Part shown: one piece after another, positions 1 to 40,368 of the stretch
Layout of the letters: each line of letters opens with the position of its first letter
Numbering within the stretch: position 1 is the first letter of the stretch
Translations under genes and position numbers: made by a program
Notes under the pieces: generated by a model
What the model was told of the DNA's origin: nothing
Database searches by the model: none
Seen by the model: the letters and a program-made list of their open reading frames with translations, nothing else
DNA from: a virus
Length of the DNA: 40,368 bases
IMG/VR virus record: IMGVR_UViG_3300036829_000107
Span: 1 to 40,368 of that record
Direction: 5' to 3' (one strand)

Positions 1-26
1 AGGTCTTCGAGCGTCTCGTTCGACAT
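1..26 (-). CDS. 5' end of a gene cut by the left edge
   Basis: Only the first eight codons are present, reading MSNETLED. The ATG at 26 is preceded on the minus strand by AAAGGA at a suitable distance. It also lies 47 bp downstream of a 27-bp sequence (74-100) that recurs upstream of the gene at 2622-3017, so it probably begins its own transcription unit. Function unknown. Confidence 0.6.
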
Positions 27-73
27 GGTCTGGTGATCCTTTGATCTCGTGAGTCTGGTGTTTGTGCAGGTGG

Positions 74-100
74 GGCCCTATAGGCACCATGTTACCGTAC
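74..100 (-). promoter_or_regulatory. Putative promoter/operator repeat, copy 1
   Basis: This 27-bp stretch matches 3057-3083 at 22 of 27 positions. Both copies lie 40-47 bp upstream of a minus-strand ATG. On the minus strand each contains a -10-like TAACAT or TAAGAT followed by a conserved ATAGGGCC. No good -35 box is visible, so it may be an activator-dependent promoter or an operator. Confidence 0.45.
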
Positions 101-129
101 TTGAGCGGGTCGTGCCATGATTGTTTGAG

Positions 130-249
130 CTAACTAGTCGGCCCCGCCGTCATCGTCGGCGGCTTCGCCGGTGGCGGGGTAATGGTGAGATGGGGCCGCG
201 GCCTAGGGGTCGGAACCCCTAGCGCCGAAGCCACAGCTGACATGCTCAT
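130..249 (-). CDS. Small proline-rich hypothetical protein
   Basis: A 39-codon frame starting at ATG 249 with a well placed GAAGGA seven bases upstream. The product is rich in Pro, Thr and Ala and has no recognisable domain. The frame contains two inverted repeats (203-222, and a CCCCGCC/GGCGGGG pair near 143-179). The segment could therefore instead be a structured non-coding region or terminator at the end of the 313-1183 gene pair. The ribosome binding site is the main argument for coding. Confidence 0.4.
   Translation of the reverse strand: MSMSAVASALGVPTPRPRPHLTITPPPAKPPTMTAGPTS
203..222. repeat. Inverted repeat (hairpin)
   Basis: CTAGGGGT and ACCCCTAG form an 8-bp stem around a 4-base loop. 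There is no T-tract on either strand, so it is not a classical terminator. It lies inside the small frame at 130-249. Confidence 0.4.
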
Positions 250-312
250 TCGAGAGTCCTTCGGGAGTGTGTGCACAGTTTTCAAGAGAGAGAGCGACCG
301 TTCGTCGCACGG

Positions 313-558
313 CTAGGCGAAGAACCGACGCACCCACTCGGCGCCGAACGGGCCGAACCGACCGGGGTTCGTCACGAACCCCTGCTGGCCACCCGGCCCG
401 ATGTGAACCACAACCCCGTCGTCGGAACCGAGCATGCCGACGAACGACACTGTCATTGCGTCCTCGTTTGGATACTGAACGGTCGCGCTGTACTGGGTTT
501 GCCCGGCGATCGCAGACACCCGCTTGACGCGGTGAACGATCGGTTTGATGTCAGACAT
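313..558 (-). CDS. Hypothetical protein, 81 aa
   Basis: Starts at ATG 558, eight bases inside the end of the upstream gene (551-1183), with GGGG upstream; the overlap suggests translational coupling. The product has alternating hydrophobic positions that suggest a small beta-rich protein, with a glycine-rich segment (GPGGQQG) near residues 53-59. No family is recognised. It is the last of a row of small minus-strand left-arm genes. Confidence 0.7.
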   Translation of the reverse strand: MSDIKPIVHRVKRVSAIAGQTQYSATVQYPNEDAMTVSFVGMLGSDDGVVVHIGPGGQQGFVTNPGRFGPFGAEWVRRFFA

Positions 559-1183
559 CGTCGGAACCCCGCACGTCGCTCAGCGCCTGAAGGGCCGACG
601 TGCGCGCCCACTCGTGACCGACCATCCCCCACAGACTGTCTGTCTCCTCCCACTGCTTCGCGGCGTGCACCGCGTGGCAATCCGGGTGCGGCTCATCGGC
701 CCGCCGCTCGATCACGTACCCGTACGTTTCACCGCGTGCCCACTCACTGAACTCGTCGACCTCGCCACTGAGCGCGGTCGGCATGTCGGCAGGCTCGACA
801 CCAGTCACCTCCCGAGTACTCGCCTGATCGAACGTCACCCCGATGTAATCCCCCGCGTCGGGGGAATCGGTCACGTCACCGGCGGACGGGCGATCCTCGA
901 AGCCGGAATACAGAGGCAGCACAGTCGACGCGCCGTAGAACAGACGCAACCATCGTGAGACCACCCGAAAATCGTGATCGGTGATCGCACACTGAACGTA
1001 TCCAGCCGACACCGCGTCGCCATTCTCCTCCGGGCGCACGTAGTTACGACTCCTGAGACACACAATGCGACCCGCGAAAGTGTCCCCCCACTCGCGGGGA
1101 CTCTCGCAATCGTCATCGTGTGCGAGGTAGACCCGGTACTCGATACCGTCGATTTCTCGGGTGTCCAACACGTCAATATCCAT
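551..1183 (-). CDS. Hypothetical protein, 210 aa
   Basis: Starts at ATG 1183 with GAGAGGAA eight bases upstream and sits three bases after the stop of the 1187-1627 gene, so the two are probably cotranscribed. The product is acidic and soluble, with many Asp/Glu and Trp residues and no signal peptide or membrane span. The His and Cys residues near residues 166-171 (PHPDCHAVHAAK) could bind a metal, but no known family is recognised. It overlaps the 313-558 gene by eight bases. Confidence 0.75.
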   Translation of the reverse strand: MDIDVLDTREIDGIEYRVYLAHDDDCESPREWGDTFAGRIVCLRSRNYVRPEENGDAVSAGYVQCAITDHDFRVVSRWLRLFYGASTVLPLYSGFEDRPSAGDVTDSPDAGDYIGVTFDQASTREVTGVEPADMPTALSGEVDEFSEWARGETYGYVIERRADEPHPDCHAVHAAKQWEETDSLWGMVGHEWARTSALQALSDVRGSDDV

Positions 1184-1186
1184 GAT

Positions 1187-1627
1187 TCAGTTCCTCTCAG
1201 TGAGTGCGTCGCGCACCATGGCAATAACCACGGCCTCTGTCTCCGGGTACAGCGCCACATAGGCCAGCGGCAACGAACGCATGAGAGCATGGCGCGTGTC
1301 CAGCGACATACGGTGTAGCGCGGCCAGATCGGCGGGTGCGCCGGCGACGATCTCCTGGTAGATCTCCTCCGCGAGCGGGTCGATCTCCGGGTACATCACG
1401 GTCGGGCCGAGCAGCCAGCTCTCGTAGGTCTGCGGACCCGCGGGCACCGGGTAGTCGATCGTGCTGAAACCATCGAGCCACTCGGCGTGCGTCATGTCGC
1501 CGCCCCAGTCCTCCGGGCTGGGCAACTCGAACACGGTCCGGTACTCGGCTGCGTCCACCACTCGGAGCGCGACGCCGTAGCGCTCGCGGATGTCGCGGAC
1601 GCGTTCGTCGTGCAGGTAGTAGGTCAT
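1187..1627 (-). CDS. Hypothetical protein, 146 aa
   Basis: I chose ATG 1627 because AGGGG lies nine bases upstream. The in-frame ATG at 1636 has that same box directly against it. The stop of the 1630-1980 gene lies between the two possible starts, so the genes are nearly contiguous. The product begins MTYYLHDERVRDIRERYG, is acidic and helical, and carries no recognised motif. It resembles the unassigned small early proteins of actinophages in size and setting only. Confidence 0.7.
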   Translation of the reverse strand: MTYYLHDERVRDIRERYGVALRVVDAAEYRTVFELPSPEDWGGDMTHAEWLDGFSTIDYPVPAGPQTYESWLLGPTVMYPEIDPLAEEIYQEIVAGAPADLAALHRMSLDTRHALMRSLPLAYVALYPETEAVVIAMVRDALTERN

Positions 1628-1629
1628 GG

Positions 1630-1980
1630 TCACCATCCCCTGTTCAGCGAGCCGTAGTAGCGGGTGTTCGGGCGGGTGAGGCGCCACGCGATCGGCGACT
1701 CGGGCGGACCCGCCGGGTGGCGGTGCTCGAACTCGGGTGCGTCGCCGGTCGCCTCGCCGTCGTCGTTGGTGTAGTGAGTCTCGATGTAATAGCGGTAGCC
1801 CTCGCCCTGAAAGACGGGCGAGTCGGGTCCATCGGCATAGGGCCGGAAGGGCCGCGGGCTGGACTTGGTGGCGACCCGCTGCGCCGTCGCCTTGTCCGCG
1901 TAGAGGTGGGTGGTGTCGCCGGTGACGGTGTTGACCACCGCGAACTGTCCGGTGTGGTGCTCGACTACCTGGTACTTCAT
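1630..1980 (-). CDS. Hypothetical protein, 116 aa
   Basis: Starts at ATG 1980, preceded by GGGAGAAGATC, which combines a Shine-Dalgarno box with the GATC that precedes many left-arm starts. The N-terminal half looks beta-rich (MKYQVVEHHTGQFAVVNTVT), and the C-terminal half is rich in aromatic, Arg and Pro residues. No family is recognised. An approximately 80-bp structured repeat (1991-2069) lies just upstream, separating it from the gene at 2070-2519. Confidence 0.7.
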   Translation of the reverse strand: MKYQVVEHHTGQFAVVNTVTGDTTHLYADKATAQRVATKSSPRPFRPYADGPDSPVFQGEGYRYYIETHYTNDDGEATGDAPEFEHRHPAGPPESPIAWRLTRPNTRYYGSLNRGW

Positions 1981-1990
1981 GATCTTCTCC

Positions 1991-2069
1991 CTTGGCTGGG
2001 GCTGTTCGGGTTGAACCTCCCGCGCCGCGCCCGGTCACACTCCGGGCGGACGCTAGCGGTTCGACCTCC
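1991..2069 (-). repeat. Intercistronic stem-loop element, type A copy 1
   Basis: Nearly identical to 2538-2618, differing mainly by two single-base indels. The inner hairpin is CGCCCGG/CCGGGCG around a 7-base loop. The outer arms GGTTGAACC and GGTTCGACC pair with one mismatch. It fills the whole spacer between the stop at 2070 and the Shine-Dalgarno of the next gene. Confidence 0.75.
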
Positions 2070-2519
2070 TTACTTGATCAGTTCCTTCAACTCGGCCTTG
2101 ATCCGCTTGGCGACCGAGCCGCGCCAGTAGGCGGCGTTGGACAGGAAGTACAAGATCACGTCCTTGGCGCTGTCCTGGTCGAACTGGTCGTCAATGGTGC
2201 GGAGCACTCGCATCGCGCCGAGGTAGGGCACCGCACCGAAGTAGACGTTCTTCCACTCGCGGGTGATCTCGTCCGCGATCTTGTAGATCGGGCGCGGACC
2301 TTCCTCGTCGTCCGCCATGATCGGCTCTTGCAGCCCGAACACGCGCGGGTAGAACTGGCGAGAGCCGCCGTCCGGGGTAGTCACCTGGACGTGGCCGGAT
2401 CCCCGCGAGGGGCTCGCGCTGACGAACTTGTAGCCCGACTCCCCGCGGAAGTTGGTCAGGTCGTCGCCGACCTGGACTTGACGGCCATCCGAGTAGAACG
2501 CGTGGTATGTGGTGGTCAT
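2070..2519 (-). CDS. Hypothetical protein, 149 aa
   Basis: Starts at ATG 2519, with GGAAGG about 10 bases upstream and AAGATC next to the start. The N-terminal half looks beta-rich (a GRQVQVGDDL-type strand pattern). The C-terminal half is helical and ends in a basic segment (KRIKAELKELIK). No family is recognised. It lies between the two type A stem-loop elements, which suggests duplication of a regulatory cassette around it. Confidence 0.72.
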   Translation of the reverse strand: MTTTYHAFYSDGRQVQVGDDLTNFRGESGYKFVSASPSRGSGHVQVTTPDGGSRQFYPRVFGLQEPIMADDEEGPRPIYKIADEITREWKNVYFGAVPYLGAMRVLRTIDDQFDQDSAKDVILYFLSNAAYWRGSVAKRIKAELKELIK

Positions 2520-2537
2520 GATCTTGGTCGATCCTTC

Positions 2538-2618
2538 CTTGGCTGGGGCTGGTTCGGGTTGAACCTCCCGCGCCGCGCCCGGTCACACTCCGGGCGGGAC
2601 GCTAGCGGTTCGACCTCC
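2538..2618 (-). repeat. Intercistronic stem-loop element, type A copy 2
   Basis: Second copy of the element at 1991-2069, with the same inner CGCCCGG/CCGGGCG stem and the same outer GGTTGAACC-type arms. A fragment of its left end (TGGCTGGGGCTGTT) recurs at 3032-3045 in front of the first gene of the run. Confidence 0.75.
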
Positions 2619-2621
2619 TGT

Positions 2622-3017
2622 TCAGAATGCGCTTGACGCGAATTGCACGTTCTCCTCGGCCCGCTTCTCGGCCGCTTCCTTCTCCGCGGCTTCGACCGCG
2701 TACTTACGCTGGTAGCGGAGAGAGCTGCGGAGTTCCTCATCGTCGGCCCATACCGTGACGGTGATCGAGTAGGAGGTGTTCTCCACCTTCGGCTCGCGGC
2801 CACCCGCGCGGTAGGCGGACAGGAGTGCGGCGATCAGCTTGTCGATGGTGGTGAGCGCACCCGAGTGGGAGAGCAGCTCGGGGGTCAGCTTGAACTCCGC
2901 GATCTGGCTGCGGCGGCTGTAGAGACTGACCTCATCGGCCAGCTCTCGAAGCGCTGCGGTGTCGAGTTCGGTGATCTCGTCGGCGGAGAGGGTCAGGAGT
3001 CGGGCTGTGTTCGACAT
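2622..3017 (-). CDS. Hypothetical protein, 131 aa
   Basis: Starts at ATG 3017 with GGACAAAGATC immediately upstream. The first 55 residues look helical and leucine-rich. A short beta segment (SYSITVTVWADDEE) sits near residues 82-95, followed by a charged helix rich in Ala, Glu and Lys that may form a coiled coil. No family is recognised. It is the first gene of the leftmost minus-strand unit and follows the putative promoter repeat at 3057-3083. Confidence 0.72.
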   Translation of the reverse strand: MSNTARLLTLSADEITELDTAALRELADEVSLYSRRSQIAEFKLTPELLSHSGALTTIDKLIAALLSAYRAGGREPKVENTSYSITVTVWADDEELRSSLRYQRKYAVEAAEKEAAEKRAEENVQFASSAF

Positions 3018-3056
3018 GATCTTTGTCCTTCTGGCTGGGGCTGTTAGGGCTGGTCA

Positions 3057-3083
3057 GGCCCTATCGGAACTATCTTACTGTAC
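3057..3083 (-). promoter_or_regulatory. Putative promoter/operator repeat, copy 2
   Basis: Matches 74-100 at 22 of 27 positions, in the same orientation and at a similar distance (40 bp) from the downstream ATG. It contains TAAGAT as a possible -10 box and the conserved ATAGGGCC. It lies in the divergent region between the minus-strand run and the plus-strand helix-turn-helix gene, so it may control both. Confidence 0.45.
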
Positions 3084-3154
3084 AACCGGCGAACCCGCCG
3101 ATTTGTTCCTGAAATGATCTAGAAATTGTCTAATTGACGCTGGAGGTGTTGACG

Positions 3155-3610
3155 TTGTCAAGGACGCTGCCGATTCAGACCGCCGAGCGCGAAAATCTGA
3201 TCATCGATCTGCACGCGCAGCACCTCCCGTGGCGAGAGATCGCACGGCGAGTCGGGCTGAGTCACGAGCGGTGCCGCCAGATCTTCCAGGCCGCCCGCGA
3301 CCGGATCCCGGCCGAGCGGCTGAGCGATCTGCGAATGGACCACCACGAGCTTGCCTACCGGGCGATCCACGATCTCTTGCAGATCGCGGAGAACCCACAG
3401 GTCTCGCCGCGTACCCGCGCGGAGGCGTGGAACAGCATCCGCGGCTGGTCGGAATCCGACCGCAAGCTATTCGGGGTTGACGCGCCGACCCGTCGGGAGA
3501 TCACGGTCATCTCCGACGACGCGGTCAGCAACGCCATCCAGGAACTCAACCGCGAGATTGCCGCGCTCGATGCGCAGGCGAACGCGGCCGGCGTCAAGGT
3601 CGACGCGTAG
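3155..3610 (+). CDS. Helix-turn-helix DNA-binding protein (regulator or small-terminase-like)
   Basis: I chose TTG 3155 because GGAGG lies eight bases upstream; upstream in-frame starts lack such spacing. The product is 151 aa. Residues about 10-45 form a helix-turn-helix of sigma/resolvase type (WREIARRVGLSHERCRQIFQ). The C-terminal part contains FGVDAPTRREI, a phrase also common in phage small-terminase-like proteins. It is the only plus-strand gene of the left arm, divergent from the 2622-3017 run and convergent with the recombinase. It could be a regulator of the left arm or recombinase, or a displaced terminase small subunit. The large subunit lies 9 kb away, so a regulator is slightly favoured. 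Confidence 0.7.
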   Translation: MSRTLPIQTAERENLIIDLHAQHLPWREIARRVGLSHERCRQIFQAARDRIPAERLSDLRMDHHELAYRAIHDLLQIAENPQVSPRTRAEAWNSIRGWSESDRKLFGVDAPTRREITVISDDAVSNAIQELNREIAALDAQANAAGVKVDA

Positions 3611-3619
3611 TCCGCAGGC

Positions 3620-4195
3620 TCATATCTCGGTTCGGCGGTTGCGGATCCTCTCGATCCGCGCCGCCGGGCTGTGGTGGTTGAGGTAGGTCGCGGTCGTGTC
3701 CAGGTGTTTGTGGCCGAGCTGGTCTCGAATCTCCATCACCGGCACGCCCTCCTGCGCCCACTCGACCGCGGCGGTGTGCCGCAATCCGTGAGCGTGGACG
3801 CGCTTGTCGACGCCCGCGCGGGCCGCTACTCGTTTCATCATGGCGCGGACATAGCTCGTGGACACCTGCCCGCCGGCCAACGTGCAGAACAGGTGGCGGC
3901 TGCGGAGCCCGCGTGCCCGTCGCACCTCGATCCAGCGGACCACATGCACGAGCGCGCCGAGGTCGATCCCGACCGTCCGGGACTTGTCGCCCTTCCCGTG
4001 CAGCACCCGGACGCTGGCCGCGTCAGTGTCCACATCGGACACTTTCAGGGCCAACGCTTCGGACACCCGCAAGCCGGCGCCGTACATCATGGCGATCAGC
4101 GCCCGGTTGCGGACGCCGGTCGCGGCGACCGGGGACGGTGCGAGCAAGATCGCGCGCGCTTCCTCCCGGGTCAAGATCTCTACCGGGTACTTCAA
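3620..4195 (-). CDS. Short tyrosine recombinase/integrase
   Basis: I chose TTG 4195, seven bases after AAGGAG; the frame extends to an ATG at 4216, but that lies inside the upstream palindrome. The 191-aa product is essentially a phage integrase catalytic domain. It has R43 in GLRVSEAL, K68 in HGKGDK, H136-x-x-R139 in HGLRHT, H162 in LGHKH and nucleophile Y171 in TATYLNH. All expected catalytic positions are present. It lacks the N-terminal arm-binding and SAM-like core-binding domains of typical 300-400 aa integrases. A 42-bp palindrome lies directly upstream. It may integrate the phage or resolve multimers, and no choice can be made from sequence alone. Confidence 0.9.
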   Translation of the reverse strand: MKYPVEILTREEARAILLAPSPVAATGVRNRALIAMMYGAGLRVSEALALKVSDVDTDAASVRVLHGKGDKSRTVGIDLGALVHVVRWIEVRRARGLRSRHLFCTLAGGQVSTSYVRAMMKRVAARAGVDKRVHAHGLRHTAAVEWAQEGVPVMEIRDQLGHKHLDTTATYLNHHSPAARIERIRNRRTEI

Positions 4196-4211
4196 TGTTG
4201 ATCTCCTTCGA

Positions 4212-4253
4212 CGCATAGAGTGTCGAATCCCTGACGATTCGACACTCTATGCG
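4212..4253. repeat. Palindrome upstream of recombinase (candidate recombination site or operator)
   Basis: Two 18-bp perfect arms (4212-4229 and 4236-4253) surround the 6-base centre CCTGAC. The arm contains ATAGAGTGTCGA, and a related CGATACTCTAT occurs again at 4291-4301. The arm/spacer layout resembles core sites of tyrosine recombinases (inverted binding sites around a 6-8 base overlap). It could equally be an autoregulatory operator, or an RNA hairpin next to the Shine-Dalgarno at 4203-4208. Confidence 0.65.
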
Positions 4254-4314
4254 CGTCTTGGCTGGTCAGCGGCTGGGACGATCTTAGAAACGATACTCTA
4301 TTCTTGATCAACTC

Positions 4315-4929
4315 TCACGAGCGCGGACGCCGTCCGGCCCGGTAGGGAAGATCATCCGTAGCGTCAACCTGAACCGTCCAGGTGACCGCTTGGACCACGA
4401 GTGGCAACTCGCCGAGCTGGCGGGCGGCCTCGCGGTAGGCGTGGGCGAGCGTGGCGTAGCGACGCTTGGTCGACAAGCCGCGATCGCGGGCGCCGTAGAT
4501 CTCGCCGACCGCGATGTCGTGTGCGTGGCGGTCGATCACCACCGCGTCGGGGTCGGTCGGGTCAATGATCGCCCGGAAGAAGTTCCAGGTCTTGCTGTCG
4601 TCGGGCAGCACATCGAGCGGGTCGTGACCGTCCATGATCATCGCCGCCTTGGCGACCGCGTTCGGGACCTGCCCGCGCGGCGTGCCGGTAGCGAACGCGC
4701 CGCGAGCGATCTTAAGGTTCTGCTCCCATGCCTTCTGCGGCGAGAGAGCGGCGATCACTCCGGCGCCTGCCCGGACGTTGCCCTCTGACATCAGTTCGGC
4801 CAGCTCCCGCGCGTGCGGGTACCAGCCACGGCCGCGGGCCAGCTGGTCCGGGGTCGCACTCTTGAACACCTTGATGATGTTGGCTACGTACTGCGCGTGC
4901 TGCGCGTCGTTGGCCTTGGTCGGGATCAT
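4315..4929 (-). CDS. Uncharacterised phage protein, 204 aa
   Basis: Starts at ATG 4929 with GAGGAGTCAGACC upstream. It appears largely helical. Blocks that look conserved are WYPHARELAELMS (36-48), GAGVIAALSPQKAWEQN (55-71) and DAVVIDRHAHDIAVG (133-147). The helical layout and the lysine after a helical turn recall helix-hairpin-helix DNA glycosylase-like folds, but no signature is complete enough to assign activity. It ends next to the recombinase promoter region and is preceded by a type B stem-loop and the iteron cluster. Confidence 0.75.
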   Translation of the reverse strand: MIPTKANDAQHAQYVANIIKVFKSATPDQLARGRGWYPHARELAELMSEGNVRAGAGVIAALSPQKAWEQNLKIARGAFATGTPRGQVPNAVAKAAMIMDGHDPLDVLPDDSKTWNFFRAIIDPTDPDAVVIDRHAHDIAVGEIYGARDRGLSTKRRYATLAHAYREAARQLGELPLVVQAVTWTVQVDATDDLPYRAGRRPRS

Positions 4930-4948
4930 GGTCTGACTCCTCTAGCTT

Positions 4949-5011
4949 GATGGGCTGAACCGCCCGAGCACGGCTGGTCCGAGTGGACCAGCCGCACCCT
5001 CGATGGTTCAG
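4949..5011 (-). repeat. Intercistronic stem-loop element, type B copy 1
   Basis: Outer arms CTGAACC and GGTTCAG enclose a GGCTGGTCC/GGACCAGCC inner stem with loop GAGT. It is placed upstream of the start at 4929. Compared with other copies the inner stem sequence differs but pairing is kept. Confidence 0.75.
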
Positions 5012-5033
5012 GCCGTGCATTGCGCGTGCAGTA

Positions 5034-5101
5034 GGTTGGCAACCGTGCAAAAGGTTGGCAACCGTGCACGAGGTTGGCAACCGTGCACGAGGTTGGCAAC
5101 C
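5034..5101. repeat. Four iteron-like 19-bp direct repeats
   Basis: GGTTGGCAACC occurs at 5034, 5053, 5072 and 5091, a constant 19-bp spacing. The unit is GGTTGGCAACCGTGCACGA, with small changes in the last three bases. Each unit holds the odd-length dyad GGTTG-N-CAACC. The last copy touches the stop codon of the P-loop ATPase gene (5101-5103). The tandem array next to a replication-type gene is the layout of an iteron origin or an initiator-controlled operator. Confidence 0.75.
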
Positions 5102-6219
5102 TAGATCGACATCGGTGCCGGGTCGAGTCCGACATCGTCGCGGCTGAACCCGCGAGCTTGCTCACCGTCGACCTGTCGCCGGCTGGACTCGTGGCCGAAC
5201 AGGCCAAGCGTCCTAGCGAGCCCCATCATCTGGGCACGCTCCGGGACCAGCGCCCACTCCTCCACCATGGCGATCGGCTGAGGCAGCTCGAACAGCCGCT
5301 CCAGGATCACCGTGGTCGGCAGGAACTCGTCCGCGTCGGTGAACACGGCACGCACGCCGGCCAGCACTTCTTCGGCCGGGCTGAGTACCTTGTCATCCGC
5401 CGCGTCCCACTCGCCGAGCACCATCGCGCGCGCGGCTTCTTCCACCCGCTGCGGCCAGACGCCGCCCAGGTGTTCGGCGACCCGGAACAGTACGGTCCAG
5501 ATCTCCTCCGCCCGGTTGGCGATGCGGTCCGGCATGAGCCCATCGATCGGGATCGACAGGACCGCCCGGTAGTTGTTCACGCCCCAACGACGCAAGCGCC
5601 GCATGAGGCCGTACAACCGCGAGTCGTAGATCTCCGGGTTGAACCGGTCCACGTAGTAGTCGCGTGGCTTCGGCTCTAGCACGATCGAGATGGTCCGCGA
5701 CCGCAGCGTCTCGAAGTTGGCGTGCGTCAAGAACAGGTTGGCGTTCTTGCCGTTCATCACGATCGGGCCGTACACGTTCTGCCGGTCGGCCTCGTTGGAC
5801 CGCTGCCGGGTGACGCTCGATCCGCGCTTGTAACCGCCGTTCAGGATCGCTCGCATAGCGAGCTTGCCCGAGCCGCGGCCGAAGTACGTGTCGATCTCAT
5901 CGAATCCGACCGTGGCGTGGTCAACGTTCATCAGCGTCGTGATCGATGGCGGGGTGGGCTCTAGCACCATCTCACCGTTGAACGACAGCTTGGTGACCAA
6001 CTCCGTGGCGAGCGACTTGCCGGATCCCGCTTGCTTGCTGAGAAAGGCAAGCCGCGGCGTGATGTACGGCTGGAATTCCTCGTCCGCGTTCCGGAGGTGA
6101 GTGTGCTCCACCCACAAGGTCATCACCGTGGACGCATGCTTGTTGGGGAGGTACATGAACTGGTCGAATACCGATTCAACCTCCGCCGCGAGCAACTGGT
6201 CTGGCGTTAGCTCCTTCAT
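5101..6219 (-). CDS. P-loop ATPase, DUF3631-like, probable replication protein
   Basis: Starts at ATG 6219 with AGGAAGCAGACC upstream. The 372-aa product has a Walker A motif SKQAGSGKS (61-69), a Walker B VGFDEID (104-110), the following TYFGRG segment and a LRSRTISI region near residue 171 that could hold an arginine finger. This arrangement matches the ATPase part of DUF3631 proteins linked to plasmid and phage replication. No primase domain is fused. Four iteron-like repeats directly follow the gene, which supports a role in initiation or helicase loading. It is the only clear replication gene in the window. Confidence 0.78.
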   Translation of the reverse strand: MKELTPDQLLAAEVESVFDQFMYLPNKHASTVMTLWVEHTHLRNADEEFQPYITPRLAFLSKQAGSGKSLATELVTKLSFNGEMVLEPTPPSITTLMNVDHATVGFDEIDTYFGRGSGKLAMRAILNGGYKRGSSVTRQRSNEADRQNVYGPIVMNGKNANLFLTHANFETLRSRTISIVLEPKPRDYYVDRFNPEIYDSRLYGLMRRLRRWGVNNYRAVLSIPIDGLMPDRIANRAEEIWTVLFRVAEHLGGVWPQRVEEAARAMVLGEWDAADDKVLSPAEEVLAGVRAVFTDADEFLPTTVILERLFELPQPIAMVEEWALVPERAQMMGLARTLGLFGHESSRRQVDGEQARGFSRDDVGLDPAPMSI

Positions 6220-6241
6220 GGTCTGCTTCCTGGCTGGTAGA

Positions 6242-6300
6242 GATGGGCTGAACCGCCCGAGCGCGGCCGGAGCTACTCCGGCCGCACCCTCGATGGTTCA
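6242..6300 (-). repeat. Intercistronic stem-loop element, type B copy 2
   Basis: Outer CTGAACC/GGTTCA arms enclose a 10-bp inner stem GCGGCCGGAG/CTCCGGCCGC with loop CTA. The inner stem differs from other copies at paired positions. It lies just upstream of the P-loop ATPase gene. Confidence 0.75.
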
Positions 6301-6329
6301 CCTCCGAGTATAGCAGAACTTACGATTGG

Positions 6330-6647
6330 TCAGTCGCGCGCGTATCCCCAAAAGGCATCAACCTCCTCGGGGTAGGGCTCGATGTCCCAGTCGTCGTGGT
6401 CGGCCGCGTCCTCGTTCACGTACGCGTCGGCCTCATCGACCAACTCGTACCGCGGTGAGCTGACCACCGGCTTGGTCACCCACTCCGCGGCGTTGGCCAT
6501 CACGCGCGCCGCGATCGCGCGCGCCGTGACCGCATCCTCGTACTTGTCGTGGTCGTAGTGATCACCCACCAGCACGCTGCGAGCGGCCTCATCGGCCGCC
6601 CGGAACTCGGCGAGTGCGTCGCGCAGACGATCGAGATCGTCAGTCAT
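6330..6647 (-). CDS. Acidic hypothetical protein, 105 aa
   Basis: Starts at ATG 6647, with AGAGGAAATCATC upstream. The product is strongly acidic, with helices in the first 60 residues and an Asp/Glu/Tyr/Trp-rich tail ending in FWGYARD. Such acidic small proteins are common in phage early regions, and some mimic DNA, but nothing here proves that. It lies between type B elements and is likely cotranscribed with its neighbours. Confidence 0.7.
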   Translation of the reverse strand: MTDDLDRLRDALAEFRAADEAARSVLVGDHYDHDKYEDAVTARAIAARVMANAAEWVTKPVVSSPRYELVDEADAYVNEDAADHDDWDIEPYPEEVDAFWGYARD

Positions 6648-6670
6648 GATGATTTCCTCTTGCTTGTTCC

Positions 6671-6731
6671 GATGGGCTGAACCGCCCGCGGCACGGCTGG
6701 ACCTAGTCCAGCCGGCCGCTCGATGGTTCAG
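6671..6731 (-). repeat. Intercistronic stem-loop element, type B copy 3
   Basis: The inner stem CGGCTGGAC/GTCCAGCCG (9 bp, loop CTA) lies inside the outer CTGAACC/GGTTCAG arms. The TGA stop of the 6728-7012 gene is part of the element. The 61 bases are identical to 7031-7091. Confidence 0.8.
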
Positions 6732-7012
6732 ACGTCGCGGTACTGCCGGCCGTACCTGACGGCGGTCACCTGGTCATTCGGTCCCAACACGTCGCCCGAT
6801 CCATGATCGGAACTGCGGTGCATCAGCAGGAATGCCGGCCGCCATCCGGTGGTCACACCTACGGTGCCGGTGCGCACGTACTCATCGTTCTTGACCTTGA
6901 TGCGATCACCCGAGTTGAACCAGCGGACGAACGCGGGCGCTAGCTCGGACGCGTCGAACTTGTCGCCATACTGGGCGCGCTTGCGTGCCACGAACTCGTC
7001 ATACCTTGACAT
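6728..7012 (-). CDS. Hypothetical protein, 94 aa
   Basis: I chose ATG 7012 because CAGGAAGAAGATC precedes it; the frame is open further upstream into the stem-loop element. The product starts MSRYDEFVARKRAQYGDKF and has a beta-like centre (GDRIKVKNDEYVRTGTVGVTTGWRP) resembling a small SH3-type barrel. This recalls phage proteins with KOW-like strands, but no confident family exists. It is bounded on both sides by identical type B elements. Confidence 0.7.
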   Translation of the reverse strand: MSRYDEFVARKRAQYGDKFDASELAPAFVRWFNSGDRIKVKNDEYVRTGTVGVTTGWRPAFLLMHRSSDHGSGDVLGPNDQVTAVRYGRQYRDV

Positions 7013-7030
7013 GATCTTCTTCCTGTCTGT

Positions 7031-7091
7031 GATGGGCTGAACCGCCCGCGGCACGGCTGGACCTAGTCCAGCCGGCCGCTCGATGGTTCAG
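7031..7091 (-). repeat. Intercistronic stem-loop element, type B copy 4
   Basis: Identical over 61 bases to copy 3, including the CGGCTGGAC/GTCCAGCCG inner stem. The TGA of the 7088-7486 gene lies in the outer arm. Exact identity between two copies flanking one gene suggests recent duplication or conversion. Confidence 0.8.
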
Positions 7092-7486
7092 TACGTCCGG
7101 ACCGACCCGCCGGCAGCGAAGTCGTAGATCGCTAGCTCATCGTGCGAGCGAGCGAGCGCTAGCGCTCGCTCGCGGTCGTGCACCAGCGTCGGCATGTCGA
7201 GGTAGATCCGGCCGTCGGCCGGGTCGCGCCATCCGCCTAGCAGAGCGCCAGGCACGGCCAGCGCGGCCTCGTTCGTGATCATGTAGCTCATGATCGTTCC
7301 GGGGGTGACCTCGGCGTAGATCCGCTCGTGCTCCGGGTTGACCGAGACGGCGTAGCCGTCGGTCACGTCATCCAGCGTCGCGGGGTCAATGGTGAAACCA
7401 CCATCGGCCACCGTGACGCGCTGCGCTAGCTCGGTCAACCGCGCGTCCACTTGCAGGAGCGCGTCGACCTCGTGTGCGGTTGTCAT
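7088..7486 (-). CDS. Hypothetical protein, 132 aa
   Basis: Starts at ATG 7486 with GAGAGAAGAAGATC upstream. The product is mixed alpha/beta with many Asp, Ala and Val residues. Its central part (IYAEVTPGTIMSYMITNEAAL) could be a short membrane-associated or core segment, although it is not hydrophobic enough for a clear span. No family is recognised. It is cotranscribed with its neighbours by position, with structured spacers on both sides. Confidence 0.7.
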   Translation of the reverse strand: MTTAHEVDALLQVDARLTELAQRVTVADGGFTIDPATLDDVTDGYAVSVNPEHERIYAEVTPGTIMSYMITNEAALAVPGALLGGWRDPADGRIYLDMPTLVHDRERALALARSHDELAIYDFAAGGSVRTY

Positions 7487-7510
7487 GATCTTCTTCTCTC
7501 ACTGGTAGAG

Positions 7511-7572
7511 CTGGGCTGAACCGCCCGCGCGCGGCTGGCGCTTGCGCTCCAGCCGCACGCTCGGTCGTTCAG
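7511..7572 (-). repeat. Intercistronic stem-loop element, type B copy 5
   Basis: The inner stem GCGGCTGG/CCAGCCGC has a longer loop that can itself pair (GCGC/GCGC). The outer arms are the diverged CTGAACC and CGTTCAG. The TGA of the 43-aa gene at 7569-7700 is embedded in the element. Confidence 0.7.
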
Positions 7573-7700
7573 TTCTCCTCGGTCGTGCACTCCTTGTCGG
7601 TGCTCTCCTTGGCCGCCTCAGCGGCCGCTAGCGCGGCCTCGCGGCGCTTGCGCGCCGCCTCGTCCGCGAGCGTCCGTTGCGCGTCCCAGTAGATGCGCAT
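7569..7700 (-). CDS. Small helical protein, 43 aa
   Basis: A short frame starting at ATG 7700 with GAGAGG just upstream; a second in-frame ATG lies at 7712. The product begins MRIYWDAQRTLADEAARKRR and continues as an Ala/Glu/Lys-rich helix with coiled-coil character. The stop codon falls in the outer arm of the type B element, as for its neighbours, which supports it being a real gene. Function unknown. Confidence 0.6.
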   Translation of the reverse strand: MRIYWDAQRTLADEAARKRREAALAAAEAAKESTDKECTTEEN

Positions 7701-7729
7701 CAGACCTCTCATTGATCAACTACCCTTCC

Positions 7730-7756
7730 GGGCCGCGGGCTCGATGCCCGCGGCCC
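7730..7756. repeat. Intercistronic hairpin
   Basis: Perfect 11-bp arms GGGCCGCGGGC and GCCCGCGGCCC surround the loop TCGAT, between the 43-aa gene and the membrane protein gene. No T-tract follows on the minus strand, so it is more like the structured spacers than a terminator. Confidence 0.65.
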
Positions 7757-7762
7757 TACGCC

Positions 7763-8008
7763 CTACGCCTTGATCAGGCTGCGCGTGACCGGCAGGATGA
7801 TGCCGGTCGACACGCTCCATGGAACCCGAGCTAGCAGCTCCGTGACCTCGTCCCGCGACGGGCCGGGGTCCGGCACTCCTTCGTGGTCGAACAACTCGCC
7901 CGCCGCGCCACCGGCCGACGCTGACATCATGATCACTACCGTGAATGCGAACGACGTCCGCATCACGAAGATGATCAACCTGGCAGCGACTAGATGTACG
8001 GTGCTCAT
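7763..8008 (-). CDS. Small membrane protein, 81 aa
   Basis: I chose ATG 8008, preceded by AGGAAGACGATC. Residues about 5-30 (VHLVAARLIIFVMRTSFAFTV onward) form a hydrophobic span. A second weaker hydrophobic stretch is near the C terminus. The middle is acidic and proline-rich (PDPGPSRDEVTELLA). It could act at the membrane in early infection or exclusion, but nothing specific is recognisable. Confidence 0.65.
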   Translation of the reverse strand: MSTVHLVAARLIIFVMRTSFAFTVVIMMSASAGGAAGELFDHEGVPDPGPSRDEVTELLARVPWSVSTGIILPVTRSLIKA

Positions 8009-8057
8009 GATCGTCTTCCTAACCTCGACTTGCCTGACCCTGAGTGAGCCACTGCCA

Positions 8058-8077
8058 GGCACGGCTCACGCCGTGCC
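8058..8077. repeat. Intercistronic hairpin
   Basis: GGCACGGC and GCCGTGCC form an 8-bp stem around TCAC in the spacer between 8008 and 8091. It occupies the place that type B elements take between other left-arm genes. Confidence 0.6.
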
Positions 8078-8090
8078 CTGCAGAGTGCCC

Positions 8091-8255
8091 TCAGATCCAG
8101 CCCTTGACTTGAGCGACGCCGCCGAGCATGCCTAGCAGCACCGCGGTGAATGGCAGCGCACGCAGCCACCGCTCCATGCGCACCCGACGGGACTCCTTCT
8201 CGGCGTCGGTGTCGACGTCGGCCAGGAAGTCTCCCATGATCAGGTTCGTGTTCAT
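8091..8255 (-). CDS. Small membrane-anchored protein, 54 aa
   Basis: A short frame starting at ATG 8255, with GAGAGAAGAAGATC upstream, identical to the leader of the 7088-7486 gene. The product starts MNTNLIMGDFLADVDTDAEK. Residues about 32-50 (RALPFTAVLLGMLGGVAQV) are hydrophobic and could span the membrane, preceded by Arg-rich residues (RRVRMERWLR). Function unknown. It forms a pair with the neighbouring small membrane protein at 7763-8008. Confidence 0.65.
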   Translation of the reverse strand: MNTNLIMGDFLADVDTDAEKESRRVRMERWLRALPFTAVLLGMLGGVAQVKGWI

Positions 8256-8280
8256 GATCTTCTTCTCTCACTGGTAGTGC

Positions 8281-8341
8281 TGGACTAAACCGTCCGTTAC
8301 GGGCAGGCCCACGAGGGGCCTGCCCGACGCGCGCGGTTCAG
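8281..8341 (-). repeat. Intercistronic stem-loop element, type B copy 6
   Basis: A diverged copy with an 11-bp inner stem CGGGCAGGCCC/GGGCCTGCCCG (8300-8310 and 8316-8326) around ACGAG. The outer arm ends in GGTTCAG and contains the TGA of the 8338-8508 gene. Confidence 0.7.
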
Positions 8342-8508
8342 CGCGGAGCGTGCCACGGGGTGGTCGACTCCACGGTGAGGTCGTCGATCATGTGGGCCCG
8401 GATGAGCTGGTAGGCCACCTGATCAACTACGAACTCCTGTGCGGACACCATGCGCTCCGCCCGTAGCCGGTCGGCGGCGGGCAGGGACGAGGTCAGTACA
8501 GTGCTCAT
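8338..8508 (-). CDS. Hypothetical protein, 56 aa
   Basis: A short frame starting at ATG 8508 with a strong GAGGAG upstream and TGATC next to the start. The product begins MSTVLTSSLPAADRLRAERM and is mostly helical, with no signal peptide or motif. It is the first gene after the parS-containing gap, so it may head the left-arm transcript. A longer frame on the same strand in another phase (8423-8617) overlaps it but has a poor ribosome binding site. Confidence 0.62.
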   Translation of the reverse strand: MSTVLTSSLPAADRLRAERMVSAQEFVVDQVAYQLIRAHMIDDLTVESTTPWHAPR

Positions 8509-8531
8509 GATCATTACTCCTCATGTAGATG

Positions 8532-8593
8532 GATCTTGTGATCCGCTCTGGCCATGTTTCACGTGAAACATGGCCACGGCGCATCGCAAGATC
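8532..8593. promoter_or_regulatory. parS-like centromere palindrome within a 62-bp dyad
   Basis: The centre contains TGTTTCACGTGAAACA at 8555-8570, the chromosomal parS consensus bound by host ParB (established for Bacillus and Streptomyces). The perfect palindrome extends over 28 bases (8549-8576). A wider set of paired arms, GATCTTG at 8532 and CAAGATC ending at 8593, is centred on the same point with few mismatches. No ParA or ParB gene is seen in the window, so host ParB would be the binder. Confidence 0.8.
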
Positions 8594-8727
8594 AACTAAT
8601 TTTCCGCCACCCATCACCGGGACCAGCGGGACGCAACTCGGCGGGTCGCTTCGTAGGGCTTAGCTACCGGTTGACGCCGCGGCTCCCAAGGTCTGCCGCC
8701 GACTATGACTACGCGCGTGAGCGCGGG

Positions 8728-8744
8728 TGATCTTTCAAAGATCA
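8728..8744. repeat. Palindrome TGATCTTT-C-AAAGATCA
   Basis: 8-bp arms surround a single base, with a GATC in each arm. It lies in the gene-poor gap between parS and the TGATCA cluster and may be another protein-binding site of the same series. Confidence 0.5.
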
Positions 8745-8838
8745 AGTGCACCGCCGGCTCGCGCGCTCGCGCGCGCGGCCCCGCGGGCCCTTCCCGTTCC
8801 ACCCTTTCGGGCTTGCCCTAAGCTTACAGGCCGTTCCA

Positions 8839-9014
8839 TGATCAAGATATAGGCCAAATGGGTGATGTTGCATTCGTCCAATGATCTACAGTGATCAACA
8901 ATGTTGATCACTCGTGATCACCTGCTTGATCATGTCCAGTCCTGGACATGATCAACATAGGTGGACACCTTGTCGATCATGACCCCCCTTGGTCAAGATC
9001 AACAAGGTTGATCA
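8839..9014. repeat. Cluster of TGATCA sites with a 30-bp palindrome
   Basis: TGATCA occurs at 8839, 8892, 8905, 8915, 8927, 8949 and 9009, with further GATC variants at 8882, 8974 and 8996. Positions 8926-8955 form a palindrome with perfect 14-bp arms (starting TTGATCATGTCC) around TC, including two of the sites. Several spacings are near 10-13 bp, one helical turn. This suggests cooperative binding of a repressor, initiator or architectural protein. Confidence 0.65.
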
Positions 9015-9094
9015 TGGCAAGGGTTATAGCAAGAATCGTATCTGCGGGAGATTTCCAGAAATGACTTTAGTTGATCTTGATATGTTTTTTTGTA

Positions 9095-10024
9095 TTATTT
9101 TTGAGAGTGATTCCTGAGGTAGCCCGCTGCCTGTTCGAGAATCTGGGGTTCGTCCTGGCCTGCGGCCAGCATTCTGTTGCAGTCTCCGCAGAGAAGGCCA
9201 CGAACGCGTTCCGTGCGATGGCAGTGGTCGACCTGTAGTGGTTCCTCGTGTTTCGCGCAGATCATGCACAGTCCGCCTTGGTCCGTGGACATGCGCTCGA
9301 ATTGCGTCCACATCAAGAGACCACTGGGGTGGGGCCCGTGTCCTGGCTGGCAGTACAGCGCAGGTGCGCCTGACTGCCCGGTCGGCAGTATCGGCGATCC
9401 GCACCAACATCGGCTGGGACGCGCTGTTATGGCCTGCTGCCAGAGCTGCACTGCACGTTGCTTACTTACTCCTATACGTCGCCCAATCTCCTTGAACACC
9501 ATGCCTTCATTGCGCCAAGTGACGATCTGTTCGTAGCGGCGCGTGGCGTCGTTGGACACAGCTAGCGCGGGCATCATGACGATCGTCGGAAGACTGGGTA
9601 TATCGCGCTCGGTGCGCAAGTACTGCGCACCCCTGCGCAGTACCAATTGGTCATCATGAGCGTGCCCTAGAAGCAAATTGCAGTCGTTGCACAGCAGTTC
9701 GCGGGCATCGCCAGACGCGTGGCAGTGGTCGACACAAAGACGACGCCCGTTCTCCGGCTGCTTACAGATCGAGCACTGCCTACCGTGCGTGGCGGCCAGT
9801 TCGGCGTACTGTTCGCGGGCGGCGTTACGTCCCTTGCGGCAGTTACCGCACACTGGCTTCTTGGCAGTAGAGCTGCACGTGGATCCACACTGCGTGCAGT
9901 GGACGTCTCGTCGGACGCGGACGATGCGGCGATAGTGTCCTGGCGAGCAGTACTCACGTGGCCGGCCGGCGCCCGGGTGTTCGGGGAGCGGTGCGCCGCA
10001 CCAGCACGTTCGAGGCTGGGGCAT
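9095..10024 (-). CDS. Tandem Endonuclease VII-type protein
   Basis: ATG 10024 is chosen, with AGG seven bases upstream; a TTG at 10039 is possible. The 309-aa product contains two recombination endonuclease VII-like cores. Core 1 has C84-x2-C87, DHCH at 99-102 and C112-x2-C115. Core 2 has C253-x2-C256, DHCH at 266-269 and C279-x2-C282. Each core is preceded by a CWCG...YCxPGH zinc-like module (7-30 and 206-229), so the whole unit looks duplicated. A helix-turn-helix (about 171-195, VFKEIGRRIGVSKQRAVQLW) separates the halves. Endonuclease VII resolves branched DNA before packaging. The 3' end is AT-richer than its neighbours. Confidence 0.85.
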   Translation of the reverse strand: MPQPRTCWCGAPLPEHPGAGRPREYCSPGHYRRIVRVRRDVHCTQCGSTCSSTAKKPVCGNCRKGRNAAREQYAELAATHGRQCSICKQPENGRRLCVDHCHASGDARELLCNDCNLLLGHAHDDQLVLRRGAQYLRTERDIPSLPTIVMMPALAVSNDATRRYEQIVTWRNEGMVFKEIGRRIGVSKQRAVQLWQQAITARPSRCWCGSPILPTGQSGAPALYCQPGHGPHPSGLLMWTQFERMSTDQGGLCMICAKHEEPLQVDHCHRTERVRGLLCGDCNRMLAAGQDEPQILEQAAGYLRNHSQK

Positions 10025-10037
10025 GTGGCAGCCTAGC

Positions 10038-10077
10038 AAAAAAAAGAACGCGCCCCCGTTCCACCGGGGGCGCGTTC
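10038..10077 (-). terminator. Intrinsic terminator on the minus strand
   Basis: Perfect 13-bp arms (10046-10058 and 10065-10077) around a 6-base loop, followed on the minus strand by eight T residues (10038-10045). It ends the accessory operon (12592 to 10183) before the Endonuclease VII gene. Confidence 0.92.
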
Positions 10078-10182
10078 GTCGTGCGGGTCGTGCTAGCGGA
10101 CTACGACCGCGACCCTAGCACATAAGGAATGGGCCCCCGCCGATAGCGAGGACCCATCCCGACCCCCGGCGAGGAGGCTAGC

Positions 10183-10515
10183 TCACCGCCGCCCCGACCA
10201 CCAGGCCTGCGACCGAGGCCCGTCCGGCCCCGCCGGCGGCGGCCACGGTTCCGGCCCAGGTCGAGGCGGTGCGAGAGGTCGCGGAGGCGGCACCGGGCGC
10301 GGTGGCGCGGAGTCCTTCCATGCCCACACCGCGAGCGCGCCCACCAGCAACAACGCCAGCACCACGAACGACGCGCTCCAGCCCAGGTAATGCGCGAATC
10401 GGTACCCGAGCGCCAACGCGGGCCCGCCCACGAAAATGAGCACCAGCATTCCCAGCAGCTCAGATCCCGTCCAGCACGAGCAGTGGCAGGAATGCCGGTG
10501 ACGGCGGCGCGCCAT
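10183..10515 (-). CDS. Proline-rich membrane protein, 110 aa
   Basis: The start at ATG 10515 overlaps the stop of the lipoprotein gene as TGATG; GTG 10518 is an alternative. The N terminus is rich in His, Cys and Arg (RRRHRHSCHCSC). Two hydrophobic segments follow: about 18-38 (SELLGMLVLIFVGGPALALGY) and about 46-66. The last 40 residues are a Pro/Arg tail. It is the last gene of the accessory operon, immediately before the terminator. The role is probably at the membrane together with the lipoprotein; function unknown. Confidence 0.7.
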   Translation of the reverse strand: MARRRHRHSCHCSCWTGSELLGMLVLIFVGGPALALGYRFAHYLGWSASFVVLALLLVGALAVWAWKDSAPPRPVPPPRPLAPPRPGPEPWPPPAGPDGPRSQAWWSGRR

Positions 10516-11180
10516 CACTTGCCCGACTTGAACGACGAACCGCCCGAGGACTTAAAGCCGCCCCCGGACGAGTACGACCCCACCGACGACGACGACATCG
10601 AGCGAGCCGCGGGTGGCGGGGGTGGTGGCGCCGGAGCCGCGAAGGTGCGCCCCGGCGCGGGCGAGTTCAGCGAACGAGAGGGCAGCGGCGTACCCGCTGC
10701 CTTGGCGCCGGGCGCCCCGAAGCCGCCGCGTTGAATGGCGGGATTGCGCTGCACGGTGGATAGCGACGGCACCCGGACGTCGGACGCCTTCACTCCGGCC
10801 GGCGCCCGGTCCGGAAAGCGACCGCGGTCGATGTGGATGGTCGATACCCGGGCGGGCCGCGTGGTCACGTAGGTGGTGCCCACCGGGTAGCCGACGTACA
10901 CCACATCGGTGTAGGGGTCACTCGCCAGGTAGGAGTGGTAGCGCCACCCGTAGCCGGCGTTCATCGCGCCATCCCCGATCGGGCAGTACGCGTCCGGCAC
11001 TCGAATGCCGTGCTGATCGACGCACAGCGCGGAGGCGTACATGTTGTCGTCGTAGCTAGCTGGCCGTGGCTGGTAGTGGTTACTGTTGCCGCACGCCGAC
11101 AGCGCGAACGCGGTGGCGACCGCGAGCAGCGCGAGTAGCGGTGAGCCGCGGGTGGGCGTCACTGGCTGGGGCTTCGTCAT
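10515..11180 (-). CDS. Lipoprotein with serine/glycine-rich C terminus
   Basis: ATG 11180 is chosen with AAGGAG seven bases upstream; the frame is open earlier but lacks a signal. The 221-aa product has a basic N terminus, a hydrophobic core (LLALLAVATAFALSAC) and a lipobox LSAC with C at about residue 29, so it should be lipid-anchored outside the membrane. A Tyr/Asp-rich middle part (about 35-100) is followed by low-complexity Pro, Ser and Gly segments. Overlaps on both sides place it in the accessory operon. Phage lipoproteins can act in superinfection exclusion; that is inference here. Confidence 0.78.
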   Translation of the reverse strand: MTKPQPVTPTRGSPLLALLAVATAFALSACGNSNHYQPRPASYDDNMYASALCVDQHGIRVPDAYCPIGDGAMNAGYGWRYHSYLASDPYTDVVYVGYPVGTTYVTTRPARVSTIHIDRGRFPDRAPAGVKASDVRVPSLSTVQRNPAIQRGGFGAPGAKAAGTPLPSRSLNSPAPGRTFAAPAPPPPPPAARSMSSSSVGSYSSGGGFKSSGGSSFKSGK

Positions 11181-11533
11181 GACGTGGTCTCCTTGTTGTT
11201 CTTGTCGAAGGCGTGTAGTCGAGCAACCTTGGTCGCGTTGCCGGGCGTGCGGTAGGGCGCCGTGCGGTATTCGCCGCACGAGCAGTCGACCTGCCACATC
11301 CCGTTCTTGCCGCCGGGGTAGCGCAGCTGGTACGGCTCGCCGGGCGTGTGGTGTACGCCGCCCAGCAGCCCGATCTCGTGCCGGGCCCAACTGAGCACAT
11401 CGTCGAGGGTGTGATGGTCGTAGCGGTCGAGGGCGAGCAGCTCGGTCAGCACGTGCAGCTGCGCGCGGCGCGCCACGTAGGCGATGAGCGGCTCCTCGGG
11501 CGGGATCTCGTCCGGCACCACGAACTCCTTCAC
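11177..11533 (-). CDS. Hypothetical protein, 118 aa
   Basis: GTG 11533 overlaps the TGA of the upstream mini membrane gene (GTGA), with GGAGG upstream. Its own stop overlaps the lipoprotein start (ATGA). The product has an acidic helical N-terminal half and a C-terminal half with WQVDCSCGEYRTAPYRTPG, where two Cys residues could bind metal. The ATARLHAF-like end resembles small actinobacterial proteins of unknown function. No enzyme signature is visible. Confidence 0.68.
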   Translation of the reverse strand: MKEFVVPDEIPPEEPLIAYVARRAQLHVLTELLALDRYDHHTLDDVLSWARHEIGLLGGVHHTPGEPYQLRYPGGKNGMWQVDCSCGEYRTAPYRTPGNATKVARLHAFDKNNKETTS

Positions 11534-11649
11534 GACTCCTCCACTAGCAGCCAGATCCCCCATATGGACGCGCCGAGCAGCGCGTAGAGCAGCGCTGCCA
11601 ACTTGAGCGATCGCCACAGCTCCTTCCAGAACGCGACCCAGCGCGTCAT
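11530..11649 (-). CDS. Mini membrane protein, 39 aa
   Basis: ATG 11649 overlaps the upstream stop as TGATG, and the stop overlaps the next start. The product is a basic amphipathic N terminus followed by one membrane span at about residues 15-36 (LKLAALLYALLGASIWGIWLL) and a Glu-Glu end. The size recalls small phage membrane effectors, but a holin role is unlikely without an endolysin neighbour. Confidence 0.65.
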   Translation of the reverse strand: MTRWVAFWKELWRSLKLAALLYALLGASIWGIWLLVEES

Positions 11650-11885
11650 CACGACCGCTCCGCCCACTCGATCAGCGACCGGCCCTCGTCGGTGACGCGC
11701 AGCGTGATGAGCGCGCGCGGGTCCGGGCGGTACCACTCGATGAAGCCGCGTTCGAGCAGCACGCGCCGCGTCGACTTCGCCATCACCGACTCATCGACAT
11801 AGGGCTCCGAGGCGACGATGGTCAGCCCGCGCTTCATCGGCGCGGACAGTCGCTCCCACATCGCGGCACAGACTCGGTCGTTCAC
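11649..11885 (-). CDS. Winged-helix-like small protein, 78 aa
   Basis: GTG 11885 overlaps the stop of the upstream gene. The product contains a helix pair and then a wing-like part, LLERGFIEWYRPDPRALITL followed by RVTDEGRSLIEW, the pattern of MarR-like winged helices (recognition helix, beta hairpin with RVTDEGR). It could be a compact regulator of the operon. The family is not certain because only the core is present. Confidence 0.65.
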   Translation of the reverse strand: MNDRVCAAMWERLSAPMKRGLTIVASEPYVDESVMAKSTRRVLLERGFIEWYRPDPRALITLRVTDEGRSLIEWAERS

Positions 11886-12592
11886 GACTCCGTCCGATCG
11901 AACGCCGTCGGCGCGAACGGTCCGGTGAGCGGCGGTCCGGTGCGCCACTTCGCCCGGCAGCCGCAGCTCTTGGTGTCGCCGCTGCGCAGCCGGCGGGTGC
12001 TCACGCGCCGCACGCGACCGCAGCGGCAGCTGCACAGCGCTTGTCCGTCGTTCGGCTCCCCGATCACCGTCCACCACTCGAACGTCTCGCCCACCTTCGG
12101 CTCCGTCACCGGCGCGTGAGCGCTGTACTCGCACTCCCCGCACGAGACGGTCTGGCCGCGGCGCAGGTTCTGGCTGCGGACTCGCCGCTGCGTGCCGCAA
12201 TCGCAACGGCACAGCATGGTGGCGTAGCCGTCCTCGGGCGTGGTCTCGGTGGAGAGCAGCGTCCAGTGCCCGTAGCGGTCGCCGGCCGTCATCTCGGTGC
12301 GCGGCTGACGCTGTCCGGGGCGTTGGTGGGTCGCTCGCGTGGCGAGGTTGCGCGACGCTTCCGCCTTGATCTTCTCCTCGATCTCGGCCAGCGTCAGTCC
12401 CTCGGTCGCCAGCGCCGCCTCCGCCTCCGCGACATTGCGCGGCCTCGGCTCCGACTTGGGCACCAGTAGGTAGCGCCCGTAGGTCAGCGACGTGGGATCG
12501 CGACGCCGCGACTTCACCAGTAGGTAGCCCTGTCGATCGGCGGCGCGCCGGATCAGGTTCTCGTACGTCTTCTCGGTACTAGTCATGGTCAT
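11882..12592 (-). CDS. Protein with duplicated CxCxCG/SCGxC zinc-like motifs
   Basis: ATG 12592 is chosen because a promoter -10 box ends seven bases before it, suggesting a leaderless message. The 236-aa product begins with a helix and basic strand (ENLIRRAADRQGYLLVKSRR) seen in small actinobacterial proteins. A charged helix follows, then two repeats. Repeat 1 (about 104-154) has CRCDCG and SCGEC. Repeat 2 (about 168-212) has CSCRCG and SCGC. These resemble the GxxFGxWTV...CDCG...SCGC modules of phage proteins linked to AP2/HNH endonucleases, but no nuclease core is present. A DNA- or RNA-binding role is plausible. Confidence 0.75.
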   Translation of the reverse strand: MTMTSTEKTYENLIRRAADRQGYLLVKSRRRDPTSLTYGRYLLVPKSEPRPRNVAEAEAALATEGLTLAEIEEKIKAEASRNLATRATHQRPGQRQPRTEMTAGDRYGHWTLLSTETTPEDGYATMLCRCDCGTQRRVRSQNLRRGQTVSCGECEYSAHAPVTEPKVGETFEWWTVIGEPNDGQALCSCRCGRVRRVSTRRLRSGDTKSCGCRAKWRTGPPLTGPFAPTAFDRTES

Positions 12593-12599
12593 GCCAGTA

Positions 12600-12628
12600 A
12601 CTATACCCGGACGTGAACTAACTCGCAA
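12600..12628 (-). promoter_or_regulatory. Promoter of the accessory operon
   Basis: On the minus strand TTGCGA (12623-12628) and TATAGT (12600-12605) are separated by exactly 17 bases. The ATG at 12592 lies seven bases after the -10 box, where transcription would begin, so the message is probably leaderless. It faces away from the terminase gene. Confidence 0.75.
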
Positions 12629-12642
12629 CTAAGGAGGCCTAG

Positions 12643-14052
12643 ATGGCCGAGCCGCCCGTCATCGAAGCCTCGCTGGACCAGCTGCAAGAGATCATGGCGC
12701 TGCGCGCGAAGGTGGCCGCCTACCAGAAGGCGCTAGCCAAGCATGCCCCGAAGCGTCCGCGCCCGTGGCACGACACCGCCCGCGAGGATCAGCGCATCCC
12801 CACCGAGGGCGAAGCCAGCGTCCACCTCTACCTGGCCGGTCGTGGTTGGGGCAAGTCGGCGACCGGTAGCAACTGGCTGGCCGAGCAGGCCGCGACCAAC
12901 CCCGACACCGAGTGGGCCGTGGTCGCCCCGACCTGGCGCGACTGCCGCAAGGTCTGCATCGAGGGTCAGTCCGGCATTCTGCGGGCGCTGCTGCCCGGCG
13001 AGCTGGAGAGCTGCAACGCCTCCGACTTGACGGTACGTCTCACCAACGGCAGCAAGATTTATGGCTACTCCGCCGACCGCCCGGACCGCTTGCGTGGAGC
13101 GAACTTGTCCGGGGCCTGGATCGATGAGCTGGCTTCCATGGCGCACGCCGACGATCTATGGGGTGAGAGCCTCATGCCGGCGCTGCGGATCGGTGAGCGA
13201 CCGCAGGTGGTCGTGACGACCACGCCGCGTCCGGTGAAGCTCCTGCGCGAGCTGCTCGCGCGCACCGATGGTTCGGTCCGCGTCGTCCGGGGTAAGACCT
13301 GGGATAACGCGGAGAACCTCTCCCGGGTGGCCCTGGCGGAGCTGAAGGCCCGCTATGAGGGCACCCGGATGGGCCGTCAAGAGTTGGAGGGCGAACTACT
13401 CGATGACGTCGAAGGCGCCCTCTGGAACCGCGATCTGCTCGACGAGACGCGCGTCGATCACGCGCCTCAGCTCGTGCGGATCGTGGTCGGCGTCGACCCG
13501 GCGGTCACCTCGGGGGAGAAGTCGGACTTCACCGGCATCGTGGTGGCTGGTCGCAGCGCCGACGGGCACCTCTACGTGCTCGAAGACGGAACGATGAAGG
13601 GCAGCCCCCGTAGTTGTATGAGCAAGGCTGTCAGCCTCTACAACCAGTGGCACGCCGACCGGATCGTCGGTGAGGTCAACAACGGTGGGGACTACATCGA
13701 GCAGGTGTTGCGCACCGTCGACCCGAACGTCCCGTACCGCTCGGTGCGCGCCACCCGAGGGAAGCTCGTGCGGGCGGAGCCGGTCTCGGCGCTGTGGGAG
13801 CAGGGCCGCGCCCACATCGTCGGCTCGCTGCCGCAGCTGGAAGACCAGATGTGCGCGTTCACGCCCGACTCCACGGAGAGCCCGGACAACCTGGATGCGC
13901 TGGTCTGGTCGGCCACCGAGCTGACGGTGGGCACCTCCGCGCTGATCTACCTGAACGCGATCTCGACCGAGTGCCTCAAGTGCGAAGCGGTGAACACCAA
14001 GAAGGCGACCCACTGCCGCAACTGCGGCGCCGTGTTGTCCGAAGTCGCGTAG
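12643..14052 (+). CDS. terL: Terminase large subunit with C-terminal zinc ribbon
   Basis: ATG 12643 follows AAGGAGG at a good distance. The 469-aa product has Walker A AGRGWGKS (65-72), Walker B GAWIDELA (157-164), a coupling motif TTTPRP (192-197) and an RNase H-like nuclease with D285 in VVGVDPA, E344 in VGEVNN and D418 in DNLDALVW. It cuts concatemeric DNA and drives packaging through the portal. An unusual feature is the end: C444-x2-C447 and C458-x2-C461 form a rubredoxin-like zinc ribbon after the nuclease. No small subunit is adjacent. Confidence 0.96.
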   Translation: MAEPPVIEASLDQLQEIMALRAKVAAYQKALAKHAPKRPRPWHDTAREDQRIPTEGEASVHLYLAGRGWGKSATGSNWLAEQAATNPDTEWAVVAPTWRDCRKVCIEGQSGILRALLPGELESCNASDLTVRLTNGSKIYGYSADRPDRLRGANLSGAWIDELASMAHADDLWGESLMPALRIGERPQVVVTTTPRPVKLLRELLARTDGSVRVVRGKTWDNAENLSRVALAELKARYEGTRMGRQELEGELLDDVEGALWNRDLLDETRVDHAPQLVRIVVGVDPAVTSGEKSDFTGIVVAGRSADGHLYVLEDGTMKGSPRSCMSKAVSLYNQWHADRIVGEVNNGGDYIEQVLRTVDPNVPYRSVRATRGKLVRAEPVSALWEQGRAHIVGSLPQLEDQMCAFTPDSTESPDNLDALVWSATELTVGTSALIYLNAISTECLKCEAVNTKKATHCRNCGAVLSEVA

Positions 14053-14066
14053 CGAAAGGGCGGGAA

Positions 14067-14219
14067 ATGATCATCTTTGGTGTAATTCTGCTGCTCATCG
14101 GGTGGCTGACCGGGATCGGCATCCTGTACACCGTCGGGGCCATCCTGCTGGTCGTCGGACTGATCTTCCTGCTGCTCGGGGGGATTGGCCACCCGGTCGG
14201 CGGGCGTAGATGGTATTAA
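14067..14219 (+). CDS. Small two-span membrane protein, DUF6131-like
   Basis: ATG 14067, with AAAGGGCGGGAA upstream. The 50-aa product is two hydrophobic segments (about 1-18 and 22-40) with a basic tail (GGRRWY). This composition and ending match the DUF6131 type of tiny actinobacterial membrane proteins. Its position between terminase and the tRNA genes is unusual for a structural gene. Function unknown. Confidence 0.75.
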   Translation: MIIFGVILLLIGWLTGIGILYTVGAILLVVGLIFLLLGGIGHPVGGRRWY

Positions 14220-14237
14220 CTAGCGTCGTACATGCAT

Positions 14238-14305
14238 GGCGGTGTGGCTAGGTGCTGTCGTGGCCTGCAAAGCCGCGTTCGCGGGTTCGAGTCCCGTCAC
14301 CGTCT
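14238..14305 (+). tRNA. tRNA-Cys (GCA)
   Basis: Acceptor arms GGCGGTG and CACCGTC pair with one wobble; the anticodon arm GTGGC-CTGCAAA-GCCGC gives anticodon GCA; the T arm has GGTTCGAGTCCC; the discriminator is T, as usual for tRNA-Cys. The D arm is short (about 3 bp). CCA is not encoded. Confidence 0.82.
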
Positions 14306-14310
14306 CGCAT

Positions 14311-14396
14311 GCGCGTCGTGGGCGGAGTGGCCGCCCAGTGGACTGTAACTCCGCCGACTCCGGTCATGCCTGGTTCGAACCCAGGGGCGCGCACCA
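14311..14396 (+). tRNA. tRNA-Tyr (GTA), CCA encoded
   Basis: Acceptor arms GCGCGTC and GGCGCGC; D stem GGGC/GCCC; anticodon arm GTGGA-CTGTAAC-TCCGC gives GTA; the extra arm GACTCCGGTC forms a short hairpin as expected for class II tRNA-Tyr; T arm CCTGG-TTCGAAC-CCAGG; discriminator A followed by encoded CCA. Confidence 0.9.
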
Positions 14397-14397
14397 A

Positions 14398-14457
14398 CGA
14401 CGTGTAGCTCAGCCGGCAGAGCCTCGAAGGCCGCAGGTTCAATTCCTGCCGCGTCGG
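14398..14457 (+). pseudogene. tRNA-like element lacking a normal anticodon arm
   Basis: Acceptor arms CGACGTG/CGCGTCG, D arm GCTC-AGCCGGCA-GAGC and T arm GCAGG-TTCAATT-CCTGC are intact. Only about 10 bases lie between the D and T stems, where about 22 are expected. They can form a tiny GCCT-CGA-AGGC hairpin. It is best read as a deleted tRNA gene, or as a tRNA mimic kept for its acceptor/T domain. Confidence 0.7.
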
Positions 14458-14464
14458 CCTTGCG

Positions 14465-14501
14465 GTACTGCAGCGTGGGGAATTTCCCCACGCTGAAGTA
14501 C
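14465..14501. repeat. Hairpin after the tRNA genes
   Basis: AGCGTGGGGA/TCCCCACGCT (10 bp, loop ATT), with flanking GTACT/AGTAC arms that extend the stem. No T-tract follows, so it is more likely a processing or attenuation structure between the tRNAs and the portal gene. Confidence 0.65.
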
Positions 14502-14534
14502 TGACATCTCACACAACTACAGAAGGGGTGACCC

Positions 14535-16475
14535 GTGGCCAAGCGACGTCGCCGCCCGACTCAGGGGCAGCCCCATCCACTGCCCCCCGCCAGCGACGAC
14601 GTGCGTCGGGTGATCCGCGAGGAGCTGACGAAGGCGCTCTCGCTGCCGCCCGGCACCTCTACCCACGCCGTCACCGCCAGCTACCTCGCGCAGCTCCAGC
14701 AGCGCAACGGGCTCACCTACGGCCAACCCGAGTCCGCGCTGACTCGCGACCCGTACGAGGACGTGAACTTCGGGCCGGGGACGCCGCTCTATCCGTCCCC
14801 GCTCGACCCGCCGCTGCAATCCGGTCGCCCCGCTCCCCGCAAGTGGGAGTACCCGGCCACCTGGAACCTGCAGACCACGACTACGCGCGCCATCCCCTGG
14901 TCGGTGCTGAGAGACGCCGCGGACCAGGTGTCCATCATGCGGGCGTGCATTGAGGTAAGTAAGGCCTCGATCACCGGGCTGGAGTGGAGCTTCGGCATCA
15001 ACTCCGCCCGCGCTCGGCACCTGGCCCGGCGTCAAGGCACCTCCGATCGCGCCGTGACTTCGGACCTGCAGGACAAGTACGCCGACGAGATCGAGCGGCT
15101 ACACACCTGGTGGACCAAGCCAGACCGCATCAACAACTGGACGTTCACCGAGTGGCTCGGAGCAATGTTGGAGGACCAATTGGTCCTCGATGCCGTCGCG
15201 CTCTATCCGCACCTTCAGTTGAACGGAGACCTCCATTCGCTGGAACTGTTGGATGCCACGACCATCAAGCCGTTACTCGACTATCGCGGAGCGACACCGC
15301 AGCCTCCGTATGCGGCGTTCCAACAAATTCTGTGGGGCTTTCCGCGCGGAGAATTCAACCAATCGCCGCCAGAACACGTCGATCATGAATTCATCTCGGC
15401 GGTCTACGGTCGGACCCAAGGCATCGAGGCGCCCACCGACGCGCTGATCTACAAGGTCAGGAACAGGCGGACCAGGGGCCCCTACGGGTTCAGCAACGTC
15501 GAGCAGGCGCTCACCGACGTCGATCTGTGGCTCAAGCGCTACGACTGGCTGCGCAGCGAGTACACGGCCGGCGTGACGCCGGAAATGCTCGTAATGGTGG
15601 ACACCACGATGACGCCGGAGCAATTGCGGCAATACGAGAGCGTGTTCAACGATGAGTTGAGCGGGCGCACCAATGAGCGCCACCGCGCGCGATTCCTGCC
15701 GGCCGGCTTTAACGCCGAATACCCGCACGGCAAGGACGCGAAGTTCACCAGCGACTTCGATCTGCACTTGATCAGGTTGATCTGCGCGGCGTTCGATGTG
15801 CTGCCCACCTCGCTGGGCTTCGTGCCCAACAGCAACCCCGGTATGGGCGGTTCCAGCCTCCAGCAAGGTGAGCAAGAGACCCAGCTGATGCGCACCACCA
15901 AGCCGACCGCGCAGTGGATCATCGACATGATCAACGAAGTATCGATGAACTACCTGGGCATGCCGGAGGAGGTGACCTTCCGGTTCCACGGGTTGGACGA
16001 TGAGAACGAGGAGCGGGAGGCGAACCTGCTCACCGGCTACATCGGGAGCGGCCTGCAGACCCTCAACGAGGGCCGCGACCAGCTCAACCTGCCCCGCTAC
16101 GCCTTCCCGGAGGCGGATCAGCCCTTCCTGAACACCCCGACCGGCCCCGCGTTCTTGAACGTCGAGGTGCAGCCGACCGCGATCCCGGGCAACATCCCGT
16201 CCGCCCCGCAGAACCATGAGGGGAATCGGGCGCCGGCACCGAAGCCGGCGATGCCCGCTCCGGCGGCCAAGCCCGCGCTGCCCGCCGCCAAGGGCGATGC
16301 CGCCGCGGAGCGCAAGAAGTTCCTCACCTTCGCCAAGCGCAACGGCGATAAGTGGCGGGACTTCGCGTTCAAGTGCTACTCGCCGGAGGTGTCCGAGGCC
16401 GCCAACCGGCTCGGCGCGGCCGGCGATCTGGACGCGTGCAAGGCGCTGTTCGATCTGCACGACGATGGCGAATGA
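14535..16475 (+). CDS. Portal protein
   Basis: GTG 14535 with AAGGGG upstream. The 646-aa product carries typical portal blocks: a central region with DALIYKVRNRRTRGPYGFSNVE (with the preceding PT), a wing/stem helix containing LIRLICAAFDVLPTSLGF, then QGEQETQLMRTT. It forms the dodecameric DNA entry ring and docks the terminase. A Pro/Ala-rich linker (about 555-590) precedes a C-terminal helical domain (FAKRNGDKWRDFAF...), which is unusual for a portal and may serve assembly. The downstream gene overlaps its end by 11 bases. Confidence 0.93.
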   Translation: MAKRRRRPTQGQPHPLPPASDDVRRVIREELTKALSLPPGTSTHAVTASYLAQLQQRNGLTYGQPESALTRDPYEDVNFGPGTPLYPSPLDPPLQSGRPAPRKWEYPATWNLQTTTTRAIPWSVLRDAADQVSIMRACIEVSKASITGLEWSFGINSARARHLARRQGTSDRAVTSDLQDKYADEIERLHTWWTKPDRINNWTFTEWLGAMLEDQLVLDAVALYPHLQLNGDLHSLELLDATTIKPLLDYRGATPQPPYAAFQQILWGFPRGEFNQSPPEHVDHEFISAVYGRTQGIEAPTDALIYKVRNRRTRGPYGFSNVEQALTDVDLWLKRYDWLRSEYTAGVTPEMLVMVDTTMTPEQLRQYESVFNDELSGRTNERHRARFLPAGFNAEYPHGKDAKFTSDFDLHLIRLICAAFDVLPTSLGFVPNSNPGMGGSSLQQGEQETQLMRTTKPTAQWIIDMINEVSMNYLGMPEEVTFRFHGLDDENEEREANLLTGYIGSGLQTLNEGRDQLNLPRYAFPEADQPFLNTPTGPAFLNVEVQPTAIPGNIPSAPQNHEGNRAPAPKPAMPAPAAKPALPAAKGDAAAERKKFLTFAKRNGDKWRDFAFKCYSPEVSEAANRLGAAGDLDACKALFDLHDDGE

Positions 16476-17169
16476 GGCGGTCGTCCGGGCACTGATGGCC
16501 GTCGCGCGGGCGAAGGCGGTCGGCGCCGGTGAGGGGCTGCGCGCTGAACTGCGCAAGTTCGACGCTTCCCGTCCGCTGGCGGATCAGTCGGTGGCGCTGC
16601 ACGTGCTCACCAGCTGGTTCGCCAGCCGCGACGCGATCGCCGCGGTCGAGCTACCCACCGACGTGCTCGATGTACTGGCGGGCGCGGGGGTGGATCGCCT
16701 CGCCGCGATCGAGATCGGGAAGCTGCTGCTGGCGAAGCCGCTATCGGGTCGATCGCGCTACGGGGCACCGAGCCCGTTCGAGGGGATGCCGGCCGTTCGT
16801 CGCGTGGCGACCGAGGAGCCGGAGTACCGGGCGGCCTACCTGCTGGCCGCGGCGCGCCGGCTGACGTTGGCCCGCGCGGAGCGCGACTACGCACCTGCGC
16901 TCGATAAGGAGCGCCGCTACCTCGACATGCACGTCGGCGCCGGTCGCGGCCGGCGAGCGGCGGCGCGCAAGGTCGATGAGGTGTCGGAGTCCGACGGGCC
17001 GCTGTTGGTGTGGCGGACCCAGGGCGATGGCCGCGTCGATCCGCGCTGCGCGATGTTGGAAGGCCGGCTGTTTACCGCCGCCGATCCCCCGGACGGCGTC
17101 TACCCAGGAGCGGTCCATCCCCGGTGCCGGTGCTTCGCCGCCGGCTGGGGCGGTCAGCTGTTCACCTAG
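16465..17169 (+). CDS. MuF-like minor head protein
   Basis: ATG 16465 lies inside the end of the portal gene, indicating coupled translation. The 234-aa product is helical in its first 150 residues. It ends in the Mu gpF-type motif: LVWRTQGDGRVDPRCAMLEG, then PGAVHPRCRCFA (Cys and His ligands). Such proteins attach to the portal inside the head and are injected or needed for assembly. It is shorter than many family members but has the complete motif. Confidence 0.88.
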   Translation: MANEAVVRALMAVARAKAVGAGEGLRAELRKFDASRPLADQSVALHVLTSWFASRDAIAAVELPTDVLDVLAGAGVDRLAAIEIGKLLLAKPLSGRSRYGAPSPFEGMPAVRRVATEEPEYRAAYLLAAARRLTLARAERDYAPALDKERRYLDMHVGAGRGRRAAARKVDEVSESDGPLLVWRTQGDGRVDPRCAMLEGRLFTAADPPDGVYPGAVHPRCRCFAAGWGGQLFT

Positions 17170-17191
17170 ATCTCAAAAGGGGATCCCTTCG

Positions 17192-19192
17192 ATGGACCTA
17201 ACCTCGACGTTCGCGCCGATTACCAAGACCGTTGACCAAGACGATGGCAGCTTGCTGGTGTACGGCAAGGCCACCGACGACTCGCTCGATCTCGACGACC
17301 AGCGCTGCGACGCCGAGTGGCTCAAGACCGCCATGCCGGAGTGGTTCCAGTGGGGCAACATCCGTGAGCAGCACCGCGCCGATAGTGCCATCGGTAAGGC
17401 GATCGAGCACGACGCGAGCGCGGACGGCCACTACATCACCGCGCGGATCGTCGATCCGCTGGCCGTGGTGAAGACGAAGGCCGGCATCTTCACCGGCTTC
17501 TCCATCGGGATCCGGAAGCCGAAGATCGTCAAGAGTTCGACCGCGCGCAACGGCCTCATCACCGGCGGCCTGATCACCGAGGTGAGCCTCGTCGATCGGC
17601 CCGCCAACTCGAACGCGATCCTGACGCTGTGCAAGTCCGCGAAGACCGGCTGGGAGGGCTCCGGGGCTGACCTGGACCTCGAACGCGGACTCGTGCGCTG
17701 CGAGGAGCTGCTGGTCGACGAGGACGCGATCGCCAAGGAGCTGCAGGTCACCATCACCAAGGGTGTCGAGCCTAAGGATGAGCCGCCCGCGCCGGAGCCG
17801 GCGAAGCCGCCCGTCGTCAACATCAACATCGATGGGCGCCCCCTTACCGCCAAGATCTCCGAGGCGATCGGGGAGGCCAACAAGGCGCTCGCGGACGCGG
17901 TGGACAGCCACGGGGTCACCGTCGCCCTCAAAGATGGTTTCAAGATGCCGGCCTACGACCGCGCGAAGGCGATCGCGCTGGTGAAGGCGCTCGGGCAGAA
18001 CGAGGGCGGCGACATCGCGGGCGCGAACAGCGCCATCTCCACCATCGCGCAGCTGATCATCTCCGAGGCGCAAGACCTGGCCAAGATGCCGAGCCAGGAC
18101 TGCGACATCCATCTGCTGATGAGCGCGGTCGATGCGCTGCGGTGCTTCGCGCGCCGCGAGCAGATGGAACAGGCGGCCGTCGACCCCGACAACGCGTGGC
18201 TGGCCGCCGACATTGACATCGCTAAGGGGAAGTACTCCGCCGAGCAGCTGCGATCGATGCTGGCCGCCGGCAAGGCGATGAAGAACCCGAATGGGGAGCC
18301 CAGCTACCCGATCGGCGATAAGGAAGACCTATCGAACGCGATTCGAGCGGTGGGCCGGGGTTCCGGTAGCCACGACTCGATCCGTGCCTACATCAAGCGT
18401 CGCGCTAAGGCGCTGGGTGCATCCGACATGATCCCGGACAACTGGTCGTCGTCCGGTTCGAACAAGGCCGCTAACTCCGATGCCGTGGCCGAGGAAGGGA
18501 AGCAGACGATGACCGTGGATGCCGCTGAGGCCCCCGTGGACAAGACGCTCGACACCGACACCACCTCGGAGGTCCCCGAGACCCCGGAGGCGCCGGGGGT
18601 CGAGAACAAGGGCGTCGAAATTGACGCTCCCACTGATGACGCACCCGCGCCGGAGGCCACTGACACTCCCGATGAGGACGTCGACAAGTCGGTCGACGCC
18701 GATACCCCCGATACTCCCGACATCACTAAGGGTGTCGGACGGGATCTTGTGAAGCAGTTCCTGGCCGCCCTGGTCACAGAAGGGTCCGAGGCTCTGGACG
18801 AGCTGAACAAGGCTCTGAGTGACGAGGACTCGCCACTTCACAAGACGTTCCGAGACAGCTTCCTTGTCAAGGCGATGAGCAACAAGTCCTTGTACGAAGA
18901 GGAAGATGTTCGTAAGATGCACGTGGACATCACCGAGGCTTCGACGAAGTCCGCCGTAAAGGCACTCAGCGACTCGCTGGGCGCGCGGTTGGAAAAGGTC
19001 GAGCAGATGGCCACTCCCGGAGGCCCGTCCCTGCGACGGACCGAGGTTGAGCGCGTCAATGCGCGCAAGTCCGACCTGGAGCGCGAGGTCATGCGTTACA
19101 AGACGCTGGCATCCGCCGCCGAAGACCCGGACCTGCGGAAGGGCTACACGCAGAAGGCCCTGCAGGTTGACGCTGAGCTAAAGGCCCTGTGA
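17192..19192 (+). CDS. Prohead protease fused to DUF6582-like and scaffold-like regions
   Basis: ATG 17192 follows AAAAGGGG. The 666-aa product starts with a prohead serine protease domain (about 1-150), with H61 in REQHR, S104 in GFSIG and the EVSLVDRPAN block at 130-139. A middle region includes a segment (about 340-420: SAEQLRSMLAAGKAM, then YPIGDKEDLSNAIRAVGRG, RAKALG, IPDNW) of DUF6582 type. An acidic Thr/Pro/Asp linker (about 440-520) and a charged helical end suggest a scaffold that is cleaved away. Free proteases are usually about 200 aa, so this is a polyprotein-like fusion. Confidence 0.85.
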   Translation: MDLTSTFAPITKTVDQDDGSLLVYGKATDDSLDLDDQRCDAEWLKTAMPEWFQWGNIREQHRADSAIGKAIEHDASADGHYITARIVDPLAVVKTKAGIFTGFSIGIRKPKIVKSSTARNGLITGGLITEVSLVDRPANSNAILTLCKSAKTGWEGSGADLDLERGLVRCEELLVDEDAIAKELQVTITKGVEPKDEPPAPEPAKPPVVNINIDGRPLTAKISEAIGEANKALADAVDSHGVTVALKDGFKMPAYDRAKAIALVKALGQNEGGDIAGANSAISTIAQLIISEAQDLAKMPSQDCDIHLLMSAVDALRCFARREQMEQAAVDPDNAWLAADIDIAKGKYSAEQLRSMLAAGKAMKNPNGEPSYPIGDKEDLSNAIRAVGRGSGSHDSIRAYIKRRAKALGASDMIPDNWSSSGSNKAANSDAVAEEGKQTMTVDAAEAPVDKTLDTDTTSEVPETPEAPGVENKGVEIDAPTDDAPAPEATDTPDEDVDKSVDADTPDTPDITKGVGRDLVKQFLAALVTEGSEALDELNKALSDEDSPLHKTFRDSFLVKAMSNKSLYEEEDVRKMHVDITEASTKSAVKALSDSLGARLEKVEQMATPGGPSLRRTEVERVNARKSDLEREVMRYKTLASAAEDPDLRKGYTQKALQVDAELKAL

Positions 19193-19229
19193 CACCCCGT
19201 TTTGTCCATTCTCCCGTGAGGAAATAAAC

Positions 19230-20984
19230 ATGATTCCCAAGACTGGGGATATGTTCGGCGATGCCGAGAACTCTCTCGAAATCGCCGAGCGTTTTGAGGT
19301 CTATAAGGCCTCGCTGACTAAGTCCGCCCAGAACCCACTCCCGACGCCGGGCGTCCCGACCCTTGAGGGTCAGGCCTCCAACCCGATGCTGGAGCTGCAG
19401 AAGTCGCTCGGCTCCGAGATGGTGCAGAAGGCGCTCTCCCCGGAGCTGCTGGAGTCGGTGCGCAACTCGCTGGCCGGCGCGGACATCCAGAAGGATCTGC
19501 TGGTCGGTAGCGGTGGCGCACTGGGCGGCACCGGCGGTCTGAACGCCTACGACCTCGAAGCCCCCGCGAAGCTGCTCGCGCCGCGCCCGACCCCGTTGCG
19601 GAACCGCATTGCGCGCCGTAAGGGCATTGGCACGGCCCACCAGTACAAGCGGATTACCGGTTTCACCGGTACCGGCACTGGTGGCCTCTCCCTGATGCGG
19701 CCCGGTATTACCGAGTCCTCGCAGACGACCTTCGGCGCGATTAACTACCTGCGTGGTCCGAAGATCTCGTACGCTGGCGACCAGGCGTCCGTGCCCTACA
19801 TGCAGTTCGGCGTGTCGGACCAGGTCTCCTGGGCCGCGCAGTTCTCCGGCCAGGGCTACCAGGACATCCGTCAGTTGAGCCAGACTTCGGTGCTGTACTC
19901 CTCGATGCTGCTCGAAGAGCGCATGATTCTGGGTGGTCGCGGTACGGCCGCTGGCTTCTCCGGTGCGCTCGCTTCCCCGACCGTGACTCCGGTCGCGGCG
20001 CGTGCCAAGGCCGGCGCGGAGGTTGGTCAGACGGCGGTCATCCCCACGCTGTACGTCTGGGTGACCGCGACCAGCGTCTGGGGCGACTCCGTCCCCACTC
20101 AGGTCACCTCCACCGCGCTGTCGGCCACTACGGCCAACGTCCTGGACATCACGATCGGTGCGGTGCCCGGCGCTCTGGGGTACCGGGTCTTCGCCGGCAC
20201 TACCAACACCGCCGCGGGCGTCTTCCCGGCCCAGGTCTCTAGCGCCAACGGTACGGCCGCTCCTGGCGCGGTGGGCGCAGTGCCCAACGCGGGTCTTGTA
20301 ACCATCAACTTCACTGGTGGTGGCACGGGAGGCGCCCCGAACTCGGGTACTCAGCTCGCCGGCACGACCGACACCTCGGCCTCCGCGCTGGATTACGATG
20401 GCATCCTGTCGTACTGCCTGGGCCCGAACTCCGGCTACGTCAAGAGCCTCGCGGGCGTGACGAACGCCGGTGGAGGGGGCGCCCCGGTTGGTTCGCTGAA
20501 CACCGCCAACCCGGGTGCCGAGTTCTTCACCGCCTTCGCGTCGATGTATGACAGCGTGAAGGCGGATCCGGACGAGATCCTGGCGAACGGTAATGACCGC
20601 AAGCAGCTGAGCGACTTGCTCAAGACGTCCAGCTCTTCGTCTTACCAGATCAACCTGATCAACGCGCCCGGCACGGAGGGTGCGCACGACGCTCGCCTCG
20701 GCTCCCTGGTGACCGGGCTGCAGAACGAGGTGACCGGCAAGATGGTCAACCTCACCGTGCACCCCTGGTTGCCGCAGGGCACCATGCCGATCATCAGCTG
20801 GACGCTGCCGCTCCCGGACAGCAACATCTCGGACGTATTCGCTATTTACAACGTCCAGGACTACATGGCGATTGAGTGGCCGGTTACTCAGTTCGCATAC
20901 GAGACCAGCTCGTACTGGTACGGCACTATGGTATGTTACGCTCCTGCGTGGCAGGGTGCCATCACCGGTATCACCAAGGTCTGA
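19230..20984 (+). CDS. Major capsid protein with probable Ig/FN3 insertion
   Basis: ATG 19230 with GAGGAAATAAAC upstream. The 584-aa product directly follows the protease. Residues 1-110 look like a helical delta domain likely removed during maturation. The body has HK97-fold features, with an E-loop region near GLSLMRPGITESS and a P-domain spine around QDIRQLSQTSVLYSSMLLEE. Residues about 250-375 (PTLYVWVTATSVWGDSVPTQV, GYRVFAGT) are a beta-sandwich of FN3/Ig character inserted in or decorating the shell. The C-terminal part resumes capsid-like sequence. Confidence 0.88.
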   Translation: MIPKTGDMFGDAENSLEIAERFEVYKASLTKSAQNPLPTPGVPTLEGQASNPMLELQKSLGSEMVQKALSPELLESVRNSLAGADIQKDLLVGSGGALGGTGGLNAYDLEAPAKLLAPRPTPLRNRIARRKGIGTAHQYKRITGFTGTGTGGLSLMRPGITESSQTTFGAINYLRGPKISYAGDQASVPYMQFGVSDQVSWAAQFSGQGYQDIRQLSQTSVLYSSMLLEERMILGGRGTAAGFSGALASPTVTPVAARAKAGAEVGQTAVIPTLYVWVTATSVWGDSVPTQVTSTALSATTANVLDITIGAVPGALGYRVFAGTTNTAAGVFPAQVSSANGTAAPGAVGAVPNAGLVTINFTGGGTGGAPNSGTQLAGTTDTSASALDYDGILSYCLGPNSGYVKSLAGVTNAGGGGAPVGSLNTANPGAEFFTAFASMYDSVKADPDEILANGNDRKQLSDLLKTSSSSSYQINLINAPGTEGAHDARLGSLVTGLQNEVTGKMVNLTVHPWLPQGTMPIISWTLPLPDSNISDVFAIYNVQDYMAIEWPVTQFAYETSSYWYGTMVCYAPAWQGAITGITKV

Positions 20985-21026
20985 TCCATCTACTGGTACA
21001 CACTTCAGATCTGGTAACCTCGTGGA

Positions 21027-21650
21027 GTGACGAACACTACGGGGTTGTGTGGTTGTGGCTGCGGGGGTACGACGAAGCTGGCTCCTAGGACATCTACCCG
21101 TTATGGGTGGATCAAGGGGGAGCCTCTGCCGTACCTCCGCGGTCACGCCGCATGGAAGGACCGTGGTCCTCGCTGGATCGAAGGTGCTGTACCCGCGCAC
21201 CGGCCGGAACTAGGGCCGTGCTGGGTGTGGCAGCGGTCGTTCAACGCTGGCGGGTACGCAGTAGGTAGCTTCGCTAAGTACGGTGGTGCGCACACCATGC
21301 TCGCGGGGCGCGCGCTGTTCGAGATTAACGTTGGGCCGATCCCAGATGGGATGGAACTGGACCACCTGTGCTTCAACAGATCCTGTGTGCGATGGGTATC
21401 CCCCGGATTTCCCATGGGGCATTTTGAGCCCGTGACTAGGTTGGTCAACCAACAGCGGGCGAGATCTACGAAGTTGCAGGATGCAGATCTTGCTCGTGCT
21501 CTGTTTCTTCGTGCGCAAGGTATGCGATGGCGCGCGATCGCGGCAGAGCTAGGTGTATCACATCCACCACTAATCAACCGGCTCAGGAAGTACTGCGAGG
21601 TCAACGGTCTGGAGTACCCGGCTTCGGATTCTACAAGACCGAAGTTGTAG
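21027..21650 (+). CDS. HNH endonuclease with helix-turn-helix tail
   Basis: GTG 21027; upstream only GTGGA resembles a ribosome site, and a TAACCT box ends six bases before the start, so it may be leaderless. The 207-aa product has an N-terminal CGCGCGG knuckle and an HNH core LDHLCFNRSCV...HFEPVT...NQQR (about 111-145). It ends with a helix-turn-helix (MRWRAIAAELGVSHPPLINR). Between the core Cys-Val and the His-Phe-Glu-Pro there are about ten residues (RWVSPGFPMG) where this phage family normally has a few (NPD), so activity is uncertain. It stands between capsid and connector genes, as free-standing homing nucleases do. Confidence 0.85.
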   Translation: MTNTTGLCGCGCGGTTKLAPRTSTRYGWIKGEPLPYLRGHAAWKDRGPRWIEGAVPAHRPELGPCWVWQRSFNAGGYAVGSFAKYGGAHTMLAGRALFEINVGPIPDGMELDHLCFNRSCVRWVSPGFPMGHFEPVTRLVNQQRARSTKLQDADLARALFLRAQGMRWRAIAAELGVSHPPLINRLRKYCEVNGLEYPASDSTRPKL

Positions 21651-21666
21651 ATAGTCATCATCGCCG

Positions 21667-21699
21667 AAGGGCACCCGGTTTGGACTGGGTGCCCTTTTT
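21667..21699 (+). terminator. Intrinsic terminator after the HNH gene
   Basis: Arms AAGGGCACCC and GGGTGCCCTT form a 10-bp stem with a 10-base loop, followed by a run of T. It would end or attenuate capsid-region transcripts before the connector genes. Confidence 0.85.
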
Positions 21700-21722
21700 C
21701 TATGTTCACAGAAAGGTCACCT

Positions 21723-21938
21723 ATGCCTGAGACGCCGCCAGTTAGGCGCGGACCTGGTCGGCCTCGGAAGGTACAGGAGACCGAGCCAGCACTGAAGTCC
21801 GAGGTTACGCCCCCATCGGATCCTGACGATCCTCGAATCGGCCAGAAAGTAGCCGATGACCGATGGCATCACATTGCCTTCGAGGACGGCATTGAATACC
21901 GTGTCGAAGATGGCGTAATTGTCGAGAGGGTTAACTGA
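21723..21938 (+). CDS. Small protein with AT-hook-like N terminus
   Basis: ATG 21723 is chosen because GAAAGG precedes it; an earlier in-frame ATG at 21702 sits in the terminator. The 71-aa product has RRGPGRPRKVQ near residues 7-17, matching an AT-hook (GRPRK). An acidic part follows, ending in a beta-like EDGIEYRVEDGVIVERVN. The stop overlaps the next ATG. By position it is part of the head-completion block; a connector or decoration role is possible. Confidence 0.7.
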   Translation: MPETPPVRRGPGRPRKVQETEPALKSEVTPPSDPDDPRIGQKVADDRWHHIAFEDGIEYRVEDGVIVERVN

Positions 21939-22192
21939 TGCCTCGTCTACTTTCTCCCGATGACGCATGTATTTCCGTCAAGGTGCCCACCGTAGGTGGC
22001 GAACGCCAGTATGACGGCAAGACCATTGACGTCTCCGACCTGCGGCACGCTCGCCTGCTCAAGGAGATCGGCTACGTACAGGCCGATGTCGCGGGTGGTC
22101 CGTCTCGCGCGCGCGGGTTTAACTGCGAGTGCGGATTTAGTTCGTTTTTCCGTAAGTGTGGCCGTTGTGGCCGCACGAATGAGAAGGAGTGA
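21938..22192 (+). CDS. Small head protein with C-terminal zinc ribbon
   Basis: ATG 21938 overlaps the preceding stop (ATGA). The 84-aa product begins MPRLLSPDDACISVKVPTVG and has a beta-rich body. It ends in FNCECGFSSFFRKCGRCGRT, a CxC...CxxC zinc-binding pattern. Small proteins of this pattern between capsid and connectors are frequent in actinophages, but their role is unproven. Confidence 0.72.
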   Translation: MPRLLSPDDACISVKVPTVGGERQYDGKTIDVSDLRHARLLKEIGYVQADVAGGPSRARGFNCECGFSSFFRKCGRCGRTNEKE

Positions 22193-22197
22193 CTGAC

Positions 22198-22443
22198 ATG
22201 GCTGAGACCGCCGAGAAGGCCGACCCGAAGGCTGAGGCTGACGCCAAGAAGGCTGAGGCCGAGGCCGCCAAGAAGGCCGAGGAGCAGGCCAAGCAGGACG
22301 AGGCCGACGTTGAGACCTTCCTGGCCGCCCACCGCGGCGAGGAGCTTGTGCGTCAGAACGGTCACGTCGACATCGCCGCATACATGGCGAACCGCGAGGC
22401 CGCCAAGGAAGCCGCGGAAGCCGAGAAGGACGAGAAGAAGTAG
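22198..22443 (+). CDS. Ala/Glu/Lys-rich coiled-coil protein
   Basis: ATG 22198 is chosen with AAGGAG eight bases upstream; an overlapping GTG at 22189 is possible. The 81-aa product is nearly all Ala, Glu, Lys and Asp and predicts one long charged helix, with a short less charged part (FLAAHRGEELVRQNGHVDIA) in the middle. It may be a head-assembly or scaffolding component, but low complexity prevents assignment. Confidence 0.68.
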   Translation: MAETAEKADPKAEADAKKAEAEAAKKAEEQAKQDEADVETFLAAHRGEELVRQNGHVDIAAYMANREAAKEAAEAEKDEKK

Positions 22444-22472
22444 TTCCGTCCCCCACGGCCTAAGGAGTCCTC

Positions 22473-22784
22473 GTGACTTACGTGCCTACCGCCAACCTCA
22501 CCCCGCTGTACACCTTTACTCAGTTCACCACAGCCGGTGGTGTTTCCGCGTTTAATACCGCGCTAAACACCGCCTACAACACGCTGTTCCCCGGCATGAC
22601 CATCCAGTGCTTTGCGGATACCACCTCGGGTCATACCAGCAATGCGGTCGTGGTGGTGAACGACCAGCAGGTGTTCAGCGTGCCGCCGAATAACTACGTC
22701 GGCTTCAACCTCGGCACCTGGGCACAGTACCCGGCCGCCCAGATGGCCGGCGGCGCCAGCAGCACCTTCACCACCTATCCCTAA
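22473..22784 (+). CDS. Hypothetical head-region protein, 103 aa
   Basis: GTG 22473 with AAGGAG upstream. The product is rich in Thr, Asn, Gly and aromatic residues, with a beta-type pattern (NAVVVVNDQQVFSVPPNNYVG) near residues 57-77. It could be a decoration or connector protein. No known family is recognised. Confidence 0.65.
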   Translation: MTYVPTANLTPLYTFTQFTTAGGVSAFNTALNTAYNTLFPGMTIQCFADTTSGHTSNAVVVVNDQQVFSVPPNNYVGFNLGTWAQYPAAQMAGGASSTFTTYP

Positions 22785-22803
22785 CTAAACAAGGGGGCAT
22801 GAC

Positions 22804-23655
22804 GTGACCGCGCCAACCATCGCTTCCGTCTCCACCATGGGACAGACCGTCCCCTACATCACGGTGGCGGAGCTGAAGCGCTCCCCGATCGCCACCCAGC
22901 TGCAGAAGCTGGTGCCCGGCTCCTCGGACGCCGATCGGGACGCTGAACTAGGCCGGATCATCATGCGTGTCTCCGCGATGATCAATTCGGAGGTCACCCA
23001 GAACCTGGCCGCGACGGTGGATACCGAAGTCGGCCGGGTTCGGGTGTCCGACGACGGCGATCTGCGGATCCACTGCCGCAGTAACCCGATCATCGAGGTG
23101 CGCTCGATCGCGGTCGGGACAGAGGTCCGCAACCTCACCGCGCTCACCGACCTCTCAAACCAGGTCGTGCTCGATCCGTGGCGCATCACCATCCCCCGCT
23201 GCGCGGGCGGGAACTGGCGTCCGGGAGCGCGGCTCTGGGCGAAGTGGACCTACGTCAACGGCTACCCGGTCACCACGCTCGCTCAGCCGGCGGCGGTGGG
23301 GGACACCCACATCGTCGTCAAGAACCCGCTGGGCATCGAGGTGGGCGCGACCGACCTCACCATCGAGGACGGCAAGTGGATCGAGGAACACCTCGTTCCG
23401 ACCGAGGTCAACGGCAACATCCTCACGGTGGAGCCGCTGATGTTCCCGCACGAGGCGGGAGTGGGGGTCACCGCGCTCCCGAACGATCTCAAGGAAGCGA
23501 CCCTGCTGCTAATTTCACGACTGCACGACACCTGGAGCCTCTCTATGGGCGCCATTACCCACGACGGGACGGGCGCCAAGGTCCCGGGCGCGACGGTGAA
23601 GCGCGCGATGTGCGACGCCGCGGTGATGCTGTCCCCCTATAGGCGCATGTGGTGA
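22804..23655 (+). CDS. Head-tail connector (adaptor-like)
   Basis: GTG 22804 with AAGGGGG upstream. The 283-aa product has a helical N terminus (ITVAELKRSPIATQLQKLV, then a helix of DADRDAELGRIIMRVSAMIN) like gp6/gp15-type adaptors. A central beta-rich insertion (about 95-205) contains a repeated 'VEV-N-LTVEP' type strand set. A C-terminal helix pair follows. Its location after capsid genes and before the tail gene block fits an adaptor joining portal to tail. Confidence 0.72.
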   Translation: MTAPTIASVSTMGQTVPYITVAELKRSPIATQLQKLVPGSSDADRDAELGRIIMRVSAMINSEVTQNLAATVDTEVGRVRVSDDGDLRIHCRSNPIIEVRSIAVGTEVRNLTALTDLSNQVVLDPWRITIPRCAGGNWRPGARLWAKWTYVNGYPVTTLAQPAAVGDTHIVVKNPLGIEVGATDLTIEDGKWIEEHLVPTEVNGNILTVEPLMFPHEAGVGVTALPNDLKEATLLLISRLHDTWSLSMGAITHDGTGAKVPGATVKRAMCDAAVMLSPYRRMW

Positions 23656-24068
23656 CCGGTCGTTACAACGAGATTCGCACGAATCTTGGGGCCTCGACCG
23701 CGCAGTGGCTGGGGACGATCGGGGTCAGCCAGCCGGCGATGAACGTCTTCAACTACGTGCCGCGCACGATCATCCCGCCGGCCGCGATCATCCAGCCGGT
23801 GGCGCAACGGACGATCGACTATATGAACGTGCTGGGCCGTGGCGGGTTGGCGGACTGGTATTTCCACGTCCTGATCGTCGTCGGGCTCGTGGATGAGGAA
23901 GCTGCTCAGCAGCTCACTGGACAAATCATCTCTCCCGGCTCTCCGCTGATCAACGCGCTACAGGACAGCATGCGGTTCGTGCAGGTCACGAGCGGCAGCA
24001 TCGCCGAGATGATGTTCGGCAATGCGCTCTACACCTACGCAAGACTGAATTTGACGGTCAAAGCGTAG
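23649..24068 (+). CDS. Head-tail connector or tail terminator candidate, 139 aa
   Basis: GTG 23649 (or GTG 23652) overlaps the end of the previous gene. The product is mixed, with hydrophobic helices (PPAAIIQPVAQRTIDYMNVL, then YFHVLIVVGLVDEEAAQQL). It is followed by a terminator, so it ends the connector block. Size and order suggest a stopper or terminator subunit, without direct motif support. Confidence 0.6.
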   Translation: MVTGRYNEIRTNLGASTAQWLGTIGVSQPAMNVFNYVPRTIIPPAAIIQPVAQRTIDYMNVLGRGGLADWYFHVLIVVGLVDEEAAQQLTGQIISPGSPLINALQDSMRFVQVTSGSIAEMMFGNALYTYARLNLTVKA

Positions 24069-24086
24069 CTCTTCTTTCATCGGTCG

Positions 24087-24110
24087 GCCCCCTTTCGTGG
24101 GGGCTTTTTT
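24087..24110 (+). terminator. Intrinsic terminator
   Basis: GCCCCC/GGGGGC stem (24087-24092, 24099-24104) with loop TTTCGT, then six T residues. It separates the connector block from the major tail genes. Confidence 0.88.
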
Positions 24111-24137
24111 ATTGCCCTCATACCAGGAAGGCGACTC

Positions 24138-24368
24138 GTGGCAGCAGGAAAGAGTTTCCCTGTACTTCGGCCGTTCCGGTGGGCGGATCCCAATTCGGGA
24201 AAAGACACCCACTACGACCCGGAGGGGGATAACAACACCTATTCCGGGACGGTGACAGACGAAATGACCAGTCCGGAAGGTCCGGACGGCAAGGGTCCTC
24301 TGCTCGGCGAAGAGAAGTCCGATAAGGCCAGTGCTCCGGCTGCGGCCAGCACCTCGAAGGAGAAGTAA
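24138..24368 (+). CDS. Hypothetical protein, 76 aa
   Basis: GTG 24138 with AGGAAGG upstream, two bases before the major tail gene. The product is acidic and low in hydrophobic residues, with an N-terminal KSFPVLRPFRWADPNSGKD and a Ser/Ala/Lys-rich end. It is probably largely disordered. The close spacing suggests a role together with the tail tube. Confidence 0.62.
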   Translation: MAAGKSFPVLRPFRWADPNSGKDTHYDPEGDNNTYSGTVTDEMTSPEGPDGKGPLLGEEKSDKASAPAAASTSKEK

Positions 24369-24370
24369 CA

Positions 24371-25150
24371 ATGGCCATCGACCTAAACCAGGTTACCGAT
24401 GTCTACCCCGCATACAAGACGCAGTGGGGCATCGAACAATATCTCTTCGGCGCGCAGGGTAACGATCTGGAGCACAGCCGCAAGGCTGACAAGATTGACG
24501 GCTCCGGTTTCGGTACGCGGGTACGTAACTCGCTGCCCGGCCTCCAGGACGGCTCCCTGAAGATCAAGGGTTTGGCCGCCATGGAGAAGGGCGCGCTGAA
24601 CTGGCAAGTCAACCAGTGGTTCGGGCGCAAGTCCCCGATCAACGCCTGGTACGCCACCCAGGGGCTGACCGCGCTCTCCCCGATCACCATGCAGCCCTCC
24701 TCCATCATCGACGCCTCGATCTCGGCGAAGCTGAAGGACGCTGTTGATTTCAGCTTGGAGCTGGACGCGCGCGGCGCGTACAACGACGGCATCATCCTGC
24801 TGTCCCCCAGCACCCCGCTCACCACGACCTCGGGTACCGGCTCGCTGGATGACAACACCCTGTTCGGTGGCGCCACCCAGACCGGAGCCGCGGCTCAGCT
24901 GCACGTATGGGCGCTGGATGGTGGCACCACCCCGTCGGCCGCGATCAAGATCCAGCACTCGACGGACGGCACCACCTGGACCGACCTGGTCACCTTCAGC
25001 TCGGTCAGCGCGATCGGGAGCCAGCGGATCACGCTGCCCTCGACCACCGTGGTCAACGCGAAGGTGCAGGCGATCTGGACGTTGACCGGCGCACCGACCG
25101 GCGTGCAGGTGCTGCTCGGGTTCGCCCGCGGCGTCAACCTCGACGTGTGA
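24371..25150 (+). CDS. Major tail protein
   Basis: ATG 24371 follows GGAGAAGTAACA closely. The 259-aa product is beta-rich throughout, as expected of tail-tube subunits. Residues about 1-150 form the tube-like core (LGAQ-type start, SISAKLKDAVDFSLELDARG), and about 165-259 form a second beta domain (VWALDGGTTPSAAIKIQHSTDG, ending FARGVNLDV) like Ig-type decorations. It precedes the tail assembly chaperones, as expected. Confidence 0.82.
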   Translation: MAIDLNQVTDVYPAYKTQWGIEQYLFGAQGNDLEHSRKADKIDGSGFGTRVRNSLPGLQDGSLKIKGLAAMEKGALNWQVNQWFGRKSPINAWYATQGLTALSPITMQPSSIIDASISAKLKDAVDFSLELDARGAYNDGIILLSPSTPLTTTSGTGSLDDNTLFGGATQTGAAAQLHVWALDGGTTPSAAIKIQHSTDGTTWTDLVTFSSVSAIGSQRITLPSTTVVNAKVQAIWTLTGAPTGVQVLLGFARGVNLDV

Positions 25151-25153
25151 TCC

Positions 25154-25417
25154 ATGCCGGACTTCGAGTCCGAGGCAGCATGGCGTGACTGGGTAGAAGC
25201 GGTTTGTACGAGTACGACGCATTTCGCGCAAGAAGGGATCGCGGCAGTCAAGAGAATGCTTGACCCGAAAAATGCCATGGAAATGGATTGTCGGGTAAAG
25301 AAACATCCTGACTGCTGCGTTCTCTGCGCGCTCAATGAAGACTGCTCCCGTATACCTATGCATGTGCGGTGCCGATGTGTCCCGGAAATGTACTTCAAGT
25401 TCGAAACCACGGTCTAG
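25154..25417 (+). CDS. Small MuF-motif-like Cys/His protein
   Basis: ATG 25154, three bases after the major tail stop region. The 87-aa product has a helical first half, then HPDCCVLCAL, a Cys at about 64 and IPMHVRCRCVPE. The last block matches the HxxCRC ending of Mu gpF-like proteins. Its Cys cluster (54, 55, 58, 64, 73, 75) could bind zinc. Codon use and base composition are less GC-rich than neighbours. A full MuF gene exists at 16465, so this is an isolated second module in the tail region; role unknown. Confidence 0.7.
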   Translation: MPDFESEAAWRDWVEAVCTSTTHFAQEGIAAVKRMLDPKNAMEMDCRVKKHPDCCVLCALNEDCSRIPMHVRCRCVPEMYFKFETTV

Positions 25418-25436
25418 GAGTCGAAGGAAAAACCGA

Positions 25437-25904
25437 ATGCCTGACACCAATGTTGCTGAAGTACCGGAGCTGGAGTTGGAGCTAGTGGAGGATGAGGTGG
25501 TGGAGGACGAGGAGGAGTTCGAACTCGTCACCAACGCCCGTCAGCTAGCTCCGCCTCCGTCGTTGCGGACAGAGAAGGTCACGCTGAAGGACTGGCCGAC
25601 CGTCTCTGGTAAGCCCGCTCGATTCATTCTCTGGGAAATGACCGCGGCCGACTACGAAGACTTCTTCGACGCCGGTCGTATCTACAAGGACGGCGCGTTC
25701 ATCCGCTACAGCTCCAAGTTCGAGGACATCCGCTTCCTGGCCTGGACGACGCGTGACCAGTACGGAAACCGTCTCTGGCCGACCGTCGATGCCGCGAAGG
25801 CCCAGCTCGGCGGGGTAGGACGCGCCAGCCTGAACTTGCTGCTGAACGCCGCCAACCGGGTCAACAGCGCCAAGGTGTCGAGTTCCGGGGGAAACTCCGA
25901 CTAA
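25437..25904 (+). CDS. Tail assembly chaperone, upstream (gpG-like)
   Basis: ATG 25437 is chosen with GAAGGA eight bases upstream; the frame is open earlier but overlaps the previous gene. The 155-aa product starts with an acidic helix (ELELELVEDEVVEDEEEF) and continues with the conserved-looking WPTVSGKPARFILWEMTAADYEDFF. It binds the tape measure during tail assembly. Near its end the heptamer GGGAAAC allows a -1 shift into the downstream frame, producing a longer gpGT-like protein of about 243 aa. Confidence 0.85.
   Translation: MPDTNVAEVPELELELVEDEVVEDEEEFELVTNARQLAPPPSLRTEKVTLKDWPTVSGKPARFILWEMTAADYEDFFDAGRIYKDGAFIRYSSKFEDIRFLAWTTRDQYGNRLWPTVDAAKAQLGGVGRASLNLLLNAANRVNSAKVSSSGGNSD
25889..25895 (+). 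promoter_or_regulatory. -1 programmed frameshift slippery heptamer
   Basis: GGGAAAC sits in phase as G-GGA-AAC, the X-XXY-YYZ pattern, three codons before the zero-frame TAA at 25902. The downstream frame has no start of its own with a good ribosome site, and it is open from 25895 to 26167. Confidence 0.88.
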
Positions 25905-26167
25905 ACCCAGAAGAATTGGTGGCCTACGACCTAGCGTGGGCACTGGGTTTTGCACACCCCGACATTCTGCGCGCTCAGTTGTCTAGGTCGCAGTGGTTGG
26001 GTTGGCTGGAGTGGATGGTCGTCCGTGGCCCCATCGGTCCACAACGCAGCGATTACTACACCTCGTTCATGGCACGGTACTCAGGCGGTTCCTATAACCC
26101 AGAAGCGGGCATTGAGATCTTGCCTATGCCGTGGGACGAGTCCAATCCTGACAAATACAGGAAATAG
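25895..26167 (+). CDS. Tail assembly chaperone, frameshift extension (gpT-like)
   Basis: Read only after a -1 shift at 25889-25895, joining about residue 153 of the upstream protein to 90 more residues: LRLNPEELVAYDLAWALGF and so on, ending PWDESNPDKYRK. The Trp-rich part (SQWLGWLEWMV) and the phrase after NPEE are typical of gpT-like extensions. The tape measure gene follows at once. An internal ATG/GTG start is possible but weakly supported. Confidence 0.82.
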   Translation, partial: LRLNPEELVAYDLAWALGFAHPDILRAQLSRSQWLGWLEWMVVRGPIGPQRSDYYTSFMARYSGGSYNPEAGIEILPMPWDESNPDKYRK

Positions 26168-26182
26168 CGGGGGGAGTGCGTC

Positions 26183-29100
26183 GTGGCTGTAATCCATCTG
26201 GATGTAACGGGCGATTGCACGGGTGCCGTTCAGGCCCTCAACAACACCTCGGCGGCGGTCGATGGGCTCAACGGCTCGACGGCGGTCGTCGGGGTGCGCG
26301 TCCAGGGCGGTTCCGAGGCCTCGGACTCCATCGGTGCGGTCACCGCCGCCGGCCGGGCGCTGAACGGCACCACGCTCACGATCGGCGTGGATTCCAGCGC
26401 GGTGGGTCAGGCAACCGGCGACATGAGCGGCTTCCGGGGCGAGGTGCGCGCCGCCGCGCGTGACCTCGACCAGATGGCCGGCAGCCGCGCGTTCAGCATC
26501 TCCGACGGTGGCTCGGTCAGTGGAATGACGCGCGAGCTGGTGTCGGCGAACGCCGCGTCGGCGGGTCTTACCGACCGGATGGGGCAGCTCGGCCACGCCG
26601 CCGGTGGCGCCGCGTCAGGGGTGGATACCACGACCGCCTCGATCGGGGGGCTTTCCTCCGGGGGCGCGGACGCGAGCGCGAACCTGGACGCGATGACCAG
26701 CTCCGCGCAGGGACTGGAGCGTCGTCTCGGTTCTACCGCTCAGGCGGCCAAGGACACGAGGACCGAACTGTCAGCGCTGGCGGGAGCCGGCGGCGGCAGC
26801 GGCAGAATCAATGCCGGCAGCCTCGACAATTTCCCTTCCTACACCCGTACAGCTGCCGCTGACTACGTTCGTTCCGGCGTCGGCCGTCCCGTCAGCCCTC
26901 CCGGCGGAGGCGGAGGCGGCGGAGGCGGAGGAGGCGGAGGAGGCGGAGGAGGCGGAGGCGGAGGCGGCGGAGGCACCGGCGGTAGTAGCGACGGCAGTGA
27001 CCGTCGCGGCGGCATCGGCCGCCAGTGGGATAACGCGCTTCGCATGGGCCTGATGGCCGGTGCGGTCGATGAAATGATCGGCGCGGGCGCTGGCCTGCTG
27101 TCGGTCAACGAGGCTATCAAGGCGACGCCCGCGCTCGCCTACGCCGCCAACGGCGCCATGCAGCAGTTCAGTAGGGGCGTGCAGTCCACCGCGATGGCTG
27201 CCATCGGTGAGGGTGTGCCCGCGTTGCACGCCCTCGGTAGCGCACTGAGTGGGCTGGGCAAGGAAGTGGGCACCGTCGGCGCCCAGCAGATGGGCAACGT
27301 CGTCGGTGGCATGGCCGAGCTGGCGGGTTCCGCCACCAGCGCGCTGCACAATCTGGAGCCCGCGATCGGGCCCGCGGTTCAGGGCGCGGTCAACCTGGGC
27401 AACGCCATCATCAACGGCATCGGGAATCCCGCGTCCGTGGCCGCGATCAAGAGCGTAGGTGAGGCGCTGGGGCAACCCGGTGTCGCTACCGCCGTCAGCG
27501 ATATGACCACCGGCGCGATTGCCGCGGGTGGCGTCGTTACGCAGGTCGTCGCGGACGCCACCGGAGCGCTAGGTCAATTGCTGGAAACGTTCGGAGGCCA
27601 AGACGCTGGCGCGCAGGCCTCGCCCTCCCTCGTTGGAGCAGCCGGGGGCGCCTTCGGATTCAGGAAGGCGTTCGGCGGTGGCGCCGCGGGCGGCACGATT
27701 GCCGCCATCCTCGGAGCCACCGCCATAGGACTCGGTAGCTATCAGCAGCAGCAGGGGCAAGATCCCACGGCGGGCATCGTGTCCAACGTCGGTGGCGCCG
27801 CCCTTGGCATGGCGGCGCTTGGGCCCTGGGGTGCACTGCTGGGCGCGGGCGCGCAAGCCCTTGACGTAGGGGTGCAGAATATCAACAAGCCCGCTACCGG
27901 CAACCAATTCTCCGACATGATGACCGGAGCCGGTGGCACCGGCGACGCCGGCAAGATGATCGCCAGCATCCTGGCGGGCACCGGGATTGGCGCCGCCGCC
28001 GGATCGATTATCCCGGGAATAGGCACGGCCGCCGGAGGGTTCGTCGGTGGCATCGCCGGTGCGGGTGTGGGTATCTACCAGGCCATTCAGGACCATGCCA
28101 ACTCGACCGGCGGGTTTACCCCTGGCAGCATTACTAGTGGCTCCGGGGGAGCCGGGCAGTTCCCGGCTAACACCGCCGCGGGCAAGTACGGCTGGACCGC
28201 TGACGCTCAGGGCAACCTGACGCCGTCGAATACGCCCGGTGGTGGTGGTGCTCAGACACCCGGCGGGGCTGCTCCGTCCTACTCGCCGCAGGCCTTCCAG
28301 GGGGCGGCGGCTCCGACGGACGCCGATACCGGGGCTGGTTACCAGGGCGTGTCTGACAAGCAGTGGTCGCAGCTGCTCAATCCCCTGGATAGCTCGAAGA
28401 ACCCGCTGTTCGGTGGCGACACGTCCGGCGCCGCCACCCACCCAGCGGGTGCGAAGCAGCCGGATATCCCGACCGCTGGGGGCGCGGGCGCGAAGGGACT
28501 GCAGGGCGGCTCGGGCGCCGCGATGTCGCAGCGCGAACTCCAGCAGCTGGGAGTGACGGGGGCGACGACCAGCAACGGCCTACGGCAAACGCAGACCGCG
28601 GCCACGGCCGCGAACTCCTCGCTGTCCACGCTGAGCGGTGGCGCGAACAGCGCGTCCAATCCGTTGCGAGCCGTCGGGCAGTCCGCCAGTTCGCTGAATC
28701 AGCCGATGTCTCAGCTGAGCCAGAACGCGCCGCGGGCGAGTCAGGCCCTGCAGCAGGTCGGGCAGAGCGCCACTGCGCTGCAGAGCCCCATGAAGGCACT
28801 GGAGTCCACTGCGGCGCCGGCCATGAATTCCATTCAGCAACTACCGCAGCAGGCCAGCCAGGCACTCTCCTCGGCGGGCTCGTCGGTGGCCTCCGGCAGT
28901 AGTTCGATGGGCGCCGTGATCCCGAAGGCGATCGCCAGCGGGGTGGTCGCGAACACCAGCCAGGCCTGCGACGCCACGGCCCAGATGGGCGACGCGATGC
29001 TGAAGTGTGGTCAGGCCTCACTGAATTCGCACTCTCCCTCGCAGAAGTTCGTCGAACTCGGCGTAGGTATCGGGCAAGGTCTCGCTATCGGTGTCGCGGC

Positions 29101-30532
29101 GAGTACTCCGACCGCTACCGCGGCGATATCGAGCGCGATGGCGAGCGTTGTCGCAGCTGGACAGGCGGGTCTGTCGGCGGCTTCTCCGTCGGGTCAGTTC
29201 AAGCAGGTTGGCCAGCAGGCCATGGCCAACCTGGCCGGCGGGGTGCGCGCCGCCGCGCCCGATACCGCCGCGGACACCGCGCGATCGGCTCAGGCCGCCG
29301 CGCCTCCGCCCCAGGCCAAGCTGGGCTACGCGTCCGAGTCTCGGGCCCGCGAAGAGGCGAACAAGAAGGCGGATCAGGACAAGCGCGATCAGGCCAAGAA
29401 GGATCAAGACTCGATCATGCGTGGACAGCTGGACGCGCATGACATCGCGCGTCGCGACGAGGAGCAGCGAATCCTCGGCAAGGATCCGAAAGACCGCTCG
29501 GCGGACGATAACAACAAGCTCCGCCGAGATGCCGCCTTCGACGCGAACAAGCAGGGGCTGCTCAATCGAGGTCTGACCCGAGATTCGGCCCAGAACAAGG
29601 CTCGCCTGGAGGACATCCACAACCAGCACGCCCAGGATCTTGGCGTGGGTCGCGGCGAGGCCTTCGATGCGGCCAGGGCGCGTTCTCTGTATGGGCCGGG
29701 GGCGGACCCTCAACGGTTCCGGGACTCCCCGCACAGCGTCTCTCCGTTCGACCGACACACCGCCAATCAACAACGCGCGCAGTTCGGTGTGCAGCACGGC
29801 CTGACCCCCAACGACGCTGGCAACGTGATGAGCGGCAGTCAGTCGCTGTTCGACGCCCAACACGCTGCCCAGCAAAAGGGTCACGGTGAAGGTAGCGGCT
29901 ACGCGAAGGGACTCGCGGGCGGCTTGGACAAGGGCCAGGGGCAGGTCGGGGATTCGGCCGGCAACCTCGGTCAAGGTGCCATCGACGCCGCGAAGAAGAA
30001 GACCAAGACGCACTCGCCCTCCATGGTGTTTTACGACATCGGCACTGGGATGGGTCAGGGCATGTCTCTTGGTCTGACCGAGTCCACCACGTCGGCGTTC
30101 TCGAATTACGACCCGGTATCCGCCGTCACCGCCACGTTGAGTGGGGGACTGGGGACTGGAATTCAGGCCGCGTCCGCGGGCATCGCGGGCATCGCCTCCA
30201 ACTCGGGTCTGCAGGTCGGGTATGTGTGGGCGGGCAGCATGGTGTCGGGGGTCAACTCGGTACTGAAGACCGCCGACTACCAGGCGATCGCGATTCCGCA
30301 GATCGGCTCAGCGTTGGCTAAGACGGCGCTGGGTACCGACGGTCTACTGGGTCCCGCCGGCTCAGGAGGGTCTATCCCCTCCAACCGCGCGATCACCGTG
30401 CCGGGAGCGACTACGCAGCCGGTCACGGTGAATGTGATGCTCGACGGTCAGCCGTTCAAGCAGATGACGGTGCAAACGGTGACGGACGCACTCAACGCGC
30501 TAGCTGACTCTATCCCTCAGCAGGTCGGCTAA
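26183..30532 (+). CDS. Tape measure protein
   Basis: GTG 26183 with GGGGGGAG upstream. The 1449-aa product is the longest in the window and sets tail length. A run of about 24 glycines (codons at 26903-26974) follows PVSPP at about residue 241. Hydrophobic glycine/alanine-rich segments, likely membrane-active, occur in the middle (for example IGAAAGSIIPGIGTAAGGFV). Two copies of an HSPS...F..IG.G.GQG motif lie further on (near 950 and 1280), typical of these proteins. Between them is a charged helical stretch. Confidence 0.95.
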   Translation: MAVIHLDVTGDCTGAVQALNNTSAAVDGLNGSTAVVGVRVQGGSEASDSIGAVTAAGRALNGTTLTIGVDSSAVGQATGDMSGFRGEVRAAARDLDQMAGSRAFSISDGGSVSGMTRELVSANAASAGLTDRMGQLGHAAGGAASGVDTTTASIGGLSSGGADASANLDAMTSSAQGLERRLGSTAQAAKDTRTELSALAGAGGGSGRINAGSLDNFPSYTRTAAADYVRSGVGRPVSPPGGGGGGGGGGGGGGGGGGGGGGGGTGGSSDGSDRRGGIGRQWDNALRMGLMAGAVDEMIGAGAGLLSVNEAIKATPALAYAANGAMQQFSRGVQSTAMAAIGEGVPALHALGSALSGLGKEVGTVGAQQMGNVVGGMAELAGSATSALHNLEPAIGPAVQGAVNLGNAIINGIGNPASVAAIKSVGEALGQPGVATAVSDMTTGAIAAGGVVTQVVADATGALGQLLETFGGQDAGAQASPSLVGAAGGAFGFRKAFGGGAAGGTIAAILGATAIGLGSYQQQQGQDPTAGIVSNVGGAALGMAALGPWGALLGAGAQALDVGVQNINKPATGNQFSDMMTGAGGTGDAGKMIASILAGTGIGAAAGSIIPGIGTAAGGFVGGIAGAGVGIYQAIQDHANSTGGFTPGSITSGSGGAGQFPANTAAGKYGWTADAQGNLTPSNTPGGGGAQTPGGAAPSYSPQAFQGAAAPTDADTGAGYQGVSDKQWSQLLNPLDSSKNPLFGGDTSGAATHPAGAKQPDIPTAGGAGAKGLQGGSGAAMSQRELQQLGVTGATTSNGLRQTQTAATAANSSLSTLSGGANSASNPLRAVGQSASSLNQPMSQLSQNAPRASQALQQVGQSATALQSPMKALESTAAPAMNSIQQLPQQASQALSSAGSSVASGSSSMGAVIPKAIASGVVANTSQACDATAQMGDAMLKCGQASLNSHSPSQKFVELGVGIGQGLAIGVAASTPTATAAISSAMASVVAAGQAGLSAASPSGQFKQVGQQAMANLAGGVRAAAPDTAADTARSAQAAAPPPQAKLGYASESRAREEANKKADQDKRDQAKKDQDSIMRGQLDAHDIARRDEEQRILGKDPKDRSADDNNKLRRDAAFDANKQGLLNRGLTRDSAQNKARLEDIHNQHAQDLGVGRGEAFDAARARSLYGPGADPQRFRDSPHSVSPFDRHTANQQRAQFGVQHGLTPNDAGNVMSGSQSLFDAQHAAQQKGHGEGSGYAKGLAGGLDKGQGQVGDSAGNLGQGAIDAAKKKTKTHSPSMVFYDIGTGMGQGMSLGLTESTTSAFSNYDPVSAVTATLSGGLGTGIQAASAGIAGIASNSGLQVGYVWAGSMVSGVNSVLKTADYQAIAIPQIGSALAKTALGTDGLLGPAGSGGSIPSNRAITVPGATTQPVTVNVMLDGQPFKQMTVQTVTDALNALADSIPQQVG
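26903..26974 (+). repeat. GGC/GGA glycine-codon microsatellite
   Basis: About 24 consecutive Gly codons made only of GGC and GGA, in patterns such as GGCGGAGGCGGAGGA. Such runs are prone to length change by slippage in steps of 3 bases, keeping the frame. Confidence 0.9.
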
Positions 30533-30534
30533 TT

Positions 30535-30573
30535 AGGGCGGCATCTTACTTGCCTCAGGTGAGGTGCCGCCCT
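30535..30573 (+). terminator. Hairpin between tape measure and minor tail gene
   Basis: AGGGCGGCA/TGCCGCCCT 9-bp outer stem with an inner CCTCA/TGAGG hairpin. There is no clear T-tract after it, so it may be an attenuator rather than a full terminator. Confidence 0.5.
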
Positions 30574-30599
30574 GCTCTCTTAACGTAAAAGGAGGCTTG

Positions 30600-32270
30600 A
30601 TGGCTGCCCTGACGGTCTCAGTTCTCCGGCCGAACAGTACGCCTCAAGCGGGCACGGGTGTCACTATCACGGGTGGCGGTTCCGCTAGTACGGTGTTGGC
30701 CGATAACTCTGACGCCACTTTTATTTCCATTAATGGACTATGCCGGCTGGACTCGCAGGTTTTGCGGATTGGTTTTCCGACGCCCACCATTCCCACCGGT
30801 GCCAAGGTTTACTCGGTAGGACTTCGTCGCAGGACGTTTACTCAGGTCGCGTCCACTCCTGCTCCCACTATTCCGGTGTGCAACCACTGGCTCCGGTCCG
30901 TGACAGGCACTATCTCTATCGCCGGACAGGTGCAGGACATCCTGAAGTACTTTTTCAACAGCAATTGTCCCACCTCTCCCCCGACTGCCCCGACCGTTCC
31001 AGTGTGGATCGAGGAGAACCTCGGGACGTTCCTGACCGGCCCCGGGGGGCAGCCGTGGGACCCCACGACCAACCTGGTGGGACTGACCTACGACATCGGG
31101 CGCGGCGACGCCAGCACCACCACCACATTGAGCGTGAGTGCGGTCTACCTGGATATCACCTATCAGCAGGCCAGCTCGATCACGGTCACTGGACCGACGG
31201 GCACTATCAGCTCGACGCGTCCCGCAGTGACCTGGACCTACGCGAGCCCGGACTCGCAGCCCCAGGCGGCCTCCAACGTAGTGGTGTACACCGCCGCTCA
31301 GGTGGCCAGTCTCGGCTTCACGCCGTTTGTCACGGTCCCGATCCAGACCTCGGGGGTCACCCTGGGCGAGGGCCTGTCATGGACGCTCACCAGTGACCTT
31401 ACGGACGGCACCTACTCCGCCTACGTTCAGGCGTTCTCCCAGTGGTCGGGGCCGGGCTCCTTCCCGACGGCGGTCTCCTCCACGACCTGGACTCGGGTAG
31501 CAACTCCCGCGAGTCCTCCTCCCGCGGCGGTGCTGGACTCTGCGGTGTTCGACGTCGCCAACAATCGTGTGCAGCTCGCGTTCGAGCCAGGAAGTACCAC
31601 TCCGGCAACGACCGCGTTCTTGGTGCAGGCGTCTCGGGACAATGGTACGAGCTGGACCGCGATTCCGAGTCTCTCGTACTTGTCGGCGAACGGGATGACC
31701 CCTCTCACGGTGTTCGAATACACGGCTCCGCTGAATGTCATTAGTCAATACCGAGTCATTGCCTACAGCGGGACTGTGCTAGTGGCGGCGCAATCCCCCT
31801 CGAACGTCCTGTCGGTCACCCCGATTGGGGACAAACACTGGCTGAAGAACCCGAACAACCCGTTACTAAATACGCCCCTACCTGTCGCGGTATCGAAAAG
31901 CGACACCGGAATAAAGATCACCAAGCGACGTACGATGGGTACGTTCTTCCCGCTGGGCAGCGATGAGTCGGAGGCGCTGCCGTTCATTGTCGGAGGTCCG
32001 ACACACGGTGATGAGTACGAGATCGAGCTGTTCTTCGAGCTGGATGATCTGACAAACGTCTGGCCCGTCGTGGATGAGCTGGACCGTACCGGCGGCACGC
32101 TGTTGCTGCAGAAGCCGGATGGATCGCAGGTGTGGGTCGCCTTGGGACCTGGCGCCAGCGGTCAAGACACCACGGAGAACTACAACGCGCTGCCCGGGGT
32201 GCCCACGCGCGTCCAGTGGCGACGGCGGAAGTTGACGATGACCCAGACGCGCGTACCTGATTACTTCTAA
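30600..32270 (+). CDS. Minor tail protein (distal-tail-like) with FN3-type domains
   Basis: ATG 30600 with AAAAGGAGG upstream. The 556-aa product is beta-rich. An N-terminal domain (about 1-200) ends in TTTTLSVSAVYLDITYQ. Two FN3-like parts (about 205-310 and 320-425) follow. The C-terminal domain (GIKITKRRTMGTFFPLGSDE, about 455 onward) resembles the conserved end of siphovirus minor tail proteins near the tip. It lies directly after the tape measure, the usual place of a distal tail protein. Confidence 0.8.
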   Translation: MAALTVSVLRPNSTPQAGTGVTITGGGSASTVLADNSDATFISINGLCRLDSQVLRIGFPTPTIPTGAKVYSVGLRRRTFTQVASTPAPTIPVCNHWLRSVTGTISIAGQVQDILKYFFNSNCPTSPPTAPTVPVWIEENLGTFLTGPGGQPWDPTTNLVGLTYDIGRGDASTTTTLSVSAVYLDITYQQASSITVTGPTGTISSTRPAVTWTYASPDSQPQAASNVVVYTAAQVASLGFTPFVTVPIQTSGVTLGEGLSWTLTSDLTDGTYSAYVQAFSQWSGPGSFPTAVSSTTWTRVATPASPPPAAVLDSAVFDVANNRVQLAFEPGSTTPATTAFLVQASRDNGTSWTAIPSLSYLSANGMTPLTVFEYTAPLNVISQYRVIAYSGTVLVAAQSPSNVLSVTPIGDKHWLKNPNNPLLNTPLPVAVSKSDTGIKITKRRTMGTFFPLGSDESEALPFIVGGPTHGDEYEIELFFELDDLTNVWPVVDELDRTGGTLLLQKPDGSQVWVALGPGASGQDTTENYNALPGVPTRVQWRRRKLTMTQTRVPDYF

Positions 32271-32295
32271 CCTGAACCCAACAAAGGGGATGTCG

Positions 32296-32682
32296 ATGCA
32301 AGGGCGTACTCCTGATTTCGACGCCACGGCCCGAAAGCCCCATACCGCTGTCTCTCGGGTTGATGTTATTCAGAACGGCGCGGTAGTAGACTATTTGCAG
32401 GTGCACGCTGGCATCGTGACAGCGGATAGAACCGCCGCTCAGATGCGTAGTATCCAGGTAGAAGTCAGCGACCCGAATAAAGTTCTCACTCCGCTAGGAA
32501 TGACTTCACAGCTCGCTCCATTTGGTACGCGTATGCAGGTCTGGCGAGGGGTGCGGATCAAAAGCACTGAGGTTGTGACCACATTCCGCAACGCCGCGAA
32601 TCCTTGGACACCCTTAACTCCAACTGGCGTGATGAACGGTGTCAAGATTGACACCGACGGGTCGCTCACGCTAGGCCCTTAG
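32296..32682 (+). CDS. N-terminal part of a split tail-hub (DUF5047-like) protein
   Basis: ATG 32296 is chosen because AGGGG lies six bases upstream; ATG 32290 touches that box. The 128-aa product matches the N-terminal hub pattern: VSRVDVIQNGAVVDYLQVHA, then SIQVEVSDPNKVL, then LAPFGTRMQVWRGVRI. In related proteins the chain continues, but here it stops about 40 residues later. The expected remainder appears in the gene at 35109-36437. Four other genes lie between them, so the gene appears broken up by an insertion or rearrangement. The two proteins may still act together. Confidence 0.72.
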   Translation: MQGRTPDFDATARKPHTAVSRVDVIQNGAVVDYLQVHAGIVTADRTAAQMRSIQVEVSDPNKVLTPLGMTSQLAPFGTRMQVWRGVRIKSTEVVTTFRNAANPWTPLTPTGVMNGVKIDTDGSLTLGP

Positions 32683-32695
32683 GGGCGGGGGAGTC

Positions 32696-33445
32696 ATGAC
32701 TACGTCGATCTCCTTCTTTGACATGAGCGTCTCAGTGACCCCCCCGGTCGGGTACACGCAACCGTTGCCGATCCCGTTGGGCCCAAACCGCCAACCCAAC
32801 GACCTACGCCTCGCCTTCCTTTCCGCATCAGGCGCTTCGGGGGGTGCGATGCTTGAGATGCAAATGTTCCCCGACCCGCCTACTGGATTCACCGCGGCGT
32901 ACTCATTAAGCCCGGGGCATGAAACTCACGGGGCCTACTACCGACGCCTTACGGCCACTGATACTGACAACGTGAATGTTGACTGGGACAGGCCCGCAAA
33001 CTGGCAGCATTTCATGTTTGCTACGTTGACCGCCCGAGGCGTGAGCCCTACCTCCACCCCCACTGGCGGTTCATTGAGGCTCAACCAAACGCAGGGTGAC
33101 ACGACCGTCACAACTACGTCGGTAACGGTGCCCGGCGCTGGAGTTATGATCTTTGTCGCGGGCAATGTTCCGAGCCCTTGGGTCACTTCAGGGATTACTC
33201 CCTGGGCTGTTTCTCTGGGGGTGCCTACCGGGTGGACGAACCTGGTCGCCACCGACAAGTCCGGGCTCACCTTCTTTCAGTACGGAACCGACCCCAGCTT
33301 GATCGTGGTGGCTAAGACGTTCGCCAGTGCTGGATCAACGGGTGCGGTGGCGTTTCAGTCCGCGCAAGGGGCGGGTGCGTTCGCCGGGCTGTACCTATTT
33401 TTGACGGCATCTTCGGACGCGTCCGTCAGCGTGGGAGCCGCCTGA
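32696..33445 (+). CDS. Beta-rich minor tail protein, 249 aa
   Basis: ATG 32696 with GGGGGAG upstream. The product is rich in Thr, Ser, Gly and aromatic residues, with two strands-and-loops halves. The PNDLRLAFLSASG and VPGAGVMIFVAGN phrases are similar to each other and to jelly-roll type phage tail proteins seen near receptor-binding genes. It may bind host surface sugars. It is the first of the genes separating the two hub halves. Confidence 0.68.
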   Translation: MTTSISFFDMSVSVTPPVGYTQPLPIPLGPNRQPNDLRLAFLSASGASGGAMLEMQMFPDPPTGFTAAYSLSPGHETHGAYYRRLTATDTDNVNVDWDRPANWQHFMFATLTARGVSPTSTPTGGSLRLNQTQGDTTVTTTSVTVPGAGVMIFVAGNVPSPWVTSGITPWAVSLGVPTGWTNLVATDKSGLTFFQYGTDPSLIVVAKTFASAGSTGAVAFQSAQGAGAFAGLYLFLTASSDASVSVGAA

Positions 33446-33467
33446 TGGCCAGTAGAAGGGCAGACGT

Positions 33468-33974
33468 ATGACTTCGTACCTCGTGAGGTATGACCAAACT
33501 ACTGGCATTACAGGAATAGCCATCAAGGCTGGCCTCTACGAGATGCGCATGGCCCAGATCAATTTTTGGGGCTATAGCGGGGCCGCGCAAATCTTTACGG
33601 CTAATTACCTTGCTGCTGGGACAACGATCTCCGGGGGGAGCGCACTCCCTGTTGTGCCGTTGCGGCAAAGCGCTCCCGCGGCCTCCGCCACGGCACAGCA
33701 GGGATCGTCTCTAACCTTTTCACCTCAACAAGGGATTAGCCCATGGTTTTACGGGCAGAATATCGGAGGTACAGTCCTCCCCCCCGGACTGACCGCAACC
33801 GCCAGTGGCACCTCCGTGATCGTCACGACTACGGGATCAACCGCGCAGATGACGTTCCCACTGCCGACCATAATCGCCGCCGGCGCCGTATTCCTGCTCG
33901 TGAATAACTCCTTGGCTCAGAATCAGGGCGCCGAGATTTATTTCGAAGAGTTACGACTAGCCGGCAGCTACTAG
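33468..33974 (+). CDS. Tail-tip protein, paralog 1
   Basis: ATG 33468 with GAAGGG upstream. The 168-aa product is beta-rich and shares with the next gene the same order of blocks: an N-terminal SYLVRYDQTTG/AYFLTSAMT-type start, ISGGSALPVVPLRQSAPAASATA in the middle and IYFEELRLAGSY at the end. Sequence between the blocks is diverged. Shared ends with variable centres suggest a diversifying receptor-binding or decoration pair. Confidence 0.7.
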   Translation: MTSYLVRYDQTTGITGIAIKAGLYEMRMAQINFWGYSGAAQIFTANYLAAGTTISGGSALPVVPLRQSAPAASATAQQGSSLTFSPQQGISPWFYGQNIGGTVLPPGLTATASGTSVIVTTTGSTAQMTFPLPTIIAAGAVFLLVNNSLAQNQGAEIYFEELRLAGSY

Positions 33975-34008
33975 CGGTGGAAACACTCGGTGTGAAAAGA
34001 GCGTATAA

Positions 34009-34497
34009 ATGACCGCCTATTTCCTCACTAGTGCGATGACAGCGGCGCCTTCTGGTGGTTACAATCTAGCTCTCAGGGCTGTCACATACGAGCTTCGTAT
34101 CGTCAAAATAGGTCTGTACGGCTGGACGGGCGGTGGCATGCCTGCCTTTGCCTACCGGCATGAGAATTCGACCTTATCCGGTGGCACAGCTCAAGTTTTA
34201 ACGCCCCTCCATCAAGGAGCACCCGCCGCATCAGCAACGGCGATGGTAGGCCCATCCTTGGCCTATACGGGCACAAGCAAGGTAGTCGGTAGTACGTACA
34301 TCCCCCCTGCTAGCTCCTCGTCCATCGTCGGCACCACAGTGATCGTAAAATACACGGGATCATCCGCGGAAATTCTTGAGCCTCTGACGCTCACACTCGC
34401 CCCCGGCAGTGTGCTCGAAATTAGAAGTTCTTTCAATTACTTCGCCACTTTCTGCGAAATTCATTTCGAAGAGATGCGTCTCGCGGGCAGCTACTAG
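34009..34497 (+). CDS. Tail-tip protein, paralog 2
   Basis: ATG 34009 with AAAAGAG upstream. The 162-aa product aligns with the preceding gene: LSGGTAQVLTPLHQGAPAASATA versus the same block there, and IHFEEMRLAGSY at the end. The middle differs. Tandem duplication followed by divergence is the simplest explanation. Base composition is less GC-rich than the rest of the arm, which suggests recent acquisition. Confidence 0.7.
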   Translation: MTAYFLTSAMTAAPSGGYNLALRAVTYELRIVKIGLYGWTGGGMPAFAYRHENSTLSGGTAQVLTPLHQGAPAASATAMVGPSLAYTGTSKVVGSTYIPPASSSSIVGTTVIVKYTGSSAEILEPLTLTLAPGSVLEIRSSFNYFATFCEIHFEEMRLAGSY

Positions 34498-34655
34498 CGC
34501 TGCTAGCCGTTCCGCACTCTCACATACCCACCAGATGCGAACTGGCCTTCCGGCTTTTTTGACGCATGCCGTTCGGATCAGTTCCCGAGTTACCTTCGTT
34601 CAGGTCTCTTTCGAAGAGTTGCTCGTTTTTCTAGCGAGGATTGGAAGCGAATCCA
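34498..34655 (+). other. Intergenic region with degraded coding traces
   Basis: This stretch of about 150 bp is less GC-rich than its surroundings and has T-runs at 34555-34560 and 34625-34629. No frame with a ribosome site is seen. It may be a scar from the insertion of the paralog pair. Confidence 0.4.
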
Positions 34656-35105
34656 TTGGCTAATATGGTATTCCCCTGCTCAAAGGGTCGCTTCGTAGAG
34701 AAATATTCATTGTTGACCGGTAGCGACAACATCGTGGTGGTGCTTCTCCAGTCCACGGGTCTCCAAGCGGACGCCACGCTGGCCACCTACAACAATCTGG
34801 CCACTCTCCTGGCTGCGACCAGTGATGAGGCGACCTTCACCAACTACGCGCGCATCATCTTGGCCAGTGGAAACATCACCATCACTACGACGACCACCGT
34901 GACCGTCGCCTTGACCGGCAACTTGGTGTGGAACTCAGCCGGAGGCGCGGTGAACAACACCCTCGGTGCGCTCCTGACGTGTTACCGCCCGACGTCGGGC
35001 TCGGCGGATTCCGCGATCATTCCGCTGACCAAACATGATTTCAGCACGACGACCGCGGGCGGGAACCTCACCGGCACCGTCACCACGATCGCTACGGCGG
35101 CCTGA
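34656..35105 (+). CDS. Conserved phage tail protein (MANxVFPxxKGRFVE type)
   Basis: TTG 34656 is chosen because the product then begins MANMVFPCSKGRFVEKY, the usual start of this widespread phage family, and GGAAG lies eight bases upstream. The 149-aa product continues with NNLATLLAATSDEATFTNYAR and ends with YRPTSGSADSAIIPLTKHDF. Members are found in tail gene clusters, and their precise role is not established. Confidence 0.75.
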   Translation: MANMVFPCSKGRFVEKYSLLTGSDNIVVVLLQSTGLQADATLATYNNLATLLAATSDEATFTNYARIILASGNITITTTTTVTVALTGNLVWNSAGGAVNNTLGALLTCYRPTSGSADSAIIPLTKHDFSTTTAGGNLTGTVTTIATAA

Positions 35106-35108
35106 ATC

Positions 35109-36437
35109 ATGGCCGAGACCGATACCGCCGCGACGATCACTCCGAGTCTCTCGACGGCCAGCACTTTCGCTATTGGACCCGCGAGTGAGTTTGATAGCGG
35201 TGGCCCTGCCTACAACACGCTGTTCGGGTACTGGATCAGCGACCCATTGCTGCTGCCCGGTACTCCAGTGACCGCCTCGGTGGTGCGCTGGACTGCGACA
35301 GTGCCGGCGGACACCACGCTCACGGTCGAGACCAGCATCAACAACGGCGCGAGCTGGGATCTGGCGACCAACAACTTCCCGGTCGCGCGACTGCACGAGG
35401 GCGATACAACGACGCGGTTCGTCTTGGCCCGAATCACCATGACGCGCCTGACGGCGGGGACGACGCCCCCGAAGGTCACCTCCTTCGAGATGAGCGTCTC
35501 CCTGGACGCGAGTACCGACGAGATCGTTCCACTGGGCCACGGAATGATCGACAAGGTCACCATCAAGTCCATCGCCGGCTCCACTGGCGCGGGAAGCTCC
35601 ACCAGCGCCCCGTCGTCGAGCGCGGTCATCGGGAAGGGTGGTGGGCAAACCGGCGGTGGCACCACCATCATCGTCCACGTCACTGACCTGAGCCGGGCTA
35701 TTAAGAGAAACGTCTGGCAAGAGCCGTACACCTTGGCAGCGGGTCTGAATTACGCGGACGCCGCAAAGGCTATGGTGCTGGATCGGCTGCCGTCACAGAA
35801 GAACTTTTCTCTTTCCTCTACCACGCGGGTACTGCCCGATGTCGTCGTCTATGGAATGAATCAAGGTGGCGACCCGTGGCAAGACATCATGGAACTGGCC
35901 GCCGCGATTGGATTTGAGACGTACTTCGATCCGTCGGGTGTCTTCGTATTCCGTCCGGTACCGGACCCGACCACCGGTGACCCGGTATGGGAGTTTAACG
36001 AAGACTCGAACCCGCTCGTCTCGGAGGTGTCCCGGGAACTGAGTGACGAGCAGACATTCAACCATATCGTCGTCATTGGTCAGTCGACCTCTACGTCGAA
36101 CGCGGTCAACGCGGAAGCCTTCGACGATAACCCGAACTCTCCGACGTACATCTTGGGACCTTACGGGTCGGTGTCGGAGCGGTTGACCTTCTCGCTCATC
36201 GTGACCTCTGATCAGGCGCAGGACGCCGCTAATGCAATTCTTAATAACTCTATCGGAGCATCTGACACGGCCACGATCACGGTCGTTCCTCACCCCGCGT
36301 TGGAGCCGGGGGACATCATCAAAATTAAGATCGGGAACGTGAATGTAGATGGAAACTACATGATCAATTCCATGACTACGTCACTGTCCTCCGCTGACCC
36401 GCAGCAGCTTGTGTGCTTCCGCCAGTCCACCAAGTAA
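35109..36437 (+). CDS. C-terminal part of a split tail-hub protein
   Basis: ATG 35109, just after the preceding stop. In the 442-aa product the first 180 residues are a beta-sandwich with FN3-like pattern (VETSINNGASWDLATNNFPV). About 145-165 is LGHGMIDKVTIKS, and about 193 onward is DLSRAIKRNVWQEPYTLAAG, then VVYGMNQGGDPWQDIMELAAAIGFETYFDPSGVF and the domain ending GDIIKIKIGNVNVDGNYMIN. That second part matches the tail-hub (gp27-like) domains of DUF5047-type proteins, whose N-terminal piece lies at 32296. Confidence 0.72.
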   Translation: MAETDTAATITPSLSTASTFAIGPASEFDSGGPAYNTLFGYWISDPLLLPGTPVTASVVRWTATVPADTTLTVETSINNGASWDLATNNFPVARLHEGDTTTRFVLARITMTRLTAGTTPPKVTSFEMSVSLDASTDEIVPLGHGMIDKVTIKSIAGSTGAGSSTSAPSSSAVIGKGGGQTGGGTTIIVHVTDLSRAIKRNVWQEPYTLAAGLNYADAAKAMVLDRLPSQKNFSLSSTTRVLPDVVVYGMNQGGDPWQDIMELAAAIGFETYFDPSGVFVFRPVPDPTTGDPVWEFNEDSNPLVSEVSRELSDEQTFNHIVVIGQSTSTSNAVNAEAFDDNPNSPTYILGPYGSVSERLTFSLIVTSDQAQDAANAILNNSIGASDTATITVVPHPALEPGDIIKIKIGNVNVDGNYMINSMTTSLSSADPQQLVCFRQSTK

Positions 36438-36446
36438 GGAGTTGGT

Positions 36447-36758
36447 ATGGACGCTGCTATTTCTCGGCTGGCCCGCAATATCAAGCGCGGCGGCACCTCG
36501 ACGGCTTGGGTCCCGCGCGACCAGCGAGTGTCTATGCATCTCGGGTCTATCGGGAACGTCGACCTGTTCAACGGGATCGTCGACTTCGAGTACAACGACC
36601 CGAGTGGACTCGTAATCCCCGGCGTGACCTTCCTGCAGACCTACTCGGCATCCAGTCCGCCCGCCGAGGGGCACATGGTGTGGCTCCAGCACTTCGGCAC
36701 CGACGTCATGGTGATGGGCCAGCAGGTGAACCCGACGAACATCGTTATTCCATCATGA
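36447..36758 (+). CDS. Small baseplate/tail protein, 103 aa
   Basis: ATG 36447 with AAGGAGTTGGT upstream, nine bases after the hub gene. The product starts MDAAISRLARNIKRGGTST and is beta-rich with a hydrophobic core around GIVDFEYNDPSGLVIPGVTFL. Its stop overlaps the next ATG. Such small proteins after the hub gene are common in actinophage tails. No function is proven. Confidence 0.75.
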   Translation: MDAAISRLARNIKRGGTSTAWVPRDQRVSMHLGSIGNVDLFNGIVDFEYNDPSGLVIPGVTFLQTYSASSPPAEGHMVWLQHFGTDVMVMGQQVNPTNIVIPS

Positions 36759-37150
36759 CGCAATGTTCTCCGTCCGGGCTCGGGGTGCTGGTATTCAATA
36801 TCTCGATCCCGCAGGCCGCCGACTGGCCGGGGATTAACTACCCGATTATCGGACCCGACGGTCAGCCGTATGACTTGACTGGCTGTTCCGCTCGGGGTCA
36901 GATCCGACCGTTCCCGGGCTCGGATGAAATCTACTTCACCTGGTCGACGACTCCGATCTCCGGCCAGGGGTTGATCACGCTCACCGACACCACGCTGAAT
37001 ATCCGAATTCTCGCCGCGGAGTCCGCGGCGTGGGCCTTTACCCAGGGCGCCTACGACATTCTCCTGAACAACCCGGCCGCTCCGGTCGGGTTGCAGACGT
37101 CGCGCGTGTCCATGGGCTCCGTCACCGTCTCCCCCGAGGTTACTCAATGA
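36755..37150 (+). CDS. Tail protein, 131 aa
   Basis: ATG 36755 overlaps the previous stop (ATGA). The product is beta-rich, with IGPDGQPYDLTGCSARGQIRP, then LTDTTLNIRILAAESAAW and YDILLNN, a pattern found in small phage proteins that precede fibre genes. Its end overlaps the next gene by four bases (ATGA). Likely part of the baseplate or fibre attachment. Confidence 0.75.
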   Translation: MTQCSPSGLGVLVFNISIPQAADWPGINYPIIGPDGQPYDLTGCSARGQIRPFPGSDEIYFTWSTTPISGQGLITLTDTTLNIRILAAESAAWAFTQGAYDILLNNPAAPVGLQTSRVSMGSVTVSPEVTQ

Positions 37151-37365
37151 CGTCGAAGTATGTTGAACGCCAGTGTATCTACTGCAATCAAGTAGATGAC
37201 CATCCTAAGCACGAACGCATCCTGCCCGGATTTATTTCGGTGTACGGGCACATGGATTGCTGCGCACAGGCTACTGAATGCGAGCTGTGCGTACCCGTCG
37301 TAGAAGCCGCGGAAGGTAAGCGCGGGGAAGACCTTCGCGCGCACATCATGGATGGGAAGGACTGA
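37147..37365 (+). CDS. Small Cys/His-rich protein, 72 aa
   Basis: ATG 37147 overlaps the previous stop. The product contains CIYCNQVDDHPKH, DCCAQATECELC and several His residues, so it probably binds zinc. Codon use is less GC-biased than its neighbours. A regulatory or chaperone role in tail assembly is possible, but no family is recognised. Confidence 0.68.
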   Translation: MTSKYVERQCIYCNQVDDHPKHERILPGFISVYGHMDCCAQATECELCVPVVEAAEGKRGEDLRAHIMDGKD

Positions 37366-37367
37366 CA

Positions 37368-37769
37368 ATGGGAAACATCGTCACCGTCGAGGCGAATGCG
37401 CTTCTGACCTCCAGCGTCACCGGCGCCGCGTACACCCCGCCTTCGGGGGTGATCAAGCTCGCGCTGATCACCGACGCGACGGACCCGACCGCCACTGCCG
37501 CCGGTAGTGAGGTGACCGGCGGCTCCTACGCCCGCCAGCCCCTGACCTCCGCCTGGGGTAGCGCGTCCGGTGGGACAATCACCAACAGCCTTCTGGCTAT
37601 CAGCTTCACCGGCATGCCCGGACCCATTGTCATCAAGAGCATTGAGCTGTGGGACTCCGCTGGCACCCCGGTGCGACGTTGGTTCGGTGCATTGACCGCC
37701 TCTAAGACCGTGAACGCTGGCGATACGGTGACTTTCGCCACGTCCAGCATTTCGATCTCGCTGACGTAA
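37368..37769 (+). CDS. Phage tail fibre-type protein, 133 aa
   Basis: ATG 37368 with AAGGACTGACA upstream. The product is a small beta-sandwich with the pattern of phage 'tail fibre protein' families: GVIKLALITDATDPTATAAG, then GSYARQPLTSAWGSASGGTI, then IKSIELWDSAGTPVRRWFG, ending TVTFATSSISISL. It probably attaches to or forms part of the tail tip next to the long repeat fibre gene. Confidence 0.82.
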   Translation: MGNIVTVEANALLTSSVTGAAYTPPSGVIKLALITDATDPTATAAGSEVTGGSYARQPLTSAWGSASGGTITNSLLAISFTGMPGPIVIKSIELWDSAGTPVRRWFGALTASKTVNAGDTVTFATSSISISLT

Positions 37770-37858
37770 TCGGAATTATGTGCGTCGTCTGGTGTGCGGC
37801 GGTCACACACCAGTCTTGCGGGTAAAATCGCTAACGTAAATACGGGGGGCAGCCGAGA
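37770..37858 (+). promoter_or_regulatory. Intergenic hairpin and possible promoter before the fibre gene
   Basis: CTGGTGTG and CACACCAG pair as an 8-bp hairpin (about 37789-37813). It is followed by a less GC-rich segment with TTGCGG and TAAATA about 15 bases apart, then GGGGGG before the ATG. The box spacing is short of optimal, so the promoter is uncertain. Confidence 0.4.
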
Positions 37859-40368
37859 ATGACCAGCACCCCAGTCGCGGGCACGCCGACCTCGGCTTCC
37901 ACTAATAGCGGAACATCTCTTGCAATTCCGTACCCGACTGGCCTTTCCTCCGGCCAAGTGTTGGTGCTGTCGGCGGCAAACGGAACACCGGCGACAATGT
38001 CCGCCCCGTCGGGGTCGGGGTGGGCATTGCTCGATTCTGGGTCATCGGTTCTAAGCGATTTGACCGCCGTCGTGTATTGGAAGGTGGCGACCGGTTCCGA
38101 GACTGGATCGGCCAGCGTGACCTGGTCGGGCTCCGGCCCTGGTACTGGGACCATGGTGGCGCTCGGCCAGGTGGCGACTTCGTCGCAGATCACCTCGCAT
38201 GGGCATAGTGTCTCCACCTCGACTTCCGCGAGTTCCCCGACGGCGCCTACGTTGTCCCCCGCGCCGAACGCCACCGACCTTGTGCTGCGTTACTACCAGT
38301 GCTCGACTAACGCACACAGCACCATCACGTCCTTGTCGGCGCCAGGTGGCACGTGGTCGACGCTAAGCAATGCGCACACCACGGGCACGAGTTCGGCGTA
38401 TAACAACGGGTCACTGTTAGCGTCGAAGACCGCGGGTACCGATAACCAGACGGTCACAGTGGCGGGATCGACGCCGGCCAGCGCGTGGATGGTTACTTCC
38501 GTCGCCGTAGCGGGTCTAGCCCTCACCGTCTGGAACGTCGCCGCGACGCTGTCCGCGTCCACCGGTCTGACATCGGCCGCCGCGGTCACCAAGCCGGCCG
38601 CCGCCACGCTGAGCGCGTCCGCCGGACTCACGTCGGCCGCGATCGTCACGCACCGACCGGCGGCCACTCTGGCGGCAACCGCCGGGCTGACCAGCGCGGC
38701 GGCGATCACTGAACGTCCGGCGACGGCACTGTCGGCCGCTACTGGTCTCACGGCTGCCGCGAAGCTGACGAAGTTCCCGTCGGCGACTCTGCCGGGCACC
38801 ACCGGTCTGACGTCGGCTGCGCACGACATCACGACGCCGGCCGCGATGCTGAGCGCCTCCGCTGGGCTCACGGCGGCCCCCCACCTCGTTATCCCTGTTT
38901 CAGCAAGCCCCCTGGCGGCGCACGGAGGGCTCACCAGCGCCGCCTCGATCACCGAACGCCCGGCGGCGACACTGTCGGGTACCACCGGTCTGTCCGCCGC
39001 CGCGCAGCTAACGAAGTTCCCGACGGCCACGCTGCCGGGCGTCACGAGTCTGTCCGCGACCGCGACCGATCTCACCGGGGCCGCCGCCACGCTGAGCGCG
39101 TCCGCCGGCATGACCAGCACCGCCGAGGTCAGTATCCCCCTAGCGGTCGTTCCGCTGGCCGCGATCGCGTCGCTCTTCGTGACGCTGGTTCCGACCGAGC
39201 TGGCCGCCGCGACGCTGGCGGCGAATGGTGGACTGACCGGCGCCGCCTCGATCACGAAGCTTCCTGCGGCGACGCTGAGTGTCACCGCCGGGCTCACCGC
39301 CGCCACGGTGACCGGTACGTCTGGCTCGGCCACCCTGTCGGTGACCACCGGTCTGTCCGCTACAGCAGCGGTCAACTACCTGCCGTCCGCCACTCTGGCG
39401 GCCGAGGGCGGACTGTCCTCGACGGCAACGGTCGAGTACCTGCCGTCCGCCACCCTGGCGGTCACCGCCGGACTCACGTCGTCCGTCGGTATCACCGAAC
39501 GTCCAGCGGCGGCACTGTCGGGCACCACCGGTCTGTCGGCAGACGCCAAGCTAACGAAGTTCCCGGTCGCCACCTTGGCGGCGCACGGTGGACTGACCAG
39601 CAACGCCTCGATCGACTATCACCCGGCCGCCACTCTGCCGGCGCACGGTGGACTGACTGCCGCGGCGTTGCACACCGCGTTGTCGCAGGCGACCCTGTCC
39701 GCGTCCACGTTCATCTCGCTGGTGCCCACCGAGTTCGGCGCCGCGACGTTGCCGGGTGCCGCCGGTCTATCGGCCACCGCGGTGGTAACGCAGCTCCCGG
39801 CCGCGACGCTCAGTGCCGCCACCGGCCTGACGTCGGTCGCTCAGGTCACCGAACAGGCCGTCGCCACCCTGGCGGCACAGGGTGGACTGACCGCGACCGC
39901 GTTGTTCGCGCGGGATCCTGGCACCGCCATCTTGGCGGCCACCGCCGGTCTAACCTCATCGGCCCTCGCCGGTCCCCGGGGTAGCGCGACGATCGCGGGA
40001 CAGTCTCAGCTCACCGTCGGGCCGTACTCGCTATTCCCCTGCACGACGCTGTACCCGAGTGACACGCTCTACCCGTCTACCGGCGCCTGGGTCCACACCT
40101 TCCCGAGCGCCAGCCTGTCGGTGTCCGCCGGACTCGTGGCAGCACTGGCCGGGGGACACATCCCGGTCGCTACCACCCTGAGCGCGACGACGGGGCTCAC
40201 GGCGAGCGCGACGCGCGTCAAGGTAGCGAGCGCGGCCCTGGCCGCCTCCTCGGCGTTGACGGCCAACGCCACGATCAGCTACCTGCCGAGTGCGACGTTG
40301 TCGGCGACCGCCGCACTGATCACCGAACCGGTAGACACCACCCGGGCGGCGGCGGTACTAGCCGCGCA
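37859..40368 (+). CDS. Long repetitive tail fibre, 3' end beyond the window
   Basis: ATG 37859 with GGGGGGCAGCC upstream; the frame stays open for 836 codons to the right edge. The first 225 residues are non-repetitive and beta-rich. From about residue 225 the chain becomes some 28-30 repeats of about 20 residues, with a consensus like AATLSATAGLTSAASITERP, a regular TL-x5-GLT pattern with alternating small residues. This suggests a beta-solenoid or fibrous stalk. Two places break the register (near 39160-39215 and 40020-40100). The last 120 bases still follow the repeat. Adhesion to the host surface is the likely role. Confidence 0.85.
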   Translation, partial: MTSTPVAGTPTSASTNSGTSLAIPYPTGLSSGQVLVLSAANGTPATMSAPSGSGWALLDSGSSVLSDLTAVVYWKVATGSETGSASVTWSGSGPGTGTMVALGQVATSSQITSHGHSVSTSTSASSPTAPTLSPAPNATDLVLRYYQCSTNAHSTITSLSAPGGTWSTLSNAHTTGTSSAYNNGSLLASKTAGTDNQTVTVAGSTPASAWMVTSVAVAGLALTVWNVAATLSASTGLTSAAAVTKPAAATLSASAGLTSAAIVTHRPAATLAATAGLTSAAAITERPATALSAATGLTAAAKLTKFPSATLPGTTGLTSAAHDITTPAAMLSASAGLTAAPHLVIPVSASPLAAHGGLTSAASITERPAATLSGTTGLSAAAQLTKFPTATLPGVTSLSATATDLTGAAATLSASAGMTSTAEVSIPLAVVPLAAIASLFVTLVPTELAAATLAANGGLTGAASITKLPAATLSVTAGLTAATVTGTSGSATLSVTTGLSATAAVNYLPSATLAAEGGLSSTATVEYLPSATLAVTAGLTSSVGITERPAAALSGTTGLSADAKLTKFPVATLAAHGGLTSNASIDYHPAATLPAHGGLTAAALHTALSQATLSASTFISLVPTEFGAATLPGAAGLSATAVVTQLPAATLSAATGLTSVAQVTEQAVATLAAQGGLTATALFARDPGTAILAATAGLTSSALAGPRGSATIAGQSQLTVGPYSLFPCTTLYPSDTLYPSTGAWVHTFPSASLSVSAGLVAALAGGHIPVATTLSATTGLTASATRVKVASAALAASSALTANATISYLPSATLSATAALITEPVDTTRAAAVLAA

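Follow-up and report, generated by a model that had tools for sequence, protein, structure and literature searches.

A chromosomal-type parS site in a virus related to actinobacteriophages and its possible recognition by host ParB

A viral contig of 40,368 bp, analysed over its whole length and referred to below as the window, contains at positions 8555-8570 an exact 16-bp parS core, TGTTTCACGTGAAACA, the consensus ParB site of bacterial chromosomes. It is proposed here, with about an even chance of being correct, that this would be a genuine chromosomal-type parS, recognised by the ParB of an actinobacterial host and serving the positioning or segregation of the phage through host ParA or SMC. 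Binding of the core by host ParB, taken on its own, is considered very probable. ParB binding, spreading and a benefit to the phage are all inferred.

The parS core and its surroundings

The test for a chromosomal-type parS gave an exact match to the 16-bp ParB consensus (consensus as in PMC7022226), and no other match to the core was found in the window when up to three mismatches were allowed. The core is nested in two larger symmetric structures:

8555..8570, no strand: 16-bp parS core, exact and single in the window, identical in the relatives L124 and L125
8549..8576, no strand: 28-bp perfect palindrome TGGCCATGTTTCACGTGAAACATGGCCA around the core (sequence and pair table)
8532..8593, no strand: 62-bp interrupted dyad, 27 of 31 pairs, with GATC at both arm ends (inverted repeat, fold and pair comparison with L124)

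A preliminary description had claimed an exact core within a 28-bp palindrome and a wider dyad, and these features were confirmed. Its view that a chance match is unlikely also stands, with only 1.4e-6 exact cores expected by chance in 40 kb at the GC content of the window. Moreover, at no 16-mer position of the window other than the core do the flanks reach at least 17 symmetric pairs out of 23. The predicted fold of the 62-bp dyad is very stable on both strands (-42.9 to -44.5 kcal/mol, z about -9). As a sequence feature, the host-type parS appears well supported.

The dyad appears to lie in non-coding DNA. It is upstream of a leftward gene, about 24 bp from the start codon, and bounds on the left a region of about 500 bp:

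8338..8514, minus strand: small leftward gene, ATG start probably at 8508, Shine-Dalgarno sequence GAGGAG at 8518-8523 (reading frame)
8594..9094, no strand: non-coding DNA, about 500 bp, where TGATCA/TTGATC motifs are densest in the window; mostly conserved in the alignment with L124
8890..8912, no strand: palindrome AGTGATCAACA-A-TGTTGATCACT, possible operator (sequence; mostly conserved in L124)
8926..8955, no strand: palindrome TTGATCATGTCCAG-TC-CTGGACATGATCAA, possible operator (sequence; partly conserved in L124)

The non-coding stretch 8594..9094 is likely the control region of the leftward genes, so that the dyad lies between this region and the Shine-Dalgarno sequence of the small gene, whose product gave no family match above cut-off in a profile search. 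The dyad of L124 is similarly placed. The two palindromes at 8890-8955, built from TTGATC/GATCAA and lying beside parS, are candidate repressor or replication sites. Between 1977 and 8296, a 45-nt leader-like repeat, TCATGATCTTCTTCTCTCACTGGTAGAGCTGGGCTGAACCGCCCG, occurs in six copies before successive leftward genes; a hairpin-like repeat of 40 nt follows it at five places.

Among 199 actinobacterial genomes sampled, 78 contain the exact core and none matches a reversed control; one 3.4-Mb genome (G244) carries 108 exact cores, against 0-13 in the others sampled. Among 46 chromosomal sites from seven genomes of about 8-10 Mb, 18 lie within palindromes that add at least six, and up to 18, further perfect pairs to the core, a symmetry reached by 0.1% of random positions. 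These palindromes differ in sequence. To our knowledge, there is no explanation for the long palindromes around chromosomal parS. Since 18 of the 46 chromosomal sites share this arrangement, the dyad of the phage can be regarded as host-like, and the idea of the long dyad as a phage invention was rejected. The parS sequences of M. smegmatis (GTTTCACGTGAAAC) and C. glutamicum (TGTTNCACGTGAAACA) have been described (PMC7022226), and all 17 ParBs tested from various clades prefer parS (PMC7383237).

Conservation in relatives and spread among viruses

The window represents a fragment of a larger genome: the record lacks end repeats and, on the right, breaks off within an open reading frame. The interrupted frame, at 37859-40366, exceeds 836 codons and contains repeated ATLSATTGLTSAA-like units. 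Close relatives were found through the terminase, which is 91% identical in L124, a contig of 122,429 bp with a 127-bp direct terminal repeat that is probably complete at about 122.3 kb. Between about 1.4 and 37.4 kb of the window, the two sequences are collinear, and the aligned blocks share 77-88% DNA identity. The DNA polymerase of L124 is nearest to those of actinobacteriophages of Gordonia, Nocardia and Mycobacterium (about 40% identity). These matches point to an actinophage lineage, from which an actinobacterial host may be supposed. Terminase relatives in bacterial genomes were uninformative as to the host, the best matches (40-49%) being spread over several phyla.

All 16 core bases are kept in L124 and L125, the only two relatives reaching the region and hence a small sample, while the flanks diverge. 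Of the other relatives, L123 starts at the equivalent of window position 8651, and L122 and L126 start further right; these fall outside the comparison. Absence of the site from close relatives had been named at the outset as an observation that would speak against a parS, and the opposite was found. Within the dyad, four pairs are changed on both sides between the window and L124 and are still paired; in four others, one side alone differs. L125 has no dyad and keeps just the core, in different flanking sequence. The exact core thus persists even where the dyad is lost, which argues that the core is under selection, and not the hairpin alone. The comparison, from as few as two sequences, shows a core apparently kept for itself and suggests that the arms, where present, may be kept paired. 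The complete genome of L124 contains a single copy of the core. The GC skew of L124 peaks broadly around 20 kb, in the vicinity of the site, but too weakly to indicate an origin.

No DNA match to the region was found in phage records, and the exact 28-bp palindrome was absent from other viral contigs. The core itself is strongly enriched: among 2.9 million viral contigs it occurs in at least 120 stretches, a lower bound, compared with 5 and 11 for two control palindromes, permuted so as to retain the CACGTG centre. A ParB_N match was detected in 4 of 80 core-bearing viral records, three of them above cut-off; short records are frequent among the 80, and some could be bacterial DNA. Several are clearly phage, including L309, where two cores lie near a major head protein and a tail fibre, L319, whose terminase is related to that of the window, and L326, with terminase and portal. 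A 201-kb viral record (L069) has two cores, at 4944 and 5819, with near-identical flanks (TTGACAAAATGGAAA before, TCTGCATTGTGTCAA after) in which 16 of 23 pairs are symmetric.

One core-bearing record is the cultured Gordonia phage Orchid. Two exact cores are present in each of the complete genomes of Orchid, RobinSparkles and Gibbles, none of which gave a ParB_N or ParA match, and no core was found in the control Gordonia phages Morrissey, Upyo and Ewald. The part of the cluster CX paper covered here describes an integrase without its N-terminal domain and an attP that could not be found, and makes no mention of parS sites (PMC5559632).

Plasmid-like elements and the search for partition genes in the lineage

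To the left of the site, the window contains several elements resembling those of replication and recombination modules:

3620..4216, minus strand: truncated Xer-like tyrosine recombinase of about 190 aa, start probably TTG 4195 (PF00589, XerA/XerC models; 92% identical in L124)
4212..4253, no strand: 18-bp perfect inverted repeat with a 6-bp spacer, CGCATAGAGTGTCGAATC-CCTGAC-GATTCGACACTCTATGCG (inner arms kept in L124)
5025..5101, no strand: four 19-bp direct repeats, iteron-like, at the 3' end of the DUF3631 gene (in L124, an 18-19-bp array of a related unit in the equivalent place)
5101..6219, minus strand: DUF3631 protein with a P-loop-like GSGKS motif, candidate replication protein by inferred function (PF12307, E 1.4e-16; 56% identical in L124)

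The repeats at 5025-5101 could represent an iteron origin, and the inverted repeat, just upstream of the recombinase gene, resembles a Cre/Xer-type core site or an operator. An AlphaFold model of the DUF3631 protein (pLDDT 33) was unusable. Circumstantially, the DUF3631 gene, the iteron-like repeats and the Xer-like recombinase with its inverted repeat would fit an extrachromosomal prophage. Together with parS, they would be candidate counterparts of the replication protein with iterons, the dimer-resolution recombinase and the partition site of a P1-like phage-plasmid; a link between parS and such a module was not seen in the other phages examined. The idea that parS accompanies the DUF3631 module was rejected, as no core lies within 10 kb of the DUF3631 gene in four more distant relatives (L365-L368). 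A connection with the truncated Xer-like recombinase was likewise unsupported: no core lies in the right-hand 50 kb of the five Gordonia or Rhodococcus phages Jumbo, GMA3, Camerico, Mbo2 and Reynauld, whose recombinase is of the Orchid type. In the parts examined of these phages, therefore, the site is not tied to the plasmid-like module.

Neither ParA (PF13614) nor the ParB DNA-binding domain HTH_ParB (PF17762) was matched in the window or in the 122-kb relative L124, so that neither shows a phage-encoded parABS of the RedRock type. The preliminary description had stated that the window holds no ParA or ParB gene; this is true, although it proves little by itself because the window is about one third of a genome of about 122 kb. 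The search that it suggested, for parA, parB and further parS copies in the phage and its relatives, returned a single parS in the window and in L124 and neither ParA nor a canonical ParB, but it did find three divergent ParB-fold proteins in L124, one with an HTH-like segment. ParB-fold genes of this complete relative are located at 5040-7198 and 15031-16161 (L209), and one is DUF6551/DGQHR-like. The original notion of a host-type parS with an extended dyad is thereby retained in part: a parS occurs in a phage with no detectable partition system, its core kept in both relatives, the complete relative lacking ParA and the ParB DNA-binding domain, and the cultured Gordonia phages being alike. 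However, the dyad is not special to phages, and the lineage is not free of ParB-fold proteins.

Possible use of the site and comparison with known systems

Segregation or positioning is the likeliest use of the site. Host ParB would load at the phage parS as a CTP clamp and spread onto neighbouring phage DNA. Host ParA, perhaps with SMC, would then handle the ParB-coated genome and position it in the cell, and the host machinery would carry the extrachromosomal phage genome into daughter cells, spores or dormant cells. Against this reading stand the single core copy, both in the window and in L124, and the three ParB-fold proteins that L124 has of its own.

Transcriptional silencing comes second and is the main rival, itself rather unlikely. 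Host ParB clamps, or the dyad so close upstream of the first leftward gene, would silence or time the leftward operon. The position of the dyad between the 500-bp control region and the Shine-Dalgarno sequence, similar in L124, agrees with this possibility; one of the Orchid cores, too, separates two leftward genes and lies a short way ahead of a gene start, and in Pseudomonas overproduced ParB silences genes in the neighbourhood of parS (PMC7022226). Nevertheless, L125 holds its core in different flanking sequence, and the context of the cores in other phages is varied, some being apparently inside reading frames. A hairpin in RNA or DNA, acting as terminator, attenuator or repressor operator and containing the parS core only incidentally, is an improbable reading too. 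The stability of the fold on both strands and the four pairs changed on both sides are what such a hairpin would be expected to show, but a hairpin requires pairing and not one exact 16-mer, and here the core is invariant while the dyad is lost in L125. The enrichment of the exact 16-mer in viral DNA over equally palindromic controls and the similar arms around host parS sites also argue against it. Despite the hairpin, no intrinsic terminator was called at the dyad on either strand, and a match to the symR RNA of Rfam was rejected as sub-threshold (20 versus 61 bits).

Use of the site by a ParB-like protein of the phage, and not by host ParB, is given an equally small chance. The three ParB-fold proteins of L124, particularly the one with an HTH-like segment, would be the candidates. 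However, HTH_ParB is not matched, the HTH-bearing protein reaches only 16.4 bits with TIGR00180, whose cut-off is 58, and its HTH segment, inspected by eye, lacks the arginine and the GHAR glycine that are absolutely conserved in ParB orthologs (PMC7383237); the low score and the two missing residues make a phage ParB an unlikely user. The absence of a ParA match in L124 points the same way, as do the Orchid-type phages, which have the core and no ParB_N match. The ParBs of the Streptomyces plasmid SCP1, which have their own sites, do not bind chromosomal parS (PMC13245405). Slightly less probable still is a decoy or condensation point, titrating host ParB or recruiting SMC and thereby disturbing host segregation or compacting lytic phage DNA. 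Replicating phage copies would presumably outnumber the chromosomal sites, but for titration a single copy in each genome is a small number.

The host-ParB reading can be extended to a broader proposal, held only tentatively: several unrelated tailed actinophage lineages may have repeatedly acquired a bare host centromere site, using host ParABS in place of partition genes of their own and persisting extrachromosomally. If true, copying the host centromere may give some phages active segregation even without partition genes. This could explain the persistence of phages without an identifiable attP or parABS, such as those of Gordonia cluster CX. Isolated phages and a laboratory host allow a direct test of the reading, Orchid having been isolated on Gordonia terrae 3612.

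Compared with the parS sites of actinobacterial chromosomal ParABS systems, the site of the window shares an identical core and a long palindrome; it differs in lying in a phage genome, in single copy, without adjoining parAB or a chromosomal origin. Reliance of a phage on host ParB, proposed here, would have an analogue in phi29, a phage reported to rely on Spo0J, the ParB of its host, to become entrapped in spores (as summarised in PMC9437464). Whereas phi29 is a small virulent Bacillus phage, the present case concerns a large actinophage and several tailed actinophage lineages. The mobile element SGI1 is reported to use the ParB of its helper IncC plasmid through parS mimics (PMC10954446), and would be similar as an element with an orphan parS borrowing the ParB of another replicon. 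SGI1, however, copies a plasmid centromere, while the phage of the window copies that of the chromosome.

RedRock and other cluster A phages are also actinophages with a centromere-like site, but they encode their own ParA and ParB, and the parS of RedRock is an array of 8-bp direct repeats (PMC7157519). A further comparison is with Orchid, RobinSparkles and Gibbles (cluster CX, Orchidvirus), which have two exact cores near the right end, one of them in an extended dyad. Like the phage of the window, they have no ParA or ParB match, and one DUF932-type gene is shared. They differ in having 47% GC, a genome of 80 kb that is otherwise largely unrelated, and two sites instead of one.
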